Positions 1 to 64,000 of a DNA stretch of 64,000 nucleotides are shown piece by piece. The notes under the pieces are model-generated. The model was not told the DNA's origin and did not search any database. It saw only the letters and a list, made by a program, of their open reading frames with translations. Every line of letters begins with the position of its first letter. Position 1 is the stretch's first letter. The position numbers and the translations under genes were made by a program. The stretch comes from Rhodothermaeota bacterium MED-G19 (GTDB lineage Bacteria > Bacteroidota > Bacteroidia > Cytophagales > MED-G16): contig NTKI01000001.1 of assembly GCA_002457315.1 (NCBI GenBank), positions 1 through 64,000 on the forward strand, in the 5' to 3' direction.

Positions 1-1
1 T

Positions 2-367
2 AGAAAAGCTGAGACAATGGGTTTTGATAATATTGAAAATGAAGTGATAAGGCTTGCAACTAAAGCAAGAGATGGTAAACTTTCTATTGATGAAATGCAA
101 GGAGGAACTTTTACGATTACTAATGGTGGAATTTTTGGTTCTATGTTATCAACTCCAATAATTAATGCACCACAATCTGCGATTTTAGGTATGCATAATA
201 TTATTAAAAGAGGTATAGTAGTTAATGATGAATTGGTTGTTAGGCCAATGATGTATATTGCTTTATCCTATGATCACAGAATAATTGATGGTAGAGAATC
301 TGTCAGTTTTCTTGTAAGAGTAAAGGAATTATTAGAAGATCCTTCTAGACTTATTTTAGAAATATAA
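2..367 (+). CDS. 2-oxo acid dehydrogenase E2 component, C-terminal part (5' end outside window)
   Basis: This is the end of the catalytic (acyltransferase) domain of a lipoyl-dependent E2 enzyme, most likely dihydrolipoamide succinyltransferase (sucB/odhB) of the 2-oxoglutarate dehydrogenase complex. The frame is open from base 2 and the coding sequence begins before the window. Visible are the E2 core signatures [12 protein letters not shown] and the active-site block [12 protein letters not shown], where the His and Asp form the catalytic HxxxD motif, followed by the usual ending [12 protein letters not shown]. The [12 protein letters not shown] wording fits the 2-oxoglutarate type better than the pyruvate type, but with only about 120 residues the substrate is inferred. 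It ends at a strong hairpin terminator. Confidence 0.9.
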
Positions 368-399
368 AAAAACCTCTCAGTTTGAAGAAAGGTTTTTTT
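366..399. terminator. Bidirectional intrinsic terminator
   Basis: An A-run followed by CCT, a short loop region and AGG followed by a T-run form a 9-bp A/T-rich stem with a T tract on both strands. It lies directly after the E2 stop codon and overlaps the last codons of the leftward small gene, so it can serve both convergent transcripts. Confidence 0.7.
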
Positions 400-637
400 G
401 ATTTATTGATATTTCTTTTTTCCTATTCTTTAAAAAAGATTTGTTTTCTTTAGTTTGATTTTTAAGCTCTTTCCATTGAGATCTTGTGAAAATCGTTTCA
501 GTTCTAATTATAACAAAATCACCCTTTTTTTCAATTTTTTTATTAACCTTGAAAGGTTTTAAACCTTTCTTTTTTTCTTTAGCAAAACTATCTAATGATA
601 TAAAAGAAAATAGTATTAACATTAATATATACTTCAT
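377..637 (-). CDS. Small exported protein of unknown function
   Basis: An 86-residue protein with a clear N-terminal signal peptide (MKYILMLILFSFISLDSFA, cleavage probably after SFA-K). The mature part is very lysine-rich and basic, with one possible strand region (KGDFVIIRTETIFTRSQWKELKNQTKEN). I do not recognise a family. It lies alone between convergent E2 and divergent carB, and has its own promoter-like sequence upstream. Codon use and base composition resemble the neighbours. It could be a small periplasmic or surface protein; the function is unknown. Confidence 0.6.
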   Translation of the reverse strand: MKYILMLILFSFISLDSFAKEKKKGLKPFKVNKKIEKKGDFVIIRTETIFTRSQWKELKNQTKENKSFLKNRKKEISINQKNLSSN

Positions 638-661
638 AATTTTTACTTTATATTAATAATA

Positions 662-689
662 TGTTAATTCAATGTTAAGGAATTGTTAA
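662..689. repeat. Three TGTTAA direct repeats at 11-bp spacing
   Basis: TGTTAA occurs at 662-667, 673-678 and 684-689, exactly 11 bp apart, so all copies lie on one face of the helix. They overlap the predicted -7/-33 region of the leftward small gene and sit about 155 bp upstream of carB. This could be an operator; in AT-rich DNA chance is also possible. Confidence 0.35.
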
Positions 690-700
690 CTAATTTCAAA
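670..700 (-). promoter_or_regulatory. Bacteroidota-type promoter for the leftward small exported protein
   Basis: On the minus strand TTTG (700-697) is followed after 19 nt by TAACATTG (677-670), close to the Bacteroidota consensus TTTG-N19-TAnnTTTG (one mismatch in the -7 box). The expected transcription start is near 663, about 25 nt before the ATG at 637. Confidence 0.4.
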
Positions 701-841
701 GAATTTCATAATATTTCCATAGCGCTCTATTTTATAAATATCAAAAAGATTGTATAAGGTTCTTTTGCAAAAAAGATTTATTTTTTTTTAGAATTTCTAA
801 AAAGTTTAATAATTACATTTTATATTGCAAAATAAATTTCA

Positions 842-3655
842 ATGCCTCGCGACAAGAGCATCAAGTCAATTCTTATCATCGGTTCAGGTCCTATAGTTAT
901 TGGTCAAGCATGTGAATTTGACTATTCAGGATCACAAGCTTCAAGGTCTCTTAGAGAAGAAGGTATAGAGGTAACACTCATCAATTCAAATCCTGCTACA
1001 ATAATGACTGATTCAGTCACTGCAGATAATATATATCTTAAGCCTTTAACTAAAAAATCAATTATTGAGATTTTAGAGAAGCACAACATTGATGCTGTTC
1101 TTCCGACTATGGGTGGTCAGACTGCATTAAATCTAGCTATTGAGTGTGATAAAGCAGCTATATGGGAAAAGTATAATGTCAGAATGATAGGTGTCAATGT
1201 AGATGCTATAAACACAACAGAAGATAGAGAGCTCTTTAGACTTAAGATGAAGGAGCTAGATGTAAATGTTTGTAAAGGAGAGATAGCTAAATCATTTTTA
1301 AGAGGAAAAGAGATAGCTCAGGATATTGGATTCCCTCTTGTCATTAGACCTTCATTTACACTAGGTGGTTCAGGTGGTGGATTTGTGGAAGAAGAAAAAG
1401 ATTTCGATGCTGCATTAAATCATGGTCTAAATAAATCTCCTGTACATGAGGTATTAGTTGAACAAAGTGTTCATGGTTGGAAAGAATATGAATTGGAACT
1501 CCTTAGAGATAATATAGGAAATGTTATAATTATCTGTTCTATAGAAAATTTTGATGCGATGGGGATTCATACTGGAGATTCCATTACTGTGGCTCCAGCA
1601 ATGACTTTACCTGATACTGTGTATCAGGAGATGAGAAACTTAGCTATCAAGATGATGAATGGAATTGGAGATTTTGCTGGGGGATGTAATGTTCAATTTG
1701 CAGTCAATCCTGAGAATGATGATATAATAGGTATTGAAATTAATCCAAGAGTATCTAGATCTTCTGCATTAGCATCAAAAGCAACAGGTTATCCTATTGC
1801 TAAAATTGCTGCTAAACTCGCAATTGGGTATAATTTAGATGAATTAAAAAATCAAATAACTAAAACTACTTCAGCATTTTTTGAACCAGCTTTAGACTAT
1901 GTAATTGTCAAGATTCCAAGATGGAATTTCGATAAATTTAAAGGTTCTGATAGAAGATTAGGACTACAAATGAAGTCTGTAGGTGAAGCAATGGGTATTG
2001 GTAATAATTTTCAAGAAGCCCTTCAGAAGGCATGTCAATCACTTGAGATTAAAAGAAATGGACTTGGTGCTGATGGCAGAGAACTTAAAGATCAAAATAA
2101 ACTTTTAGAAAGTTTAAAAAATCCTAGTTGGAATAGGTTATTTCATATTTATGATTCTCTTAAGTTAGGTCTTCCATTTAATACTATTCAACAAATCACT
2201 AAAATTGATAAGTGGTTTTTAAATCAGATTAATGAATTAGTCCTTATAGAGAGAGAAGCTCAAAATTATAATTTAGAAACCCTTCCTAAAAATACTCTAA
2301 AACTAATGAAGGAAAAAGGTTATGCCGATAGACAAATTGCACATCTTCTTGGTTGTCTTGAAAGTGAAATTTTTAATAAAAGAATTGATTTAAATATCAA
2401 AAGGAATTATAAATTGGTTGATACTTGTGCTGCAGAATTTGAGGCCAAAACTCCTTATTACTATTCAACTTTTGGTGATGAAAATGAATCTAAATCGTCA
2501 GATAAAGAGAAAGTTATTGTAATAGGATCAGGTCCAAATCGAATTGGTCAGGGTATTGAATTTGATTACAGTTGTGTTCACGGTGTTTTAGCTGCTAAGG
2601 AGTGTGGATACGAAACAATAATGATTAATTGTAATCCAGAAACTGTCTCAACAGATTTTGATGTCGCTGATAAATTATATTTTGAACCTGTTTTTTGGGA
2701 GCATTTATATGAAATAATTTTACATGAGAAACCTATAGGGGTAATTGTCCAGCTAGGTGGACAAACCGCCTTAAAACTTTCTGAAAAATTAAATAAATAT
2801 GGCATAAAAATTCTAGGTACTTCATATGATGCTCTAGACTTAGCTGAGGATAGAGGAAGATTTTCAGATCTTTTAAAAAAGAATAAAATCCCATACCCAG
2901 AGTATGGAACTATTGATTCAGCTACTGATGCAATAGAATTATCTAAAAAAATAGGGTTTCCTTTATTAGTAAGACCATCTTATGTCCTGGGAGGACAATC
3001 AATGAAAATAGTCATAAACGAAAAAGAATTAGAAGAACATGTTGTAGATCTTATTAAGGATAAACCTGATGGTAAAATTCTTTTAGATCATTTTCTAGAA
3101 GGAGCAATAGAGGCAGAAGCTGATGCAATTTGTGATGGTGAAAATGTATATATCATTGGAATTATGGAACATGTGGAACCAGCAGGTATTCATTCAGGAG
3201 ATTCAAATGCTGTTTTACCTCCTTATAGTTTAGGTGATTTTGTTATAAATCAAATAAAAAAATATACTCATAAAATTGCTTTGGAATTACAAACAGTTGG
3301 ACTCATTAATATTCAGTTTGCTATAAAAGATGATAAAGTCTATATAATAGAAGCAAACCCAAGAGCTTCACGCACAGTTCCTTTTATATCTAAAGCATAT
3401 AGGGAGCCATATGTTAATTATGCTGTCAAAGTTCTGCTAGGAAATAAAAAAGTAACTGACTTTAAAATGAAACCTTACAAAAATGGATATTCAATAAAAG
3501 AGCCAGTTTTTTCTTTTGATAAGTTTCCTAATGTTAATAAGGAGTTAGGACCTGAAATGAAATCTACAGGTGAATCTATATATTTTATTGATGACTTGAT
3601 GGACGATTATTTTTTAGATATTTACTCTAAAAGAAATTTATATCTTAGTAAATAA
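842..3655 (+). CDS. carB: Carbamoyl-phosphate synthase large subunit, short form
   Basis: Makes carbamoyl phosphate from glutamine-derived ammonia, bicarbonate and 2 ATP, feeding pyrimidine and arginine synthesis. At 937 residues it contains both halves of CarB: each starts with the pre-ATP-grasp signature (IIGSGPIVIGQACEFDYSG near residue 11; VIGSGPNRIGQGIEFDYSC near 560) and carries an ATP-grasp core (RPSFTLGGSGGG near 169; RPSYVLGGQSM near 710). It ends just after the second ATP-grasp domain, so the roughly 130-residue C-terminal MGS-like domain that binds UMP and ornithine in E. coli CarB (1073 aa) is missing. Flavobacterial CarB proteins are commonly this short. The carA partner is not in the window. 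Confidence 0.96.
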   Translation: MPRDKSIKSILIIGSGPIVIGQACEFDYSGSQASRSLREEGIEVTLINSNPATIMTDSVTADNIYLKPLTKKSIIEILEKHNIDAVLPTMGGQTALNLAIECDKAAIWEKYNVRMIGVNVDAINTTEDRELFRLKMKELDVNVCKGEIAKSFLRGKEIAQDIGFPLVIRPSFTLGGSGGGFVEEEKDFDAALNHGLNKSPVHEVLVEQSVHGWKEYELELLRDNIGNVIIICSIENFDAMGIHTGDSITVAPAMTLPDTVYQEMRNLAIKMMNGIGDFAGGCNVQFAVNPENDDIIGIEINPRVSRSSALASKATGYPIAKIAAKLAIGYNLDELKNQITKTTSAFFEPALDYVIVKIPRWNFDKFKGSDRRLGLQMKSVGEAMGIGNNFQEALQKACQSLEIKRNGLGADGRELKDQNKLLESLKNPSWNRLFHIYDSLKLGLPFNTIQQITKIDKWFLNQINELVLIEREAQNYNLETLPKNTLKLMKEKGYADRQIAHLLGCLESEIFNKRIDLNIKRNYKLVDTCAAEFEAKTPYYYSTFGDENESKSSDKEKVIVIGSGPNRIGQGIEFDYSCVHGVLAAKECGYETIMINCNPETVSTDFDVADKLYFEPVFWEHLYEIILHEKPIGVIVQLGGQTALKLSEKLNKYGIKILGTSYDALDLAEDRGRFSDLLKKNKIPYPEYGTIDSATDAIELSKKIGFPLLVRPSYVLGGQSMKIVINEKELEEHVVDLIKDKPDGKILLDHFLEGAIEAEADAICDGENVYIIGIMEHVEPAGIHSGDSNAVLPPYSLGDFVINQIKKYTHKIALELQTVGLINIQFAIKDDKVYIIEANPRASRTVPFISKAYREPYVNYAVKVLLGNKKVTDFKMKPYKNGYSIKEPVFSFDKFPNVNKELGPEMKSTGESIYFIDDLMDDYFLDIYSKRNLYLSK

Positions 3656-3834
3656 TGTTTAAGTTTTTTCTGATAATTTTTATAATAATTTATGTTATTT
3701 ACAAGATTTCAACCTTTCTTATTAAAACTTTTATAGGGCAGTCAGTTAAAAACTTTAAAAAGAACAGCAAATCAAAAAACAAAGGAATTTTAGACGAGGA
3801 GGGTGATTTTATAGATTATGAAGAAGTTGATTAA
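3655..3834 (+). CDS. Short single-span membrane protein, DUF4834-like
   Basis: A 59-codon frame whose ATG overlaps the carB stop (TAATG), suggesting translational coupling. The protein has one N-terminal membrane segment (MFKFFLIIFIIIYVIYKI), a basic middle (KNFKKNSKSKNK) and an acidic tail ending GDFIDYEEVD. That layout, with an N-terminal span and a tail close to GEYVDYEE, is what I remember of the Bacteroidota DUF4834 family of short proteins, so the family name is an inference. It lies 17 bp before accD and is probably co-transcribed. No function is known. Confidence 0.65.
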   Translation: MFKFFLIIFIIIYVIYKISTFLIKTFIGQSVKNFKKNSKSKNKGILDEEGDFIDYEEVD

Positions 3835-3851
3835 ATACCTAACTTTACATC

Positions 3852-4694
3852 ATGAATTGGTTTAATAGGAAACAAAAAAATATAAACACTCCTACGTCTC
3901 AAAAGAAAGAATTACCTGATGGAATGTGGTATAAAACTCCTGGCGGTTCAGTAGTTCATATAAGAGAACTTAAAAACAATTCATATGTTTGTCCTGAAGA
4001 TGATTACCATGTTAGGGTTGGCTCTAAAGAATATTTTGAAATACTTTTTGATAATAAATCTTTTAAAGAATTAGATAGAGACCTTACATCCTCAGATCCT
4101 CTCGGTTTTGTTGACACAAAGACATATAAAGATAGAGTTAAAAAATCAGTAAAATCAACAGGATTAAATGATGCAATTAGAACAGCTTACGGAAAACTTG
4201 ATGGTCATAAAATTGTTATATCATGTATGGACTTTTCATTTATTGGAGGTTCAATGGGTTCTGTAGTCGGAGAAAAAATTTCTAGAGCAATTGATCATTC
4301 TTTAAAAAATAAAATTCCTTTAATGATTATATCTAAATCTGGAGGTGCTAGAATGATGGAATCAACATATTCACTTATGCAGATGGCAAAAACTTCTGCT
4401 AAGTTATCTTTATTATCTAAAAAGAAGATACCCTATATATCATTGATGACTGATCCAACTACAGGTGGCGTCTCTGCTTCTTTTGCTATGTTAGGTGATT
4501 TTAATATTGCTGAGCCTGGTGCATTAATAGGATTTGCTGGACCAAGGGTTATTAAAGAAACAATTGGATCAAACCTTCCAAAAGGTTTTCAAAGATCAGA
4601 GTTTTTAGTTGACCATGGTTTTTTAGATTTTATTGTTGACAGAAGAGATTTAAAGATTAAAATTTCTAAACTATTAAACCTTCTAAAAAACTAA
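3852..4694 (+). CDS. accD: Acetyl-CoA carboxylase carboxyltransferase subunit beta, without zinc finger
   Basis: Beta half of the carboxyltransferase that transfers CO2 from carboxybiotin to acetyl-CoA to give malonyl-CoA for fatty acid synthesis. The 280 residues show the crotonase-like core with [11 protein letters not shown] near residue 162 and [14 protein letters not shown] near 224. The N-terminal four-cysteine zinc ribbon of E. coli AccD is degenerate: in the aligned stretch, residues 25-55, only Cys47 remains ([11 protein letters not shown]). I recall the same loss from other flavobacterial AccD proteins. accA is not nearby. Confidence 0.95.
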
Positions 4695-4737
4695 ATTTTA
4701 TTTTAAAAAAATTATATATATCAAATTTTTTCTGAAT

Positions 4738-4745
4738 TATATTTG
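4738..4745 (+). promoter_or_regulatory. -7 box for nqrF
   Basis: TATATTTG is an exact match to the Bacteroidota -7 consensus TAnnTTTG, 21 nt before the nqrF start. No good -33 TTG is seen at the usual distance. It gives nqrF its own transcript, separate from accD. Confidence 0.45.
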
Positions 4746-4766
4746 TCAAAATTTTAAGGAATTTAA

Positions 4767-6068
4767 GTGTCTTTAACAATTGCAACATCTGTAGTAGCCT
4801 TTTCAATAGTAATACTATTGCTAGTTTTTATATTATTATTTGCTCAATCAAAATTGGTACAATCTGGAGATGTAAATATTGTGATTAATGGTGACACTGA
4901 TAATCCAATTATCACATCAGCAGGCTCTACTTTACTAACAACATTATCAACTCAAAAAATGTTTTTACCATCTGCTTGTGGTGGAGGTGGTACTTGTGCA
5001 ATGTGTAAATGTACAGTCACAGAAGGTGGAGGAGATGTGCTTCCTACAGAAGTTGGTCATTTGTCTAGATCGGAAAAGGCTAGCAATGTAAGACTGTCAT
5101 GTCAGGTAAAAGTAAAGCAAGACATGAATATCGAAATACCTGAAGAGATTTTTGGTATTAAAAAGTGGGAGTGTGAAGTTGTATCGAACTATAATGTTTC
5201 AACTTTTATTAAAGAATTTGTTGTAAAGTTACCACCAGGAGAAACTCTAAATTTTGAATCTGGAGGTTACATCCAAATTGATGTTCCAGAGACAGAAATT
5301 GATTTTAAAGGTATGGAGATTACTCCTCACCCTGAATTAGGACATAGTAAAGATGTTTTCAAAGGTGATTGGGATAAGTTTAATCTTTGGCCATTAAAAA
5401 TGAAAAATGATGAGCCTATATTTAGAGCATACTCCATGGCTAATCATCCTGCAGAAGGAAATATTATAATGTTAAATATTAGAATAGCTACTCCTCCATG
5501 GGATAGAGTAAATAATAAGTGGATGGATATAAATCCTGGGATATGTTCATCATATGTTTTCTCAAGAAAACCAGGAGATAAAATATTTATTTCAGGACCA
5601 TATGGTGAGTTTCATATAAATGAGACTCCAAGAGAGATGATATATATTGGAGGTGGAGCTGGTATGGCACCACTTAGATCTCATATATTCCACTTATTTC
5701 ATACTCAGAAGACAAAGAGAAAAGTATCTTACTGGTATGGTGGAAGATCTAAGAAGGAATTATTTTATATGGATCATTTTAGCAAAATTGAAAAAGAATT
5801 TAAAAATTTTAATTTTTTTGTTGGCCTTTCAGAGCCATTACCTGAAGACAATTGGTCTATAAAAAAGAAACTAGAAGATAAGAAAGATGGTTACGTTGGA
5901 TTCATTCATCAAGTATTATATGATAATTATTTAAGTAACCATTCGGAACCCGAAGATGTTGAGTATTACCTTTGTGGACCACCTTTAATGAATCAGGCAG
6001 TGTTACAAATGCTAGAGGATATGGGTGTCCCAGACGAAAATATCAGATTTGACGATTTTGGAGGTTAG
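4767..6068 (+). CDS. nqrF: Na+-translocating NADH:quinone reductase subunit F
   Basis: Electron-input subunit of the Na+-pumping NADH dehydrogenase; it takes hydride from NADH to FAD and passes electrons through a 2Fe-2S centre. The 433 residues show an N-terminal membrane anchor (about residues 5-28), a ferredoxin domain with Cys71, Cys77, Cys80 and Cys112 as cluster ligands, the FAD motif RAYSMAN, the NADH motif [12 protein letters not shown] and the C-terminal YLCGPP. The start is GTG with a clear AAGGA ribosome-binding site 6 nt upstream, unusual in this window. The other five nqr genes are not adjacent; on the left are accD and a small gene. It overlaps the convergent dipeptidase gene by 26 bp. 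Confidence 0.95.
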
Positions 6069-7224
6069 TTTCCCAGACTCTAAAAAAGTTTTTATAACAT
6101 ATCTTCTCTATACTCTCTTTAGAATACCCTCTTTTCAATAGTCCTTCTATTAAGTTTGGATAGTCTGAAGCATTTTTTAGCCCCCTAGGGAGAGAATTCC
6201 CAAGACCATCAAAATCAGAACCAAATCCTATGTGATTATCCCCAACTAAGTTATTGATATGATCAATAGCATCAAGTACATCATCTATATCTGCGAATGG
6301 GTTTTTGTCTTTTATAAGTAATTCTCTGTACTCTAAAACTTTAGAGTTAGATATTTCATATTTGTTTTTTAATCTCCAATTTTCTACTTCTGTATCGATT
6401 TCATTATATAATTTATTAGAATTATTATTTACAAATGATGATCCAAAATTCACTAATATGACTCCGTTATTTTCAGATATTAATTTTATCATCTCATCAC
6501 TTACATTTCTTTCAAAACCTGGCGTTAAAAATCTTGGTGAAGAGTGAGATGCAATTACTGGCTTTGATGTAATTTTCATAATATCAAAAAATGCATCATC
6601 AGAAACATGAGAGACATCAATCATCATTCCAATATTGTTCATCTCATAAATAATTTTTTTGCCAAATTCACTTAACCCTCCCCACTTTCTTTCTTCATCA
6701 TAAGACGAGTCACATATTTGATTGTTTTTTGCGTGTGTTAAAGTTATATATCTGATCCCTTTGTCAAAAAATACCTTTACATTTTTAATTTCTTCTCCTA
6801 TTGCCGACCCATTTTCCATACCCATTGGTAAAGATATTTTTTGGTTTTTAAAATTATCTATTACATCCTGGGGTGAAGAAGCATATTCAAAATCTTCATT
6901 AGATTCAATTATATTTTTAACTAATTCAATTAATGAATTAGCAAGTTTAAACGCTTCGTTTTCTGATTTATCAGATGGAATATAAATAGACATGAATGGA
7001 GAATCTAATCCTCCACTCTTTGCCTTAGGAATATCAAAGTCTCCACTAGAGTTTACTGCTAAATTAATATTCTTTTCATTAATTAGACCCTCTTTATGTA
7101 ATCTATAGGGAAGGTCTATATGGCCATCTGCAATAATAATTTCTTTAGATAATTTTTGAGCTTGATCTTTCATTTTATCGATACAAGATGTTAACAATAT
7201 TATTAAGATTATTATTTTTTTCAT
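6043..7224 (-). CDS. Membrane dipeptidase (peptidase M19) lipoprotein
   Basis: A zinc dipeptidase of the renal dipeptidase/M19 family, 393 residues. It has a lipoprotein signal with lipobox LTSC (Cys14), so it should be membrane-anchored. Metal-site motifs are present: ADGHIDLPYR (His35, Asp37), PMGMENGSAIG, DVSHVSDDAFFD, IASHSSPRF and the C-terminal IGFGSDFDG. Its ATG overlaps the stop of the upstream SDR gene (ATGA), so the two form an operon transcribed away from kynU. M19 peptidases are recurrent neighbours of kynurenine-pathway genes in Bacteroidota (from memory), so the substrate may not be an ordinary dipeptide. Confidence 0.9.
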   Translation of the reverse strand: MKKIIILIILLTSCIDKMKDQAQKLSKEIIIADGHIDLPYRLHKEGLINEKNINLAVNSSGDFDIPKAKSGGLDSPFMSIYIPSDKSENEAFKLANSLIELVKNIIESNEDFEYASSPQDVIDNFKNQKISLPMGMENGSAIGEEIKNVKVFFDKGIRYITLTHAKNNQICDSSYDEERKWGGLSEFGKKIIYEMNNIGMMIDVSHVSDDAFFDIMKITSKPVIASHSSPRFLTPGFERNVSDEMIKLISENNGVILVNFGSSFVNNNSNKLYNEIDTEVENWRLKNKYEISNSKVLEYRELLIKDKNPFADIDDVLDAIDHINNLVGDNHIGFGSDFDGLGNSLPRGLKNASDYPNLIEGLLKRGYSKESIEKICYKNFFRVWETNLQNRQI

Positions 7225-8009
7225 AAGCTTTTTGTAAAACCTCCATCGACAGGTAAATTAATTCCATTTATGTAGGCTGCATCCTTGCTACATAAGAATG
7301 AAACAGAACTAGCTATCTCCTTTGGCAGACCAAAACGATTCATAGGAATTTTTGACTTAAATTCTTTTTCAATTTCTTTTACTGATTTATTCTTTGAATT
7401 TGCATTTTGTTCAATTAGGCTTTTAAGTCTTTCAGTCATAGTAAATCCAGGTAATACATTATTTACAGTAATACCATCTTTTGCCACCTCATTAGATAAT
7501 GTTTTTGCCCAACTTGCCATTGCCCACCTTACTGTATTTGATACACCTAAATTATCTATAGGGGATTTTACAGAGATAGATATAATATTAATTATTCTGC
7601 CAAATTTTTCCTTCTTCATGATAGGCAGTAATGCTTGAGTAAGAAAATGACTACAATATAAATGCATTGACATATACTTTTTAAAATCTGAATTTCGAGC
7701 TTCTGCTATTGCTCCTGGAAGAGGTCCTCCAGTGTTATTAACTAGAATAGTTGGTTTATGATTTTTGTTTAGATAATTATTAAACTTTTCTTCGAGGTCC
7801 TCTAAATTATTAAAGTCTGAAACAATATAATCATGTTTTTGATCATTGCTTATAGTTAACTGCTTCAGGGTCTTTTTCAATTTATCTTCATCTCTTGATA
7901 ATAATGTTATAGATGCCCCTTGATTAGCTAGATTTAAGGCTATTGCTTTTCCAATCCCTTGCGTACTTCCACATACTACTGCTCTTTTACCTTTTAATGA
8001 AAGATTCAT
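7221..8009 (-). CDS. Short-chain dehydrogenase/reductase-like protein lacking the usual catalytic Tyr-Lys
   Basis: A 262-residue Rossmann protein of the SDR superfamily, annotated in relatives as a 3-oxoacyl-ACP reductase-like oxidoreductase. The cofactor loop is VCGSTQGIGKA (residues 12-22) and the N-N-A-G motif reads VNNTGG. Where classical SDRs have YxxxK, this sequence has SNTVR followed by WAMASWAKTLS, so both Tyr and Lys are replaced (Ser and Arg). This matches the BKR-like subgroup known for an imperfect catalytic tetrad. It is translationally coupled to the dipeptidase gene and diverges from kynU, with only 32 bp between starts. The substrate is unknown. Confidence 0.85.
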   Translation of the reverse strand: MNLSLKGKRAVVCGSTQGIGKAIALNLANQGASITLLSRDEDKLKKTLKQLTISNDQKHDYIVSDFNNLEDLEEKFNNYLNKNHKPTILVNNTGGPLPGAIAEARNSDFKKYMSMHLYCSHFLTQALLPIMKKEKFGRIINIISISVKSPIDNLGVSNTVRWAMASWAKTLSNEVAKDGITVNNVLPGFTMTERLKSLIEQNANSKNKSVKEIEKEFKSKIPMNRFGLPKEIASSVSFLCSKDAAYINGINLPVDGGFTKSL

Positions 8010-8041
8010 GTTTTCTTTTCTTTATTAATTATATTCAATAT

Positions 8042-9292
8042 ATGAAAAAAGAAGATGCTTTAAAAATGGATTCCATTGATCCAATTTCTGAGTTCAAAAA
8101 TGAATTTAAGTATGGGAATAAATCACCGAAAGATAAAATATATTTTTGTGGTAACTCATTAGGGCTTCAACATAATTCTGTAAAAGAAAAAATAAATTCA
8201 CATCTTTATCAATGGGAAACTAATGCTGTGGAATCTCATTTTTCAGGATCTTACCCATGGGTTGAAATACAAAATAAAATAAAATTTATTCTTAAAGATT
8301 TTCTTGGCTGCTCTGAATCAGAAATAGCGATAATGAATGCCTTATCTGTAAACCTTCATTTATTATTGATTTCATTTTACAGACCAAATAAAAAAAAATA
8401 TAAAATAATTATGGAAGAGAATGCCTTTTCTTCTGACAGATATGTAGTTAATTCTCAACTAAAATTACATGGTCATAATGAATCAGATCTTATCTTATTA
8501 AAAAGTAAAGACAATACTATAAGTGAGGAATATATTATTGAAACAATAGAAAGAAACAAGGATGAAGTCTGCATGGTATTACTACCAGGTATTCAATATT
8601 ATACAGGACAATATTTTGACCTTCAACCAATATCAAAAAAATGTAAAGAACATAATGTAACTTTTGGTGTTGATTTTGCCCACGCTATAGGAAATGTGAA
8701 AATTAACCTCAAAGAAATTGATATAGATTTTGCTACATGGTGTAGTTATAAATATTTGAATTCTGGTCCTGGTGGGATTTCAGGTATTTACATTAACTCT
8801 CGTAACCTTAAAAATAATGTTTTCAGATTAGAGGGGTGGTGGGGAAATAAATTATCAACAAGGTTTGAAATGAAAAAACAATGTGATCTAGATAAGACTA
8901 CTGAAGGATGGCAGATTAGTAATCCTCCAATTATTTTACTTGATATTCATTTAGCTTCAATTGAAATTTTTAAAAAAATAGGTCTAGATAGTTTGTTCAT
9001 AAAATCAAAATCTTTAACCAAATTTTTATACAAAGGTTTGACTGATATTTCAAACTATCAAGATTATTTTAAGATTTTAACTCCTAAGAATCCAGAGAGA
9101 AGAGGAGCCCAACTTTCTTTGTACTTTTTAGAAAAATCAGAGATGATTTTTGAAAAACTAAACAATAGATTTGTAATAGATTATAGGAAACCAAATGTAT
9201 TAAGAATAGCCCCGGTACCTCTTTACAATTCTTACGAGGAAGTATATGAATTTGTGAAGGAATTAGAGAAAATTCTAAATGATATTAAATAA
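8042..9292 (+). CDS. kynU: Kynureninase
   Basis: PLP enzyme that cleaves kynurenine or 3-hydroxykynurenine to anthranilate or 3-hydroxyanthranilate plus alanine. The 416 residues contain IYFCGNSLGLQ at the N terminus, the PLP aspartate block FGVDFAHAIGNV, the Schiff-base lysine in WCSYKYLNSGPGG (Lys237) and the downstream GWWG and GWQISNPPI motifs. I start it at 8042 (MKKEDALKMDS) because the longer open frame runs 33 residues back into the opposite-strand SDR gene and adds only a hydrophobic stretch. The end overlaps convergent dxs by 8 bp. No other kynurenine-pathway enzyme is in the window. Confidence 0.95.
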   Translation: MKKEDALKMDSIDPISEFKNEFKYGNKSPKDKIYFCGNSLGLQHNSVKEKINSHLYQWETNAVESHFSGSYPWVEIQNKIKFILKDFLGCSESEIAIMNALSVNLHLLLISFYRPNKKKYKIIMEENAFSSDRYVVNSQLKLHGHNESDLILLKSKDNTISEEYIIETIERNKDEVCMVLLPGIQYYTGQYFDLQPISKKCKEHNVTFGVDFAHAIGNVKINLKEIDIDFATWCSYKYLNSGPGGISGIYINSRNLKNNVFRLEGWWGNKLSTRFEMKKQCDLDKTTEGWQISNPPIILLDIHLASIEIFKKIGLDSLFIKSKSLTKFLYKGLTDISNYQDYFKILTPKNPERRGAQLSLYFLEKSEMIFEKLNNRFVIDYRKPNVLRIAPVPLYNSYEEVYEFVKELEKILNDIK

Positions 9293-11252
9293 GTATTTCT
9301 TCGTAATTTCTACCTTGATGATCTAACAGCTTTTTACAAAAGCTATATATTGATTTGTCATCATAATTACATTCTTGATAGAGTTCATCTTGTGACCCAT
9401 GTTCTATAATCTTATCAGGTATTCCAAGCCTTTGTATAGAGTTATTGTAATTATTATCTCCCATAAATTCTAATATAGCAGAGCCAAAACCACCAATTAC
9501 ACATCCATCTTCAACTGTTAAGATATACTTATGTTTTTTTAATATTTCATGTAATAGATTTTCATCTATAGGCTTAACAAATCTCATATCATAATGTGAT
9601 GGGAATATGTTTTCTTTTCTAAGTTCACTTATTGCTTTTGTTACATAATTACCAATATGACCTATTGATAAAATTGCTATATCTTCTCCTTCACATAAAA
9701 TTCTTCCTTTACCAACTTCAATTTTCTTCATATCTGTTTTCCATTCAAACAGAACTCCACTGCCTCTTGGATATCTAATTGTAAAAGGACTATCGTTTTT
9801 AAGTTGGGCTGTATACATTAAATTTCTTAATTCTGATTCATCCATAGGGGCTGAAACAATCATATTAGGTATACACCTCATATAAGCAATATCATATGCT
9901 CCATGATGAGTTGGACCATCAGACCCTGCAACACCAGCTCTGTCTAAACAAAAAATTACAGGCAACTTCTGTATACAAACGTCATGAATTACCTGATCAT
10001 AAGCTCTTTGCATAAACGTACTATAAATATTACAGAAAGGAATCATACCTTGTGTGGCAAGGCCAGCACTAAAAGTTACTGCATGTTGTTCTGCAATACC
10101 AACATCAAAAGCCCTATCAGGCATTTTTTTCATCATGATATTTAACGATGAGCCTGAGGGCATAGCTGGCGTAACTCCAACTATTTTTTTATTTTTTTTA
10201 GCTAATTCAACTATTGTATTCCCGAAAACATCCTGATACTTAGGTGGTGTTTTTTTCTTATTTTTTGCAGCTAAACTTTTACCTGAGTCAATATCGAATT
10301 TTCCTGTAGCGTGCCACTTTGTTTGATCTTTTTCTGCTAAAGAATAGCCCTTACCTTTCTTTGTGATACAATGCAATAATTTAGGTCCAGGTATATTTTT
10401 TAAATCTTCTAAGGTTTTAACTAGGTGATTAACATCATGACCGTCTATGGGCCCAAAATACCTAAGGTTTAAAGCTTCAAATAAATTTGAGTTATCTAGG
10501 ACAAAAGATTTTAAACTTTTTTCAATAGTTTTTGCTACTCCTCTTGCACTTTCTCCAACTGCTTTTAGTTTACCTAAAACTTTCCATATATCATTTCTAA
10601 TATTATTAAAAGTTGGTGAAGTTGAAATGTCAGTCAGATATTTTTTTAGTGCACCAACATTAGGATCAATAGACATACAATTATCATTTAATATAATTGT
10701 TATATTAGAGTCAACATCCCCAGCATGATTCATTCCTTCAAATGAAATTCCTCCTGTCATACCACCGTCACCTATAACAGCAATATGCTGTCTGTCCTCA
10801 TTTTTATTGTATTTAGATGCCACAGCCATTCCTAATGCAGCTGATATTGATGTGGAAGAATGACCAACTCCAAAGGTATCATACTCGCTTTCAGAAATTT
10901 TAGGGAAGCCTGATAATCCTTTATAAACTCTATTTGTATGAAATTTTTCTTTACGGCCAGTTAATATTTTATGACCGTAAGCTTGATGGCCAACATCCCA
11001 AACTATTTTATCATCAGGTGTATTGTAAACATAATGAAGTGCAACTGTTAACTCTACTACACCTAAACTTGCACCAAAATGACCCCCGTTTTCAGATATT
11101 GAACTTATTATAAAATTTCTAAGATCATCACAAACATTTTTAAGATCTCCTTTATTAAATTTCCTTAGGTCTTCAGGAAAATTAATTTTATCTAGAGATT
11201 TAAATGTTGATTTTTTCATAATTTCTTTGAGTATCTTATACTCTTTTTTCAT
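9285..11252 (-). CDS. dxs: 1-deoxy-D-xylulose-5-phosphate synthase
   Basis: Thiamine-diphosphate enzyme that condenses pyruvate and glyceraldehyde 3-phosphate, the first step of the MEP isoprenoid pathway. Up to 655 residues. Visible are DVGHQAYGHKILTGR, the ThDP/Mg motif GDGGMTGG...NDN (VIGDGGMTGGISFEGMNHAG to LNDN), YFGPIDGHD, and the pyrimidine-domain and C-terminal transketolase segments (VGIAEQHAV, GSDGPTHHGAYD). A second ATG at 11219 (MKKSTFKSLDKINFPEDL) gives the more usual N terminus of 644 residues; neither start has a clear ribosome-binding site. It diverges from scpA. Confidence 0.96.
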   Translation of the reverse strand: MKKEYKILKEIMKKSTFKSLDKINFPEDLRKFNKGDLKNVCDDLRNFIISSISENGGHFGASLGVVELTVALHYVYNTPDDKIVWDVGHQAYGHKILTGRKEKFHTNRVYKGLSGFPKISESEYDTFGVGHSSTSISAALGMAVASKYNKNEDRQHIAVIGDGGMTGGISFEGMNHAGDVDSNITIILNDNCMSIDPNVGALKKYLTDISTSPTFNNIRNDIWKVLGKLKAVGESARGVAKTIEKSLKSFVLDNSNLFEALNLRYFGPIDGHDVNHLVKTLEDLKNIPGPKLLHCITKKGKGYSLAEKDQTKWHATGKFDIDSGKSLAAKNKKKTPPKYQDVFGNTIVELAKKNKKIVGVTPAMPSGSSLNIMMKKMPDRAFDVGIAEQHAVTFSAGLATQGMIPFCNIYSTFMQRAYDQVIHDVCIQKLPVIFCLDRAGVAGSDGPTHHGAYDIAYMRCIPNMIVSAPMDESELRNLMYTAQLKNDSPFTIRYPRGSGVLFEWKTDMKKIEVGKGRILCEGEDIAILSIGHIGNYVTKAISELRKENIFPSHYDMRFVKPIDENLLHEILKKHKYILTVEDGCVIGGFGSAILEFMGDNNYNNSIQRLGIPDKIIEHGSQDELYQECNYDDKSIYSFCKKLLDHQGRNYEEILI

Positions 11253-11339
11253 TTATAGGTTTATAAATCTATAAATTTTATTATAAAGTATTATTTTTAT
11301 ATTAATCTTAAAATTAGTTCTTTATTATTCTTTAAGACT

Positions 11340-12074
11340 ATGAGTTATGAAATAAAATTACCCTTATTTAAAGGTCCTTTTGACTTGTTATTATTCTTCA
11401 TTGAAAGAGATGAACTTGATATAATGGACATACCTATATCTCAAATTACTAATGATTTTTTAGACTACGTATCTGACTTAGAAAAAATGAACATAGAAGT
11501 AGCTAGCGAGTTTATAGTTGTTGCGGCTACACTGATGAGAATTAAATCAAGAATGTTGTTACCTAGATTAACAGTTGATGATGATGGCAATGAGATAGAT
11601 CCCCGAGATGAGTTGGTAGAACACCTTATGGAATATAAAAAATATAAGTCTGTTATAGATGATTTTTCTAAACTTGAGGATGATAGACAATCCAAGACTT
11701 CAAGAGGCAATCTGTTTTCAGAAATTAATGTTATTAGTGAAAGAGCAAAGGTGGAGACGGAATTGCAAGATGTGGATTTATATAAGCTATTAGTAGTATT
11801 CCAAAATGCTCTAGATAAATATCATATTGAAAAGAATAAACCAAAACATGAAATATATAGATATCCTTACACCATATCAGAACAAAAAAAGTTTTTAATA
11901 AACCTTATTAAATCTAAATCTAAAATTTCATTTATAAAGTTAATAGAGAAGAATCCTCTTAAGATCTTAGTAATATTTAATTTTCTTGCTATTTTAGAAC
12001 TTATTCAAGAATCAAAGGTAAAGCTGTCAATTGGACAAGGTCTTAACAATTTTTGGATAACTGACCTTTCTTAG
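11340..12074 (+). CDS. scpA: Segregation and condensation protein A
   Basis: Kleisin subunit of the SMC-ScpA-ScpB condensin, which bridges the SMC heads in chromosome organisation. The 244 residues begin with the typical ScpA N-terminal kleisin block (LPLFKGPFDLLLFFIERDELDIMDIP), continue with TLMRIKSRMLLPR and a charged helical middle, and end in a winged-helix-like C terminus. scpB, often next to scpA in other phyla, is not here. The last codon overlaps the convergent ndk stop. Confidence 0.93.
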   Translation: MSYEIKLPLFKGPFDLLLFFIERDELDIMDIPISQITNDFLDYVSDLEKMNIEVASEFIVVAATLMRIKSRMLLPRLTVDDDGNEIDPRDELVEHLMEYKKYKSVIDDFSKLEDDRQSKTSRGNLFSEINVISERAKVETELQDVDLYKLLVVFQNALDKYHIEKNKPKHEIYRYPYTISEQKKFLINLIKSKSKISFIKLIEKNPLKILVIFNFLAILELIQESKVKLSIGQGLNNFWITDLS

Positions 12075-12472
12075 TTAAAGAAAAAATTTATCTCAATCTC
12101 AGCATTTTCATCAGAGTCAGACCCATGAATTGCATTCGCCTCAATAGATGTAGCAAATAATTTTCTTATTGTTCCTTCTTCAGCATCTTCAGGGTTTGTA
12201 GCCCCAATTAATTTTCTAAAATCCTCTACAGCATTTTCTTTGTTTAATTCCATGACAATTATTGGACCCGAACACATATAATCACATAATCTTCCAAAAA
12301 AAGGCTTTTCTTTGTGTACAGAGTAAAATTTTGATGCACTGTCTTCATCAAGCTTTAAAAGCCTCATGTTTTCTATATTGAATCCGGCTTTTTCAATCTT
12401 TTCAATTATAGGTCCTGAGTTTCCAGCTCCAAAGGCATCAGGTTTAATTATTGTAAATGTTTTGTTTCCCAT
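12071..12472 (-). CDS. ndk: Nucleoside diphosphate kinase
   Basis: Transfers the gamma phosphate of ATP to nucleoside diphosphates through a phosphohistidine. The 133 residues show TFTIIKPDAF at the start, KPFFGRLCDYMCSGPIIVMEL, RKLIGATNPEDAEEGTIRKLFA and the active-site NAIHGSDS block. The longer open frame begins at a TTG (12490), but a perfect promoter -7 box overlaps that codon, so I take the ATG at 12472 (MGNKTFTIIKPDAF), which is the normal family N terminus. Confidence 0.95.
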   Translation of the reverse strand: MGNKTFTIIKPDAFGAGNSGPIIEKIEKAGFNIENMRLLKLDEDSASKFYSVHKEKPFFGRLCDYMCSGPIIVMELNKENAVEDFRKLIGATNPEDAEEGTIRKLFATSIEANAIHGSDSDENAEIEINFFFN

Positions 12473-12487
12473 CTTATGATTTTTTTG

Positions 12488-12495
12488 CAAACATA
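12488..12495 (-). promoter_or_regulatory. -7 box for ndk
   Basis: Minus strand TATGTTTG matches TAnnTTTG exactly. A transcription start near 12481 would follow, 9 nt before the ATG at 12472. This rules out the TTG start at 12490 for transcripts from this promoter. The -33 element is weak. Confidence 0.45.
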
Positions 12496-12597
12496 TAATA
12501 TTGTTTGATAAATTAAAAAGACTCTAAACTTCTTAATTAAATAAATAATTTTAGTTTTAAATAAATTTATTGAGTTTTGCATGCTAAAAATTATAAA

Positions 12598-13593
12598 ATG
12601 GATCAGTTAAAAGAAATTCTTAGTGTACGTCAAAATATAGTTATAACTACTCATGTTAATCCTGATGGTGATGCAATAGGTTCATCTTTAGCTTTGAAAA
12701 ATTTTTTAGACAAATTAGGACATAGTACAAATGTTATTGTCCCAAATGATTATCCTGAATTTTTAAAATGGATGAAGGGCAATAACTCAATAATTAACTT
12801 CTCAAGTTCAAAAAAATTATCTCAGAATCTTATCGAAGATTCCGATATAATTTTTTGTTTAGATTTTAATAATCTAAATAGGATTAATGACCTAGGAGAA
12901 TTGATAAATAATTCTTCTTCTAAAAAGGTTCTTATTGACCATCATTTAGAACCTGATAATTTTTATGATTTCAAGATTCACGATGTTAAAGCTTCTGCAA
13001 CTGCTGAACTAATATATGATCTATTAATTGATTTAGACTCTTCTTTAATTGATAAAGAAATCTCTGAGTGTATATATACAGGTATTCTTACTGATACTGG
13101 GTCATTTAAATTTTCTTCAACATCTTCAAAAGTTCATAAAATTGTAGCGGATCTTATTGATAGAGGAATAAACATTAGTGATATAAGTAACAAGATATAT
13201 GATAACAATTCTATAGATAAATTAAAGTTAATTGGCTTTTCTCTATCTCAAAAATTAGAATTGACTTGTGATGGAAGAGCTGCATACATTGTTCTTTCCA
13301 GAAAAGATTTGATAGATCATAATTTCAAAAAAGGAGATACAGAGGGCCTTGTTAATTATGCTTTGTCTATATCTAATGTTAATATGGCTACTCTCATAAT
13401 TGAGACGAAGGAAAGAATCAAATTTTCATTTAGATCAATTGGTGGGTTTTCAGTCAATAAATTTGCTAGGGATCATTTTAATGGAGGAGGTCATAAAAAT
13501 GCTTCTGGCGGAAGTTTAGAAGATAAACTTTCAGTAGCTTTGGATAAATTTTTAGAAAGTATTTCAAAATACTCAAAAGACTTAAATTATTGA
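12598..13593 (+). CDS. DHH/DHHA1 phosphoesterase, NrnA-like oligoribonuclease/pAp phosphatase
   Basis: A manganese phosphoesterase of the DHH family; NrnA-type members degrade very short RNAs and dephosphorylate 3'-phosphoadenosine 5'-phosphate. The 331 residues contain the DHH motifs THVNPDGDAIGSS (Asp23, Asp25), CLDFNN, LIDHHLEPD (near residue 114), and the DHHA1 glycine-rich block FNGGGHKNASGG near the C terminus. I start at ATG 12598 rather than the TTG at 12577. It heads a tightly packed operon with the FKBP lipoproteins, rdgB and udk; a DHH phosphoesterase next to a gldI-type FKBP gene is a familiar Bacteroidota arrangement. Confidence 0.9.
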   Translation: MDQLKEILSVRQNIVITTHVNPDGDAIGSSLALKNFLDKLGHSTNVIVPNDYPEFLKWMKGNNSIINFSSSKKLSQNLIEDSDIIFCLDFNNLNRINDLGELINNSSSKKVLIDHHLEPDNFYDFKIHDVKASATAELIYDLLIDLDSSLIDKEISECIYTGILTDTGSFKFSSTSSKVHKIVADLIDRGINISDISNKIYDNNSIDKLKLIGFSLSQKLELTCDGRAAYIVLSRKDLIDHNFKKGDTEGLVNYALSISNVNMATLIIETKERIKFSFRSIGGFSVNKFARDHFNGGGHKNASGGSLEDKLSVALDKFLESISKYSKDLNY

Positions 13594-13595
13594 CT

Positions 13596-14474
13596 ATGAA
13601 AAATTCACTAATTATACTTTCCTTATTTATGTTTCTTTTTTCTTGTGTAGACAAGGAAAAAACTCTTGATAACGGCGTCAAAATAAAATATTTAAAGAGG
13701 GGAGATGGTCAGCAGATAAATGATGGAGAAATAGTTATGCTAAATCTACAATATTTTGATTATGATGGCAATGAGTTATTAGACAAAACTGGTAAAGATC
13801 CTGTAGTTCTTCAGAAAGATTCTTCTTGGAAGGTTAATGGCGTTATTTACGAAGTAATTGATAATCTTGGTAATGGTGATAGTGTATTTTTCCAGTTAAC
13901 AACTGAACAGTTCTTCAAGAATGCACCACAAGCTGTTGAAATGCCAGACTCAGTGAAAAATAAATTGATATCATTTTACTGTGGTGTCCAAGACATAATG
14001 AGTCAACAAGAGTTTGAAGATTTTCAAAGAGAACAATATGAAAAAATGCAAATAGAAATGGAACAAAATAATGAACAACAATTATCAATTGATTTAGAAT
14101 TAATTGACAATTATTTAAAAGACAACAATATTGACGCAACAAAAGCTGAAAGTGGACTTCATTATGTAATTACTAAAAAAGGAAATGGTGATAACGCAGC
14201 TCCAGGAGATAATGTAACTGTTCACTATACAGGCATGTTATTAAATGGTGAAGTCTTTGATTCATCTGTTGAAAGAGATGAACCTTTTTCATTTCAGTTA
14301 GGTCAAGGCATGGTTATTAGAGGTTGGGACGAAGGTATAACATACTTTAATAAGGGTGCAAAAGGTAAAATTTATATTCCTAGTTCACTAGGTTATGGAC
14401 CATCTGGTGCTGGTGGAGGAGTTATACCTCCAAACGCTGTTCTAATTTTTGAGATAGAAGTTCTAGATTATTAA
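13596..14474 (+). CDS. FKBP-type peptidyl-prolyl isomerase lipoprotein with two FKBP-like domains
   Basis: A lipoprotein (lipobox LFSC, Cys17) of 292 residues. Residues about 28-110 form a degenerate FKBP-like domain; a Gln/Glu-rich helical linker follows (about 130-180); residues about 190-290 form a full FKBP domain with the ligand-pocket residues in place (VHYTG, VFDSS, VIRGWDEG, LGYGPSG, IPPNAVLIFEIEV). It should assist folding of exported proteins in the periplasm. The ATG at 13596 lies 2 bp after the DHH gene stop; the longer frame uses an overlapping TTG. The genetic setting resembles gldI, but the gliding role is inference. Confidence 0.88.
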   Translation: MKNSLIILSLFMFLFSCVDKEKTLDNGVKIKYLKRGDGQQINDGEIVMLNLQYFDYDGNELLDKTGKDPVVLQKDSSWKVNGVIYEVIDNLGNGDSVFFQLTTEQFFKNAPQAVEMPDSVKNKLISFYCGVQDIMSQQEFEDFQREQYEKMQIEMEQNNEQQLSIDLELIDNYLKDNNIDATKAESGLHYVITKKGNGDNAAPGDNVTVHYTGMLLNGEVFDSSVERDEPFSFQLGQGMVIRGWDEGITYFNKGAKGKIYIPSSLGYGPSGAGGGVIPPNAVLIFEIEVLDY

Positions 14475-14482
14475 AAATATAA

Positions 14483-14965
14483 ATGATCAGATTATTTTCA
14501 ATTATTATTTTAGTTATGACAATTGTTTCGTGCTCTGAAGAGGGTAATGAAATTGTTAGGTCAAAACAAGAGCAGCTTAACCTTGATATTTCTAGAATAC
14601 AAGGATATATAAGCGAAAATAATTTATCAGGTTACATCTCATTAGACAATGGTTTACATTATAAAGTTTTGGAAGAAGGAAATTCAACTTTTCCACAAAA
14701 TGGAGATACTCTTGATGTTGAGTATGTTGGACAATTACTTAATGGAACTGAATTTGACAGGAGTTATACTAATCAACCTTTTGAAATGATATTAGGTTCT
14801 GGTGAGGTAATTCAAGGATGGGAAATAGGAATCCCTTTAATTGATGAGACGGGAACTATTATTCTAATAATCCCTTCTGGCTTAGCTTATGGAAGGTCAA
14901 CAAACAACTCAATACCTGAAAATTCTGTTCTAATTTTTAGAGTAAAATTGATTAATATAAGATGA
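14483..14965 (+). CDS. FKBP-type peptidyl-prolyl isomerase lipoprotein, GldI-like
   Basis: A 160-residue lipoprotein (lipobox IVSC, Cys17) with one FKBP domain (about residues 55-160). The pocket residues are kept: VEYVGQLLNG, EFDRSY, VIQGWEIG, GLAYGRS, IPENSVLIFRVKL. Its size and single domain are like GldI, the FKBP lipoprotein needed for gliding in Flavobacterium johnsoniae, but identity cannot be settled by eye. It is the second of three FKBP-type lipoproteins in the operon and overlaps the third by ATGA. Confidence 0.85.
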   Translation: MIRLFSIIILVMTIVSCSEEGNEIVRSKQEQLNLDISRIQGYISENNLSGYISLDNGLHYKVLEEGNSTFPQNGDTLDVEYVGQLLNGTEFDRSYTNQPFEMILGSGEVIQGWEIGIPLIDETGTIILIIPSGLAYGRSTNNSIPENSVLIFRVKLINIR

Positions 14966-15606
14966 AAAGAATTTTATTTTTAATATTAAGTTTTATAATA
15001 GTTTCTTGTGATTCTACCGAGATTTACGTAGATGTTTATGATCCAGTTCAGGAAGCACTTGACTCTTTAGAACAAAGAGAGAATGATATTGATTTAATTT
15101 ATTCATATCTAGAAGGTGAAGGTATAAACTATGTTGATACTACCCAGAAAGGTGTCTTTTATTCTATCATAGATGAGGGAAATAAAGAAATATTTCCTGA
15201 AAACAATGACTTGGTAAGCATTCATATTGCTGGATATTATACTAATGACTCAATTTTCTTTACTAATGACTCAATTGATCTCGTAATTTTTGATACAAAT
15301 ATTCAGTCATTAGCTGAAAGTATAGGATATTTTGATGAAACTAAATATTACACCCCAATAGTTTACACATATAACGGATTAGGTAGTTTTTTCCCAGTAG
15401 TTTCAGATCATGGGTACTTGGCTCTTCTTTCTGATTTTAAGTCAAGTCTAGGTAAAGCTTTAAGTAGGATAAGTGAAAGAGGTAGAATAAAAATTTTAAT
15501 GCCGTCTGCTAATGCCTTTGGAACAACTGGAAATACTTCATCTCCAGAAATTCCTGCTGATGTCATTTTAATTTTTGATATTCACCTAATTAAGATTAGA
15601 AAATGA
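14962..15606 (+). CDS. Degenerate FKBP-like lipoprotein
   Basis: A 214-residue lipoprotein (lipobox IVSC, Cys16) with the same overall plan as its two upstream neighbours but an eroded FKBP domain. The ending EIPADVILIFDIHLIKIRK and the KGVFYSIIDEGN / DLVSIHIAGYY strands are still FKBP-like. The pocket Trp of the VIxGW helix is gone, the AYG Tyr is Phe (NAFG), and an insert separates the strands. It is unlikely to be an active isomerase; it may be a chaperone-like or structural paralogue. Its start and stop overlap both neighbours by ATGA, so it is translated as part of the operon. Confidence 0.75.
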   Translation: MKRILFLILSFIIVSCDSTEIYVDVYDPVQEALDSLEQRENDIDLIYSYLEGEGINYVDTTQKGVFYSIIDEGNKEIFPENNDLVSIHIAGYYTNDSIFFTNDSIDLVIFDTNIQSLAESIGYFDETKYYTPIVYTYNGLGSFFPVVSDHGYLALLSDFKSSLGKALSRISERGRIKILMPSANAFGTTGNTSSPEIPADVILIFDIHLIKIRK

Positions 15607-16181
15607 ATAACATCTGTTTTGTTACAGGTAATAAAAATAAGCTCAGAGAAGTCCAAAAATTATTATTATCACACAATTTATTATCACTAGAAGACCTTGA
15701 TTTTTCAGATGATATTCCTGAAACGGAAGATACCATTGAGGGAAATGCTTTTTTAAAAGCCGATCATATTCATAAAAAATTTGGTGTTAGTTGTTTCTCA
15801 GATGATACAGGTTTATTTATTGAATCACTTGACGGACAGCCTGGAGTTATGTCAGCCAGATTTGCTGGAAGTAATTGTAATTCTGAAGATAATATAAGTC
15901 TAGTATTAGAAATGTTAAGTGGCATAGAAAACCGAAAAGCATTTTTTAGAACTGTAATTTGTCTAATAGTTAATGGGAAAGTAAATTATTTTCATGGAGA
16001 GGTTAAAGGTCAAATATCAAAAGAGAAAGCAGGAGATAAGGGTTTTGGTTATGACCCAATATTTATTCCAGATGGTTTTGATAAAACATTTTCCGAGTTC
16101 ACTTTAGATAAAAAAAATGAATTATCTCACAGGGCGTTAGCTGTCAACAAACTTGTAAATTTTTTAAATGGATATGAATAG
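15603..16181 (+). CDS. rdgB: Non-canonical purine NTP pyrophosphatase (RdgB/HAM1)
   Basis: House-cleaning enzyme that hydrolyses dITP, ITP and XTP to monophosphates and keeps them out of DNA and RNA. The 192 residues contain the family signatures FVTGNKNKLREV at the N terminus, EGNAFLKADH, CFSDDTGLFIESLDGQPGVMSARFAG, GFGYDPIFIP and the C-terminal LSHRALA. The ATG overlaps the previous stop (ATGA) and the 3' end overlaps udk. Confidence 0.95.
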   Translation: MNNICFVTGNKNKLREVQKLLLSHNLLSLEDLDFSDDIPETEDTIEGNAFLKADHIHKKFGVSCFSDDTGLFIESLDGQPGVMSARFAGSNCNSEDNISLVLEMLSGIENRKAFFRTVICLIVNGKVNYFHGEVKGQISKEKAGDKGFGYDPIFIPDGFDKTFSEFTLDKKNELSHRALAVNKLVNFLNGYE

Positions 16182-16800
16182 AATAGTAATAGGGATTAGT
16201 GGTTGCAGTGCCTCGGGTAAATCTTTTATAGTAAAGTACATACTCGATAATTTAGGTGATGAACTTGTTTCTATTATATATCAAGATAATTATTATAGGA
16301 AAAGAGAGCAGCAGATAAAAGATGATAAAGGAAATTATAATTTTGATCTACCTACCTCTTTTCATATAGACCAACTAATAGATGACATAAAAAAAATTAA
16401 AAATGGAGAAAAAGTGGTTAGGAATGAATACACATTTAATAACCCAAGTATTAATCCAAAAAAAATAATTGTAAACCCTCGTCCTATAGTGTTAGTAGAG
16501 GGGTTATTCTTATTTGATAATAGTGATCTTTCATCTCTTTTTGATAAGAAGATATTTATTGATTCTGAAATGGAAACTATGATAAATAGAAGAATAAAAA
16601 GAGACAATAGAGTAAGAGGATATGATAAAGATGATGTTATTTATAAATATAAAAATCATATTATACCTGCATCTAAAAAATATATTTTTCCTCACAAAGA
16701 CTATTCAGATATCATAGTTGATAATAATAAGAAAGATTTTGAGGGAGCTAAGACTACATTAGATTATATTAAAAAAGAATATGCTTTATATAATAAATAA
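16174..16800 (+). CDS. udk: Uridine kinase
   Basis: Phosphorylates uridine and cytidine with ATP or GTP in pyrimidine salvage. About 208 residues with Walker A GISGCSASGKS, the substrate block YQDNYYRKREQQ, FDLPTSFHIDQLIDDI, and RPIVLVEGLFLF followed by RRIKRDNRVRGYD. I prefer the ATG at 16174 (MNRIVIG); an in-frame ATG at 16168 adds two residues. It overlaps the end of rdgB and is the last gene of the operon that starts at 12598. Confidence 0.93.
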   Translation: MNRIVIGISGCSASGKSFIVKYILDNLGDELVSIIYQDNYYRKREQQIKDDKGNYNFDLPTSFHIDQLIDDIKKIKNGEKVVRNEYTFNNPSINPKKIIVNPRPIVLVEGLFLFDNSDLSSLFDKKIFIDSEMETMINRRIKRDNRVRGYDKDDVIYKYKNHIIPASKKYIFPHKDYSDIIVDNNKKDFEGAKTTLDYIKKEYALYNK

Positions 16801-16832
16801 TTTACCTCTTAGTTAATTTCCATTTATTTCAA

Positions 16833-16840
16833 TACTTTTG
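16833..16840 (+). promoter_or_regulatory. -7 box for secDF
   Basis: TACTTTTG matches TAnnTTTG exactly, 24 nt before the secDF ATG, giving a leader of roughly 18 nt. No TTTG is seen at the -33 distance. It lies in the only sizeable gap (64 bp) between udk and secDF. Confidence 0.45.
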
Positions 16841-16864
16841 TCAACTGATTTTTGAAGAATAACA

Positions 16865-19849
16865 ATGAAGAATAAAGGTTTAATATATTTTTTGACGGTA
16901 GTAATATCCTTCCTATCTATTTACTATCTTCAATTTACTTTTGTCTCCCAACGTATCCAGGGAGAGGCTACAGAGATTTCACGGGATTCTAATGGTAATA
17001 TTGATTTTAATAAGAAACAAAAATATCTAGACTCCATATGGAATAAACCTGTATATAATTTAGTGTCAGATTTTACCTTTAAAGATATTAAGGAGTCAGA
17101 GCTAAATCTTGGCCTTGATTTACAGGGAGGTATGCATGTTACACTTGAGGTATCTCCAGTTGATATATTAATTGGATTATCTTCGGATAGTAAGGATCCT
17201 GATTTCTTAAATGCTATCAGTTCAGCAAAAGATAAAGTAAGAGGAACCCAACTTAATTTTATCACAGAGTTTTATAATGAGTATAACTCTTTAGCTCCAC
17301 AAAAAAATCTTGCACAAATTTTTGCTACTGTTTCTAACAGAGGTAGGATAGGTTTTGATTCTTCTGATGATGAAATCATTGATATAATAAATGAAGAAGT
17401 TGAGAGTGCTATAGATAGATCTTTCAATATACTAAGAACTAGGATTGATAGATTTGGAACTTCGCAACCAAATATTCAGAGGCTTCAAGGCACAGGTCGA
17501 ATTCAAATTGAGCTGCCGGGTGTTGATAACCCAGAGAGAGTTAGAAAGCTTCTCCAAGGTGTCGCAAAACTAGAGTTTTGGGAAGTTGCAGAAGCTAACG
17601 AAACCGAGGTTTTTCAGACCTTACAAATTATAGATCAGTTTGCTATTAGTGAAAATATTTTAAATAATAAAGTTGAGAATGGTGATCAATCTGTCACAAC
17701 AAAGGAATCTCAATCTGATGATCTTGAATCATTACTTTCGGGTAATTCTGATGATTTTGAAACTGAAGGTGATATTTCTGAAGAGCTTGATTCTGAAGAA
17801 AATATTGAGTCTGCATTGAATAATTCTTCTTCTCCGCTACTATCTAATTTAAGATCTGAATTTGGAGGTTTATTTTATAATTTGGAAGATACCATTGCAA
17901 TAAATACTATTATCTCTAATGATAAAGTTAAGCAGCTTATTCCTAATACTATTAAGTTCTTATGGGCAGTTAAACCTACAGAAAATACAGCCGATGCTAG
18001 TGATCAAGTCCTCGAATTATTCGTTATTAAGACTTCAAGGGGAGGTAGGGCGCCTCTGACAGGAGAGGTTATAACTGATGCTAGACAAGATCTTGACCAG
18101 AGTGCTAGACCATCAATATCTATGCAGATGAATTCTAATGGTGCTAAAAATTGGAGAAGATTGACCTCGTTGAACGTAGGGAGAAGAGTAGCAATTGTTT
18201 TAGATAATTTTGTTTATTCTGCTCCATTTGTTCAAAATGAAATCCCAAATGGCAATTCTCAAATAACTGGTGACTTCACAATAGAGGAGGCTCAGGATCT
18301 AGCAAATATTTTGAAGGCTGGAACTTTGCCAGCTCCTACGACAATTGTCGAAGACGTCGTTATAGGACCAACACTAGGTAAGGTTGCTCAGAGCCAAGGT
18401 TTCCAATCTATGATGGCTGGATTGATAATTGTACTCCTGTTTATGGTTTTTTATTATTCTGGAGGTGGAGTTGTAGCTAACCTTGCATTATTTTTTAATA
18501 TCTTTTTTATTCTTGGAATATTGGCCCAACTATCCGCTTCTCTTACCCTTCCTGGTATAGCAGGAATTGTACTTACAATCGGGATGTCGATAGATGCAAA
18601 CGTACTTATCTTTGAGAGGATAAAAGAAGAGTTAAGAAATGGAGCTAATTTAAAACAAGCTATATCAAATGGATATGATAAGGCATTTACTTCTATTATT
18701 GATGCTAATTTTACTACACTATTAGTTGGACTTATCCTTTATAATTTTGGTCAGGGACCAGTAAAAGGATTTGCTATAACATTAATTATTGGTATAATTT
18801 GTTCATTCTTCTCTGCTGTTTATATTACAAGAGTAGTTGTTGAAAGATGGAGTAAAAACGGCGATAAAAGTTCTTTAAGATTTTCATTTCCATTTTCAAG
18901 AAATTTACTGACTTCATTAAATATTGATTTTCTTGGAAGAAGAAAATTGGCTTATTATTTCTCAGTAGCATTTATTAGTGTTGGATTAGTTTCTTTATTA
19001 ATAAAAGGTCTGACACTAGGAGTAGACTTCAAGGGAGGCAGATCATATGTTGTCACATTTAATGAGTCTCAAAATCCAACTCAATTAGAGACTGGTCTTC
19101 AAGAATCTTTTAATAATGAGGGTGTTGAGGTTAAGACATTTGGCGCTGATAATATTCTTAAGATAACAACATCTTACCTTATTGATGACGAATCTGATGA
19201 TGCTGATATTAATGTAAAAAATCAGTTAATATCAGGTTTAAAGAATATAACTAATCTTGAATTTATCGAAGATGATACAATGGTAGACGAAAGTAACTTT
19301 ACTATTTCAAGTTCGTCAAAGGTTGGTGCTACTATTGCTGATGATATCCAGAATTCTTCTATTTATTCAGGGATATTAGCTCTTCTGGCAATATTTGTTT
19401 ACATACTTATAAGATTTAGAAAATGGCAATTCTCTACTGGGGCAGTATTTGCCCTTTTCCATGACACTTTATTTGTTATCTCTGCATTTTCTATTGCTAA
19501 TTTATTTGGAGTATCATATGAGGTTGATCAGGTCTTTATAGCTGCTTTATTAACTATAATTGGATATTCGATTAATGATACTGTTGTAGTATTTGATAGA
19601 ATTAGAGAAAACCTTGGGATTAAAGCTGGTAGTGAGATTATACCTGTTGTAAATGAATCAATTAATAAGACAATAAGTAGAACATTAATCACTTCAATGA
19701 CTACATTCATTGTCGTTTTAGTGTTATTTTTATTTGGCGGACCATCACTAAGTGGATTTTCTTTTGCTCTTTTAATTGGAATTATAGTAGGAACCTATTC
19801 TTCAATATTTGTTGCAACTCCAGTCTTTGTTGACCTCTTTAAAAAATAA
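16865..19849 (+). CDS. secDF: Fused protein translocase subunit SecDF
   Basis: Membrane protein that uses the proton motive force to help pull proteins through SecYEG. At 994 residues SecD and SecF are fused, as usual in Bacteroidota. The SecD half has a first membrane span (about 7-25), the LGLDLQGGMHVTLEV block, a large periplasmic part and five more spans after about residue 510. The SecF half begins near residue 690 with GVDFKGGRSYVVTF and ends in another set of spans (TIIGYSINDTVVVFDRIRENL). An acidic, Ser/Asp/Glu-rich low-complexity stretch lies in the SecD periplasmic part (about residues 285-325). Confidence 0.96.
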   Translation: MKNKGLIYFLTVVISFLSIYYLQFTFVSQRIQGEATEISRDSNGNIDFNKKQKYLDSIWNKPVYNLVSDFTFKDIKESELNLGLDLQGGMHVTLEVSPVDILIGLSSDSKDPDFLNAISSAKDKVRGTQLNFITEFYNEYNSLAPQKNLAQIFATVSNRGRIGFDSSDDEIIDIINEEVESAIDRSFNILRTRIDRFGTSQPNIQRLQGTGRIQIELPGVDNPERVRKLLQGVAKLEFWEVAEANETEVFQTLQIIDQFAISENILNNKVENGDQSVTTKESQSDDLESLLSGNSDDFETEGDISEELDSEENIESALNNSSSPLLSNLRSEFGGLFYNLEDTIAINTIISNDKVKQLIPNTIKFLWAVKPTENTADASDQVLELFVIKTSRGGRAPLTGEVITDARQDLDQSARPSISMQMNSNGAKNWRRLTSLNVGRRVAIVLDNFVYSAPFVQNEIPNGNSQITGDFTIEEAQDLANILKAGTLPAPTTIVEDVVIGPTLGKVAQSQGFQSMMAGLIIVLLFMVFYYSGGGVVANLALFFNIFFILGILAQLSASLTLPGIAGIVLTIGMSIDANVLIFERIKEELRNGANLKQAISNGYDKAFTSIIDANFTTLLVGLILYNFGQGPVKGFAITLIIGIICSFFSAVYITRVVVERWSKNGDKSSLRFSFPFSRNLLTSLNIDFLGRRKLAYYFSVAFISVGLVSLLIKGLTLGVDFKGGRSYVVTFNESQNPTQLETGLQESFNNEGVEVKTFGADNILKITTSYLIDDESDDADINVKNQLISGLKNITNLEFIEDDTMVDESNFTISSSSKVGATIADDIQNSSIYSGILALLAIFVYILIRFRKWQFSTGAVFALFHDTLFVISAFSIANLFGVSYEVDQVFIAALLTIIGYSINDTVVVFDRIRENLGIKAGSEIIPVVNESINKTISRTLITSMTTFIVVLVLFLFGGPSLSGFSFALLIGIIVGTYSSIFVATPVFVDLFKK

Positions 19850-19855
19850 GAATAA

Positions 19856-19873
19856 TTAAGAAAGATTTCTTAA
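19856..19873. promoter_or_regulatory. 18-bp perfect palindrome upstream of the DUF5916 gene
   Basis: TTAAGAAA-GA-TTTCTTAA is an 8-bp inverted repeat with a 2-bp centre, 33 bp before the next ATG and 7 bp after the secDF stop. It lacks GC content and a T tract, so it is a poor terminator; an operator is possible. No partner copy was noticed elsewhere. Confidence 0.35.
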
Positions 19874-19905
19874 CAAGAATCATCTAAATACGTAAGCTAG
19901 CTTAT

Positions 19906-22185
19906 ATGAAATTAAAATCTGCAATTTTTTTATTTCTATTGTTGAATAGTTTTCATGTATTTTCTCAATATGAAAAGAGAAAAATCTTTGCAAAAAAGAT
20001 ATCTGAAGAAATAGTTCTTGACGGAGAAATGAATGAAGAGTTTTGGAAAAAAGCCACATCCTCATCGGGCTTCGTCCAGTATTCTCCAAGAGATTCAGTC
20101 CCTGCTGAGTTGGATACGGAATTCAGAGTAGCCTACGATGATAAGTTTATATACATACTAGCAAAGATGGAAGATATCTCATCAAAGAAATTTATTCTTG
20201 GGGATCTTAAAAGAGATTTTTTTGGTGGATCAACAGATTACATATCATTTACCTTTGATACATTTCAAGACGAGACCAATGGTTACAACTTTGGACTTTC
20301 CCCTTATAACATTCAAAGAGAGGCCTTACTTTCAAATGGTGGTGAGGGTAATTTCAGTACTGGGGGTGGTAGCAGAGGAGGTATAAGTTGGTTCAATATT
20401 AATTGGAATACTAAATGGTATTCTGGTGCAAAAGTTTATGATGGATATTGGATCACTGAGTTTAAGATACCTTTTAACTCTATAAGATATAAGGCTGGAA
20501 CTAAAATATGGAACCTTAACTCTCACAGAGGAAATAGTAAGGTTGATGAGGGCTCGATATGGTCTCCTATCCCTCTAGGATTTTCTCCTGGGAATTTATC
20601 CATGACTGGAGAGCTTGAATTTGAGTTTCCTCTAGAAAAATCATCACAAAGCATGGTACTTATTCCTTATCTTTCTGGGTCAGGGATTAGAAATAAAGTT
20701 GCTGAACCAGCAAAGGATTCAGATGTTGATGTAGGTTTGGATATGAAATTAGCTCTAAGTTCTTCATTGAATTTAGATGTTACTATAAATCCAGATTTTT
20801 CTCAAGTTGAAGTTGATGAGCAAAGAACTAATCTTACTAGGTTTGAATTATTTCTTCCTGAGAAAAGAGAATTTTTTACGGACAACGCTGATCTCTTCTC
20901 TAATTTAGGTTCTAGAGAGGCAAGGCCCATGTTCTCAAGGAGAATAGGTATAGCTAGAGATACAACTACAAGTCAATATGTTCAGAACCCTATCATATTT
21001 GGAGCTAAACTATCAGGTAAAGTAAATGAGGGCCTGAGATTAGGTCTTTTGAATATGCAGACAGCAAAACTATCATCAAGTGGAGTTCCTTCATATAACT
21101 ACGGGATGGCTGTTGTAGAAAAAAATATTTTAAAGAACTCAAAGATATCCGCATTTTTAATAAATAAACAATCTCTATTTAATGATAAATCAGTTGAGTA
21201 TGCTCATGATCTAAATGATTTCAATAGAGTTTATGGTTTTGAGTCTAAACTTCAGTCTAATAATACAAAATTCAAATCTGAATTATACTATCATCAATCT
21301 TATCATCAGTCAGCTGAGAACAAGAAGCTTGGATCTTACGATATAACTGAGGGTGCAAATTCATATGGAGCTAATGCTTCATATGAAGAAAGAAATTTTG
21401 AGACTAATATTTATTTTTATGGAGTTGGTAAAAATTTTAATCCTGAGATAGGGTTTGTTCCTCGTAAAGATTACGTGTTTTTAAGCCCATCATTCCAATA
21501 TAAATTTCTGCCAGAAGATATTTCTCTAGTACAACATGGACCAGGCATTGACTATGAATTTTATAGAAATAAAACAAATGGAATTACTGACTACGATATA
21601 GATATAGATTATAATTTTAGATTTAGATCACAGGCGTATCTTGTTCTCAAAACAAATATACTTTTTACTAAATTATTATATGATTTTGATCCTTCAAGAT
21701 CAGATGGTATTCCATTAGAGGCTTTCTCAGAACACAATTATGTTAATCATACATTCTATTTAAGGACATCTGAAAGAAAAATATTTTCTATGAGGCTTAA
21801 TGGAAAGATAGGAGAATTTTTTAATGGAAAAATAAAAAATATTGGGGGTACAATAACTTATAAATTCCCTCCATTTCTGAATCTTTCCCTAGGATCTCAG
21901 TATAATGATTTAGACTTTCCTTCTCCTTTCTCAAGTGCAAATTTTTTCTCCCTTAACTCTAAAATTAATGTGAGTTTCTCAAAAGATTTATTTTTCAGTA
22001 CTTACTTACAGTACAATAACCAATTTGATAACATAAATTTGAATGCTAGATTCCAGTGGAGATTCAAACCCTTATCAGATATTTTCTTAGTATATACTGA
22101 TAATTATTATGCTGAGAATCCGTTATTTTTAAATTTAAAGAATAGATCATTTGCTTTCAAGATTAATTATTGGATTAATATTTAG
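19906..22185 (+). CDS. Outer-membrane protein with CBM9-like N-terminal domain and DUF5916
   Basis: A 759-residue exported protein (signal MKLKSAIFLFLLLNSFHVFSQ). Residues about 30-210 look like the family 9 carbohydrate-binding fold often found at this position (LDGEMNEEFWKKA, EFRVAYDDKFIYILAKMED, DYISFTFDTFQDETNGYNF). The rest fits DUF5916: the block LPEKREFFTDNADLFSNLG and a long series of alternating strands ending in an aromatic residue pattern, suggestive of an outer-membrane beta barrel. It stands alone downstream of secDF. The substrate is unknown. Confidence 0.83.
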   Translation: MKLKSAIFLFLLLNSFHVFSQYEKRKIFAKKISEEIVLDGEMNEEFWKKATSSSGFVQYSPRDSVPAELDTEFRVAYDDKFIYILAKMEDISSKKFILGDLKRDFFGGSTDYISFTFDTFQDETNGYNFGLSPYNIQREALLSNGGEGNFSTGGGSRGGISWFNINWNTKWYSGAKVYDGYWITEFKIPFNSIRYKAGTKIWNLNSHRGNSKVDEGSIWSPIPLGFSPGNLSMTGELEFEFPLEKSSQSMVLIPYLSGSGIRNKVAEPAKDSDVDVGLDMKLALSSSLNLDVTINPDFSQVEVDEQRTNLTRFELFLPEKREFFTDNADLFSNLGSREARPMFSRRIGIARDTTTSQYVQNPIIFGAKLSGKVNEGLRLGLLNMQTAKLSSSGVPSYNYGMAVVEKNILKNSKISAFLINKQSLFNDKSVEYAHDLNDFNRVYGFESKLQSNNTKFKSELYYHQSYHQSAENKKLGSYDITEGANSYGANASYEERNFETNIYFYGVGKNFNPEIGFVPRKDYVFLSPSFQYKFLPEDISLVQHGPGIDYEFYRNKTNGITDYDIDIDYNFRFRSQAYLVLKTNILFTKLLYDFDPSRSDGIPLEAFSEHNYVNHTFYLRTSERKIFSMRLNGKIGEFFNGKIKNIGGTITYKFPPFLNLSLGSQYNDLDFPSPFSSANFFSLNSKINVSFSKDLFFSTYLQYNNQFDNINLNARFQWRFKPLSDIFLVYTDNYYAENPLFLNLKNRSFAFKINYWINI

Positions 22186-22228
22186 AATTCCAAGCTACTT
22201 TATTTTTAATAATAAATGAGTAATTTTT

Positions 22229-22381
22229 ATGTCTTATCATAAATCAAATTCATTGAGCTTTGCTATGAAAATTTTTTCAATAAGATCTGTACCTGGCATC
22301 GCAACAGTTATCTTCGCTTTTGGAGTTGGTCCATCAGTATCTTTAGGTCTTTACTCTATTTCAGCAATAGCAAAAAGATAA
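22229..22381 (+). pseudogene. Possible C-terminal remnant of a YczE-type membrane protein
   Basis: A 50-codon frame encoding a peptide whose end (VPGIATVIFAFGVGPSVSLGL) resembles the last membrane segment of YczE-like integral membrane proteins, which close with a GTxxFAxxVGP pattern. An in-frame stop lies 10 nt upstream of the ATG and no matching upstream coding sequence is present, so it would be a 5'-truncated remnant in the 204-bp gap between two complete genes. It could also be a genuine short membrane peptide. The family match is from memory and uncertain. Confidence 0.35.
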
Positions 22382-22389
22382 TTTTCAAA

Positions 22390-23613
22390 TTAAATATTAG
22401 AAAGTGACTTTGATGATGAGAGAAATCTTATTGCAATAATTAATCCAAAAAATGATAGTATAGCACCTAACATGAAAGGTGCTCCAGGAAAGTAGTAAAA
22501 TGAATTTTCACTAGTAAAATAAGAAAATAAATTAGTCATTAATAGTGGACCTATAATTGCTGTCAAGCTAACTAAACTTGTCATTCCACCTTGAAATTCT
22601 CCTTGTTCATCATCTGGAATTTTATTTGTCATAATACCTTGTAATGCTGGACCAGAGATTCCTCCTAAAGAAAGAGGAATAGCGAATGCAAATACCATCC
22701 AGCTCTCTTCAGCAAAGCAGAATAATGATAGACCTATAATATAGAAAATCATTCCAAAGTAGACACTTTTTACATTACCCAGTATTGGTATGATTACTCT
22801 TATAAGGCCCCCTTGAACAATAGCTGCTAAAAGTCCGATAAAACCAAGGGAATACCCTACGATCTCCTCGCCCCAATTAAACTTCTCTATAGTGAAGAAA
22901 GTCCATGTGCTATGCGTTGCATGTTGAGCTATATTAAATAATACAATGCAAATTAATAATCCTGAGATCACTGGATATCTTTTCAAAGACATAAGAGTTC
23001 CCACGGGATTAGCTCTTTTGATATCAAATTTTCTTCTATTTTTTTTATCTAACGATTCTGGTAAGATAAAATATCCATAAATTAGATTAATAAGAGTAAA
23101 TGCCGCCGCCGCTATAAACGGAATTCTAGATCCAAACTGCCCTAGGTAACCACCGATAACAGGACCTAAAATAAACCCCAAACCAAATGCTGCGCCAATT
23201 AAACCAAAATTTTGTGCTTTTTTTTCAGGAGTACTTATGTCTGCAATATATGCTGAGGCTGTAGTTAGACTTGCTCCCATTATCCCCTGAAAAATTCTTC
23301 CTAAAAAAAGCCATAAAATATTTGGTGCTAGAGCTAGGACGATGTAATTGATTCCAAATCCAAAAAGAGAGAGGAGAATAATTGGCCTTCTTCCGTATTG
23401 GTCACTTAATCCACCCAGAAAAGGTGCAAACAGAAATTGAAGAGTAGCGTAAGAAAACATAAGCCAACCACTATACTTTGCCGCTTCACTAATTGACCCA
23501 TTAATCAGCTCTGTTATAAGGGCGGGTATAACAGGTATAATAATCCCTAATCCTGTTATATCAATAAAAATTGTGATAAAAATGAACAGTAAACTATGAT
23601 CTTTTTTTTTCAT
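22390..23613 (-). CDS. MFS transporter, TCR/Tet drug:proton antiporter type
   Basis: A 407-residue, 12-span major facilitator protein. The N-terminal [15 protein letters not shown] block, motif [17 protein letters not shown] after span 2, [23 protein letters not shown] and the motif C-like [12 protein letters not shown] all match the TetA-like family of drug-proton exporters. Spans are spread evenly over the length with a central loop near [13 protein letters not shown]. Members next to no resistance genes are common in environmental bacteria, and the real substrate is unknown. It diverges from the TRAP binding-protein gene. Confidence 0.88.
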
Positions 23614-23692
23614 TTGTGACTCGGCAATTTAGTGTTAAATTTTATCAAAAAAATATTTTTCTTAATTTACCTTTAATTAACTATTTACTTAA

Positions 23693-24808
23693 ATGAGAAA
23701 AAAAACTAATAGAAGAAAATTTATAGAAAAATCATTGGCATCTATTGCAGGTGTTTCGGCTGTATCTTCATGTGTGAATGCTCCAGAAGATAAAGTAAAA
23801 GAATCTATAAATATAAATTTTAATAAAAATTATAAATGGAAAATGGTGACCACATGGTCTCCAAATATGCCGGTTCTAGGAGAAGGGTGTAATATGTTTT
23901 CCGAGTGGGTTAGAAAGATGTCAGGGGGAAGGCTTGAAATAAAAGTGTATGGTGGAGGTGAGTTAATTCCTAGTCTTGAGTCGTTTGATGCTGTCAGTAA
24001 TGGTGCTATAGAGATGGGGAGTGGGGCTTCTTACTACTGGGCAGGAAAAATTCCGTCAGGTCAATTTTTCTCTTCAGTGCCATTTGGAATGAATTCAAAA
24101 CAGATGAATTCGTGGATAATTTCAGGAGGAGGTTATAAGCTTTATAGAGAAATATATGAACCATTTAATCTTATTCCATTCGTTGGAGGGAATACTAGTA
24201 TGCAGATGGGTGGGTGGTTTAATAAAGAAATTAATTCATTTGATGACCTTAAAGGTTTAAAGATGAGAATTCCTGGTTTTGGAGGCAAGGTATTATCTAA
24301 AGCAGGAGGTACGGCTGTTACAGTTGCTGGTGGAGAAATTTATACTAATCTTGAGCGAGGAGTTATTGATGCTACAGAGTGGATTGGACCCTATCATGAT
24401 TATTTGATGGGATTTTATCAAGTAGCAAAATATTATTATTATCCGGGTTGGCATGAGCCAGGCGGGGTCTTGGAAATGATAGTTAATAAAGATAAATTTT
24501 CAGAGCTACCTTCTGACCTTCAAGAGATTATAAAAAAAGGCATCGAGTCTTTAAATATTTGGATGCAATGTGAGTTTGATTCAAAGAATAGTGAGTATCT
24601 AAATAAATTACTAGAAGAGGAAGGGGTCCAACTTAAAAAATTTCCTAAAGATGTTCTTGATGCATTTAAATTAAAAACCCATGAAGTAATAGAAGAGATG
24701 GTAGAGTCTGATCCCAAGAGCAAAAAAATTTTTGATGCATATGAAAAATTTAGAGTTTCATTTAAAGACTGGTCAACAGTAAGTGATAAAATTTATTATG
24801 AGTTGTAG
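23693..24808 (+). CDS. TRAP transporter substrate-binding protein, DctP/TakP type
   Basis: Extracytoplasmic solute receptor of a tripartite (TRAP) transporter, 371 residues. The N terminus carries a twin-arginine-like motif (NRRKFIEKSL) and a possible lipobox (SSC, Cys27), so it is probably exported folded and anchored. The mature part shows the DctP fold signatures FSEWVRKMSGGRLEIKVYGGGEL, LKGLKMRIPGFGGKV (the conserved Arg that binds the carboxylate) and GVIDATEWIGPYHD. The last two resemble TakP-type receptors for 2-oxo acids, so an organic acid ligand is likely. It converges on its permease genes and overlaps dctM by 13 bp. Confidence 0.92.
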   Translation: MRKKTNRRKFIEKSLASIAGVSAVSSCVNAPEDKVKESININFNKNYKWKMVTTWSPNMPVLGEGCNMFSEWVRKMSGGRLEIKVYGGGELIPSLESFDAVSNGAIEMGSGASYYWAGKIPSGQFFSSVPFGMNSKQMNSWIISGGGYKLYREIYEPFNLIPFVGGNTSMQMGGWFNKEINSFDDLKGLKMRIPGFGGKVLSKAGGTAVTVAGGEIYTNLERGVIDATEWIGPYHDYLMGFYQVAKYYYYPGWHEPGGVLEMIVNKDKFSELPSDLQEIIKKGIESLNIWMQCEFDSKNSEYLNKLLEEEGVQLKKFPKDVLDAFKLKTHEVIEEMVESDPKSKKIFDAYEKFRVSFKDWSTVSDKIYYEL

Positions 24809-26121
24809 TTTTCTAAAAAGTCTGGTATTATATAGATGTATTCTGGGTTAAAGAATAGAAATACTAAAAAAAGGACTTGAATTATAACAAAAGGCACTAC
24901 TCCTTTATAGATATCTGTAGTCTTGATTTCTTTTGGAGAAACACTTTTAAGATAGAAAAGAGAAAACCCAAAAGGTGGTGTTAAGAATGAAGTCTGGAGA
25001 TTTATTGCGAGCATGATACCTACCCATATAAGGTCAATATTTAATGCTATTAAAATAGGTGCAATAACAGGAACTACAATAAAAATTATCTCAATGAAGT
25101 CTATAAAAAAACCAGTAATAAAAACTGTAATTAGAACGTAGATTAAAAAAACCTCTGGACTTAAGTTGGATGATGTTATTAAGTCAACTAGAATTTTATC
25201 TCCTTCAAGACCTCTGAATACTAAAGAGAATGAGGTAGCTCCTAATAGTATCATGAAGACTATAGAAGTTAACTTAGTTGTTTCTGCTGAGATGTCTTTT
25301 AATTTTTTAAGGTTGATACTTCCCTGAATATAACTTAAGGTTAAAGCTCCTAATGCTCCGATTCCAGCCGCTTCTGTTGGTGATGCAATTCCCATAAAGA
25401 TTGACCCTAAGACAGCAAAAATTAAAATGAATGGAAGAAAGAATGCGTTTATTATGTCTAACGTATTCTTCTTTCTCCTAAACTCTTCCAGAACCTCTTT
25501 TGGCATAGCTGGTGCCATCGATGGATTTATAACTGAAAGAATTGCAACATAGATTAGATAAAGAAATACTAGAGTCATCCCAGGTAAAAGTGCAGAAGTA
25601 AATAAGTTTCCAACAGAGATATTAAGAACACTCCCAAGTAACACTAGTACTACAGAAGGTGGAATTATCTGACCAAGAGTTCCTGAGGATGCTATTACTC
25701 CTGTTGCAAGCTTTGGGTCATAACCTCTTCTTAACATAGTTGGTAGGCTAATAAGTCCCATTGTTACAACTGTTGCTCCTACTATTCCAGTTGATGCAGC
25801 AAGCATACCACCTACTATAATAACTGAATAGGCTAGCCCACCTTTTATTTTACCAAAAAGAATAGCCATAGTTTCAAGTAATTTTTCAGCTATTCCAGAT
25901 TTTTCAAGTGTGAGGCCCATGAATATAAATAAAGGAACAGCTAGTAGAACAAAATTGTTCATTATACCATAAATTCTTAATGATACAAGATAGAAGAAGT
26001 CTGCATCAAAAAATATTAGTCCAGCAAGAACAGAAATACCTCCAAGAGTGAGCGCTACTGGATACCCAAAAAGTATCATGATGAATACTATCAAGAATAA
26101 GATTATAGGTATGCTATCCAT
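24796..26121 (-). CDS. TRAP transporter large permease subunit (DctM)
   Basis: The ion-coupled transport subunit of the TRAP system: 441 residues, about 12 membrane spans. Visible family blocks are VPLFIFMGLTLEKSGIAEKLLE, GGLAYSVIIVGGMLAASTGIVGA, SSGTLGQIIPPSVVLVLLG, GIASPTEAAGIGA and LQTSFLTPPFGFSLFYLKSV. It overlaps the small subunit gene by 8 bp, so both come from one transcript. Together with the receptor gene on the opposite strand it makes a full TRAP set. Confidence 0.94.
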   Translation of the reverse strand: MDSIPIILFLIVFIMILFGYPVALTLGGISVLAGLIFFDADFFYLVSLRIYGIMNNFVLLAVPLFIFMGLTLEKSGIAEKLLETMAILFGKIKGGLAYSVIIVGGMLAASTGIVGATVVTMGLISLPTMLRRGYDPKLATGVIASSGTLGQIIPPSVVLVLLGSVLNISVGNLFTSALLPGMTLVFLYLIYVAILSVINPSMAPAMPKEVLEEFRRKKNTLDIINAFFLPFILIFAVLGSIFMGIASPTEAAGIGALGALTLSYIQGSINLKKLKDISAETTKLTSIVFMILLGATSFSLVFRGLEGDKILVDLITSSNLSPEVFLIYVLITVFITGFFIDFIEIIFIVVPVIAPILIALNIDLIWVGIMLAINLQTSFLTPPFGFSLFYLKSVSPKEIKTTDIYKGVVPFVIIQVLFLVFLFFNPEYIYIIPDFLENYNS

Positions 26122-26596
26122 CTGATAATTTTTTTAAATTTTTGAATATGTTTAATAACCCTTGTGTAACTAGTAATAGAAATGATATTGGTATTATAGA
26201 TTTTATTATAAATCTAAAAGGTAATCCTCCTGGGTCTGGACTTGACTCCAATATATTATAGGAATCTTCTACAAAAGGGATGGAAGTATAAAATATGATT
26301 ATACAAAAGGGTAATAAAAAAATCAGGTTTCCTATAAGGTTAATTATTTCCTTACCTCTATCTGAAAATTTATTATAAAACACGTCAACTCTTACGTGTT
26401 CATCTCTTTGTAGTGTTAGGGAAGATCCTATTAGAAAAATCATAGCAAACATGTGCCATTCTAATTCATATAATGACGCGCTTGAAAAATTAAAAACATA
26501 CCTCAGGAACACATCAAGTGAAATTAAAATCACCAACATAAATGAGAGCCAAGAGCAAGTGTCACCAATTTTTTTAATTATTTTCTCTAGGAGCAT
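26114..26596 (-). CDS. TRAP transporter small permease subunit (DctQ)
   Basis: A 160-residue protein with four membrane segments, typical of DctQ, which supports the large permease. Recognisable blocks are LVILISLDVFLRYVFNFSSASLYELEW and LTLQRDEHVRVDVFY (the conserved xREHVRVD block). It is the first gene of the QM pair and is transcribed towards the receptor gene. Confidence 0.9.
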   Translation of the reverse strand: MLLEKIIKKIGDTCSWLSFMLVILISLDVFLRYVFNFSSASLYELEWHMFAMIFLIGSSLTLQRDEHVRVDVFYNKFSDRGKEIINLIGNLIFLLPFCIIIFYTSIPFVEDSYNILESSPDPGGLPFRFIIKSIIPISFLLLVTQGLLNIFKNLKKLSDG

Positions 26597-26665
26597 ATTA
26601 AACCAAAATAGATATTTTTTAAATATATGCTTTTAATATCTTTGCTGGTATAAAAATAACAGAAA

Positions 26666-27697
26666 TTGAAAAGAGATATAAGAGAATTATCTATTGAGGA
26701 TATCGGAAAATTTTGTGAAGAGCATAGTATGAGACGATATGTATCGAATCAAGTTTATTCCTGGATTTGGAATAATGCGTGCTCTTCCTTTAGTGATATG
26801 TCTAATCTATCAAAGAAGAACAGAGAAATATTTTGTGAACATTTTTCAATAAATAAAATAACTGAAGATTACCATGAAAAAAGTAATGATGGAACTATTA
26901 AAATAAAGTTTAAACTTTTTGATGGAAACTTTGTCGAGGGTGTCTTGATCCCCCAAGATAAGAGAATGACTGCATGTATATCCTCTCAGGTAGGATGTTC
27001 ACTTAGCTGTAAATTTTGTGCTACCGGGACAATAGGTCGAATAAGGAATTTAACTGCTGGAGAGATTTATGATCAGGTAGTAGCTATTTCTGATAAATCA
27101 AAAGAAGTATATGATTTGCCATTAACAAATATTGTTTTCATGGGTATGGGTGAGCCTCTTCTAAACTACAAAAATGTCATAAGGTCTATACACTTCATTA
27201 CATCAGAAGAGGGTCTTCAAATGTCATACAAGAGAGTTACATTATCTACTTCTGGAATAGCTAAGATGATAAGAAGACTTGCAGATGATAAAGTGAAAGT
27301 TAATCTGGCATTATCTCTCCATGCTGCTTCAGAGGAGATAAGAAATGAGATCATGCCCATAGGGGATTCAAACTCATTAGATGACCTTAGAGATTCACTT
27401 AAATATTACTTCTCAAAAACAAAAAATAAAATCACTTACGAGTATGTCTTGCTTAAAGATGTTAACGACAGCATAAGTGAGGCTGAGAAACTATATAAGT
27501 TTACTAAGCACATCCCTTCAAAGGTTAATCTTATTGAGTATAACCCTGTTGAAGGTCTGGGCTTTAAGAAATCATCTCAAGAAAACACTGATGCTTTTGT
27601 TAATTTTTTAGATAATAAGGGGATAAATGTAGGTATCAGAAGGAGTAGAGGAAAAGATATTAATGCGGCTTGCGGACAATTAGCTAATAAAAAATAA
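26666..27697 (+). CDS. rlmN: 23S rRNA (adenine(2503)-C(2))-methyltransferase
   Basis: Radical-SAM enzyme that methylates A2503 of 23S rRNA (and A37 of some tRNAs). The 343 residues contain the cluster motif CSLSCKFC (Cys111, Cys115, Cys118), MGMGEPLLNY, the LSTSG and NLALSLHAA blocks, and the C-terminal INAACGQLA with the catalytic cysteine near residue 336. The start is TTG (26666), giving the usual N terminus (IRELSIEDIGKFCEE). It is a single gene after the divergent TRAP genes. Confidence 0.95.
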   Translation: MKRDIRELSIEDIGKFCEEHSMRRYVSNQVYSWIWNNACSSFSDMSNLSKKNREIFCEHFSINKITEDYHEKSNDGTIKIKFKLFDGNFVEGVLIPQDKRMTACISSQVGCSLSCKFCATGTIGRIRNLTAGEIYDQVVAISDKSKEVYDLPLTNIVFMGMGEPLLNYKNVIRSIHFITSEEGLQMSYKRVTLSTSGIAKMIRRLADDKVKVNLALSLHAASEEIRNEIMPIGDSNSLDDLRDSLKYYFSKTKNKITYEYVLLKDVNDSISEAEKLYKFTKHIPSKVNLIEYNPVEGLGFKKSSQENTDAFVNFLDNKGINVGIRRSRGKDINAACGQLANKK

Positions 27698-27760
27698 AAT
27701 TTTCAAATTCCTGACACGTTATTAAAGTGCAATTTTATGCTTTTGCCTGCACTAAATCTT

Positions 27761-27768
27761 TATATTTG
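27761..27768 (+). promoter_or_regulatory. -7 box for the giant surface protein gene
   Basis: TATATTTG matches TAnnTTTG exactly; a TTTTG at 27741-27745 upstream is closer than the usual 19 nt spacing. The expected start near 27774 lies after the ATG at 27737 and before the one at 27788, supporting 27788 as the real start. Confidence 0.5.
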
Positions 27769-27787
27769 TAGATTGTATTTATACGAG

Positions 27788-30700
27788 ATGAAAAAATATT
27801 TATCATTTTTTATTCTGTGTTTTTTTCTAAACTTGGCTAATGTATTAGCACAATCAGAACCTATTGCCCACCTAAGTGTTGATCAGTTATCTATAGAGGA
27901 GAATGGTGGCGTCTCAAAACTTACAATTTCTCTTAAAGATGCCTCAGGAAATAGTATGAATGCGTCTTCAAATATAGATGTCGCTATTACCATATCCGGG
28001 TCTGCAACTCTTGGATCAGACTACAGTATCACAAATCTCACAAATGCAGATAATAAGATAATTACAATAAGCAGTGGCTCCTCATCTGCTTTCTTAACAT
28101 TTACTTCGATCAATGATACCGATGTAGAGAGTGAAGAAAAAATAAAAGCTGAAATTGCTAGCGTAAGCTCTGGATCAATTCATTCTGTAAATAATGACAG
28201 GACAGTAAGCATATTAGATGATGATCTTTTAATATCTATGAAATTGCATGCTGGAGACACATTTCTTCTGGAAGAAGGATCTCCAAAAAGTGTTGTAAGA
28301 GTTGAAATAAACCAACCTGTTGCCCAAGATATAGAAGTTCAAGTGGGAATGACAGGTGGAGATGCTATTAATGCAGATGTTAATTTTACGGGAATTGTTC
28401 AGATAAATGATGGAGATACTTTTAATGATTTTGAGATATATGCTGTCGATGATAGTGAGTATGAGGACACAGAATCTTTTTATATAAAATTAACTAATGT
28501 TAAGTCAGGACCAGGAAGAATAGTGAATGACTCTATTGCGTTCTCTGTTATAGATAATGATCCGCCTAAGGTCTCTTTCTCACTAGATAAAGACTCAATT
28601 GATGAGGATGGTGGCGTTGCTAAACTTACCATAACTCTTAGTAGAGTCTTTAATAAGGACTCTAAGATAGTTTTAAATTATGAAGGATTAGACCCTTCTG
28701 TTAACACTAGCCTTGTTGCTGAAAAAGGAGTTGATTTTAATGCAAACCACACAACTGGTTCTGTTGATGAAGAAATAATAATTTTAGCTGGAAGTACAAC
28801 TGCCGAAGTCATATTAAGTGCAATAGATGATAATATTCAAGATCCTAATGAGAGGATAGTTATTACTTTAAATAACACTTTTTCTGATACCCCGCCATCA
28901 GAAAATATTTTCTATGAAATTGGTAAGAAGGCCATTATTAAAATTATTGATGACGAAAACCCTCCTGTCGCAGTAAATGATTCTTATTCTGGAGCTGACT
29001 GTGTAGATGAGGGAGGTGAATTAATAATTAGTGATGTAGCTAAGGGCTTGTTAGCAAATGACTCTGATAAAGAGGGGCCAATTGTTAGTATTGTGCAGCA
29101 GTCATTTCCACTAAATGGATTTGTCTCTTGTCCAACTACTGGTTTGCCAGGCATATGTGATGACGGAACTTTTAGCTATAAACACAATGGAAATGAGACA
29201 CCTACTGGTAGTGACAGTTTCTCTTACAAGATAACTGATGATGATGGGTTTTTCGCAACAGGTCAGGTGTCAATTTGTGTTAACCCAGTAAATGATTGTC
29301 CAGTCGTAGACGGTGAAGCTCTTAAAGTAAACGAAGGACAAGTTTACACAAGAGACCTTACAGCTGGGGTCTTAGATCCTGAGTACACTTTGGGGATTGA
29401 TTTAGTTCTTAACTTTGAACTTATCACACCACCATCTGTCGGATCAATAACTGTATCCACTGCAGGAGTTGTCGAATATACCGCTCCACCTTTTGTAACT
29501 GGATCTGATCCTTTAAATACTAGTTTTAAATATAAAGTAACTGACGGAGGGGGCTGTGTTATTGAGGATGTGATTATGATTCAGATTAATAATTCTGTCC
29601 CTTTAGCAGTACCAGACACATTTGTAGTTGGTGTTGGTGGGACAATAAATATAATTGCACCCGGGATACTTTCTAATGACCCTGTACCATCAGGAGCTAC
29701 AGCTCAGTCAGGATTAGTAACGACTCCTAATCTTGCAATTACTAGTGGAGTTAACGCATTTAACTTAAATATGGATGGTAGCTTCACATATACTCATAAT
29801 GGTAGCTCATCTCCAAAAACTGATGAATTTGAATACAGATTAACAATTATCTATAGTCCAGGAGTTTTTGATGTCTCCGATGGTAAGGTGGTTATTAAAG
29901 TTAACGACTGTCCTACTACTGTCACAGATACTTATGTTGTTGATGAGGGAGGTATCTTAGTAGTAGACTCAATTAATGGTCTCTTAATGAATGACAGTGA
30001 TATTAATGGTGATGTGATATATGCATATAAGGACTCAGACCCTAAGGTCCTGGAAGACCATAGTGACAGTAAAAAAAGTATCGTTACAGTTAATGATAAT
30101 GGTTCTTTCACATACACTCATGGTGGAGGTGAAGGATCGCTAGACTATTTCTTGTACTATGCGAATGACGGAGTCTGCGACAGTCCTCCAGACACAGTTA
30201 AAATTATTGTAAATCCTGTAAATGATTGTCCTGTTACACTAATGAATGGGTATAATAGTTTGAGTTTATTAGATGGAGCCCCAATCAAAGATTACATCGA
30301 GGCACTATCTGATAAAGACGGGAACCCAATCTCTATTGACAGTGTAAATGTAGATTCAGGAGGAGACACATTAACAGTATATGCTTCAGATGGTACAACC
30401 TGGATATTAGATATGGATGAGGGTGGAACAATTACTAGAGATTCTGCAGGAGGAGGACTTACAGGGGATTTTGACCTTGACGGGGATTTTATTTTTATGA
30501 GGGAGTTACTACCTGGGTCGCCTAACTGGCTTCTAGATGTGGACGGGAAACCAATTTATCCCTTCCCACCTCAGGCAAAAGATTATACAGTTAACGCTGA
30601 CGGTTCATTTACCTATGAACATAATGGCACAGGAGCTATTAGAGATGTGATATATGTTGAGGTCTGTGATGTGCCCCAGGTGGGTGTATCTTGTTGCTCT

Positions 30701-33700
30701 GTAGACTCCATAACATTATTTTTTGGCCCTGATAATGCCTGTGCGGAGGGACTAACTGATTATTTTACAGTAAATGAGGGTGGAACCTTGATAGCAGACG
30801 CTGCAAACATGGGTTATAATGACTACATGTTAAATAAGGGTAAGAAAGCAAAATATACGGGAGTACTCTTTAATGATGTTGACGAAGAGGGAGATACTCT
30901 AAACGTAGCACTTGTAGACCGACCATTATTTGGAACCATTGTAGGAGATACAATTAACCCTGACGGATCCTTTATCTACGTGCACGATGGTGGGGAACAA
31001 ACAGCAGACATGTTCACTTATATAATGGGAGATATGGAAAGGCAATGTTCTACTGTGAAAGTTTATATAAACATAGTATCTGTAAATGAGTGTCCTACCG
31101 CTAATGATACGATATATACGGTTGCCGAGGGAGGCACGCTAACGATCTCAGGTTTACCTGGTGGTGGTGTTGGCACCTTCAGAAATTTTCCTGCAATAAT
31201 GGGTAATGATTTTGATTTGGATATAGGCTCCAGGCCCCAGATAACGGATAGTTTAATTGCATTCTACTCCATGTCTGAATTTTATGATTCACTTCCTGGT
31301 CCAGATTTAGTTCTTGATCTTGACACAGTATCTACAATTCTTGTGCGTAAGAAGGCTGATGATCAGAGTAGTAATAACTTTGATGGTTTTATGATGGGCG
31401 GAGTTCCTGATACAGTAACTCTTCCTAACCCAACGAATTGTGAGAGTTTGACTGGTGGTAAATGTGGTTCACAACCATATTTTATAAACTATCCTAAGTC
31501 ACCAAAAGTAGTTCCCGACAGATTCCAGCCGCCACATGACAGAAATGCTTTTGAGTTTGATGGTGATTCCTCTTATGTTGAGGTAATAGATCAAATTCTA
31601 GCATTAAATAGGTCTAGATATACTATTTCAGGGTGGTTCAGATCATTTAATAATCCAACCGATTCCCCGACACTATTAAACTTTACTGTTGGTGGTAAGG
31701 AAAAAGGGTTAAGTATTGGAATTAAGGATGAACAGTTATCTCTAGGAATTGGTAATGGCACAGGTTACACAGTAAGGGCATTAGGGCCCGTTGGAAGCAC
31801 TAAATTGACAGGAGTATGGAACCATTTTATATTTATGAAAAATGGAGATAATTATAAGATGTATTTAAATAAGAATGAAATATATTCTGAAGACCTAATC
31901 AATACATCCTTATCAGGAGTCTCTTCGCAATTACTCATTGGTAGGGACATCACAGGAAATTTATTTCATGGAAGAATGGATGAACTATATATTGTAGGAG
32001 ACACAGTTTCTCAGGATCAGATATTAAGTCTTTACTATGGTGTGTCCACTACTCTTACTAACAAGCCAGATGATGGAGAGTTAACTAGCTTTGGTTCGGA
32101 TGGTTCATTTACTTATGTCCATGATGGAAGAGGTAATGATTTTGAAGATAACTTTATATATGAACTTTCAGACGGGGAGTGTACTGATCTTGGTAAAGTA
32201 ACAATAGTTATTACACCTGTGAACGACTGTCCGATTGGTGTAAACGATACACTTACAGTTGATGAGGGAGGTACTGTGACACTAGATGCCCCAGGAGTTT
32301 TAATTAATGATACTGATGAGGAAAATGACACATTGACTGCTGAAAAAATTGTTGACCCTCTTCATGGAATTGCTACACTGGGTTCTGATGGGAAGATAGA
32401 ATATATTCATGACGACTCTGAGACTCTGATCGACTCACTAAAATATGTTGTCAAAGATGGCTCCGCAACTTGTGCTGATACCACTACTGTGTATATAATA
32501 ATTAACCCAGTTCCTGACTGTCCAATTCCTGCAGATGACGTCTACTATGTCACCGAGGGAGATACATTAACAGTGGATACTTGTGTAACCAAAAAATTAA
32601 ATATTGGATCAAATAATGAAAATTGGGCTACTGGTGAACCTAATAGCTCAGGAGATGAGAATATTGGAGAAATATATTCTAACGGAACATGGAATGATGA
32701 ACAGGAAAACTCTAGAAATCAAAAATATCTCTTCGAAGTTGATAAGTTAATTACCTCAAAATCAGGTTTTGTTTACCTAGGGCAGTATGACGGTCACTCT
32801 TACTTTAGCTCAAATCTTTCCTTCTTGTGGTATGACGCAAAAGCACATGCTGAAGCTAACGGTGGTTACTTGGCAATGATAAAAACTGTAGAAGAAAATA
32901 ATGCAGTAGCTGCTATAACCTCTGAAAGATATCACTTTGGACTCTATCAAGACGCCTCAGACAAATATTTTAAAGAGCCAAAAGGTGGTTGGAAATGGGT
33001 GGACGGAACTTACCTATATGACGAAGGTGAAGAGAGAACTCTTTGTGGAGTACTAATTAATGATAATGATGGAGGTGGAGACACACTATACGTTACAGAT
33101 TATAAATTAGGTCTAATGGATAATGGGGTCTTAATAAATGATGAAATAAAATTTGATGGAAAATTTACTTATATCCATGACGGAAGTCAGTTAGGAGATA
33201 CTATTGAATACCGAATAGAGAGTGAACTCTGTGAAAGTGATGACTTTGCCAGAATTATCATTATGCCAATTAATGTGAATGATTGTCCTGTGGCAGTTCG
33301 TGATACTTTTTATATTGAAGAGGGAGGTACGTTAGATACAGTTGGAATCTTATTGAATGATATTGACCCGGACCCAGACTCAGTAGATGCGCTAAGGGCT
33401 GAAAAAGTTTCTTCTAGTGATACTAACCACGAAGATACCCTTAAAATCTTACCTAATGGGAGATTCTATTATGTCCATGATGGATCCGAATCATCTATTG
33501 ATAGTGTGCAGTATAAGGTTATAGATCTTTCTGGTTGTGAGAGTATTGCAACGGTGGTCATAATTATTAGTAGAGTTAATGACTTGCCAGTTGGAGTAGA
33601 TGATAATTATTCTGTTTTTGAAGGAGACACACTAGTAGTTCCTTTTAATCTAGGACTTTTATCTAATGACTCTGATCCAGATCATGCCCTTGATCAGTTA

Positions 33701-35698
33701 AGAGTTTTAGGCTTAACAAGCGTACCTGGATTAACATTAAATTCTGATGGTTCATTTACCTATATCCATGATGGCTCTGATTCGCCTAATGAAATTTGTT
33801 TTAAATATATGATTTTTGATGGTGTAAATGGTCCGCCTCCTGGTCTCTCTGGTGAGACTGAAGTCTGCATCACAATTCTTAACAGAGTACCAATTTGTGA
33901 TGGAGAAATTTATAATCTTTTAGAGGGCGAAGTTCTTACAACTGACCTTACCGATGGAGTACTAGTAAATTGTAAAGATCCAGATCCTCAAGATATTATG
34001 ACAGTAATTTTAGACACTCCACCTGAACATGGAGCCTTTGTTTTAAATGATGACGGAACATTCTCCTATGACCATGACTGTTCTGATGATCCTGATGAAA
34101 CATTCTTTACTTATTTTGTTACTGATGGAGAGGATACCACTCAAGTCGCAGATACTGCATGGATAAATATTCAAAATGAATGTCCAGTCGGTAACGATGA
34201 TCTATATAGTGGAGTAGATGAGGGAGGAGTTTTAAATATTGGACCTTTCAATGGCGTCTTATCAAATGATTCAGATCAAAATGCATGTGACATTTTGGAA
34301 ATTAAGTTATTAGACCCTCCATCATTTGGTGGTGTTGTATTGAATGCTGACGGTTCGTTTGACTATACTCATGATGATAGTGAGAATTTTGTAGATCAGT
34401 ACACTTATCTTCTTAATGACGGTGAGTGTAGTACTTGGGATACAGTGACTGTGACTATTAGGATAGACCCTGTTCCTGATACTCCTCCTGTTGCTGTGAA
34501 AGATTCTTTTGACTGTATAGATGAAGGTGATTTTCTTCAGATTCTTCTACCTGAAGACGGAGTGCTATCAAATGATTTTGATTATGACACTGGACAAACT
34601 TTAAGTGCTGTACTAGTGAGGTATCCGCTTCATGGAGTTTTAATTTTAAATCCTAATGGAACATTTATATATTCTCATGATGGCGGAGAGTCTACAACTG
34701 ACTCATTCAGCTATTTTGCGGTAGATGACACAGGACTAGAAAGTGACACGGTAACTGTCTCGTTATGTATAAATCCTGTCAATGACTGTCCAGTTCCAGC
34801 CGATGATATATTTAATATCAAAGAGGGAGATGTTATAGACTCTTCTCTGGTATTTAATGACTTTGATGTTGAAGGAAATGATCTTCTTATAAGTATAAAT
34901 TCAACTCCAACTCTAGGTGGATTCTCCTGGTCTCAAGATGGTAAATTCATCTACACTGCACCAGATGATATTCCAGCCCCTGGTCCACAGATAGTTACTT
35001 TTGATTATATACTAACAGATGTAGATGATGGTTTTGCTACTTGTGATTCTACGGCAACAGTTACTATAATTATAAATTATGAAAATGATTGTCCAATTGT
35101 TGAAGATGACTCAATTATTGTAGATGGAAGTGTTGCAAGTTCTAGAGTTATTCCTGTCCTTGATAATGACTCAGACCCTGATTCTGAGATTGACACCACT
35201 AGTGTGAAGATAATTGCAGGACCAACATTTGGAGATGCTATATCAAATATAGATGGAACTATAACTTATAATTTTGATGAGTCTCCAATTCCTTTTGATA
35301 CTATCACTTATAGTGTCAGTGATTATGAAGGGTGTGAGGTCCTTGGTAAAGTATATATTTATATTGAAAATATAAGAAACCCTAGGTATAACCTTCCAAA
35401 TTATTTTACACCTAATGGAGATGATTTTAATGACTTTTTTGTAATCAAATATGTAAATATCTTAGAGGAAAATTTAAGTTTCGAAGTTAAGATTATGGAC
35501 AGATATCAGAGAGTTGTATATGATGGTTTAGTTCAGGGAAGTGACAAGATATGGAACGGAATAAATTCCTTCACTTCAGAAATTGTTAAGACAGATTTCT
35601 ATTATTATGAAATCACACCAGTTGAGTATTATAATACTCCATATATGAGAAGAAGAGATAAGATGATAGGTACTGTCTATTTAGAGAAGGAAAGATAG
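27788..35698 (+). CDS. Giant T9SS-exported surface protein with Calx-beta, cadherin-like, LamG and permuted C-type lectin domains
   Basis: A 2636-residue secreted protein, probably an adhesin or surface layer component. Order: signal peptide (1-22, cut after VLAQ); three Calx-beta domains (about 24-390; e.g. HLSVDQLSIEENGGVSKLTI); about fourteen cadherin-like repeats of roughly 95 residues (each: DEGG, GVLxNDxD, DGSFTYxHDG, NDCP); a C-terminal type B sorting domain (about 2532-2636; LPNYFTPNGDDFNDFF to the end). A LamG-like domain (about 1150-1417) and a C-type lectin-like domain (about 1599-1750) are inserted inside repeats. Most repeats have a Cys after DG and one in NDCP about 18 residues later, a likely disulfide. 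Acidic Asp-rich loops suggest Ca2+ binding. I reject the ATG at 27737, which would put residues before a normal signal peptide. Confidence 0.92.
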   Translation: MKKYLSFFILCFFLNLANVLAQSEPIAHLSVDQLSIEENGGVSKLTISLKDASGNSMNASSNIDVAITISGSATLGSDYSITNLTNADNKIITISSGSSSAFLTFTSINDTDVESEEKIKAEIASVSSGSIHSVNNDRTVSILDDDLLISMKLHAGDTFLLEEGSPKSVVRVEINQPVAQDIEVQVGMTGGDAINADVNFTGIVQINDGDTFNDFEIYAVDDSEYEDTESFYIKLTNVKSGPGRIVNDSIAFSVIDNDPPKVSFSLDKDSIDEDGGVAKLTITLSRVFNKDSKIVLNYEGLDPSVNTSLVAEKGVDFNANHTTGSVDEEIIILAGSTTAEVILSAIDDNIQDPNERIVITLNNTFSDTPPSENIFYEIGKKAIIKIIDDENPPVAVNDSYSGADCVDEGGELIISDVAKGLLANDSDKEGPIVSIVQQSFPLNGFVSCPTTGLPGICDDGTFSYKHNGNETPTGSDSFSYKITDDDGFFATGQVSICVNPVNDCPVVDGEALKVNEGQVYTRDLTAGVLDPEYTLGIDLVLNFELITPPSVGSITVSTAGVVEYTAPPFVTGSDPLNTSFKYKVTDGGGCVIEDVIMIQINNSVPLAVPDTFVVGVGGTINIIAPGILSNDPVPSGATAQSGLVTTPNLAITSGVNAFNLNMDGSFTYTHNGSSSPKTDEFEYRLTIIYSPGVFDVSDGKVVIKVNDCPTTVTDTYVVDEGGILVVDSINGLLMNDSDINGDVIYAYKDSDPKVLEDHSDSKKSIVTVNDNGSFTYTHGGGEGSLDYFLYYANDGVCDSPPDTVKIIVNPVNDCPVTLMNGYNSLSLLDGAPIKDYIEALSDKDGNPISIDSVNVDSGGDTLTVYASDGTTWILDMDEGGTITRDSAGGGLTGDFDLDGDFIFMRELLPGSPNWLLDVDGKPIYPFPPQAKDYTVNADGSFTYEHNGTGAIRDVIYVEVCDVPQVGVSCCSVDSITLFFGPDNACAEGLTDYFTVNEGGTLIADAANMGYNDYMLNKGKKAKYTGVLFNDVDEEGDTLNVALVDRPLFGTIVGDTINPDGSFIYVHDGGEQTADMFTYIMGDMERQCSTVKVYINIVSVNECPTANDTIYTVAEGGTLTISGLPGGGVGTFRNFPAIMGNDFDLDIGSRPQITDSLIAFYSMSEFYDSLPGPDLVLDLDTVSTILVRKKADDQSSNNFDGFMMGGVPDTVTLPNPTNCESLTGGKCGSQPYFINYPKSPKVVPDRFQPPHDRNAFEFDGDSSYVEVIDQILALNRSRYTISGWFRSFNNPTDSPTLLNFTVGGKEKGLSIGIKDEQLSLGIGNGTGYTVRALGPVGSTKLTGVWNHFIFMKNGDNYKMYLNKNEIYSEDLINTSLSGVSSQLLIGRDITGNLFHGRMDELYIVGDTVSQDQILSLYYGVSTTLTNKPDDGELTSFGSDGSFTYVHDGRGNDFEDNFIYELSDGECTDLGKVTIVITPVNDCPIGVNDTLTVDEGGTVTLDAPGVLINDTDEENDTLTAEKIVDPLHGIATLGSDGKIEYIHDDSETLIDSLKYVVKDGSATCADTTTVYIIINPVPDCPIPADDVYYVTEGDTLTVDTCVTKKLNIGSNNENWATGEPNSSGDENIGEIYSNGTWNDEQENSRNQKYLFEVDKLITSKSGFVYLGQYDGHSYFSSNLSFLWYDAKAHAEANGGYLAMIKTVEENNAVAAITSERYHFGLYQDASDKYFKEPKGGWKWVDGTYLYDEGEERTLCGVLINDNDGGGDTLYVTDYKLGLMDNGVLINDEIKFDGKFTYIHDGSQLGDTIEYRIESELCESDDFARIIIMPINVNDCPVAVRDTFYIEEGGTLDTVGILLNDIDPDPDSVDALRAEKVSSSDTNHEDTLKILPNGRFYYVHDGSESSIDSVQYKVIDLSGCESIATVVIIISRVNDLPVGVDDNYSVFEGDTLVVPFNLGLLSNDSDPDHALDQLRVLGLTSVPGLTLNSDGSFTYIHDGSDSPNEICFKYMIFDGVNGPPPGLSGETEVCITILNRVPICDGEIYNLLEGEVLTTDLTDGVLVNCKDPDPQDIMTVILDTPPEHGAFVLNDDGTFSYDHDCSDDPDETFFTYFVTDGEDTTQVADTAWINIQNECPVGNDDLYSGVDEGGVLNIGPFNGVLSNDSDQNACDILEIKLLDPPSFGGVVLNADGSFDYTHDDSENFVDQYTYLLNDGECSTWDTVTVTIRIDPVPDTPPVAVKDSFDCIDEGDFLQILLPEDGVLSNDFDYDTGQTLSAVLVRYPLHGVLILNPNGTFIYSHDGGESTTDSFSYFAVDDTGLESDTVTVSLCINPVNDCPVPADDIFNIKEGDVIDSSLVFNDFDVEGNDLLISINSTPTLGGFSWSQDGKFIYTAPDDIPAPGPQIVTFDYILTDVDDGFATCDSTATVTIIINYENDCPIVEDDSIIVDGSVASSRVIPVLDNDSDPDSEIDTTSVKIIAGPTFGDAISNIDGTITYNFDESPIPFDTITYSVSDYEGCEVLGKVYIYIENIRNPRYNLPNYFTPNGDDFNDFFVIKYVNILEENLSFEVKIMDRYQRVVYDGLVQGSDKIWNGINSFTSEIVKTDFYYYEITPVEYYNTPYMRRRDKMIGTVYLEKER
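31230..32040 (+). other. LamG-like domain nested inside a cadherin-like repeat
   Basis: Within the giant gene the repeat starting TIYTVAEGGTLTI is interrupted after DFDLDIGSRPQ and resumes at DDGELTSFGSDGSFTYVHDG. The insert carries the laminin-G/concanavalin pattern: LIAFYSMSEFYD, AFEFDGDSSYVEV, RYTISGWFRSF, GVWNHFIFMKNGDNYKMYLN, LLIGRDITGNLFHGRMDELYI. Such domains usually bind carbohydrate or protein. Confidence 0.75.
32584..33045 (+). other. Circularly permuted C-type lectin-like domain nested in a cadherin-like repeat
   Basis: Inside the giant gene a repeat is split between EGDTLTVDTCV and GVLINDNDGGGDTLYV. The insert holds C-type lectin motifs in reversed order: first the C-terminal half (ENWATGEPNSSGDEN, YSNGTWNDEQ, KYLFEVD, about 32611-32742), then the N-terminal half (GFVYLGQYDGHSYF, WYDAKAHAEANGGYLAMI, GGWKWVDGTYLYD, about 32765-33021). 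In ordinary family members GGWxWxDG is followed directly by NWxxGEPN. EPN and WND motifs needed for Ca2+/sugar binding are present. Confidence 0.7.
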
Positions 35699-35700
35699 AT

Positions 35701-36786
35701 TTATTTTGAGAAGTTATATATAGCAAATGTAGCTAGCCAGTGCTCTCCTCCGTAACCACTTTCAAACATTATATTGTAGCCTTTTTCAGAATGATTTTTA
35801 GCAATATCTAGTAACAGTTTTTTTTCTGAATTACTTTTAACTTTACTTGCTATATCTTTTAGTGTCCAAGACCTATGAAACATAAGTCCTATCAAATGAC
35901 CAATGCCCGGATCTTCTGGATCTAAAACAATGGGTGGATTGATAATATTAGCAAAGTGTTTTTTATCAAGTGAGGGAATAAATTTTTTAAACCAATTATT
36001 AAATTCACTTTCATTTAGTATAGAGGACATCAGACTTGCTTCTGCAAGACATGGAGAAAGAAAATCTGTGCCTGATGGCTCGTAGCTTACTGGGCAGTTT
36101 GTGTCTAACATGAAGTTTTTAATGCTGTAATTTTTTATTTTATTTAATAATTTATAGTCTTCTGCTATTATAGCATACTCTACCATTAGTGAAAAAGAGA
36201 ATGCGGTATTTGCATGTGTTCCAGGTCTTAATGGGGTAGATAGTCTATCTAAAAACAACATTGTCCTTTCGCTAAGCAAATCCACAAGAGGTTTCATGTT
36301 AGATGCCCACTCACGTCCTTTTTCATTTTCCCAAGTCAGTAGTTCAGAATATAATTTCATAAGCCAAGCCCAACCATATGTCCTCTCAAAACCTTTGGCA
36401 AAATCGTTTTGAAAAAACTCATATTCTTTACTTAAATTCTCTTTACTTAGGTTCTTACCTAACTTTTCTAATATTATTTCTCTTTCTGAAATCTCTGGAA
36501 AATCTTTAATGATTTTAACCATAGCCCAGTGACCATGAACTGCTGAGTGCCAGTCCCAACAACCATAAAATGATGGGGTGACTTCATAGTGTGGTCTGAT
36601 CCACTCTTCTTCAATAAACCTATAACCAATTTTATAAGGGTATTTTTGATCTACACATTTTATTGATAGTGATACTAATTCTTTTGCTGTGTTTTCATCC
36701 AATGATACATTTTGAATATTTTTTTTCTTATCTATATTAGTACAAGAAGAAAAAATTAAAATAATTATATAGATATATTTTCTCAT
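35701..36786 (-). CDS. DUF2891 family lipoprotein
   Basis: A 361-residue lipoprotein (lipobox SSC, Cys15). The sequence YKIGYRFIEEEWIRPHYEVTPSFYGCWDWHSAVHGHWAMV is the hallmark of DUF2891, a family of helical proteins of unknown function; later blocks (GTHANTAFSF, CLAEASLMS, HRSWTLKDIA, SGYGGEHWLATFA) also fit. The many conserved His/Trp/Glu residues and all-helical character suggest an (alpha/alpha) toroid enzyme fold, which is inference. Its stop lies 2 bp from the stop of the giant gene, and its ATG overlaps the rhomboid stop (ATGA). Confidence 0.85.
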   Translation of the reverse strand: MRKYIYIIILIFSSCTNIDKKKNIQNVSLDENTAKELVSLSIKCVDQKYPYKIGYRFIEEEWIRPHYEVTPSFYGCWDWHSAVHGHWAMVKIIKDFPEISEREIILEKLGKNLSKENLSKEYEFFQNDFAKGFERTYGWAWLMKLYSELLTWENEKGREWASNMKPLVDLLSERTMLFLDRLSTPLRPGTHANTAFSFSLMVEYAIIAEDYKLLNKIKNYSIKNFMLDTNCPVSYEPSGTDFLSPCLAEASLMSSILNESEFNNWFKKFIPSLDKKHFANIINPPIVLDPEDPGIGHLIGLMFHRSWTLKDIASKVKSNSEKKLLLDIAKNHSEKGYNIMFESGYGGEHWLATFAIYNFSK

Positions 36787-37652
36787 TTTTTGCTGGCATT
36801 AAAAAGTTTTTCTTTCTCTTTTTTTGAAAGACTTGCATATCCACTCTCAGATATTTTATCTAGTATTTTATCAATTTCATCTTGGGAAATATCTTTTTTC
36901 ATTTCCTTTGTATCTTCTTCTTTTTTATCATAGCCTCCTCTTTTGTTTTTGCTAAAAAGGTTGATGATATCAATTATTCCTTGTCCCATATTAACCCCAT
37001 TTTGAAGTTGTCTAATATAAAGATAACCAATCAATGCCCCACCCAAATGTGCAATCTCTCCCCCAGCATTACTTCCAGTAACATCAAAAAAAGATAACAA
37101 TATATAAAAAAGGGCAATATATTTTATCCTCACAGGACCTAAAAATAACAGGTAAAAAGTATAGTTTGGTAATAGAGTAGCAGACCCAACAACCACACTG
37201 AATACTCCAGCTGATGCTCCTAGCATGAGTGACTCAGAAATACGATTATCATAGAAAGGAATAATATTAAATAAAGCCATATATGATAGCCCACCAATAA
37301 TTCCACCAATTATATACAAAGAGATTACAGCATTATTACCAATGTTATTATGAATTATTTTGCCAAACCAGTAAAGGAATAGCATATTCCAAAGGATATG
37401 CATAAAGTTCATATGGAGAAAAAAATAAGTTATAAGAGACCAAGGCTGAAAAATAAAAACTTTGAGTGAGGCGGGTAGCATTAACTTATTTAAGAATGAA
37501 TTAAAAAATTCACTTAATCCTGATAAAGTTACAAACACCTCTAGGATACTCATTGAGACAAATACAATAATATTTATTAAGATGATCTTTATCAGGCCAT
37601 TATTTTCCTTGTTCCAAGCATTTCTAAAGTCTTCAATTATAAAGTTTGCCAT
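36783..37652 (-). CDS. Rhomboid intramembrane serine protease with C-terminal DUF6576-like tail
   Basis: A 289-residue rhomboid with six membrane spans. Catalytic serine is in LGASAGVFS, catalytic histidine in AHLGGALIGY, and the HMNFMHILWNMLFLYWFG loop carries the conserved His and Asn (the WNMLFL block). A cytoplasmic tail (DEIDKILDKISESGYASLSKKEKEKLF) resembles a short conserved module seen at the end of Bacteroidota rhomboids. It is 2 bp downstream of the second rhomboid gene. Substrates are unknown; two adjacent rhomboids beside mutL is a recurrent arrangement in Flavobacteriia, as I remember it. Confidence 0.9.
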   Translation of the reverse strand: MANFIIEDFRNAWNKENNGLIKIILINIIVFVSMSILEVFVTLSGLSEFFNSFLNKLMLPASLKVFIFQPWSLITYFFLHMNFMHILWNMLFLYWFGKIIHNNIGNNAVISLYIIGGIIGGLSYMALFNIIPFYDNRISESLMLGASAGVFSVVVGSATLLPNYTFYLLFLGPVRIKYIALFYILLSFFDVTGSNAGGEIAHLGGALIGYLYIRQLQNGVNMGQGIIDIINLFSKNKRGGYDKKEEDTKEMKKDISQDEIDKILDKISESGYASLSKKEKEKLFNASKK

Positions 37653-37654
37653 TA

Positions 37655-38434
37655 TCAGTAGTAGGTTCCATACTTATTTTTCCAGTATCTTAATATAATA
37701 TAAGCTATTAGCATACCACCTAAATGAGCTAGGTGAGCAACATTGTCTCCGGGCATTCTATTAAATTCACTCCATATCTCATATAACCCATACACCAGAA
37801 CGAGATACTTTGCCTTAACAGGAATAGGAGGTATTAGAAGCATTAGTTGCATGTTGGGAAAAAGCATAGCGAAAGCAAGTAATATTCCAAATACTGCACC
37901 TGATGCACCTACCATTGGAACATCATTGTTGCTTTTTAGTATGGTATTTGTAATATCTATACTTTCTTTGATGAAAGCTTCACTGCCTGGATTTTCAGAA
38001 TAACTACTAATGAAATCATATAATTGATTATAATATTCTTTTGAATTATCTAATACAAATTTTCTGAAAGCATCTGGATTAGGATTATTTTGATAGTTTT
38101 TAACATCTGTCTCAAGAGAATAATTTTCATAAAAATTTACGCCGGAGTATAATATTCCGGCTCCTATACCTGTTATAAGGTAGAAAGTAAAAAATTTTTT
38201 AGACCCCCAAACTTTCTCAAGGATAGGAGCAAAGACTATTACCGCAAACATGTTACTGAAAAGATGACCAAATCCTGCGTGAATCCACATATAAGTTAAA
38301 AATTGGTAGGGCTTAAAAGTATCTGATAATATGTATCTTAGACCAAATTCTTCAATTATATAACCTCCTGTAAAGAGGAAAATTATCCCATTTATTATAA
38401 GTATATTTTTTGCTGCTGGAGTTAGATTGAACAT
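37655..38434 (-). CDS. Rhomboid intramembrane serine protease with long extramembrane insert
   Basis: A 259-residue rhomboid. Catalytic residues are in VGASGAVFG (Ser) and AHLGGML (His), and the first loop holds MWIHAGFGHLFSNMFA with the conserved His/Asn. Between the third span and the catalytic serine there is an unusually long polar insert of about 75 residues (NFYENYSLETD... to SNNDVP). It shares 1 bp with mutL upstream and is followed 2 bp later by the second rhomboid. Confidence 0.9.
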   Translation of the reverse strand: MFNLTPAAKNILIINGIIFLFTGGYIIEEFGLRYILSDTFKPYQFLTYMWIHAGFGHLFSNMFAVIVFAPILEKVWGSKKFFTFYLITGIGAGILYSGVNFYENYSLETDVKNYQNNPNPDAFRKFVLDNSKEYYNQLYDFISSYSENPGSEAFIKESIDITNTILKSNNDVPMVGASGAVFGILLAFAMLFPNMQLMLLIPPIPVKAKYLVLVYGLYEIWSEFNRMPGDNVAHLAHLGGMLIAYIILRYWKNKYGTYY

Positions 38435-40176
38435 CAGAATAAATTTTCTACTTTATCAATACCTAATTCTATATAATTTTGTTTCCCATCAGGAGAATAC
38501 TTTGGATTTTTACAAGCAAATAATCTATCAATTATGAGATTCATTTCAGTATGAGATAAGTTTTTACTGTTTGTGATCCTTGCTTTTTTTGAAAAAGATT
38601 TTAGTATGAGTTCTTTTTTTTGAGATTTTAAATCCAAATTATTATTTTTTACTTCTTCAACAAATCCTTCTATAATTTCTTTCTCATTTATATCATCTAG
38701 ACCACTAGGTATTCCATTAATTACAATAGAATTTTTTCCAAAAATATCAATACTAAACCCTATTGAACTAATGTCTTCTAAAATCTCTTCAATGATTTTA
38801 AAATCAGATGAATTAAATTCTATATACTGAGGAAATAAACTTTGTTGAGTATTTGAATAATTATTTAAGCTACTTTTTTGATACTTTTCAAAAAGAATTC
38901 TTTGCTGGCAGTTTTTATGATTAAATATTAATAGTTTTTCACCTAGTTGTTTGAATATAAAGTTTTCTAGGAATTGAACAGGTGCATTTTCGTTTTCAAA
39001 AGTATCTTTCTTTTCAAAAAGTAATCTGTCTGAATTTTCAATTTTAACATTTTCAAAGATTTTATCCCAATCTTTTCTTTTCTCTGAGTAAACTGTTTTC
39101 TTGCTTGAAGGTGATGCTATTTCTGATTCTAAAAAATTAATGTTTTTTGTAAAATTAACATCAGCATCAAAATTAAGACTTGGAGATACATTAAACTTTT
39201 CTAAAGATTTTTTAACTGAAGATTTAATAAGACTGTATATTAATTTTTCATCTTCAAATTTTATTTCTGTTTTTGTTGGATGTATATTAATATCTACTAA
39301 ATCAGTATTTATTGATATAAAAAGAACATAAAAAGGAAATTTTTTATCTTCAATAAGTCCCTCATAACTATTGATTATAGCATGATTTAGATATCCACTT
39401 TTTATAAATCTATTATTTACATAAATGTACTGCTCACCTCTTGTCTTCTTCGAATTTTCTGGCTTACCTATGAACCCTTCTATTGTTATTCCACCATACT
39501 TCTCTTCACAGGATATTAGATTATTTTCATAGCTTTTTTTAAAAATTGAAACTAGTCTCTTCTTAAGGTTTGTTCCCTTTAGATTATATACCTCAGCCTC
39601 TTCATTTACTAGAATAAAATTTAAATTATAATTTGCAATAGCAGACCTTATAAATTCTTCTATTATATGTCTAAGTTCAACATTGTTAGATTTTAAAAAA
39701 TTTCTTCTAGCAGGGACACTATAAAATAAATTTTTACATGTTATACTAGTCCCTTTTTGAAAGTTTATATCTTTTTTTTCAGTTATAATAGAATCTTTTA
39801 AAATAACTTGATGGCCAGTTTTATTGTTACTGATTCTAGTTTTTAATATTACTTCTGTTACTGCCGCTATAGAAGCAAGAGCTTCACCTCTAAAGCCCAT
39901 TGTCTTAACTTTATAAAGATCTTCTGTTTTTGACAATTTAGATGTTGCATGTCTATTAAAACAATTAATAGAATCTTCTTTTGACATTCCCTCGCCATCG
40001 TCAATTACAGATATTGATTGCTTACCAGCATCCTTTATGACTATCTTAATATTTTTAGCTTTTGCGTCAATACTATTCTCAATTAATTCTTTAATTATAG
40101 ATGATGGTCTCTGGATTACTTCACCAGCTGCAATTTGATTTGCTACAGATTTTGGTAGTTGATTTATTATATTCAT
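38434..40176 (-). CDS. mutL: DNA mismatch repair protein MutL, endonuclease motif not conserved
   Basis: Couples mismatch recognition by MutS to strand removal. The 580 residues have a normal GHKL ATPase N terminus (ELIENSIDA, VIDDGEGM, TMGFRGEALASI, INIHPTKTEIKF) and a MutL C-terminal dimerisation domain (about residue 400 onward). The segment aligning to the metal-binding DQHAAHERILFE motif reads NHKNCQQRILFE (38887-38922), and the second site, CPHGRP in endonuclease MutLs, reads SPDGKQ. It may therefore not nick DNA itself. It leads a leftward operon with the rhomboids. Confidence 0.94.
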   Translation of the reverse strand: MNIINQLPKSVANQIAAGEVIQRPSSIIKELIENSIDAKAKNIKIVIKDAGKQSISVIDDGEGMSKEDSINCFNRHATSKLSKTEDLYKVKTMGFRGEALASIAAVTEVILKTRISNNKTGHQVILKDSIITEKKDINFQKGTSITCKNLFYSVPARRNFLKSNNVELRHIIEEFIRSAIANYNLNFILVNEEAEVYNLKGTNLKKRLVSIFKKSYENNLISCEEKYGGITIEGFIGKPENSKKTRGEQYIYVNNRFIKSGYLNHAIINSYEGLIEDKKFPFYVLFISINTDLVDINIHPTKTEIKFEDEKLIYSLIKSSVKKSLEKFNVSPSLNFDADVNFTKNINFLESEIASPSSKKTVYSEKRKDWDKIFENVKIENSDRLLFEKKDTFENENAPVQFLENFIFKQLGEKLLIFNHKNCQQRILFEKYQKSSLNNYSNTQQSLFPQYIEFNSSDFKIIEEILEDISSIGFSIDIFGKNSIVINGIPSGLDDINEKEIIEGFVEEVKNNNLDLKSQKKELILKSFSKKARITNSKNLSHTEMNLIIDRLFACKNPKYSPDGKQNYIELGIDKVENLF

Positions 40177-40177
40177 C

Positions 40178-40477
40178 TTATTTCTTAGCCCACTTTTTTA
40201 GAAGGAACCATAAAGGTATTAAAATGATAAAAATAAAAATTTTATTTCCTAAATAAAGCCATCCAAAAATTAAAAAAGATAAAATAAATGCAATCAATAA
40301 CTGAAGTCTAGAAGTACTTAATTTATTTTGATTTCTATTTCTTTTAAAAAATTTTTTCTTCGTATTTTTTGATTCCGATACCCTTTGATCCAATTCATCT
40401 TTTATAGGATCAAAATGTCTCGGAGCAAATTTAAACCTTCTGCTATCTGGAAGTTTAATAAACGAAGGAAGTCTCAT
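40178..40477 (-). CDS. Small conserved two-span membrane protein next to mutL
   Basis: A 99-residue basic protein. The N-terminal half has the block RRFKFAPRHFDPIKDELDQR; the C-terminal half has two membrane segments (LLIAFILSFLIFGWLYLG and IFIFIILIPLWFLL). Small proteins with an FxYxPRYY-like motif sit beside mutL in many Flavobacteriia and are often mislabelled riboflavin synthase beta subunit; this looks like a relative. It is 1 bp upstream of mutL and probably in its operon. The function is unknown. Confidence 0.7.
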   Translation of the reverse strand: MRLPSFIKLPDSRRFKFAPRHFDPIKDELDQRVSESKNTKKKFFKRNRNQNKLSTSRLQLLIAFILSFLIFGWLYLGNKIFIFIILIPLWFLLKKWAKK

Positions 40478-40602
40478 ATTTTAAAAAATCATATTAAATA
40501 ATACATAAAGATAGATTGAAAAATTGTTAATTTAGTAATACTTATTTTATAAGCAAGTAATTAGGTTTTTCTATATTACTATTAATGTAATTTAATCTTT
40601 AT

Positions 40603-41724
40603 ATGAAGATTGGTATTGTCTGTTATCCCACATTTGGTGGTAGTGGTGTTGTCGCAACTGAACTTGGGAAATCTTTATCTGAAAAAGGAAATACTGTCCA
40701 CTTTATATCATACGCTCAGCCAGCTAGATTGAATGTGTTTAGTGATAATTTATTTTATCATGAGGTATCTATAAAAAATTATCCTCTGTTTGAGTACCCA
40801 CCTTATGAAACATCACTTACTAGTAAACTTGTCGAGATTGTGAAATTTGAGAAGTTAGACATAATTCATGTTCATTACGCTATACCTCATGCATCATCGG
40901 CATTACTTGCAAAGGATATTCTTAAGACAATGGGAATAGATATACCCGTTATCACAACATTACATGGTACTGATATTACATTAGTAGGAAAAGACCCATC
41001 ATGTAAACCAGTTATAAATTATTCTATTAACAGGTCTGATGGAGTAACAGCAGTATCAAATAGTTTGAGAAAAGACACATTAGATATATTTAATATTGAA
41101 AATAAAATCCAGGTGATTCCTAATTTTATAGATATTAATAAATACGCATCTGTTAAAAGGAATTCATACAGAGGTAATTTATGTAAGAAAGGAGAAAAAT
41201 TACTAATACATACTTCAAACTTTAGAAAAGTTAAAAGAATTCAAGATGTGGTCAACATCTTCTGTAAAATAAATAAAGAAATTCCATCAAAACTCATAAT
41301 GATTGGTGATGGTCCACAAAGAGCTAATATAGAATCTTTGACAAGATCTTTATGTTCTCTTAGAGATGTTATGTTTATAGGAAAGGTTCCAGATGTTGAA
41401 AATGTTTTGCATAATGCAGATCTATTTTTATTAACTTCTGAGAAAGAGAGCTTTGGACTTTCTGCACTTGAGGCTATGGCTTCCTCTGTCCCAGTAATAT
41501 CATCTAACGCAGGTGGTTTGCCTGAGCTAGTAGAGGATGGGAAATCTGGTTATACATGCGATATTGGTGATATAGAATCTATGTCAAATAGAGCTATATC
41601 CATTCTTGATAAATCTAACCTTAAAGGTTTTAAAGAGAGTGCTTTGAAAAGAGCTAAAAAATTTGATGTTAATAATATTTTACCACTTTATATTAATTAT
41701 TATAATGATATTTTAAGAAAATAA
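40603..41724 (+). CDS. bshA: N-acetyl-alpha-D-glucosaminyl L-malate synthase
   Basis: GT4 glycosyltransferase that joins UDP-GlcNAc to L-malate, first step of bacillithiol synthesis. The 373 residues begin IGIVCYPTFGGSGVVATELG, the BshA signature, then HVHYAIPHASSA and TTLHGTDITLVG for substrate binding, IPNFIDI, and the GT4 ExFGLSALEAMA motif (EKESFGLSALEAMASSVPV). bshB and bshC are not in the window. It is followed 3 bp later by the PIN-PhoH gene. Confidence 0.95.
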   Translation: MKIGIVCYPTFGGSGVVATELGKSLSEKGNTVHFISYAQPARLNVFSDNLFYHEVSIKNYPLFEYPPYETSLTSKLVEIVKFEKLDIIHVHYAIPHASSALLAKDILKTMGIDIPVITTLHGTDITLVGKDPSCKPVINYSINRSDGVTAVSNSLRKDTLDIFNIENKIQVIPNFIDINKYASVKRNSYRGNLCKKGEKLLIHTSNFRKVKRIQDVVNIFCKINKEIPSKLIMIGDGPQRANIESLTRSLCSLRDVMFIGKVPDVENVLHNADLFLLTSEKESFGLSALEAMASSVPVISSNAGGLPELVEDGKSGYTCDIGDIESMSNRAISILDKSNLKGFKESALKRAKKFDVNNILPLYINYYNDILRK

Positions 41725-41727
41725 ATT

Positions 41728-43050
41728 ATGCCTCTAAAAAAAAAGAAGATTTATGTTCTAGACACTTCGGTGATTTTATTTTCACATGATTCCATAATGA
41801 ATTTTGAAGAAAATGATATAGGAATACCAATAACTGTTCTTGAAGAATTAGACCATCTCAAAAAAGGTAATGACACTATAAATTTTGAGGCAAGAGAGTT
41901 TATTAGAATGATAGATGAATTGTCTTCAAATAAGATGTTAAACGACTGGATTCCATTGAACGGAAAGACTAAAGGTAAATTTAAGATACTTGTTAATCAG
42001 AAGACAAAAAATAATATTTTTAATGATGAAATTAATGATCATAAAATATTAGATTCAGCTCTTAACCTTCAGAAGGAAGAGAAAAATAAAATTGTTACTC
42101 TTGTTTCAAAAGATATTAACCTTAGGTTAAAAGCTAAATCATTAAACTTAAAGGCAGAAGATTATTTAACAGGTAAAATAAAAAATTTAAACTCGTTAGA
42201 TTTAGAGGGTCAAGTTTTAGAAAGCGTAAAAGATGAAGTAATTGACAATATTTATGAAAACAACATCATAGAAAAAAAAATAATTTTCCCTAGAAAAAAA
42301 TTAAGTGATAATTCCTATTATATTCTTAAAAACTCAAAAAAATCAGTATTAATATACTTCGATGCTGATACAGATACCATAAATAGAGTCGAGAAGACGC
42401 CTATTACTGGAATAAAACCAAGAAATGCAGAGCAGGCATTTGCTATCCACTCACTTTTAAATGATAAGGTGTCATTAGTTTCAATTAATGGGGTGGCTGG
42501 AACAGGAAAGACTTTGTTAGCATTAGCCTCAGCCATATCACAGAGAAGAGATTACAAGCAAATATTTGTTGCAAGACCTATAGTTCCTTTAAGTAATAAA
42601 GATATAGGGTATCTGCCAGGGGATATTAACTCAAAGATTAATCCATACATGGAACCACTTTGGGATAATTTTAAATACATTCAAAATCAATACAAAGAAA
42701 CATCCAAGGACTTTAAAGTATTAAAAAATATGATTGAATCTGAGAAGCTAGTAATTCAACCTCTAGCTTACATAAGAGGCAGAAGTTTTTCAAATATTTA
42801 TTTTATTATAGACGAAGCTCAAAACTTGACACCTCATGAAATTAAAACTATAATATCAAGGGCTGGAGAAAATACAAAAATTGTATTTACCGGTGATATC
42901 AATCAGATTGATACTCCTTATCTAGACTCGCAAAGTAATGGTCTATCATATCTCATTGATAAATTAAAAGGACAAAAATTATATTCTCATGTTACACTTA
43001 GAAAAGGAGAGAGATCAGAATTAGCTAATCTTGCTAATGATTTATTATAG
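41728..43050 (+). CDS. PIN domain-PhoH family ATPase (PhoH2/YlaK type)
   Basis: A 440-residue fusion of an N-terminal PIN ribonuclease-like domain (about 1-150: YVLDTSVILFSHDSI, PITVLEELDHLK, LVSKDINLRLKAK) and a C-terminal PhoH ATPase/helicase domain with Walker A GVAGTGKTLLA near residue 255, Walker B YFIIDEAQNLTPHE and sensor block KIVFTGDINQID. PhoH2 proteins act as ATP-driven RNA helicase and RNase in other bacteria. The four acidic PIN residues seem largely kept. It lies between bshA and acs, with small gaps on both sides. Confidence 0.92.
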   Translation: MPLKKKKIYVLDTSVILFSHDSIMNFEENDIGIPITVLEELDHLKKGNDTINFEAREFIRMIDELSSNKMLNDWIPLNGKTKGKFKILVNQKTKNNIFNDEINDHKILDSALNLQKEEKNKIVTLVSKDINLRLKAKSLNLKAEDYLTGKIKNLNSLDLEGQVLESVKDEVIDNIYENNIIEKKIIFPRKKLSDNSYYILKNSKKSVLIYFDADTDTINRVEKTPITGIKPRNAEQAFAIHSLLNDKVSLVSINGVAGTGKTLLALASAISQRRDYKQIFVARPIVPLSNKDIGYLPGDINSKINPYMEPLWDNFKYIQNQYKETSKDFKVLKNMIESEKLVIQPLAYIRGRSFSNIYFIIDEAQNLTPHEIKTIISRAGENTKIVFTGDINQIDTPYLDSQSNGLSYLIDKLKGQKLYSHVTLRKGERSELANLANDLL

Positions 43051-43071
43051 ACTTTTTTACTATATTGAATT

Positions 43072-44955
43072 ATGATAAATAATCTAGAAGAATACCACAT
43101 TCATTATAGGGATAGTGTTAAGGATCCTGAAAAATATTGGAAGGATTATTCCTCAAAATTTTTATGGAAGAAAGAACCTTCCGATGTTTTAAATTGGAAT
43201 TTTATTGACCCTGATATTAAGTGGTTCAAAGATGGAGAACTTAATATAACAGAAAATATTTTTGAAAGAAATAAAGAAAAAGCTGATGATATAGCAATTA
43301 TATGGGAACCTAATGAGCCTAATGAAGAGAATATAACTTACACGTATAACCAGTTATTTGATGAGGTTTGTTCCTTTGCTAATGTTTTAAAAAAATTAGG
43401 TGTTGAGAAGGGTGATAGGGTTATTATTTATTTACCTATGATACCTGAGGCTGCAATTTCAATGCTTGCATGTGCTAGAATAGGTGCAGTTCACTCTGTT
43501 GTTTTTGCTGGATTTAGCGCTTCATCTTTATCTGATAGAATTAATGATTGTCAAGCAAAACTTGTTATTACTTCAGATGGAAATTTCAGGGGAAATAAGA
43601 TTATTCCTGTCAAAGATGTAGTTGATGAAGCAATTGAATCTACATCTTCTATTGATTATGTGCTTACTATAAGAAGAACATCTTCTACTATAAACATGAA
43701 AAAAGATAGAGATATTTGGTACCATGAAATTGTCAATACTGTAGATAAAAGTTGTGAGGCTGAGAAAATGAAATCTGAAGATTTATTATTTATTCTTTAT
43801 ACTTCTGGTTCTACGGGAAAACCCAAGGGAGTTGTCCATACCTGTGCTGGTTATATGGTATATACTCAGTTTACTTTTGAGAATGTTTTTCAATATAAAG
43901 ATGGTGATACCTATTGGTGTACTGCAGATGTAGGTTGGATTACTGGGCATAGTTATATTGTATATGGCCCTTTATTAAGAGGGGCTAAAACAATAATGTT
44001 TGAAGGTTTGCCAACTTATCCAAATGCCTCAAGGTTTTGGGAAATAATTGATAAACATAAAGTGAATCAATTTTATACAGCTCCAACAGCTATAAGAGCA
44101 TTACAATCTTTTGGCGATAAATTTTTAGAAGGGTATAATTTATCATCTCTAAAGGTCATTGGTTCAGTGGGGGAACCAATAAATGAAGAAGCTTGGAATT
44201 GGTATTATGAGAATATTGGCAAGAAAAAATGTCCTATTGTTGATACTTGGTGGCAAACCGAGACGGGAGGTATTATGATTTCACCTCTTCCTAATATTAT
44301 TAAATGTAAGCCAACATATGCTACTCTTCCATTACCAGGGATTCAGCCAATTTTACTAGATAATGATGGGATTGAAATCAAAGAAAATAATGTTGAAGGG
44401 AACCTGTGTATAAAGTATCCGTGGCCATCTATATTAAGGACAACCTATGGTGACCATAAAAGATGTAAAGAGACATATTTTTCTACATTTAAGGGATATT
44501 ATTTTACTGGTGATGGAGCGAAACGTGATGACGAAGGAATGTATAGAATTTTAGGGAGAGTAGATGATGTTATTAATGTATCTGGACATAGAATTGGAAC
44601 TGCAGAGGTGGAAGATGCTATAAATCAGTACAAAGAAGTAGTTGAGTCAGCAGTTGTTGGTTTTCCTCATGAAATTAAAGGTCAAGGTATTTTTGGTTTT
44701 GTAATAGTAAAAGATAAATCTAAAGATATAGACTACTTTAATAAAATAAGAGAGATGGTTACCAAGCATATCGGCCCAATTGCTAAGCCTGATAAAATAC
44801 TTGTAGTTCCAGGACTACCTAAAACAAGATCAGGTAAGATTATGAGAAGAATTCTAAGAAAAATAGCTGCAAATGAATTTGATAATTTTGGGGATATTTC
44901 TACTTTGTTAAATCCAGAGGTTGTAGATCAAATTATAACTGCACATAAAAATTAA
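43072..44955 (+). CDS. acs: Acetyl-coenzyme A synthetase
   Basis: Activates acetate to acetyl-CoA through acetyl-AMP. The 627 residues contain the adenylate-forming core YTSGSTGKPKGVVHT, DTYWCTADVGWITGHSYIVYGPL, VDTWWQTETGG, FTGDGAKRDDEGMYRILGRVDDVINVSGHRIGTAE and the C-terminal PKTRSGKIMRR with the acetylatable lysine near residue 588. This wording is specific for Acs rather than other acyl-CoA synthetases. It ends 1 bp before the convergent dehydrogenase gene. Confidence 0.95.
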   Translation: MINNLEEYHIHYRDSVKDPEKYWKDYSSKFLWKKEPSDVLNWNFIDPDIKWFKDGELNITENIFERNKEKADDIAIIWEPNEPNEENITYTYNQLFDEVCSFANVLKKLGVEKGDRVIIYLPMIPEAAISMLACARIGAVHSVVFAGFSASSLSDRINDCQAKLVITSDGNFRGNKIIPVKDVVDEAIESTSSIDYVLTIRRTSSTINMKKDRDIWYHEIVNTVDKSCEAEKMKSEDLLFILYTSGSTGKPKGVVHTCAGYMVYTQFTFENVFQYKDGDTYWCTADVGWITGHSYIVYGPLLRGAKTIMFEGLPTYPNASRFWEIIDKHKVNQFYTAPTAIRALQSFGDKFLEGYNLSSLKVIGSVGEPINEEAWNWYYENIGKKKCPIVDTWWQTETGGIMISPLPNIIKCKPTYATLPLPGIQPILLDNDGIEIKENNVEGNLCIKYPWPSILRTTYGDHKRCKETYFSTFKGYYFTGDGAKRDDEGMYRILGRVDDVINVSGHRIGTAEVEDAINQYKEVVESAVVGFPHEIKGQGIFGFVIVKDKSKDIDYFNKIREMVTKHIGPIAKPDKILVVPGLPKTRSGKIMRRILRKIAANEFDNFGDISTLLNPEVVDQIITAHKN

Positions 44956-44956
44956 T

Positions 44957-46381
44957 TTATTCTAGTTTGTCACTTATCTCATCTGGAATTTTAGTATAAC
45001 TTCTTTCCTCTCTACTTATCATTTTATCAAGTTCTTTTTCTCCAAAATTTAACTTGTTCCCACTAAAGAATACTCTCCATATTTTTCCCTTTTTAGATTC
45101 TGAAATATATATAGATCCATCTGGTCCCTGAGCTAATCCCATGGGTCTATAATTAGCTTCTTCCATATCTACTAATATGCTTCTTCCAGCAAAACCATCG
45201 GCGAAAATTTCTAATTTTCCAGAAGGAAAGCCTTCACTAAATGGTATAAACCCAACTACATAACCAGCTTGTGGATAAGGGACCCTATTAGTTGATCCAT
45301 GAAATGCAATAAAAGCTCCGTTTTTATACCTCTTAGGAAATTGATCTCCAGTATAAAAGAGCAAATCATTAGGTGCCCAATGTGCAGGGAGACCCATAAT
45401 GGGGTTACTATAATTATCCGATATTTGTTTTCCATCTCCGCCATACTCTGGTGCTAACATTCGTTTGTTTTTGAAATGATCATAATATGTATAAGGCCAT
45501 CCATAGTCATCTCCTTCTTCTATCTTCATAAACTCTTCAGCTGGCAAAATACTATTTTCCCATTCTGAATAATATTGAGGAGCATGATTATGCAAAAAAT
45601 CTCTTCCATGATTAACCCCATATAAAGAATTATTTAATTTATTCCACGTGAGACCAACAACACTTCTGATTCCGGTTGCATATCTTTTTCCATCTTTTAA
45701 GGATTGCCCTAATTTGTTTTTGTTAAATTTCCATATTCCACCTAAAATATCTAACTGTTCACAAGGGTATTCTCCCTTTACGTCTTTAGTAGAATACGTA
45801 TTAGGTTTTGTTTCCCAATTTTCACAGGCATTAGTAGGTGCACTAAATGTTACAAACATATTATCTTCTTCATCGAATGCTAATGATTTTGCATTATGCC
45901 ATCTGATTGGGTAAGGATCTACTAAAACAATTTCTGGTTTACCTTCAGGGATTAGTTTGTTGTTGTCAAGTTTTTGTCTATAGATAACTAATTCAGAAGT
46001 AAAATATAGATATCCATTATTTATCTTCATCTCAGTCCCAAATTTTCCATCATTTGGGTAATCACCAAATCTTTTTATTATATCTGCCTTTCCATCATTA
46101 TCACTATCTCTTAGGGCAACATTCCCATTTTTCCCAGTAGCAGTTCTTAATTTTACATATATATCTCCATTAGAATTTACTGCAATATGTCTAGATGGAC
46201 CAACTCCTTCAGTAACAACTGATGCTTGAAATCCTCCAGGAAGGTATAATCCTCCATTTAATTCATCTACTTTAACGGTACTCTTAAGTGAACTAATAGT
46301 GTTTTCTTCTTGTTTTTTGGATGTGGTACACCCCAATAATAATATGAATATTAAGAAGATTTTTATTTGATCAAATATCAT
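44957..46381 (-). CDS. PQQ-dependent sugar dehydrogenase family lipoprotein
   Basis: A 474-residue lipoprotein (lipobox LLGC, Cys18) with the six-bladed propeller pattern of soluble aldose/sorbosone dehydrogenase-like proteins: LPGGFQASVVTEGVGPSRHIAVNSNGDIYV, RWHNAKSLAFDEEDNMFVTF, RYATGIRSVVGLTW, LYGVNHGRDFLHNHAP, EGDDYGWPYTYYD, FIAFHGSTNR and YRPMGLAQGPDGSIYISES. The family oxidises sugars using PQQ, though many members have no proven cofactor. No PQQ synthesis gene is nearby. It acts outside the cytoplasm; the substrate is unknown. Confidence 0.85.
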   Translation of the reverse strand: MIFDQIKIFLIFILLLGCTTSKKQEENTISSLKSTVKVDELNGGLYLPGGFQASVVTEGVGPSRHIAVNSNGDIYVKLRTATGKNGNVALRDSDNDGKADIIKRFGDYPNDGKFGTEMKINNGYLYFTSELVIYRQKLDNNKLIPEGKPEIVLVDPYPIRWHNAKSLAFDEEDNMFVTFSAPTNACENWETKPNTYSTKDVKGEYPCEQLDILGGIWKFNKNKLGQSLKDGKRYATGIRSVVGLTWNKLNNSLYGVNHGRDFLHNHAPQYYSEWENSILPAEEFMKIEEGDDYGWPYTYYDHFKNKRMLAPEYGGDGKQISDNYSNPIMGLPAHWAPNDLLFYTGDQFPKRYKNGAFIAFHGSTNRVPYPQAGYVVGFIPFSEGFPSGKLEIFADGFAGRSILVDMEEANYRPMGLAQGPDGSIYISESKKGKIWRVFFSGNKLNFGEKELDKMISREERSYTKIPDEISDKLE

Positions 46382-46431
46382 ATAATTAAAATTAATACAA
46401 AAAAACTTGTGAATACCTAATCACTTTTGAT

Positions 46432-46462
46432 TTTGAATTATTTAAGAATGTTTATAAGATTG
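46432..46462 (+). promoter_or_regulatory. Promoter with TTTG-N19-TAAGATTG
   Basis: TTTG (46432-46435), 19-nt spacer, TAAGATTG (46455-46462; one mismatch to TAnnTTTG). The next ATG is at 46468, only 5 nt downstream, so a transcript from here would be leaderless or nearly so. Confidence 0.45.
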
Positions 46463-46467
46463 TATAT

Positions 46468-47319
46468 ATGAATTTCATATTTATTTCTTTTTTTATTTTA
46501 GGAATTTCTCTACAGAATCAAAATCATATTGTCGAGAATGAATATATAAGAGTTAATGTAACATTTAAATTAATAGAACAAACAAAGAAAAAAAACATCT
46601 ATGATGTAGACTTTTTAGTTCAAAATAAAGTTAATGAACCTTTATACTATGTGTCTAGATATACTAAATCAGAAAGTGTAAATAATCAAAATAATTTTGA
46701 TATAAATTCAAATAATGATAATATAGATGATAGTGATCTTATTGAATCTAGTGCACCCCCTCCGCTTTCATCATCAGCTTATGTAGATAGTGGAGGAGCA
46801 AAAAAAGTTGACGACACAGGTTCTTCTCAGAGAGGTGGAAGAAGAAAAATTTCTGAGCAAAAAAATGATAAAGAGGTAATTGATAAAAATGATATTATAG
46901 AATACAATTATAATTTAGGTAATGAATTATTTGAATTGTATCTGAAGGAGTCAAGAACTTCAAAGTTCACTTTAAATCCATCTAAAAGTTCAGAAAAATC
47001 ATACTACTTTAGAAATAATGAAGAATTCAATGTAAAAATTCGATTTGATAATTTAACAGAAAATGTTATTGATATAAATAATGGAAATTATAATCCGGTG
47101 GTATGTGTTATCCCAATAGATGGTCTATCTCTCAAATCAATTTTAGAAACTAATAAAAAGAATGGTCTTGATGTTGAAAAATTGAGTTTGGGTTTTTCAA
47201 AAGACACTTATTATAGTAATAAAATAAAACTTCAATTAGATAAAAATTTTCATTTGAGCATAGAAGAAGCTATTAAAAAGTATAATGAGTTACAGAAGAT
47301 TTTAAAGGATAGTTTATAG
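46468..47319 (+). CDS. Unknown exported protein with disordered Gly/Ser/Arg middle
   Basis: A 283-residue protein with a short hydrophobic N terminus (MNFIFISFFILGISLQ), probably a signal peptide. Residues about 20-65 look like beta strands (NEYIRVNVTFKLIEQ); residues 75-140 are low complexity (Asn/Asp-rich, then SSAPPPLSSSAY, then GSSQRGGRRKI). Residues 160-260 again look structured, with a C-terminal helix (SIEEAIKKYNELQKIL). I recognise no family. It stands between the dehydrogenase gene and the tRNA-Arg region with its own promoter. Codon use matches the neighbours. Confidence 0.6.
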   Translation: MNFIFISFFILGISLQNQNHIVENEYIRVNVTFKLIEQTKKKNIYDVDFLVQNKVNEPLYYVSRYTKSESVNNQNNFDINSNNDNIDDSDLIESSAPPPLSSSAYVDSGGAKKVDDTGSSQRGGRRKISEQKNDKEVIDKNDIIEYNYNLGNELFELYLKESRTSKFTLNPSKSSEKSYYFRNNEEFNVKIRFDNLTENVIDINNGNYNPVVCVIPIDGLSLKSILETNKKNGLDVEKLSLGFSKDTYYSNKIKLQLDKNFHLSIEEAIKKYNELQKILKDSL

Positions 47320-47348
47320 TGTTTTCTTAAACAATAATTTTTTAGTAT

Positions 47349-47420
47349 ATGAAAAAATTATTTAATTTTTTGCTTATTGTATCAATCTCTTCTCTTCTTC
47401 GCACTATTATTTTTGCGTGA
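47349..47420 (+). other. 23-codon orphan frame resembling a signal peptide
   Basis: The frame encodes MKKLFNFLLIVSISSLLRTI then IFA and a stop, the layout of a signal sequence with no mature protein. It starts 29 bp after the previous gene and stops 13 bp before the tRNA terminator. It is either the remnant of a lost exported-protein gene or a translated small membrane peptide. The 324-bp stretch 47320-47643 otherwise holds only the tRNA gene, its terminator and two promoter boxes. Confidence 0.3.
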
Positions 47421-47432
47421 AAAATAATATTA

Positions 47433-47463
47433 ATTAAAAAAACCCCAACAAGATGTTGAGGTT
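47433..47463 (-). terminator. Intrinsic terminator of tRNA-Arg
   Basis: On the minus strand AACCTCAACA-TCT-TGTTGGGGTT forms a 10-bp stem with one mismatch and a 3-nt loop, followed by a run of seven T. It lies 7 bp past the 3' end of the tRNA gene. Confidence 0.85.
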
Positions 47464-47470
47464 AAAAATG

Positions 47471-47544
47471 TGAACTCGGAGGGAGTCGAACCCCCAACCT
47501 CCTGGGCCGTAACCAGGTGCTCTATCCAGTTAAGCTACGAGTCC
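47471..47544 (-). tRNA. tRNA-Arg (anticodon ACG)
   Basis: The 74-nt minus-strand sequence folds as a normal cloverleaf: acceptor GGACTCG/CGAGTTC with one G-U pair, D arm GCTT/GAGC, anticodon stem CCTGG/CCAGG with loop TTACGGC (anticodon ACG, read as ICG after deamination, so decoding CGU/CGC/CGA), a 5-nt variable loop, and T arm GGGGG/CCCTC around TTCGACT. The discriminator base is A and the CCA end is not encoded (next bases CAT). Confidence 0.95.
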
Positions 47545-47554
47545 ATTATATAAG

Positions 47555-47562
47555 CAAATTTA
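47555..47562 (-). promoter_or_regulatory. -7 box for tRNA-Arg
   Basis: Minus strand TAAATTTG matches TAnnTTTG exactly and ends 10 nt before the tRNA 5' end, a fitting distance for a short 5' leader. The -33 element is not clear. Confidence 0.5.
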
Positions 47563-47617
47563 ACAATTAATAACAAGTACTATTTCTATAAACTTTACAT
47601 AATATCATATTATAGCA

Positions 47618-47625
47618 TATATTTG
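47618..47625 (+). promoter_or_regulatory. -7 box for the beta-barrel protein gene
   Basis: TATATTTG matches TAnnTTTG exactly, 18 nt before the ATG at 47644, with CTTTAC at about the -33 distance. The predicted leader is about 13 nt. Confidence 0.5.
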
Positions 47626-47643
47626 CCGAGTAATTAAAAAACG

Positions 47644-48354
47644 ATGAGAATTATAACTTTAATTTTACTTTTATATTTCCCATTTACAGCCTTTTCTCAA
47701 GATGCTGTTGAGAAAAAAAATAATATTAATTTACCAGGTTATCTTAAATTAAATTTTGGTTTTACATTTTTAGAAGACAATAATCATTCTTTACAGTCTG
47801 ATATTTTTCCTTCAAGATCACTTGATGTTTTTTACTCAAAGCCTATTTTCTTAGGCAATGATTTTTCTATTAACCCTGGTCTTGGAATATCTAATGATAG
47901 ACTTTCATTTTCTAATGATGTTACGTTATCAGAAATAACAGATGTTGATGGTATTAATCAGATTATAGTTGACACTCTTTCTTTTTCTCCTAATAAGAAC
48001 TCATTGAAGGGAACTTATCTTATGGTTCCTATAGATTTTAAATATTATTTTGGTTCAGGTAATCTTGATAAAAGAAGATTTTTTATAGGTATTGGCGCTG
48101 AATTTGGTTTTCTTCTTAATTCATCTACAAAGGTTAAACAGACTATTAATAATATAGCAAACACAACTAAGTTGAAAAAAGATTTCGGGTTGAATGATTT
48201 TAAATATGGAGTCGCTTTCCAAGTAGGTGTTGGAAACTTTAATATTTATTATAAAAAACATCTGTCTAATTTATTTGATAAGAATTCTTTGCCACTCTAT
48301 GAAAATAATAACCCAACTATAAATAAAGTCGGTATATCTTTTTCTTTGTTTTAA
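47644..48354 (+). CDS. Outer-membrane beta-barrel protein, PorT-like fold
   Basis: A 236-residue exported protein (signal MRIITLILLLYFPFTAFSQ). The mature sequence has alternating strands separated by polar turns, with typical pieces LPGYLKLNFGFTFLED, FSINPGLGISNDRLSF, LMVPIDFKYYFGSG, RRFFIGIGAEFGFLLNSST, KYGVAFQVGVGNFNIYYK, and ends in a C-terminal Phe (VGISFSLF) as expected for an outer-membrane barrel. It resembles the PorT-family barrels common in Bacteroidota. The role is unknown. The end overlaps convergent rpoN by 4 bp. Confidence 0.75.
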   Translation: MRIITLILLLYFPFTAFSQDAVEKKNNINLPGYLKLNFGFTFLEDNNHSLQSDIFPSRSLDVFYSKPIFLGNDFSINPGLGISNDRLSFSNDVTLSEITDVDGINQIIVDTLSFSPNKNSLKGTYLMVPIDFKYYFGSGNLDKRRFFIGIGAEFGFLLNSSTKVKQTINNIANTTKLKKDFGLNDFKYGVAFQVGVGNFNIYYKKHLSNLFDKNSLPLYENNNPTINKVGISFSLF

Positions 48355-49727
48355 TATTCTCTTCTTAACCTTGCAACAGGTATACTAAGTTGCTCTCTGT
48401 ATTTTGTGACAGTCCTTCTTGCAACTTGATATCCTTTCTCTTGAAGTATTTTTTCTATTTGATCATCAGAATACGGTGATGTTTTATTTTCTTCTTTAAT
48501 TATTTTCTTTAAATAATTTTTTACCACTCGACTACTAACTAATTCATCACCTTTTTTTATAGTTGATTCTGAAAAGAAATATTTTAAAGGAAAAACCCCA
48601 AAATCAGTTTGTACAACTTTATTACTAACTATTCTACTCACTGTTGATATGTCCATCTTAATTATTTCTGCTATATTTTTTAAAATCATTGGTTTCAAGT
48701 CATTTTCATCTCCATCTTCAAAAAACTTTAACTGAAGTTTTAGGATTGTATTCATTGTTTTTAGAAGAGTATTATTTCTCTGGTTTAAAGCATCAACAAA
48801 CCATTGAGCTGACTCAATTTTTTTCTTAATGAACTCATATGATTTTTTAGTCTCGCTATCTTTATTTTTTTTACTCTTAAGCTCGTCATATATTGAGACA
48901 TATTTTTTATTAATATTTATTTTTCTATTCCCTGAAGCTAGATCTACTATAAATTCTTCGTTATTTTTTTTTATAATAAAATCTGGAATTAAAAACTCAG
49001 TTACCTCTGAATCTTCTAATCCACCAGAAGGCTTTGGGTTTAAAGTTTTTATAAAGTTAAATGCATCATTAATTTCAATCTTACTTTCTTCAAACTTATT
49101 ATATATTTTATCAAATTGCTTTTTTTTAAAATCTGTGAAACAATTACTTAAAACTTTTTTTGCTAAAATATGTTTATTCTTTAATTCTTGCATTCCATCA
49201 ATTTGAAGAATTAAACATTCCTCTATATTTCTAGCTCCAATTCCAGGGGGTTCTAATGTTTGAATTTTTAATAATACTTCTTCAATTTCATTATAACTAT
49301 ACTCTATGTTTTCGGAAAAGGCTATGTCATCAATAATAGATTCTAAATCTCTTCTAAGATAACCATCATTATCTAATGTCCCGATTATCTGATTTGCAAT
49401 TGTAATTTCATCTTTATCTAGGTTGAGATAGTTTATTTGAGTTAATAAACTTTCTCTAAAAGATTCAATGTTGGAAATATTTGATTCTTTTGAGAACCCA
49501 GAGAATTCACTATCTCTCTTCTGGGAGTAATTATAATTTTCATTATTTGAAATTTCAACTTCTTCATTTCTATTATTCTCAGTTTCTTCTAAAGCAGGAT
49601 TGTCTTCTAGTTCTTTTTTAATCTCTGAATCAATATTAGAATTAGATAATTGCAACAACTTGATAAATTGAATTTGTTGAGGAGTAAGCTTTTGAGAATG
49701 ATTTTGTCTTAGTTCTAACCTTTGCAT
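48351..49727 (-). CDS. rpoN: RNA polymerase sigma-54 factor
   Basis: Alternative sigma factor that recognises -24 GG/-12 GC promoters and needs an AAA+ activator to open DNA. The 458 residues show the N-terminal activator-interacting region (QKLTPQQIQFIKLLQLSNSNIDSEI), an acidic linker, the core-binding domain (LNPKPSGG), the helix-turn-helix segment (DISTVSRIVSNK) and the C-terminal RpoN box ARRTVTKYREQL. It pairs with asnS in divergent orientation. No enhancer-binding activator gene is in the window. Possible target promoters lie upstream of dnaK and grpE here. Confidence 0.96.
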   Translation of the reverse strand: MQRLELRQNHSQKLTPQQIQFIKLLQLSNSNIDSEIKKELEDNPALEETENNRNEEVEISNNENYNYSQKRDSEFSGFSKESNISNIESFRESLLTQINYLNLDKDEITIANQIIGTLDNDGYLRRDLESIIDDIAFSENIEYSYNEIEEVLLKIQTLEPPGIGARNIEECLILQIDGMQELKNKHILAKKVLSNCFTDFKKKQFDKIYNKFEESKIEINDAFNFIKTLNPKPSGGLEDSEVTEFLIPDFIIKKNNEEFIVDLASGNRKININKKYVSIYDELKSKKNKDSETKKSYEFIKKKIESAQWFVDALNQRNNTLLKTMNTILKLQLKFFEDGDENDLKPMILKNIAEIIKMDISTVSRIVSNKVVQTDFGVFPLKYFFSESTIKKGDELVSSRVVKNYLKKIIKEENKTSPYSDDQIEKILQEKGYQVARRTVTKYREQLSIPVARLRREY

Positions 49728-49745
49728 TATAAATTATTTGATTTA

Positions 49746-49753
49746 CAAATTTA
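49746..49753 (-). promoter_or_regulatory. -7 box for rpoN
   Basis: Minus strand TAAATTTG, exact TAnnTTTG match, 18 nt before the rpoN ATG. It lies in the 87-bp gap shared with divergent asnS. Confidence 0.45.
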
Positions 49754-49814
49754 TTATAATTAGTCTATTCTTTGAAATAAGATTAAATTATACTTTTTTT
49801 ACGACTTATTTAAT

Positions 49815-51242
49815 ATGGATAAAGAGAGAATAAAAATTATTTTGATTACTGAGAAACATTTTGAGTCAGAAATTAGTGTTTCAGGTTGGGTAAGGACAAA
49901 GAGACAAAGTAAAAATGTTTCTTTTATCTCACTCAATGATGGTTCAACTATCAATAGTTTGCAGGTGGTACTTGATATGAATGATTTTGACTTAAAACTA
50001 GTTGATGAAATAAATTCTGGCACATCATTGAGTGTTTCTGGTAAACTTGTTAAAAGTGAAGGTAAAAATCAAGCTTTTGAGTTGATAGCAAGTAATTTAA
50101 AAATTCTTGGAAAGTCAGACCCTGATGAATATCCTATTCAGCCAAAAAGACATTCATTTGAATTCTTAAGAGAAGTAGCTCATTTAAGACCAAGAACAAA
50201 TACGTTTAGTTCAATTTTTAGGATTAGACATTCTATTATATTCGCCATTCATAAATTTTTTAATGATAAAGGGTTTTATAATATTCATACTCCAATTATA
50301 ACTTCTTCTGATGCTGAAGGTGCAGGTGAGATGTTCAAAGTGACTTCTTTAGATTTAGATAAGAAAAATATTGACTTTAAGGACGATTTTTTTTCTAAGC
50401 CTGTCAACCTTACTGTTTCGGGGCAATTAAATGCTGAATTAGGAGCACTTGCTCTATCTGAGGTTTATACTTTTGGACCTACATTCAGAGCAGAAAACTC
50501 TAATACATCTAAGCACTTATCAGAATTCTGGATGATAGAACCTGAAATGGCATTTTATGACATTGAAGATAACATGAACCTTGCTGAAGAAATGTTAAAG
50601 TACGTGATTAAGTATGTTTTGAATAACTGTAATGATGATCTAGTATTTTTAGAAAATTTAGAGAAAAATGAAGAAAAGTCGCTTCCTCAGATCCAGAGAA
50701 ATGAATTCCCTCTTATTGAAAGACTTTCAAAAATAACTGATAGTAATTTTAATAGGGTATCATATACTGATGCATTTAATATATTAAGAAACTCTAAACC
50801 AAATAAAAAGGGTAAGTTTAAATTTAAAGTAGATGAGTGGGGGATTGATTTTCAATCTGAACACGAAAGATATTTAGTTGAAAAACATTTTAAAAACCCT
50901 GTTATCGTTATAGATTACCCTAAAGACATTAAAGCTTTTTATATGAGAAGCAATGAAGACAATAAAACTGTAGCCGCTATGGATGTGTTATTTCCAATTG
51001 TTGGTGAAATAATAGGAGGATCACAAAGAGAAGAAAGACTTGATATGTTAACTAAGAGAATGGATGAAATGAATGTTTCTAAGAAAGACCTCTCATGGTA
51101 TCTCGACACCAGAAAATTTGGGACAGTTGTTCACTCTGGTTTTGGACTTGGTCTAGAAAGACTAGTTCAATTCATAACCGGGATGAAAAATATTCGAGAT
51201 GTAATTCCTTTTCCTAGAACCCCAGGAAACTGTAATTATTAA
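49815..51242 (+). CDS. asnS: Asparagine--tRNA ligase
   Basis: Class IIb aminoacyl-tRNA synthetase charging tRNA-Asn. The 475 residues comprise an N-terminal OB-fold anticodon-binding domain (about 15-110: VSGWVRTKRQSKNVSFISLNDGS) and a catalytic domain with motif 2 (GPTFRAENSNTSKHLSEFWMIEPEMAF) and motif 3 (GFGLGLERLVQFITGMKNIRDVIPFPR). The ending PRTPGNCNY and the HLAEFWMxE form separate it from AspRS. It stops 3 bp before the dnaK stop. Confidence 0.96.
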   Translation: MDKERIKIILITEKHFESEISVSGWVRTKRQSKNVSFISLNDGSTINSLQVVLDMNDFDLKLVDEINSGTSLSVSGKLVKSEGKNQAFELIASNLKILGKSDPDEYPIQPKRHSFEFLREVAHLRPRTNTFSSIFRIRHSIIFAIHKFFNDKGFYNIHTPIITSSDAEGAGEMFKVTSLDLDKKNIDFKDDFFSKPVNLTVSGQLNAELGALALSEVYTFGPTFRAENSNTSKHLSEFWMIEPEMAFYDIEDNMNLAEEMLKYVIKYVLNNCNDDLVFLENLEKNEEKSLPQIQRNEFPLIERLSKITDSNFNRVSYTDAFNILRNSKPNKKGKFKFKVDEWGIDFQSEHERYLVEKHFKNPVIVIDYPKDIKAFYMRSNEDNKTVAAMDVLFPIVGEIIGGSQREERLDMLTKRMDEMNVSKKDLSWYLDTRKFGTVVHSGFGLGLERLVQFITGMKNIRDVIPFPRTPGNCNY

Positions 51243-51245
51243 AAA

Positions 51246-53177
51246 TTATTTTTTTTCATCCTTAACTTCTTCGAAGTCAACATCTGATATATCATCTCCT
51301 TTGTTATCATCTTTTTTGTCTCCTTTTGGGCCACCTTTAGGTTCTTCACCCCCTGCTGCTTGCTGCTCTTGAGTTGCTTTATACATCTCTTGACTTGCAG
51401 CTTCCCATGATTTATTTAATGCCTCAACAGCTGTATCTATCTCATCAATCTTTTGTTCTTTATGAATAGCTTTTAGCTTTTCTAATGAATCTTCAATTGA
51501 TTTTTTATTAGGTTCAGATAATTTATCACCAAACTCTTTAAGCTGTTTTTCTGTTTGAAAAATTAGTCCATCAGCTGTATTTAATTTATCAACTTTCTCT
51601 CTCTCTTTTTTATCTGTTTCTTCATTAGCTTTAGCTTCATCTTTCATCTTACTTATTTCTTCTTCAGTAAGACCTGAGGATGCCTCAATTCTAATGTTTT
51701 GTTCTTTACCAGTACCTTTATCTTTAGCAGATACATTTAATATTCCGTTAGCATCAATATCAAAAGTTACCTCAACTTGAGGGACTCCTCTAGGTGCTGG
51801 TGGAATACCGTCTAGATGAAACCTACCAATTGTTTTATTGTCTTTAGCCATTGGTCTTTCGCCTTGGAGAACATGAATCTCTACTGCGGGCTGATTATCA
51901 GCAGCAGTTGAAAATGTTTCTGATTTTTTAGTAGGAATAGTTGTATTAGACTCTATTAATTTTGTAAATACACCATTCAACGTCTCAATACCAAGAGATA
52001 ATGGAGTGACATCAAGTAAAAGAACATCTTTCACTTCTCCAGTAAGGACACCACCTTGAATTGCAGCTCCAACTGCAACAACTTCATCTGGATTTACACC
52101 TTTTGATGGTTTCTTTTTAAAAAACTTTTCAACTTCTTCCTGAATTTTTGGAATTCTAGTTGAGCCACCTACTAATATAATTTCATCAATTTCTGACACA
52201 TTCATTTTTGCGTCTTTAAGAGCTTTAGAGCATGGATCTAATGTCCTTTCAACAAGCTTTTGAGATAGTTGTTCAAACTTTGATCTTGATAGAGTTTTCA
52301 CTAAATGTTTTGGCACACCGTCTACTGGCATAATATAAGGAAGATTTATTTCTGTAGATGTTGAACTCGATAACTCTATTTTTGCCTTTTCTGCACCTTC
52401 TTTTAATCTTTGAAGTGCCATTGGATCCTTTCTAAGGTCAATACCTTCATCTTTTTTAAATTCATCTGCTAACCAGTCAATTAGTATGCTATCAAAGTCA
52501 TCACCACCTAAATGTACATCTCCGTTAGTTGACTTTACTTCGAAAACTCCATCACCTAACTCAAGTATAGATATATCAAAAGTTCCACCACCCAAATCAT
52601 ATACAGCAATTCTTAGGTCTTTATCTTTTTTATCTAGGCCATAAGCAAGTGCTGCAGCTGTTGGTTCATTTATAATTCTTTTAACATCAAGCCCAGCAAT
52701 TGTCCCCGCTTCCTTTGTTGCTTGTCTCTCAGAATCGTTAAAATATGCTGGAACAGTAATTACAGCTTCTTTTACTTCTGAGCCAAGATAATCTTCTGCA
52801 GTAGATTTCATCTTTTGAAGAATCATTGCAGATATTTCTTGAGGTGTGTATTTTCTTGATCCAATTTTAACTCTTACTGTATTATTTGTACCTTTTTCTA
52901 CTTCATAGGATAAATTTCTTTTCTCTTCATTAATATCTGAAAACTTTTTACCCATAAATCTTTTAACGGAGTTAATGGTGTTCTGAGGGTTTGTAATTGC
53001 TTGTCTTTTAGCTGGATCTCCAACTTTTCTCTCTCCTTTACCATCATCAAGAAATGCAACTATTGACGGTGTAGTTCTTTTTCCTTCACTATTAGGTATA
53101 ACGACTGGTTCGTTACCTTCCATCACGGAAACACATGAATTAGTGGTTCCTAAATCAATTCCAATAATTTTACTCAT
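51246..53177 (-). CDS. dnaK: Chaperone protein DnaK (Hsp70)
   Basis: ATP-driven chaperone working with DnaJ and GrpE. The 643 residues begin [19 protein letters not shown], with the ATPase phosphate and adenosine motifs ([12 protein letters not shown] form: [25 protein letters not shown]), the linker [15 protein letters not shown] and a peptide-binding domain, ending in an acidic [10 protein letters not shown]-type tail with a Gly/Lys-rich stretch. I start at 53177; the open frame extends 12 residues further up through the promoter-like element. It is separated from grpE-dnaJ by a histidine kinase gene and atpDC but shares an upstream element with grpE. Confidence 0.97.
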
Positions 53178-53208
53178 AATATTATAATTTATTTTCAGAA
53201 TATAATAT

Positions 53209-53226
53209 GACAAAAACTATGCCAAA
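53209..53226 (-). promoter_or_regulatory. Sigma-54-like promoter element upstream of dnaK
   Basis: Minus strand TTTGGCATAGTTTTTGTC. TGGCA is a perfect -24 core; 12 nt after GG stands GT (the consensus -12 has GC). The same element, 14 of 18 bases identical, lies before grpE. The predicted transcript start is near 53198, about 20 nt before the ATG. Confidence 0.45.
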
Positions 53227-53235
53227 TAGGATATA

Positions 53236-53248
53236 TGACAAAATGTCA
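53236..53248. promoter_or_regulatory. Palindrome upstream of the dnaK element
   Basis: TGACA-AAA-TGTCA, 5-bp arms, 9 nt upstream of the TTTGGCA element and directly after the atpC stop. A near-identical palindrome (GWCAAAATGWC form) lies 11 nt upstream of the same element before grpE. Confidence 0.4.
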
Positions 53249-53249
53249 G

Positions 53250-53486
53250 TTATTTTTCAATTAATGCGCTGACCTTGTTTTCTAGTACTTCTACTATTCC
53301 ACCTTTTATTTCTAATGAATTTGTTGTTGATTTTTCTGAGTAAACTATTTTACCATCTGAAAGGGAACTTATTATTGGAGCGTGATTATTTAAAACTTGA
53401 AATTGACCCTTAACTCCTGGTAAGATAACAGAATCAACATCCCCACTAAATATTTTTTCATCAGCAGATAAAATTTCTAAGAGCAT
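53250..53486 (-). CDS. atpC: ATP synthase epsilon subunit, short form
   Basis: Central-stalk subunit of F1. Only 78 residues: the N-terminal beta-sandwich is complete (LLEILSADEKIFSGDVDSVILPGVKGQFQVLNNHAP, then GGIVEVLENKVSALIE), while the C-terminal helical hairpin that inhibits ATP hydrolysis in E. coli (about 138 aa) is missing. Bacteroidota epsilon subunits are generally of this short type. It is 7 bp after atpD and the pair is apart from the other ATP synthase genes, which are not in the window. Confidence 0.92.
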   Translation of the reverse strand: MLLEILSADEKIFSGDVDSVILPGVKGQFQVLNNHAPIISSLSDGKIVYSEKSTTNSLEIKGGIVEVLENKVSALIEK

Positions 53487-53493
53487 AAAACTA

Positions 53494-55014
<1,521 letters not shown>

Positions 55015-55032
55015 TTAAAAAATATAGTAGTG

Positions 55033-55063
55033 CGAAATTAAATTATAAATACAATTTTACAAA
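55033..55063 (-). promoter_or_regulatory. Promoter for atpDC with TTTG-N19-TAATTTCG
   Basis: On the minus strand TTTG (55063-55060), 19-nt spacer, TAATTTCG (55040-55033; one mismatch to TAnnTTTG). The predicted start is near 55028, leaving a leader of about 34 nt before atpD. Confidence 0.5.
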
Positions 55064-55091
55064 GCCATAATACAAGATATTTCTAAGTTTT

Positions 55092-56261
55092 TTATTCTTG
55101 TTTCATTAACTCAATTCTTATTGTTGTTTTAATGTTTTTAATTGACTCTTTTACATAAATTATACCTTTATGATAATGGGATATAATTCTATAGGCTAGT
55201 GCAAGACCTAATCCCCAACCTCTTGTCTTTGTAGTATATCCTGGATTAAATATTTTTTTAAATTCAGTCTTTTTTATTCCAATACCACTATCTGTAAACT
55301 CAACAATTATTTTATTGTTTTTTTCAAAAAGTTTTATGTTTATTTTTCCGTTTTTACCTACTGCATCAATAGAATTTTTATATAAATTTTCTATAACCCA
55401 ACCAAAAAGTTGTTCATTAATTTCATAATTAACTTCATCTAAATTAAGATTAGTTTTTATCTCTGATGAAATTCTTTTCTTTAGGTAATCAATATTATTA
55501 GAAATAATATTTTTTAAATTTCTTTTCTTCAACTTGGGTTTAGAGCCTATTCCTGAGAATCTGTCAGTTATAATTTTTAGTCTTTTTAAATCTTTTTCAA
55601 CCTCAGAACTTGCCTGTTTTTTATATATTTTACTTTTTGATTTGATATATTCATTCCAGGCTATAAGAGATGAAAGGGGAGTTCCCAATTGGTGAGCTGT
55701 TTCTTTTGCTAAACCAGTCCATAGCTGATCTTTCTCTGATTTATTTGAATAATAAAGAATTAGATATATTGATAATAATATTAGAATTATTAGTGCAGAG
55801 ATAAAATAAGGAGCAACAATAATTATATCAAGAATTTGTGAGTTTTTGTAGTATATGAATTGATAATCAATAATATCTCCTTTACTATCATAAATATTGA
55901 TTTTTATAGGCTCATATTGATTTTGCATAGAAGAAAATTCTTCCATAATTTTTTCTTTACTTCCTTCAGAATCTTCATTTAAAATATTTTTATGTTCAAT
56001 AATATTTTTTTCTTTATCAGTTATTATGACAGGTATAGTGTGATTTTCTATTAAGATATCATCTGCAAATAAAGTCACAAGATTATATTCATTATTAGTT
56101 ACTAGCTCAATAAACTTAGCATATCGTTCAATTGTAGAAGTCTCTCTTTTCTTAATTTCTGAAATAATTATTTTGGAGAAGTGTAAAAGAGATAGAATGA
56201 ATATAGCTACTACTATGATAAATAGCCATCTTAACTTTTTTTGGTATTTTATGTTTTTCAA
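55092..56261 (-). CDS. Membrane sensor histidine kinase, orphan
   Basis: A 389-residue two-component sensor. Two membrane spans (about 12-34 and 148-171) flank a periplasmic sensor region of about 110 residues. The kinase core has the phosphoacceptor His190 in the H box KETAHQLGTPLSSL, N box ENLYKNSIDAVG, G1 DSGIGI, F box region IFNPGYTTK and G2 GLGLALAYRI. No response regulator gene is next to it; neighbours are dnaJ upstream and atpD downstream. The signal sensed is unknown. Confidence 0.9.
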   Translation of the reverse strand: MKNIKYQKKLRWLFIIVVAIFILSLLHFSKIIISEIKKRETSTIERYAKFIELVTNNEYNLVTLFADDILIENHTIPVIITDKEKNIIEHKNILNEDSEGSKEKIMEEFSSMQNQYEPIKINIYDSKGDIIDYQFIYYKNSQILDIIIVAPYFISALIILILLSIYLILYYSNKSEKDQLWTGLAKETAHQLGTPLSSLIAWNEYIKSKSKIYKKQASSEVEKDLKRLKIITDRFSGIGSKPKLKKRNLKNIISNNIDYLKKRISSEIKTNLNLDEVNYEINEQLFGWVIENLYKNSIDAVGKNGKINIKLFEKNNKIIVEFTDSGIGIKKTEFKKIFNPGYTTKTRGWGLGLALAYRIISHYHKGIIYVKESIKNIKTTIRIELMKQE

Positions 56262-56300
56262 GCTATAAAGCTAATTAAATAAATTTATGGCCTTAAAAAA

Positions 56301-57416
56301 TTAACTCATGAAATCTCTTATTTTTTCAAAGAAACCTTTATCAGATTTGCCAGGACTTGGCTTGAAATTTTTAGAGTTTTTTAATTGAGATAAAATCTTG
56401 ACTTCCTCTTGTGTTAATTTCTTTGGAGTCCAAATATTAACATGAATAAGTTGATCACCAGCTATAGAACTATTTATATCTTTTATTCCTTTTCCTCTAA
56501 GTCTGAAAATTTTACCTCCTTGTGTGCCAGGCGGAATTTTAATTTTCACCTTTCCTGTGAGCGTAGGAACTTGAAGTTCATTACCAAGAGCTGCATCCGT
56601 GAAATTAATATATAGATCATAGACCACATTATTACCATCTCTTTTAAAATTATCATCTTCTTTTTCTTCTATCAGAATCAATAGGTCCCCTGGAATTCCT
56701 CCGCCTGGTGACTCATTTCCTTTCGCAGTCATTGATAGTTGCATTCCATCCCCAACTCCTGAGGGAATATTAATTTTTAAAATTTCTTCTTTAAATTGTA
56801 ATCCAGTGCTGTCTACTCCAGGGGGTTTATTATCAATTGTTTGCCCCTTACCATTACATTGGTTACATGATGAAGAAGAAACCATCTGACCTAACATAGT
56901 ATTTACAACTTTACTTACTTTACCTGTGCCGTTACAAATACTACAATTTTTAAAAGTTACCCCAGGAGCAGTAACTAATCTTTTTACTTTAATTTTCTTT
57001 TCAATTCCTGTTGCTATTTCTTGAATAGTAAGTTTAAGTTTTATCCTTAGGTTTTTGCCCTTATTTCTTTGTTGTCCTCTTCCACCACCAAAAAAACTAT
57101 CAAAAGGACTGCCTCCACCAAAAATATCTCCAAACTGCTCAAAAATATCTTCAACATTCATTCCGCCACCAGAGAATCCACCAGGGCCTCCTCTTAAGCC
57201 ATCATGGCCAAACCTATCATATTTTTGTTTTTTCTCAGGGTTACTTAGTGCTTCATAAGCTTCTGCAGCTTCTTTAAATTTTTCTTCCGCAGATTTATCG
57301 TCTGGGTTTTTATCAGGATGATATTTTATTGCAACTTTTCTGTAAGCCTTTTTAATGTCTGCTTGAGATGCAGATTTATTAACTCCTAGAATATCGTAAA
57401 AATCTCTTTTAGACAT
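56301..57416 (-). CDS. dnaJ: Chaperone protein DnaJ (Hsp40), reduced zinc domain
   Basis: Co-chaperone that delivers substrates to DnaK and stimulates its ATPase. The 371 residues start with a J domain ([17 protein letters not shown] in [10 protein letters not shown]), a Gly/Phe-rich stretch ([24 protein letters not shown]), a zinc region and the C-terminal substrate domains. The zinc region has only two CxxCxGxG motifs ([16 protein letters not shown]) instead of four, so at most one zinc site; flavobacterial DnaJ proteins share this, as I recall. The start shares one base with the grpE stop. Confidence 0.95.
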
Positions 57417-57895
57417 TATGATCCAGTTACAACTTTAGCAAAACGGAGTATACTATCACCAACGTGATATCCGTCTTCGATTACATCAATTATTTTTCCT
57501 TTTAATTTTTTATCAGAGGGTGAGCTTGTAATCGCTTCATGTAATTCAGAATCAAAATCATCTCCCTTCTTGATTTCCATTTTTTTAACATTATACTTTT
57601 CTAATGTAGTTTTTAATTTTTGGAATATTAGGCTAAAACCCTCAATCTCATTTTCTTTATTTGCTTTTACAGCTCTTTCATAATCATCTATAACTGGAAG
57701 AATATCTTTGAGTAGATCCTTGTTTGCAGAATGAATCATCTCAATTTTTTCTTTTGATGTTCTTCTTCTATAATTCTCAAATTCAGAATATAATCTAAGG
57801 TACTTGTCTTTTGTCTCCTGTAGCTCAGAAGTTAAGTTTTTACCTTTTTTTGTTTTTTTAGGTTGCGCAGATTTATTTGTCTTTTTTTTATTCAT
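57416..57895 (-). CDS. grpE: Nucleotide exchange factor GrpE
   Basis: Releases ADP from DnaK. The 159 residues have a basic, Lys-rich N terminus, a long helix ([24 protein letters not shown], with the FENYRRR signature), [12 protein letters not shown], and the C-terminal wing [11 protein letters not shown] to [25 protein letters not shown]. It begins the grpE-dnaJ operon. A sigma-54-like element ends 13 nt before its ATG, implying a very short leader if that promoter is used. Confidence 0.95.
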
Positions 57896-57907
57896 ATAAT
57901 TATACTT

Positions 57908-57925
57908 AGCAAAAAGTTTGCCAAA
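57908..57925 (-). promoter_or_regulatory. Sigma-54-like promoter element upstream of grpE-dnaJ
   Basis: Minus strand TTTGGCAAACTTTTTGCT. It has GG and GC exactly 12 nt apart (TTGGCA ... TTGCT), a good match to the sigma-54 -24/-12 pattern. Its partner lies before dnaK. As an alternative, TATATTTG (57929-57922) overlapping its left end matches the housekeeping -7 box. Confidence 0.5.
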
Positions 57926-57936
57926 TATAACTTTTT

Positions 57937-57947
57937 GTCATTTTGAC
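57937..57947. promoter_or_regulatory. Palindrome upstream of the grpE element
   Basis: GTCA-TTT-TGAC, 11 nt upstream of TTTGGCA. Read on the minus strand it is GTCAAAATGAC, differing from the dnaK palindrome core GACAAAATGTC only in two swapped A/T positions. Confidence 0.4.
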
Positions 57948-57952
57948 TTTAA

Positions 57953-58939
57953 CTATTCCTTAATATTTATTTTTTCCCAGATGAGGTCCTTAAGTCCTTC
58001 AAGGCCATAACCTGTAACACTAGATATTTTAATAGTATCATATTTTAAATTAGCATCTAACTTATTTAATGCAGTTTCTTCTAATAAGTCGCATTTAGTT
58101 ATTGCAATTATGAATTTCTTTTCCAGAAGTTCCTTGTTATACTTTTTTAATTCATTTAGTAAAAGATTAAACTCTTTCTTAATTTCTGAGTCAACAGGTA
58201 TCATGAATAGAAGAATAGAATTTCTTTCAATATGTCTTAAAAACCTTATTCCTAACCCTTTTCCCTCGGATGCCCCTTCAATTATGCCTGGAATGTCTGC
58301 CATTATGAAGGACATATTATCTCTGTATGGAATAACACCTAAATTTGGGGTTAATGTTGTAAATGGATAATCTCCAATTTTAGGTTTTGCCTTTGATATT
58401 GAAGATAAAAGAGTTGATTTCCCTGCATTGGGGAAGCCAACTAGTCCAACATCTGCAAGTACCTTTAGTTCTAGAGATATCCAGTCTTCTAGGCTTTCTA
58501 TTCCAGGCTGACTATAATGTGGAGATTGATTAGTTGATGATTTAAAGTGAAAATTTCCTAAACCACCGATTCCGCCTTCAAGTAAAACCTTTTCTTCATC
58601 ATGTTCTAATATCTCTAATGTTTTTTTATTGCTTTCATATTTTGCAATAGTTCCGAGCGGAACTTCTATAATGATATCTTCTCCATTTTTTCCATGCTTT
58701 TTTGATCCCTGCCCATCTTGTCCACCTTCTGCTTTTAAATGTTTAGTATATCTCAGATGAAGCAAAGTCCATAATTGACTATTTCCTTTTAAAATTATAT
58801 CACCTCCTTTTCCACCATCTCCTCCGTCAGGACCTCCTTTTGGAACAAACTTTTCTCTTCTAAAGTGAGAAGATCCACTACCTCCTTTTCCAGACTTACA
58901 GAAAATTTTAATATGATCAATAAAATTAGGATTGCTCAT
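57953..58939 (-). CDS. obgE: GTPase ObgE/CgtA
   Basis: Essential ribosome-associated GTPase linked to 50S assembly. The 328 residues have the glycine-rich Obg fold (about 1-155: GGSGSSHFRREKFVPKGGPDGG, GDIILKGN) and a G domain with G1 GFPNAGKSTLL, G2 region DYPFTTLTPNLG, G3 ADIPGIIEGA, G4 TKCD and G5 SSVTGYGLEGL. It lacks the optional C-terminal OCT domain. The ATG shares one base with the adk stop. Confidence 0.95.
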   Translation of the reverse strand: MSNPNFIDHIKIFCKSGKGGSGSSHFRREKFVPKGGPDGGDGGKGGDIILKGNSQLWTLLHLRYTKHLKAEGGQDGQGSKKHGKNGEDIIIEVPLGTIAKYESNKKTLEILEHDEEKVLLEGGIGGLGNFHFKSSTNQSPHYSQPGIESLEDWISLELKVLADVGLVGFPNAGKSTLLSSISKAKPKIGDYPFTTLTPNLGVIPYRDNMSFIMADIPGIIEGASEGKGLGIRFLRHIERNSILLFMIPVDSEIKKEFNLLLNELKKYNKELLEKKFIIAITKCDLLEETALNKLDANLKYDTIKISSVTGYGLEGLKDLIWEKINIKE

Positions 58940-59505
58940 TATTTTTCAATTTTTGAGCATATATCTTCAAAAATTTCATCAATTGAACCTACTCCATTTA
59001 TCGGATTGTATTTTTTTAATTTTTTATAATGATTTAATACAGGTAAAGTCTCTTTGTTGTAAACCTTTATCCTATTATTAATTTTATCTTCACTTTGATC
59101 ATCAATTCTTCCTGACACTAATGCTCTTTTTTTGATTCTACTTATAAGCTCGTCATCATCTACTTCGAGAGAAATCAAAAAATTAATAGTTAAATTTTTT
59201 TCTTTTAACATTGAATCCAGAGCTTCAGCTTGGTTTACCGTTCTTGGAAATCCATCAAAAATAAAGCCTTTACTGTTTTTCTTAGTTTCTATTTCTTCCT
59301 TTACCATATTTATAACTACACTATCAGGGACTAAATTTCCCTCATCCATAAATTTTTTTGCCTCCAAACCTAAAGGGGTATTATTTCCTAAATGGTTTCT
59401 GAATAGATCACCAGTAGATAAATGAGTTAATTTGTATTTCTCTATTAACTTATCGCTTTGAGTGCCTTTTCCTGCCCCTGGAGGACCAAATAAAATAATA
59501 TTCAT
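58939..59505 (-). CDS. adk: Adenylate kinase, short LID form
   Basis: Interconverts ATP plus AMP and 2 ADP. The 188 residues carry the P loop FGPPGAGKGTQSDKL, the AMP-binding LSTGDLFR block, FDGFPRTVNQAEAL and the LID-flanking RALVSGRIDDQSEDKINNRI. The LID is the short version without zinc cysteines. It overlaps obgE by one base and follows the PfkB kinase gene by 16 bp. Confidence 0.95.
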   Translation of the reverse strand: MNIILFGPPGAGKGTQSDKLIEKYKLTHLSTGDLFRNHLGNNTPLGLEAKKFMDEGNLVPDSVVINMVKEEIETKKNSKGFIFDGFPRTVNQAEALDSMLKEKNLTINFLISLEVDDDELISRIKKRALVSGRIDDQSEDKINNRIKVYNKETLPVLNHYKKLKKYNPINGVGSIDEIFEDICSKIEK

Positions 59506-59521
59506 ATTGGTGAAATTTAGA

Positions 59522-60502
59522 TCAAAGATATATATCTAAATTATTAATTTCAGCATTTTTTAAAAGCTCTTTAAGATCAATAGAATTAACTCCAGATTTC
59601 ATACAAGTAATGCCTCCAGCTAGATTACACATTTCCCCAATAAACTTTTCAGGTAATTTCAAATAAAATAATATTGTTGCTAAAGAAATTACTGTGTCCC
59701 CAGCTCCTGAAACATCTATAATCTCTTTTATAGTTGTTTTTGATATAAAATTTTCTTTATCATTTTGTATCATCAGCCCCTTTTCAGATAAAGTAATCAT
59801 AATATTGTTTATTTTACTTTTAGTAGATAGTTCTTTTGATATCTTCTCTAAATTTTTTTCTGATGAGTCAACAGAGTTGAAAGCTTCTAATATCTCATTT
59901 AGATTTGGTTTAAATAAATCTATATTTTTATAATTAAAAAAGTTTCTGTTTTTTGGATCCACAGAAATAAATGAATGTTTATTTTCTTTAATAATCTCAT
60001 TTATTATGTGTCTGTCTAAAGTTCCTTTGTCATAATCTTGAAATATTATTATTTCAGATGTTTTTGCTTCTTTATTTATTATTTCTAAGAATTCATCTCT
60101 GAGTTTTTTGTCAATGTTATGTGTATTCTCATTATCAATTCTGACAATATGCTTATCATCAACAATGACTCTATTTTTATTAGTTGTTTTTCTTGAACTA
60201 TCAGTAATGATCCCATTAGTATTTAGATTATTTTTTTTACATAGTCTGATAAAGTCTTGCCCCTCACTGTCTTGCCCAATTACTGTACATAGTACTGGTT
60301 CTAAACCTATACTTTTAATATTTAGTGCAACATTAGCAGCACCTCCTAACTTTATTTTCTCTTTTTCTACATTGATAATAGGCACAGGAGCTTCTGGTGA
60401 TTTTCTTTCTATTCTTCCTAAAGTGTATGAGTCAATCATTGCATCACCTACAATTATGACTTTTTTTCCTTTGATTTTATCAAAGATTTTACTGATTCTC
60501 AT
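59522..60502 (-). CDS. PfkB-family kinase, HldE/RfaE1 kinase-domain type
   Basis: A 326-residue sugar kinase like the N-terminal half of HldE, which makes D-glycero-D-manno-heptose 1,7-bisphosphate for lipopolysaccharide core. Motifs: VIVGDAMIDSYTLGRIERKSPEAPVPI, KLGGAANVALNIKSIG (GGAxN), VDPKNRNFF, FKPNLNEI and the anion-hole block DVSGAGDTVISL. The adenylyltransferase half of HldE is absent, so that step would need another protein. The ATG directly abuts the aminotransferase stop. The specific substrate is inferred from overall likeness. Confidence 0.85.
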   Translation of the reverse strand: MRISKIFDKIKGKKVIIVGDAMIDSYTLGRIERKSPEAPVPIINVEKEKIKLGGAANVALNIKSIGLEPVLCTVIGQDSEGQDFIRLCKKNNLNTNGIITDSSRKTTNKNRVIVDDKHIVRIDNENTHNIDKKLRDEFLEIINKEAKTSEIIIFQDYDKGTLDRHIINEIIKENKHSFISVDPKNRNFFNYKNIDLFKPNLNEILEAFNSVDSSEKNLEKISKELSTKSKINNIMITLSEKGLMIQNDKENFISKTTIKEIIDVSGAGDTVISLATILFYLKLPEKFIGEMCNLAGGITCMKSGVNSIDLKELLKNAEINNLDIYL

Positions 60503-61705
60503 TTAAGTTAGTTTGCTTAAAGATAACTCGAGTCTTTGGGTAGCTTCTATTAGTTCCTTTTCACTAGCTGCATAAGATAATCTTATACAATTTGGGGCTC
60601 CAAAATCTTCTCCAGGAACTAAGGATACTTTAGCATCTTCTAGAAGATATAGGGCCAGATCATTTGCTGAATTTATTTTTTTTCCATCTTTTGAATGATT
60701 ACCTAAATATTCATTTATTTCTGGGAAAAAATAGAATGCGCCTTTAGGCTTATTTACTTTTAGTTTATCAATTTTAATAAGATGATTATATACTAAATTT
60801 CTTCTTTTAAGATACTCACCTTTCATCTCTAGGGCACATTTATTACCTTCTTTTAGTGCTACTAATCCAGCTCTTTGAGCAATTGAGCAATTTGCTGAGG
60901 TAGTTTGACCTTGCATTTTATTAATGGATTTAGCAATTGATTTAGGGGCTCCTATATAACCAAGTCTCCACCCAGTCATTGCAAAGGCCTTAGAAAACCC
61001 ATTCATTGTTATAGTTCTACCATTCATGCTTTCAAGTGATCCAATGCTTGTGTGTCTATCAGTAAAATTTATATGTTCATAAATCTCATCTGATATAATG
61101 ATTATCTCAGGGTGTTTTTCTAAAATATCTCTATACCCTTCAAGATCTTCCCTTGTGAAAACTGTTCCAGTTGGGTTACAAGGAGAGCTAAAAATTACAG
61201 CTTTTGTTTTATTTGAAATAGCTTCTTCTAATTGAGAAGGTGTTGGTTTAAAATCATTTTCTATAGTTGTATTTATATATTTAGGTACACCATCAGCTAA
61301 TGTGATTATAGCAGAATAGCTAACCCAAAATGGAGCAAATACAATAACTTCATCACCTTTATTTAAGATTGAAAACATTACATTGGTGATAGAATGTTTA
61401 ACTCCATTAGATACAATTATTTCATTAGGACTATAACTTAAATTATTTTCATTTATAAATTTTTCAGATATGGCTTCTCTAAGGTCTAGGTAACCGGGGA
61501 CAGGCGGGTATGAAAAATAATTTCCTGAATCAATAGCGTTTTTTGCTCCATCACAAATGTGTTGTGGAGTTTTAAAATCAGGTTCTCCTAAACTAAGACT
61601 AATCACGTCTATTCCTTTTGATTTGTATTCTCTTGCTAATGCAGCCATTGCTAGAGTTGATGACTCTTCTACATTTTGAAGTCTTAAAGATTCTTTTTTA
61701 TTCAT
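60503..61705 (-). CDS. PLP-dependent class I aminotransferase, aspartate aminotransferase type
   Basis: A 400-residue fold-type I aminotransferase. Visible are SLSLGEPDFKTPQHI, YFSYPPVPGYLDLREAI, SPCNPTGTVFTREDLE, ISDEIYEHINF, the PLP lysine in GFSKAFAMTGWRLGYIGAP and the C-terminal RLSYAASEKELIEA (the Arg that binds the alpha-carboxylate). This is the AspB subfamily 1-gamma pattern, so aspartate with 2-oxoglutarate is the likely pair. It overlaps recR by 4 bp. Confidence 0.9.
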   Translation of the reverse strand: MNKKESLRLQNVEESSTLAMAALAREYKSKGIDVISLSLGEPDFKTPQHICDGAKNAIDSGNYFSYPPVPGYLDLREAISEKFINENNLSYSPNEIIVSNGVKHSITNVMFSILNKGDEVIVFAPFWVSYSAIITLADGVPKYINTTIENDFKPTPSQLEEAISNKTKAVIFSSPCNPTGTVFTREDLEGYRDILEKHPEIIIISDEIYEHINFTDRHTSIGSLESMNGRTITMNGFSKAFAMTGWRLGYIGAPKSIAKSINKMQGQTTSANCSIAQRAGLVALKEGNKCALEMKGEYLKRRNLVYNHLIKIDKLKVNKPKGAFYFFPEINEYLGNHSKDGKKINSANDLALYLLEDAKVSLVPGEDFGAPNCIRLSYAASEKELIEATQRLELSLSKLT

Positions 61706-62316
61706 TGTTCTATTTTATAATTAATTCTTGAAGATATACTTTTTCCTAGTGTTACTTCGTCCGCGTATTCAATTTCACCTCCAATTGGGATTCCTCTAGA
61801 AATTGTAGTCACTCTTAAATTATATTTTGAAAGCTTTTTTGAAATATAAAATGCTGTGGTGTCTCCATCTAATGTAGGGCTTAATGCAAAAATTATTTCT
61901 TTTATTTCACCTTTAGAAACTCTTTTTTCTAAAGTATCAATATTTAAATTATCGGGTCCTATGCCATCAATTGGTGAGATTAGTCCTCCAATAACATGAA
62001 ACAAACCATTATAATGGTTTGTGTTCTGTATTGCAAGAACATCTGGAGTGTCTTCTACAACACATAATATCTCTTTATTAGTGTAGGGGTTATTTGATTT
62101 ACATGAGCATTTACCATCTTCACATATCACATGACATATGTCACAGTACTCAGTTTTGTTTTTAAGGTCAACAATAGCTTTTGAAATATTTTCGGAAAAA
62201 TTTATATCTTTTTTTAAGAGGAAAAGACAAAGTCTTAGAGCGGTTTTTTTCCCAATGCCAGGAAGTCTAGATATTTCATTTACTGCAGTTTCAATAATTT
62301 TAGTTGGAAGTTTCAT
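61702..62316 (-). CDS. recR: Recombination protein RecR
   Basis: Works with RecO and RecF to load RecA on gapped DNA. The 204 residues show the helix-hairpin-helix (ISRLPGIGKKTALRLCLFLLK), the cysteine zinc finger (CDICHVICEDGKCSC) and the Toprim domain (ILCVVEDTPDVLAIQ, ALSPTLDGDTTAFYI). It is the first gene of the long leftward series that runs to dnaK. Confidence 0.95.
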   Translation of the reverse strand: MKLPTKIIETAVNEISRLPGIGKKTALRLCLFLLKKDINFSENISKAIVDLKNKTEYCDICHVICEDGKCSCKSNNPYTNKEILCVVEDTPDVLAIQNTNHYNGLFHVIGGLISPIDGIGPDNLNIDTLEKRVSKGEIKEIIFALSPTLDGDTTAFYISKKLSKYNLRVTTISRGIPIGGEIEYADEVTLGKSISSRINYKIEQ

Positions 62317-62366
62317 TTAAAAATATCTTTCTTTTGAAATTAAAATTGATTTAGAGTTAACTTTAT

Positions 62367-62374
62367 CAAAAATA
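62367..62374 (-). promoter_or_regulatory. -7 box for recR
   Basis: Minus strand TATTTTTG matches TAnnTTTG exactly, with a predicted leader of about 45 nt before the recR ATG. A TTTTTG stands upstream, but at 24 nt rather than 19. Confidence 0.4.
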
Positions 62375-62409
62375 TACCCTAACATAATTGTTTTTTTTCA
62401 AAAATAAAT

Positions 62410-63858
62410 ATGAATGCTAACATTATACTTCTGATTTTTATAATATATTTTTTAGTTCTTCTTTTCATCTCAAGACTAACAACAAAAAAATCAAGTTTTA
62501 ATGATTTTTTTAATGCTAATAGATCTTCACCATGGTACTTGGTAGCATTTGGGATGATAGGGACTTCACTTTCAGGAGTTACGTTTATTTCTGTTCCTGG
62601 TGAGGTTGGTAATACTAATTTTAATTATTTTCAAGTTGTTTTAGGATATCTTTTGGGTTACTATGTGATAGCAAAAGTACTACTGCCTTTATATTATAAA
62701 CTCAATCTTGTTTCAATATACACTTATCTTGATAAGAGGTTTGGTTATTATAGTTATAAATCAGGCGCTTTCTTCTTTTTATTATCTAGAACCATAGGAG
62801 CTTCATTTCGATTATTTCTGGTTGCTGGGGTACTTCAAATAGCAGTATTTAACCAGTTAGGAATGCCTTTTTATTTTTCTGTTTTTATAACTATTCTCTT
62901 AATATGGGTTTATACATTTAAAGGGGGAATAAAGACTATTGTCTGGACAGATGCTCTTCAGACATTTTTTATGCTTTCGGCAGTCATAATTACCATCTTC
63001 ATTATTCTTGATAAAATGGATATCTCTTTATTTGAATCTATCGTCTTGATAAAAAATAGTTCATATTCAAATATTTTTTATTTTGACTGGAAATCTAGCA
63101 ATGATTTTTTTAAGCAGTTTTTTTCAGGAGCATTTATTGCTATAGTAATGACTGGGCTTGACCAAGATATGATGCAAAAAAACTTAACCTGTAAAAATTT
63201 AGGAGACGCTCAAAAGAACATATTTTGGTTTTGTGTGATTTTAGTTATAGCTAATTTATTATTTCTTTCACTTGGAGCTTTACTCTATATCTATTCTGAG
63301 TCATTAAATATCCCCATACCACAGAGATCGGATGATTTATATCCAATATTAGCTTTAAATAATTTGGGTGGATTGACATCTATTATATTTTTATTAGGAA
63401 TAATAGCTGCAGCATATTCAAGTGCAGATTCAGCTTTAACCTCATTAACTACTTCTTTCTGTATTGATTTCTTGAATATAGATAATAGCTCAAATAAGAA
63501 GAAAACTAGATTTTTTGTACATATTGGTTTCTCTGTTATACTGTTTTTAGTTATACTGATATTCAAAGAAATTAATGATGAAAGTGTGATTAATTCAATA
63601 TTTAAGGCAGCGGGATACACTTATGGTCCCTTATTAGGCCTTTTCTCTTTCGGTATTTTTACAAAATATAATGTAAGAGATAGGTTTGTTTTACCAATAT
63701 GTATATTATCACCTGCGTTTAGTTACATTATTAATATATATTCTGAACAATTATTATTTGGGTATAAGTTTGGTTTTGAGATACTCCTACTTAATGGTTT
63801 GATTACTTTTCTGGGACTTTTCCTTATTAGGAAAAAACAGTTACAGTCTACTATTTAG
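62410..63858 (+). CDS. Sodium:solute symporter (SSS family)
   Basis: A 482-residue membrane protein with about 13 spans of the LeuT-fold SSS family (PutP/SGLT relatives). Recognisable are NANRSSPWYLVAFGMIGTSLSGVTFISVPGE at the first core span, SIYTYLDKRFGYYSYKSGAFFFLLSR, GGIKTIVWTDALQTFFML, MTGLDQDMMQKNLTCKNLGDAQKN and AAAYSSADSALTSLTTSF (Na2-site Ser/Thr in the eighth core span). The substrate cannot be read from sequence. It starts 93 bp from divergent recR; the 3' end overlaps a convergent gene by 18 bp. Confidence 0.9.
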   Translation: MNANIILLIFIIYFLVLLFISRLTTKKSSFNDFFNANRSSPWYLVAFGMIGTSLSGVTFISVPGEVGNTNFNYFQVVLGYLLGYYVIAKVLLPLYYKLNLVSIYTYLDKRFGYYSYKSGAFFFLLSRTIGASFRLFLVAGVLQIAVFNQLGMPFYFSVFITILLIWVYTFKGGIKTIVWTDALQTFFMLSAVIITIFIILDKMDISLFESIVLIKNSSYSNIFYFDWKSSNDFFKQFFSGAFIAIVMTGLDQDMMQKNLTCKNLGDAQKNIFWFCVILVIANLLFLSLGALLYIYSESLNIPIPQRSDDLYPILALNNLGGLTSIIFLLGIIAAAYSSADSALTSLTTSFCIDFLNIDNSSNKKKTRFFVHIGFSVILFLVILIFKEINDESVINSIFKAAGYTYGPLLGLFSFGIFTKYNVRDRFVLPICILSPAFSYIINIYSEQLLFGYKFGFEILLLNGLITFLGLFLIRKKQLQSTI

Positions 63859-63999
63859 GAAGTTATTAAATGCTGATCCAAAAGTGTAGCCTATAGCTAT
63901 TCTAAATTCTGATCTAAAATCAGTTGCAATTTCTTGTTGCTCTAATAATAGATCTTCAATAGAGGCATTTCCTTTAGGTAAACTTAATTGGTCTCTTAT
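63841..63999 (-). CDS. C-terminal end of a probable outer-membrane protein (5' part outside window)
   Basis: A minus-strand open frame enters from the right edge and stops at 63841, giving 52 residues: a helical segment (SIEDLLLEQQEIATDFR) then a strand pair FRIAIGYTFGSAFNNFLNSRL. The YTFGSxxNNxxNxR ending is one I associate with Bacteroidota outer-membrane barrel proteins; the exact family is not certain. It overlaps the symporter 3' end by 18 bp, and this compact tail-to-tail overlap is typical of the window. Confidence 0.6.
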   Translation of the reverse strand: MRDQLSLPKGNASIEDLLLEQQEIATDFRSEFRIAIGYTFGSAFNNFLNSRL

Positions 64000-64000
64000 T

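Follow-up and report, generated by a model that had tools for sequence, protein, structure and literature searches.

A C-type lectin-like domain with swapped halves, probably a circular permutation, inserted in a giant surface protein of a marine Bacteroidota bacterium

Can a C-type lectin-like domain (CTLD) sit inside another repeat with its two halves in exchanged order and still form one domain? This question is raised by a giant protein of 2653 residues encoded in the assembly of Rhodothermaeota bacterium MED-G19 (1.3 Mb, 87% complete), of which one stretch of 64,000 nucleotides (hereafter the window) was analysed. A sequence-only reading of this DNA had proposed that lectin motifs that normally end the fold here precede those that normally begin it, as the result of a circular permutation with new termini in the loop before NWxxGEPN. 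All the motifs it quoted lie in frame and in the swapped order within the one ORF, and along the insert they run NWxxGEPN...WND...LFEV followed by YLGxYxGHSYF...GGWxWVDG. The residue range it gave (about 1560-1800) holds as an approximation only, the insert itself spanning residues 1616-1770. Coordinates of all features are presented in Table 1.

Table 1 Positions, residues and supporting evidence for the lectin insert, its host repeat and the surrounding giant protein.
Feature	Position	Strand	Residues	Basis
Giant surface protein ORF	27737..35698	+		Pfam Cadherin_4 x16, Big_9, Calx-beta, Laminin_G_3, CHU_C
Host cadherin-like repeat, first part (DCPIPADDVYYVTEGDTLTVDT)	32516..32581	+	1594-1615	matches Cadherin_4 when joined to second part
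Inserted CTLD, putatively circularly permuted	32582..33046	+	1616-1770 (C1616 to C1770)	profile and rotation matches, AlphaFold
Cys1616, first boundary cysteine	32582..32584	+	1616	present together with Cys1770 in 10/10 orthologous copies
Half normally ending the fold (NWATGEPN...GTWNDEQ...KYLFEVDKLI)	32621..32752	+	1629-1672	half-profile 56 bits; DC-SIGN 91-121
EPN motif, Ca2+ site II, mannose-type	32636..32644	+	1634-1636	sequence and DC-SIGN alignment
Glu1641, counterpart of the Glu seven residues past the EPN Glu	32657..32659	+	1641	DC-SIGN alignment
WND motif, Ca2+ site II	32690..32698	+	1652-1654	sequence and DC-SIGN alignment
Half normally beginning the fold (TSKSGFVYLGQYDGHSYF...GGWKWVDG)	32753..33007	+	1673-1757	half-profile 119 bits; DC-SIGN 14-86; Lectin_C 5-63
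Cys1770, second boundary cysteine	33044..33046	+	1770	kept in 10/10; none in adjacent uninterrupted repeats
Host cadherin-like repeat, second part (GVLINDND...)	33047..33280	+	1771-1848	Cadherin_4 when joined
CHU_C type IX secretion signal domain	35390..35620	+		Pfam E 6e-9

Sequence comparison placed both segments in the same kind of domain. In a phmmer search against the PDB, residues 69-145 of the insert matched DC-SIGN 14-86 and residues 12-43 matched DC-SIGN 91-121, both reversed-order alignments lying inside one lectin domain (E 1.8e-9). Searching with a separate profile for each half, as the earlier reading had suggested, likewise detected both, in swapped order (scores in Table 1). The Pfam model Lectin_C covered positions 5-63 of 107 on the insert in its native order and positions 5-101, as a single stretch, after rotation; the rotated insert reached 28.8 bits (cut-off 22.6), which identifies it as a CTLD by sequence profile. 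All 155 rotations were also scored against a 137-column profile for which 33 normal-order CTLDs of bacterial genomes served as input. Unrotated, the insert scored 71.2 bits over columns 4-87, and the top rotation, with the chain opened between KLI and TSKSGFVYLG, scored 107.9 bits over columns 4-133. This best opening point is the natural junction, at which the C-terminal strand LFEV has been joined to the N-terminal strand YLGQY. The insert departs from the ordinary strand order (beta1-alpha1-alpha2-beta2-long loop-beta3-beta4-beta5) in that its halves are swapped, and for that reason we class it as a permuted variant of the CTLD fold and not as an ordinary member. The reversed DC-SIGN alignments, half profiles and rotation scan, together with the AlphaFold model below, support the proposed circular permutation and the new termini in the loop before NWxxGEPN. 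We therefore consider it very probable that the insert is one circularly permuted CTLD inserted in a cadherin-like repeat.

The host repeat is whole once the insert is taken out, as without residues 1616-1770 it matched Cadherin_4 (PF17803) over positions 2-71 of 71 (E 7e-12). This restored match agrees with the suggestions that the repeat is interrupted between TLTVDT and GVLINDND and that the insertion lies between two of its strands. A search among relatives for an empty host site found none, the insert being present in all orthologues.

AlphaFold was run on the insert alone with an alignment of 40 rows. Some of these rows were single halves of normal-order CTLDs, and to that extent the model does not test the permutation hypothesis independently. 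It consists of one domain (pLDDT 80.5, pTM 0.76) whose elements follow the order expected for a permuted CTLD: strands at 28-33, 39-43, 51-55, 65-71 and 74-79, helices at 85-94 and 105-114, then strands at 119-125 and 139-141, with a short strand at either end (3-7 and 153-157). The top 13 structural neighbours found with VIA were all C-type lectin chains (Z 4.6-6.9), including Mincle (2.2 A over 81 residues, at a moderate Z of 6.9) and DC-SIGN (Z 5.9). These alignments mainly cover model residues 57-153, the first-half part only, as expected when a permuted domain is submitted to an aligner bound to sequence order. Foldseek gave no significant match for the domain model in the PDB and a viral library, an outcome that is expected of a permuted query but is uninformative. 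Host and insert modelled together from a thin alignment of 7 rows gave a poor model (pLDDT 47), with which Foldseek returned nothing usable. The structure prediction called for by the sequence-only reading thus yielded a single domain with C-type lectins as its best matches, aligned over the first-half part by an order-bound aligner, and is in keeping with a model in which the insert would fold as a single CTLD-like domain.

Like ordinary CTLDs (PF00059; DC-SIGN, SP-A, mannose-binding protein, Mincle), the insert carries the motifs of both halves, including EPN, Glu and WND, and is predicted to have the core strands and helices of the fold; its best structural neighbours are of this kind. Unlike them, it has swapped halves and termini in the long loop, not at beta1/beta5. 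Two conserved intrachain disulphides are regular in animal CTLDs. The insert lacks both, has no cysteine in its interior and retains only the pair at its new ends, C1616/C1770, which would form a disulphide stapling the neck of the insert; its tether is expected beside the sugar site.

We further investigated the occurrence of the swapped order in other genomes. Nine further genomes or MAG contigs share the swapped order at this site. They comprise two genera of the taxonomic family to which the window genome belongs (identity 48-77%) and named MAG contigs; among relatives with names, the closest are MAGs labelled Flammeovirgaceae and Marinoscillum. Homologues in normal order would have pointed to misassembly, as the earlier reading had noted, and those found hold the swapped one. 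A survey with one profile per half, in which the order of halves was mapped at every locus, found no exception to the permuted order among this family's CTLDs for which both halves were detected, about 30 distinct copies in many host domains. Half pairs detected in further families of that order and class were all normal (L066-L071, L083-L111). The window genome, at 87% completeness, holds one permuted copy only, and in all three genera of the family other proteins carry further copies, located in or beside Calx-beta, Ig-like, thrombospondin-type-3-like and IgGFc-binding-like regions (Ig-like and thrombospondin-like hosts were assigned by eye). The insert is therefore a member of a conserved family of circularly permuted, inserted CTLDs in marine Bacteroidota, and this membership across many hosts goes beyond what could be seen from the window. 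Within the window's family, the Pfam lectin model matched little beyond the first half; permutation explains such half-only lectin domains from Pfam-type searches in these genomes. At three loci (L020, L025, L040), a permuted CTLD splits a thrombospondin-type-3-like repeat, with EAGF(D/T)D before the insert and DPDGILGNSPVTV after it.

Permuted copies also occurred alongside normal ones in small-genome relatives of two Flavobacteriaceae MAGs (L033, L034), where their hosts include DUF7507-like repeats, other repeats and a sialate acetylesterase-like protein, in which the permuted domain lies close to the start. As a viral control, 120 contigs were picked solely by DNA for NWxxGEPNN and hence blind to order; these gave 116 normal CTLDs, one permuted and a few partial, so that 116/117 with both halves were normal. 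The single exception is a divergent permuted CTLD in a large tail-like viral protein (L229:5798-6310). Protein-based scans of viral contigs found no relative, and phage records gave just a 31% partial match, to a Flavobacterium phage lectin, and none with a Flavobacteriaceae-type permuted copy.

CTLDs in normal order from other Bacteroidota (L069, L071, L083, L084, L086, L091, L107) are likewise nested in a beta-sandwich loop of a large secreted protein, with Ig-like or HYR-like hosts assigned by eye. Unlike the window insert, they are unpermuted and inserted via their natural ends. In two viral CTLDs (L140:6097-7140 and L141:886-1929) the chain is broken at the same loop as in the permuted family, between WRW and NW; in contrast to the swapped halves of that family, they keep the normal order and hold a LamG-like guest in the loop, which indicates that this loop tolerates other guests.

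The sequence-only reading knew of no described lectin domain of this kind. That held in the literature that could be searched, which leaves out most subscription journals: searching for C-type lectins with a permuted or circularly permuted fold brought up nothing relevant. The 'segment swapping' noted for the collagen NC1 domain (PMC3779223) is a different matter. A precedent for a permuted Ca2+-dependent sugar-binding domain, in a fold unrelated to the CTLD, is provided by CBM36 and CBM60, Ca2+-dependent carbohydrate-binding modules related by circular permutation (Montanier et al. 2010, cited in PMC4444583).

The two ends of an ordinary CTLD meet at its base through beta1 and beta5, and its long loop, which contains Ca2+ site II with the residues EPN, WND and Glu, faces outward (PMC7618208). 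In the insert, the second half is followed by the first through the short linker KLITSKSG, which leads from the natural C-terminal strand on to its N-terminal counterpart; since these strands are adjacent in the ordinary fold, the bridge costs little. WxWxDG and NWxxGEPN flank the long loop in which the chain is opened, and the host is attached there. With the old ends fused and the new ends in the long loop, the lectin should be tethered through its binding loop, giving a 'loop-in' lectin whose sugar site would adjoin the host repeat, where that of ordinary CTLDs faces outward. EPN begins 18 residues past the first boundary cysteine.

The window copy has a complete Ca2+ site II set, located entirely within the first-placed half. 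EPN, Glu1641 and WND align with DC-SIGN, as expected of a mannose-type lectin; the DC-SIGN counterpart of Glu1641 is presumably E354. From these residues, Ca2+-dependent sugar binding by the window copy appears rather likely, with a mannose-, glucose- or fucose-type sugar as the best guess for its ligand. For the permuted family as a whole, sugar binding is a weaker guess: a simple pattern recognised EPN in 27/44 permuted copies, compared to 27/33 normal ones, so some copies may not bind sugar. The strongest alternative builds on this point and accepts the permuted fold as genuine, yet sees in it a structural spacer or a protein-binding module and no Ca2+-dependent lectin. Many CTLDs bind no sugar, and several permuted copies have no recognisable EPN or WND, whereas the window copy retains EPN, the extra Glu and WND; we regard this alternative as a serious possibility, though somewhat short of probable.

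The remaining alternatives concern the fold itself. The halves could be remnants of two ordinary CTLDs after a deletion, degenerate and not folding together, given that tandem arrays can yield neighbouring second and first halves. One protein does contain such an array (L129, CH-NH-CH-NH), with a Pfam stretch in normal order across its middle. However, the window and the roughly 30 family copies have exactly one of each half per insert, far from any others; both halves are kept across three genera with the Ca2+-site residues retained, reading frame, linker and flanks are conserved, and AlphaFold returned a single domain, all of which makes a pair of remnants quite improbable. The related idea of a tandem array read in the wrong phase was rejected for the window and its family, where single halves stand alone, L129 excepted. 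On sequence alone, the swapped order would also permit pairing outside the insert, each half being domain-swapped with halves of copies in neighbouring proteins. Against this, the linker has the shortness that a bridge between adjacent strands needs: counted from where the EV/EF strand motif ends, GHSY follows after a median of 18 residues, which amounts to a turn and one strand. The window genome (87% complete) has a single copy, and the single-chain AlphaFold model is confident in its core; such swapping seems hardly credible. Finally, an assembly or binning artefact, conceivable for short-contig MAGs such as the window genome and most relatives, is virtually discounted, along with chance, by the same order and flanks in independent assemblies at 65-77% identity and by the swapped order in unrelated host proteins.

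A quick tree of 79 domains, 43 of them permuted, was built with all domains set in normal order, the viral copy L229 left out and few alignment columns; in it the permuted domains require three state changes. Forcing them into one clade gave a likelihood 12.6 units above that of the free search (AU p 0.75), so a single origin is compatible with the tree, not proven by it. The permutation probably arose once in these bacteria, the module then spreading as an insertable unit, and the viral copy L229 may be separate from the other permuted CTLDs. Circular permutation classically arises by duplication and loss of the outer halves, and a tandem duplication followed by such loss is a plausible origin here as well. 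The loop that would have become the new ends comprises about six residues in normal relatives (e.g. WRWSDG-SPMVYM-NW). In L129 (G736:C8:95692-96528), a DUF7507 repeat protein shows a second-first-second-first order of halves. This could be read as a pair of permuted domains or as a normal domain with a further half on either side, and may be an intermediate, as the array is the kind of stage through which the duplication-loss route would pass.

Whether these copies constitute a distinct 'loop-in' family, derived from one ancestral permutation and used as a plug-in module in many unrelated hosts whose loop may shape or gate binding, appears to us evenly balanced. A natural family tethered via the binding loop would break the outward-loop rule of ordinary CTLDs (PMC7618208) and would demonstrate that circular permutation is both tolerated and put to use by this fold. 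With the permuted family, the influence of domain ends and insertion geometry on ligand binding can be tested in a natural setting, and the module, reused as it is across many host repeats, is well suited to studies of the spread of nested domains in giant marine bacterial adhesins.

The giant protein ends in a CHU_C domain scoring 36.3 bits in Pfam (cut-off 27), which marks it as carrying a type IX sorting domain. It would accordingly be exported by the type IX system as a surface protein, and its most probable role is that of an adhesin or of a fibre for glycan capture. A LamG-type domain (Laminin_G_3, residues 1275-1429, 31559-32023) also seems to be nested in a cadherin-like repeat, giving the protein two inserted domains of sugar-binding type. 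The likelier start of the ORF is the ATG at 27788, before the signal-peptide-like MKKYLSFFILCFFLN; the listed start adds 17 residues (27737-27787). The neighbouring genes (22390-26596, 26666-27697 and 35701-40176) are ordinary, encoding MFS and TRAP (DctP/M/Q) transporters, an RlmN-like radical SAM methyltransferase, a DUF2891 protein, two rhomboid proteases and MutL.
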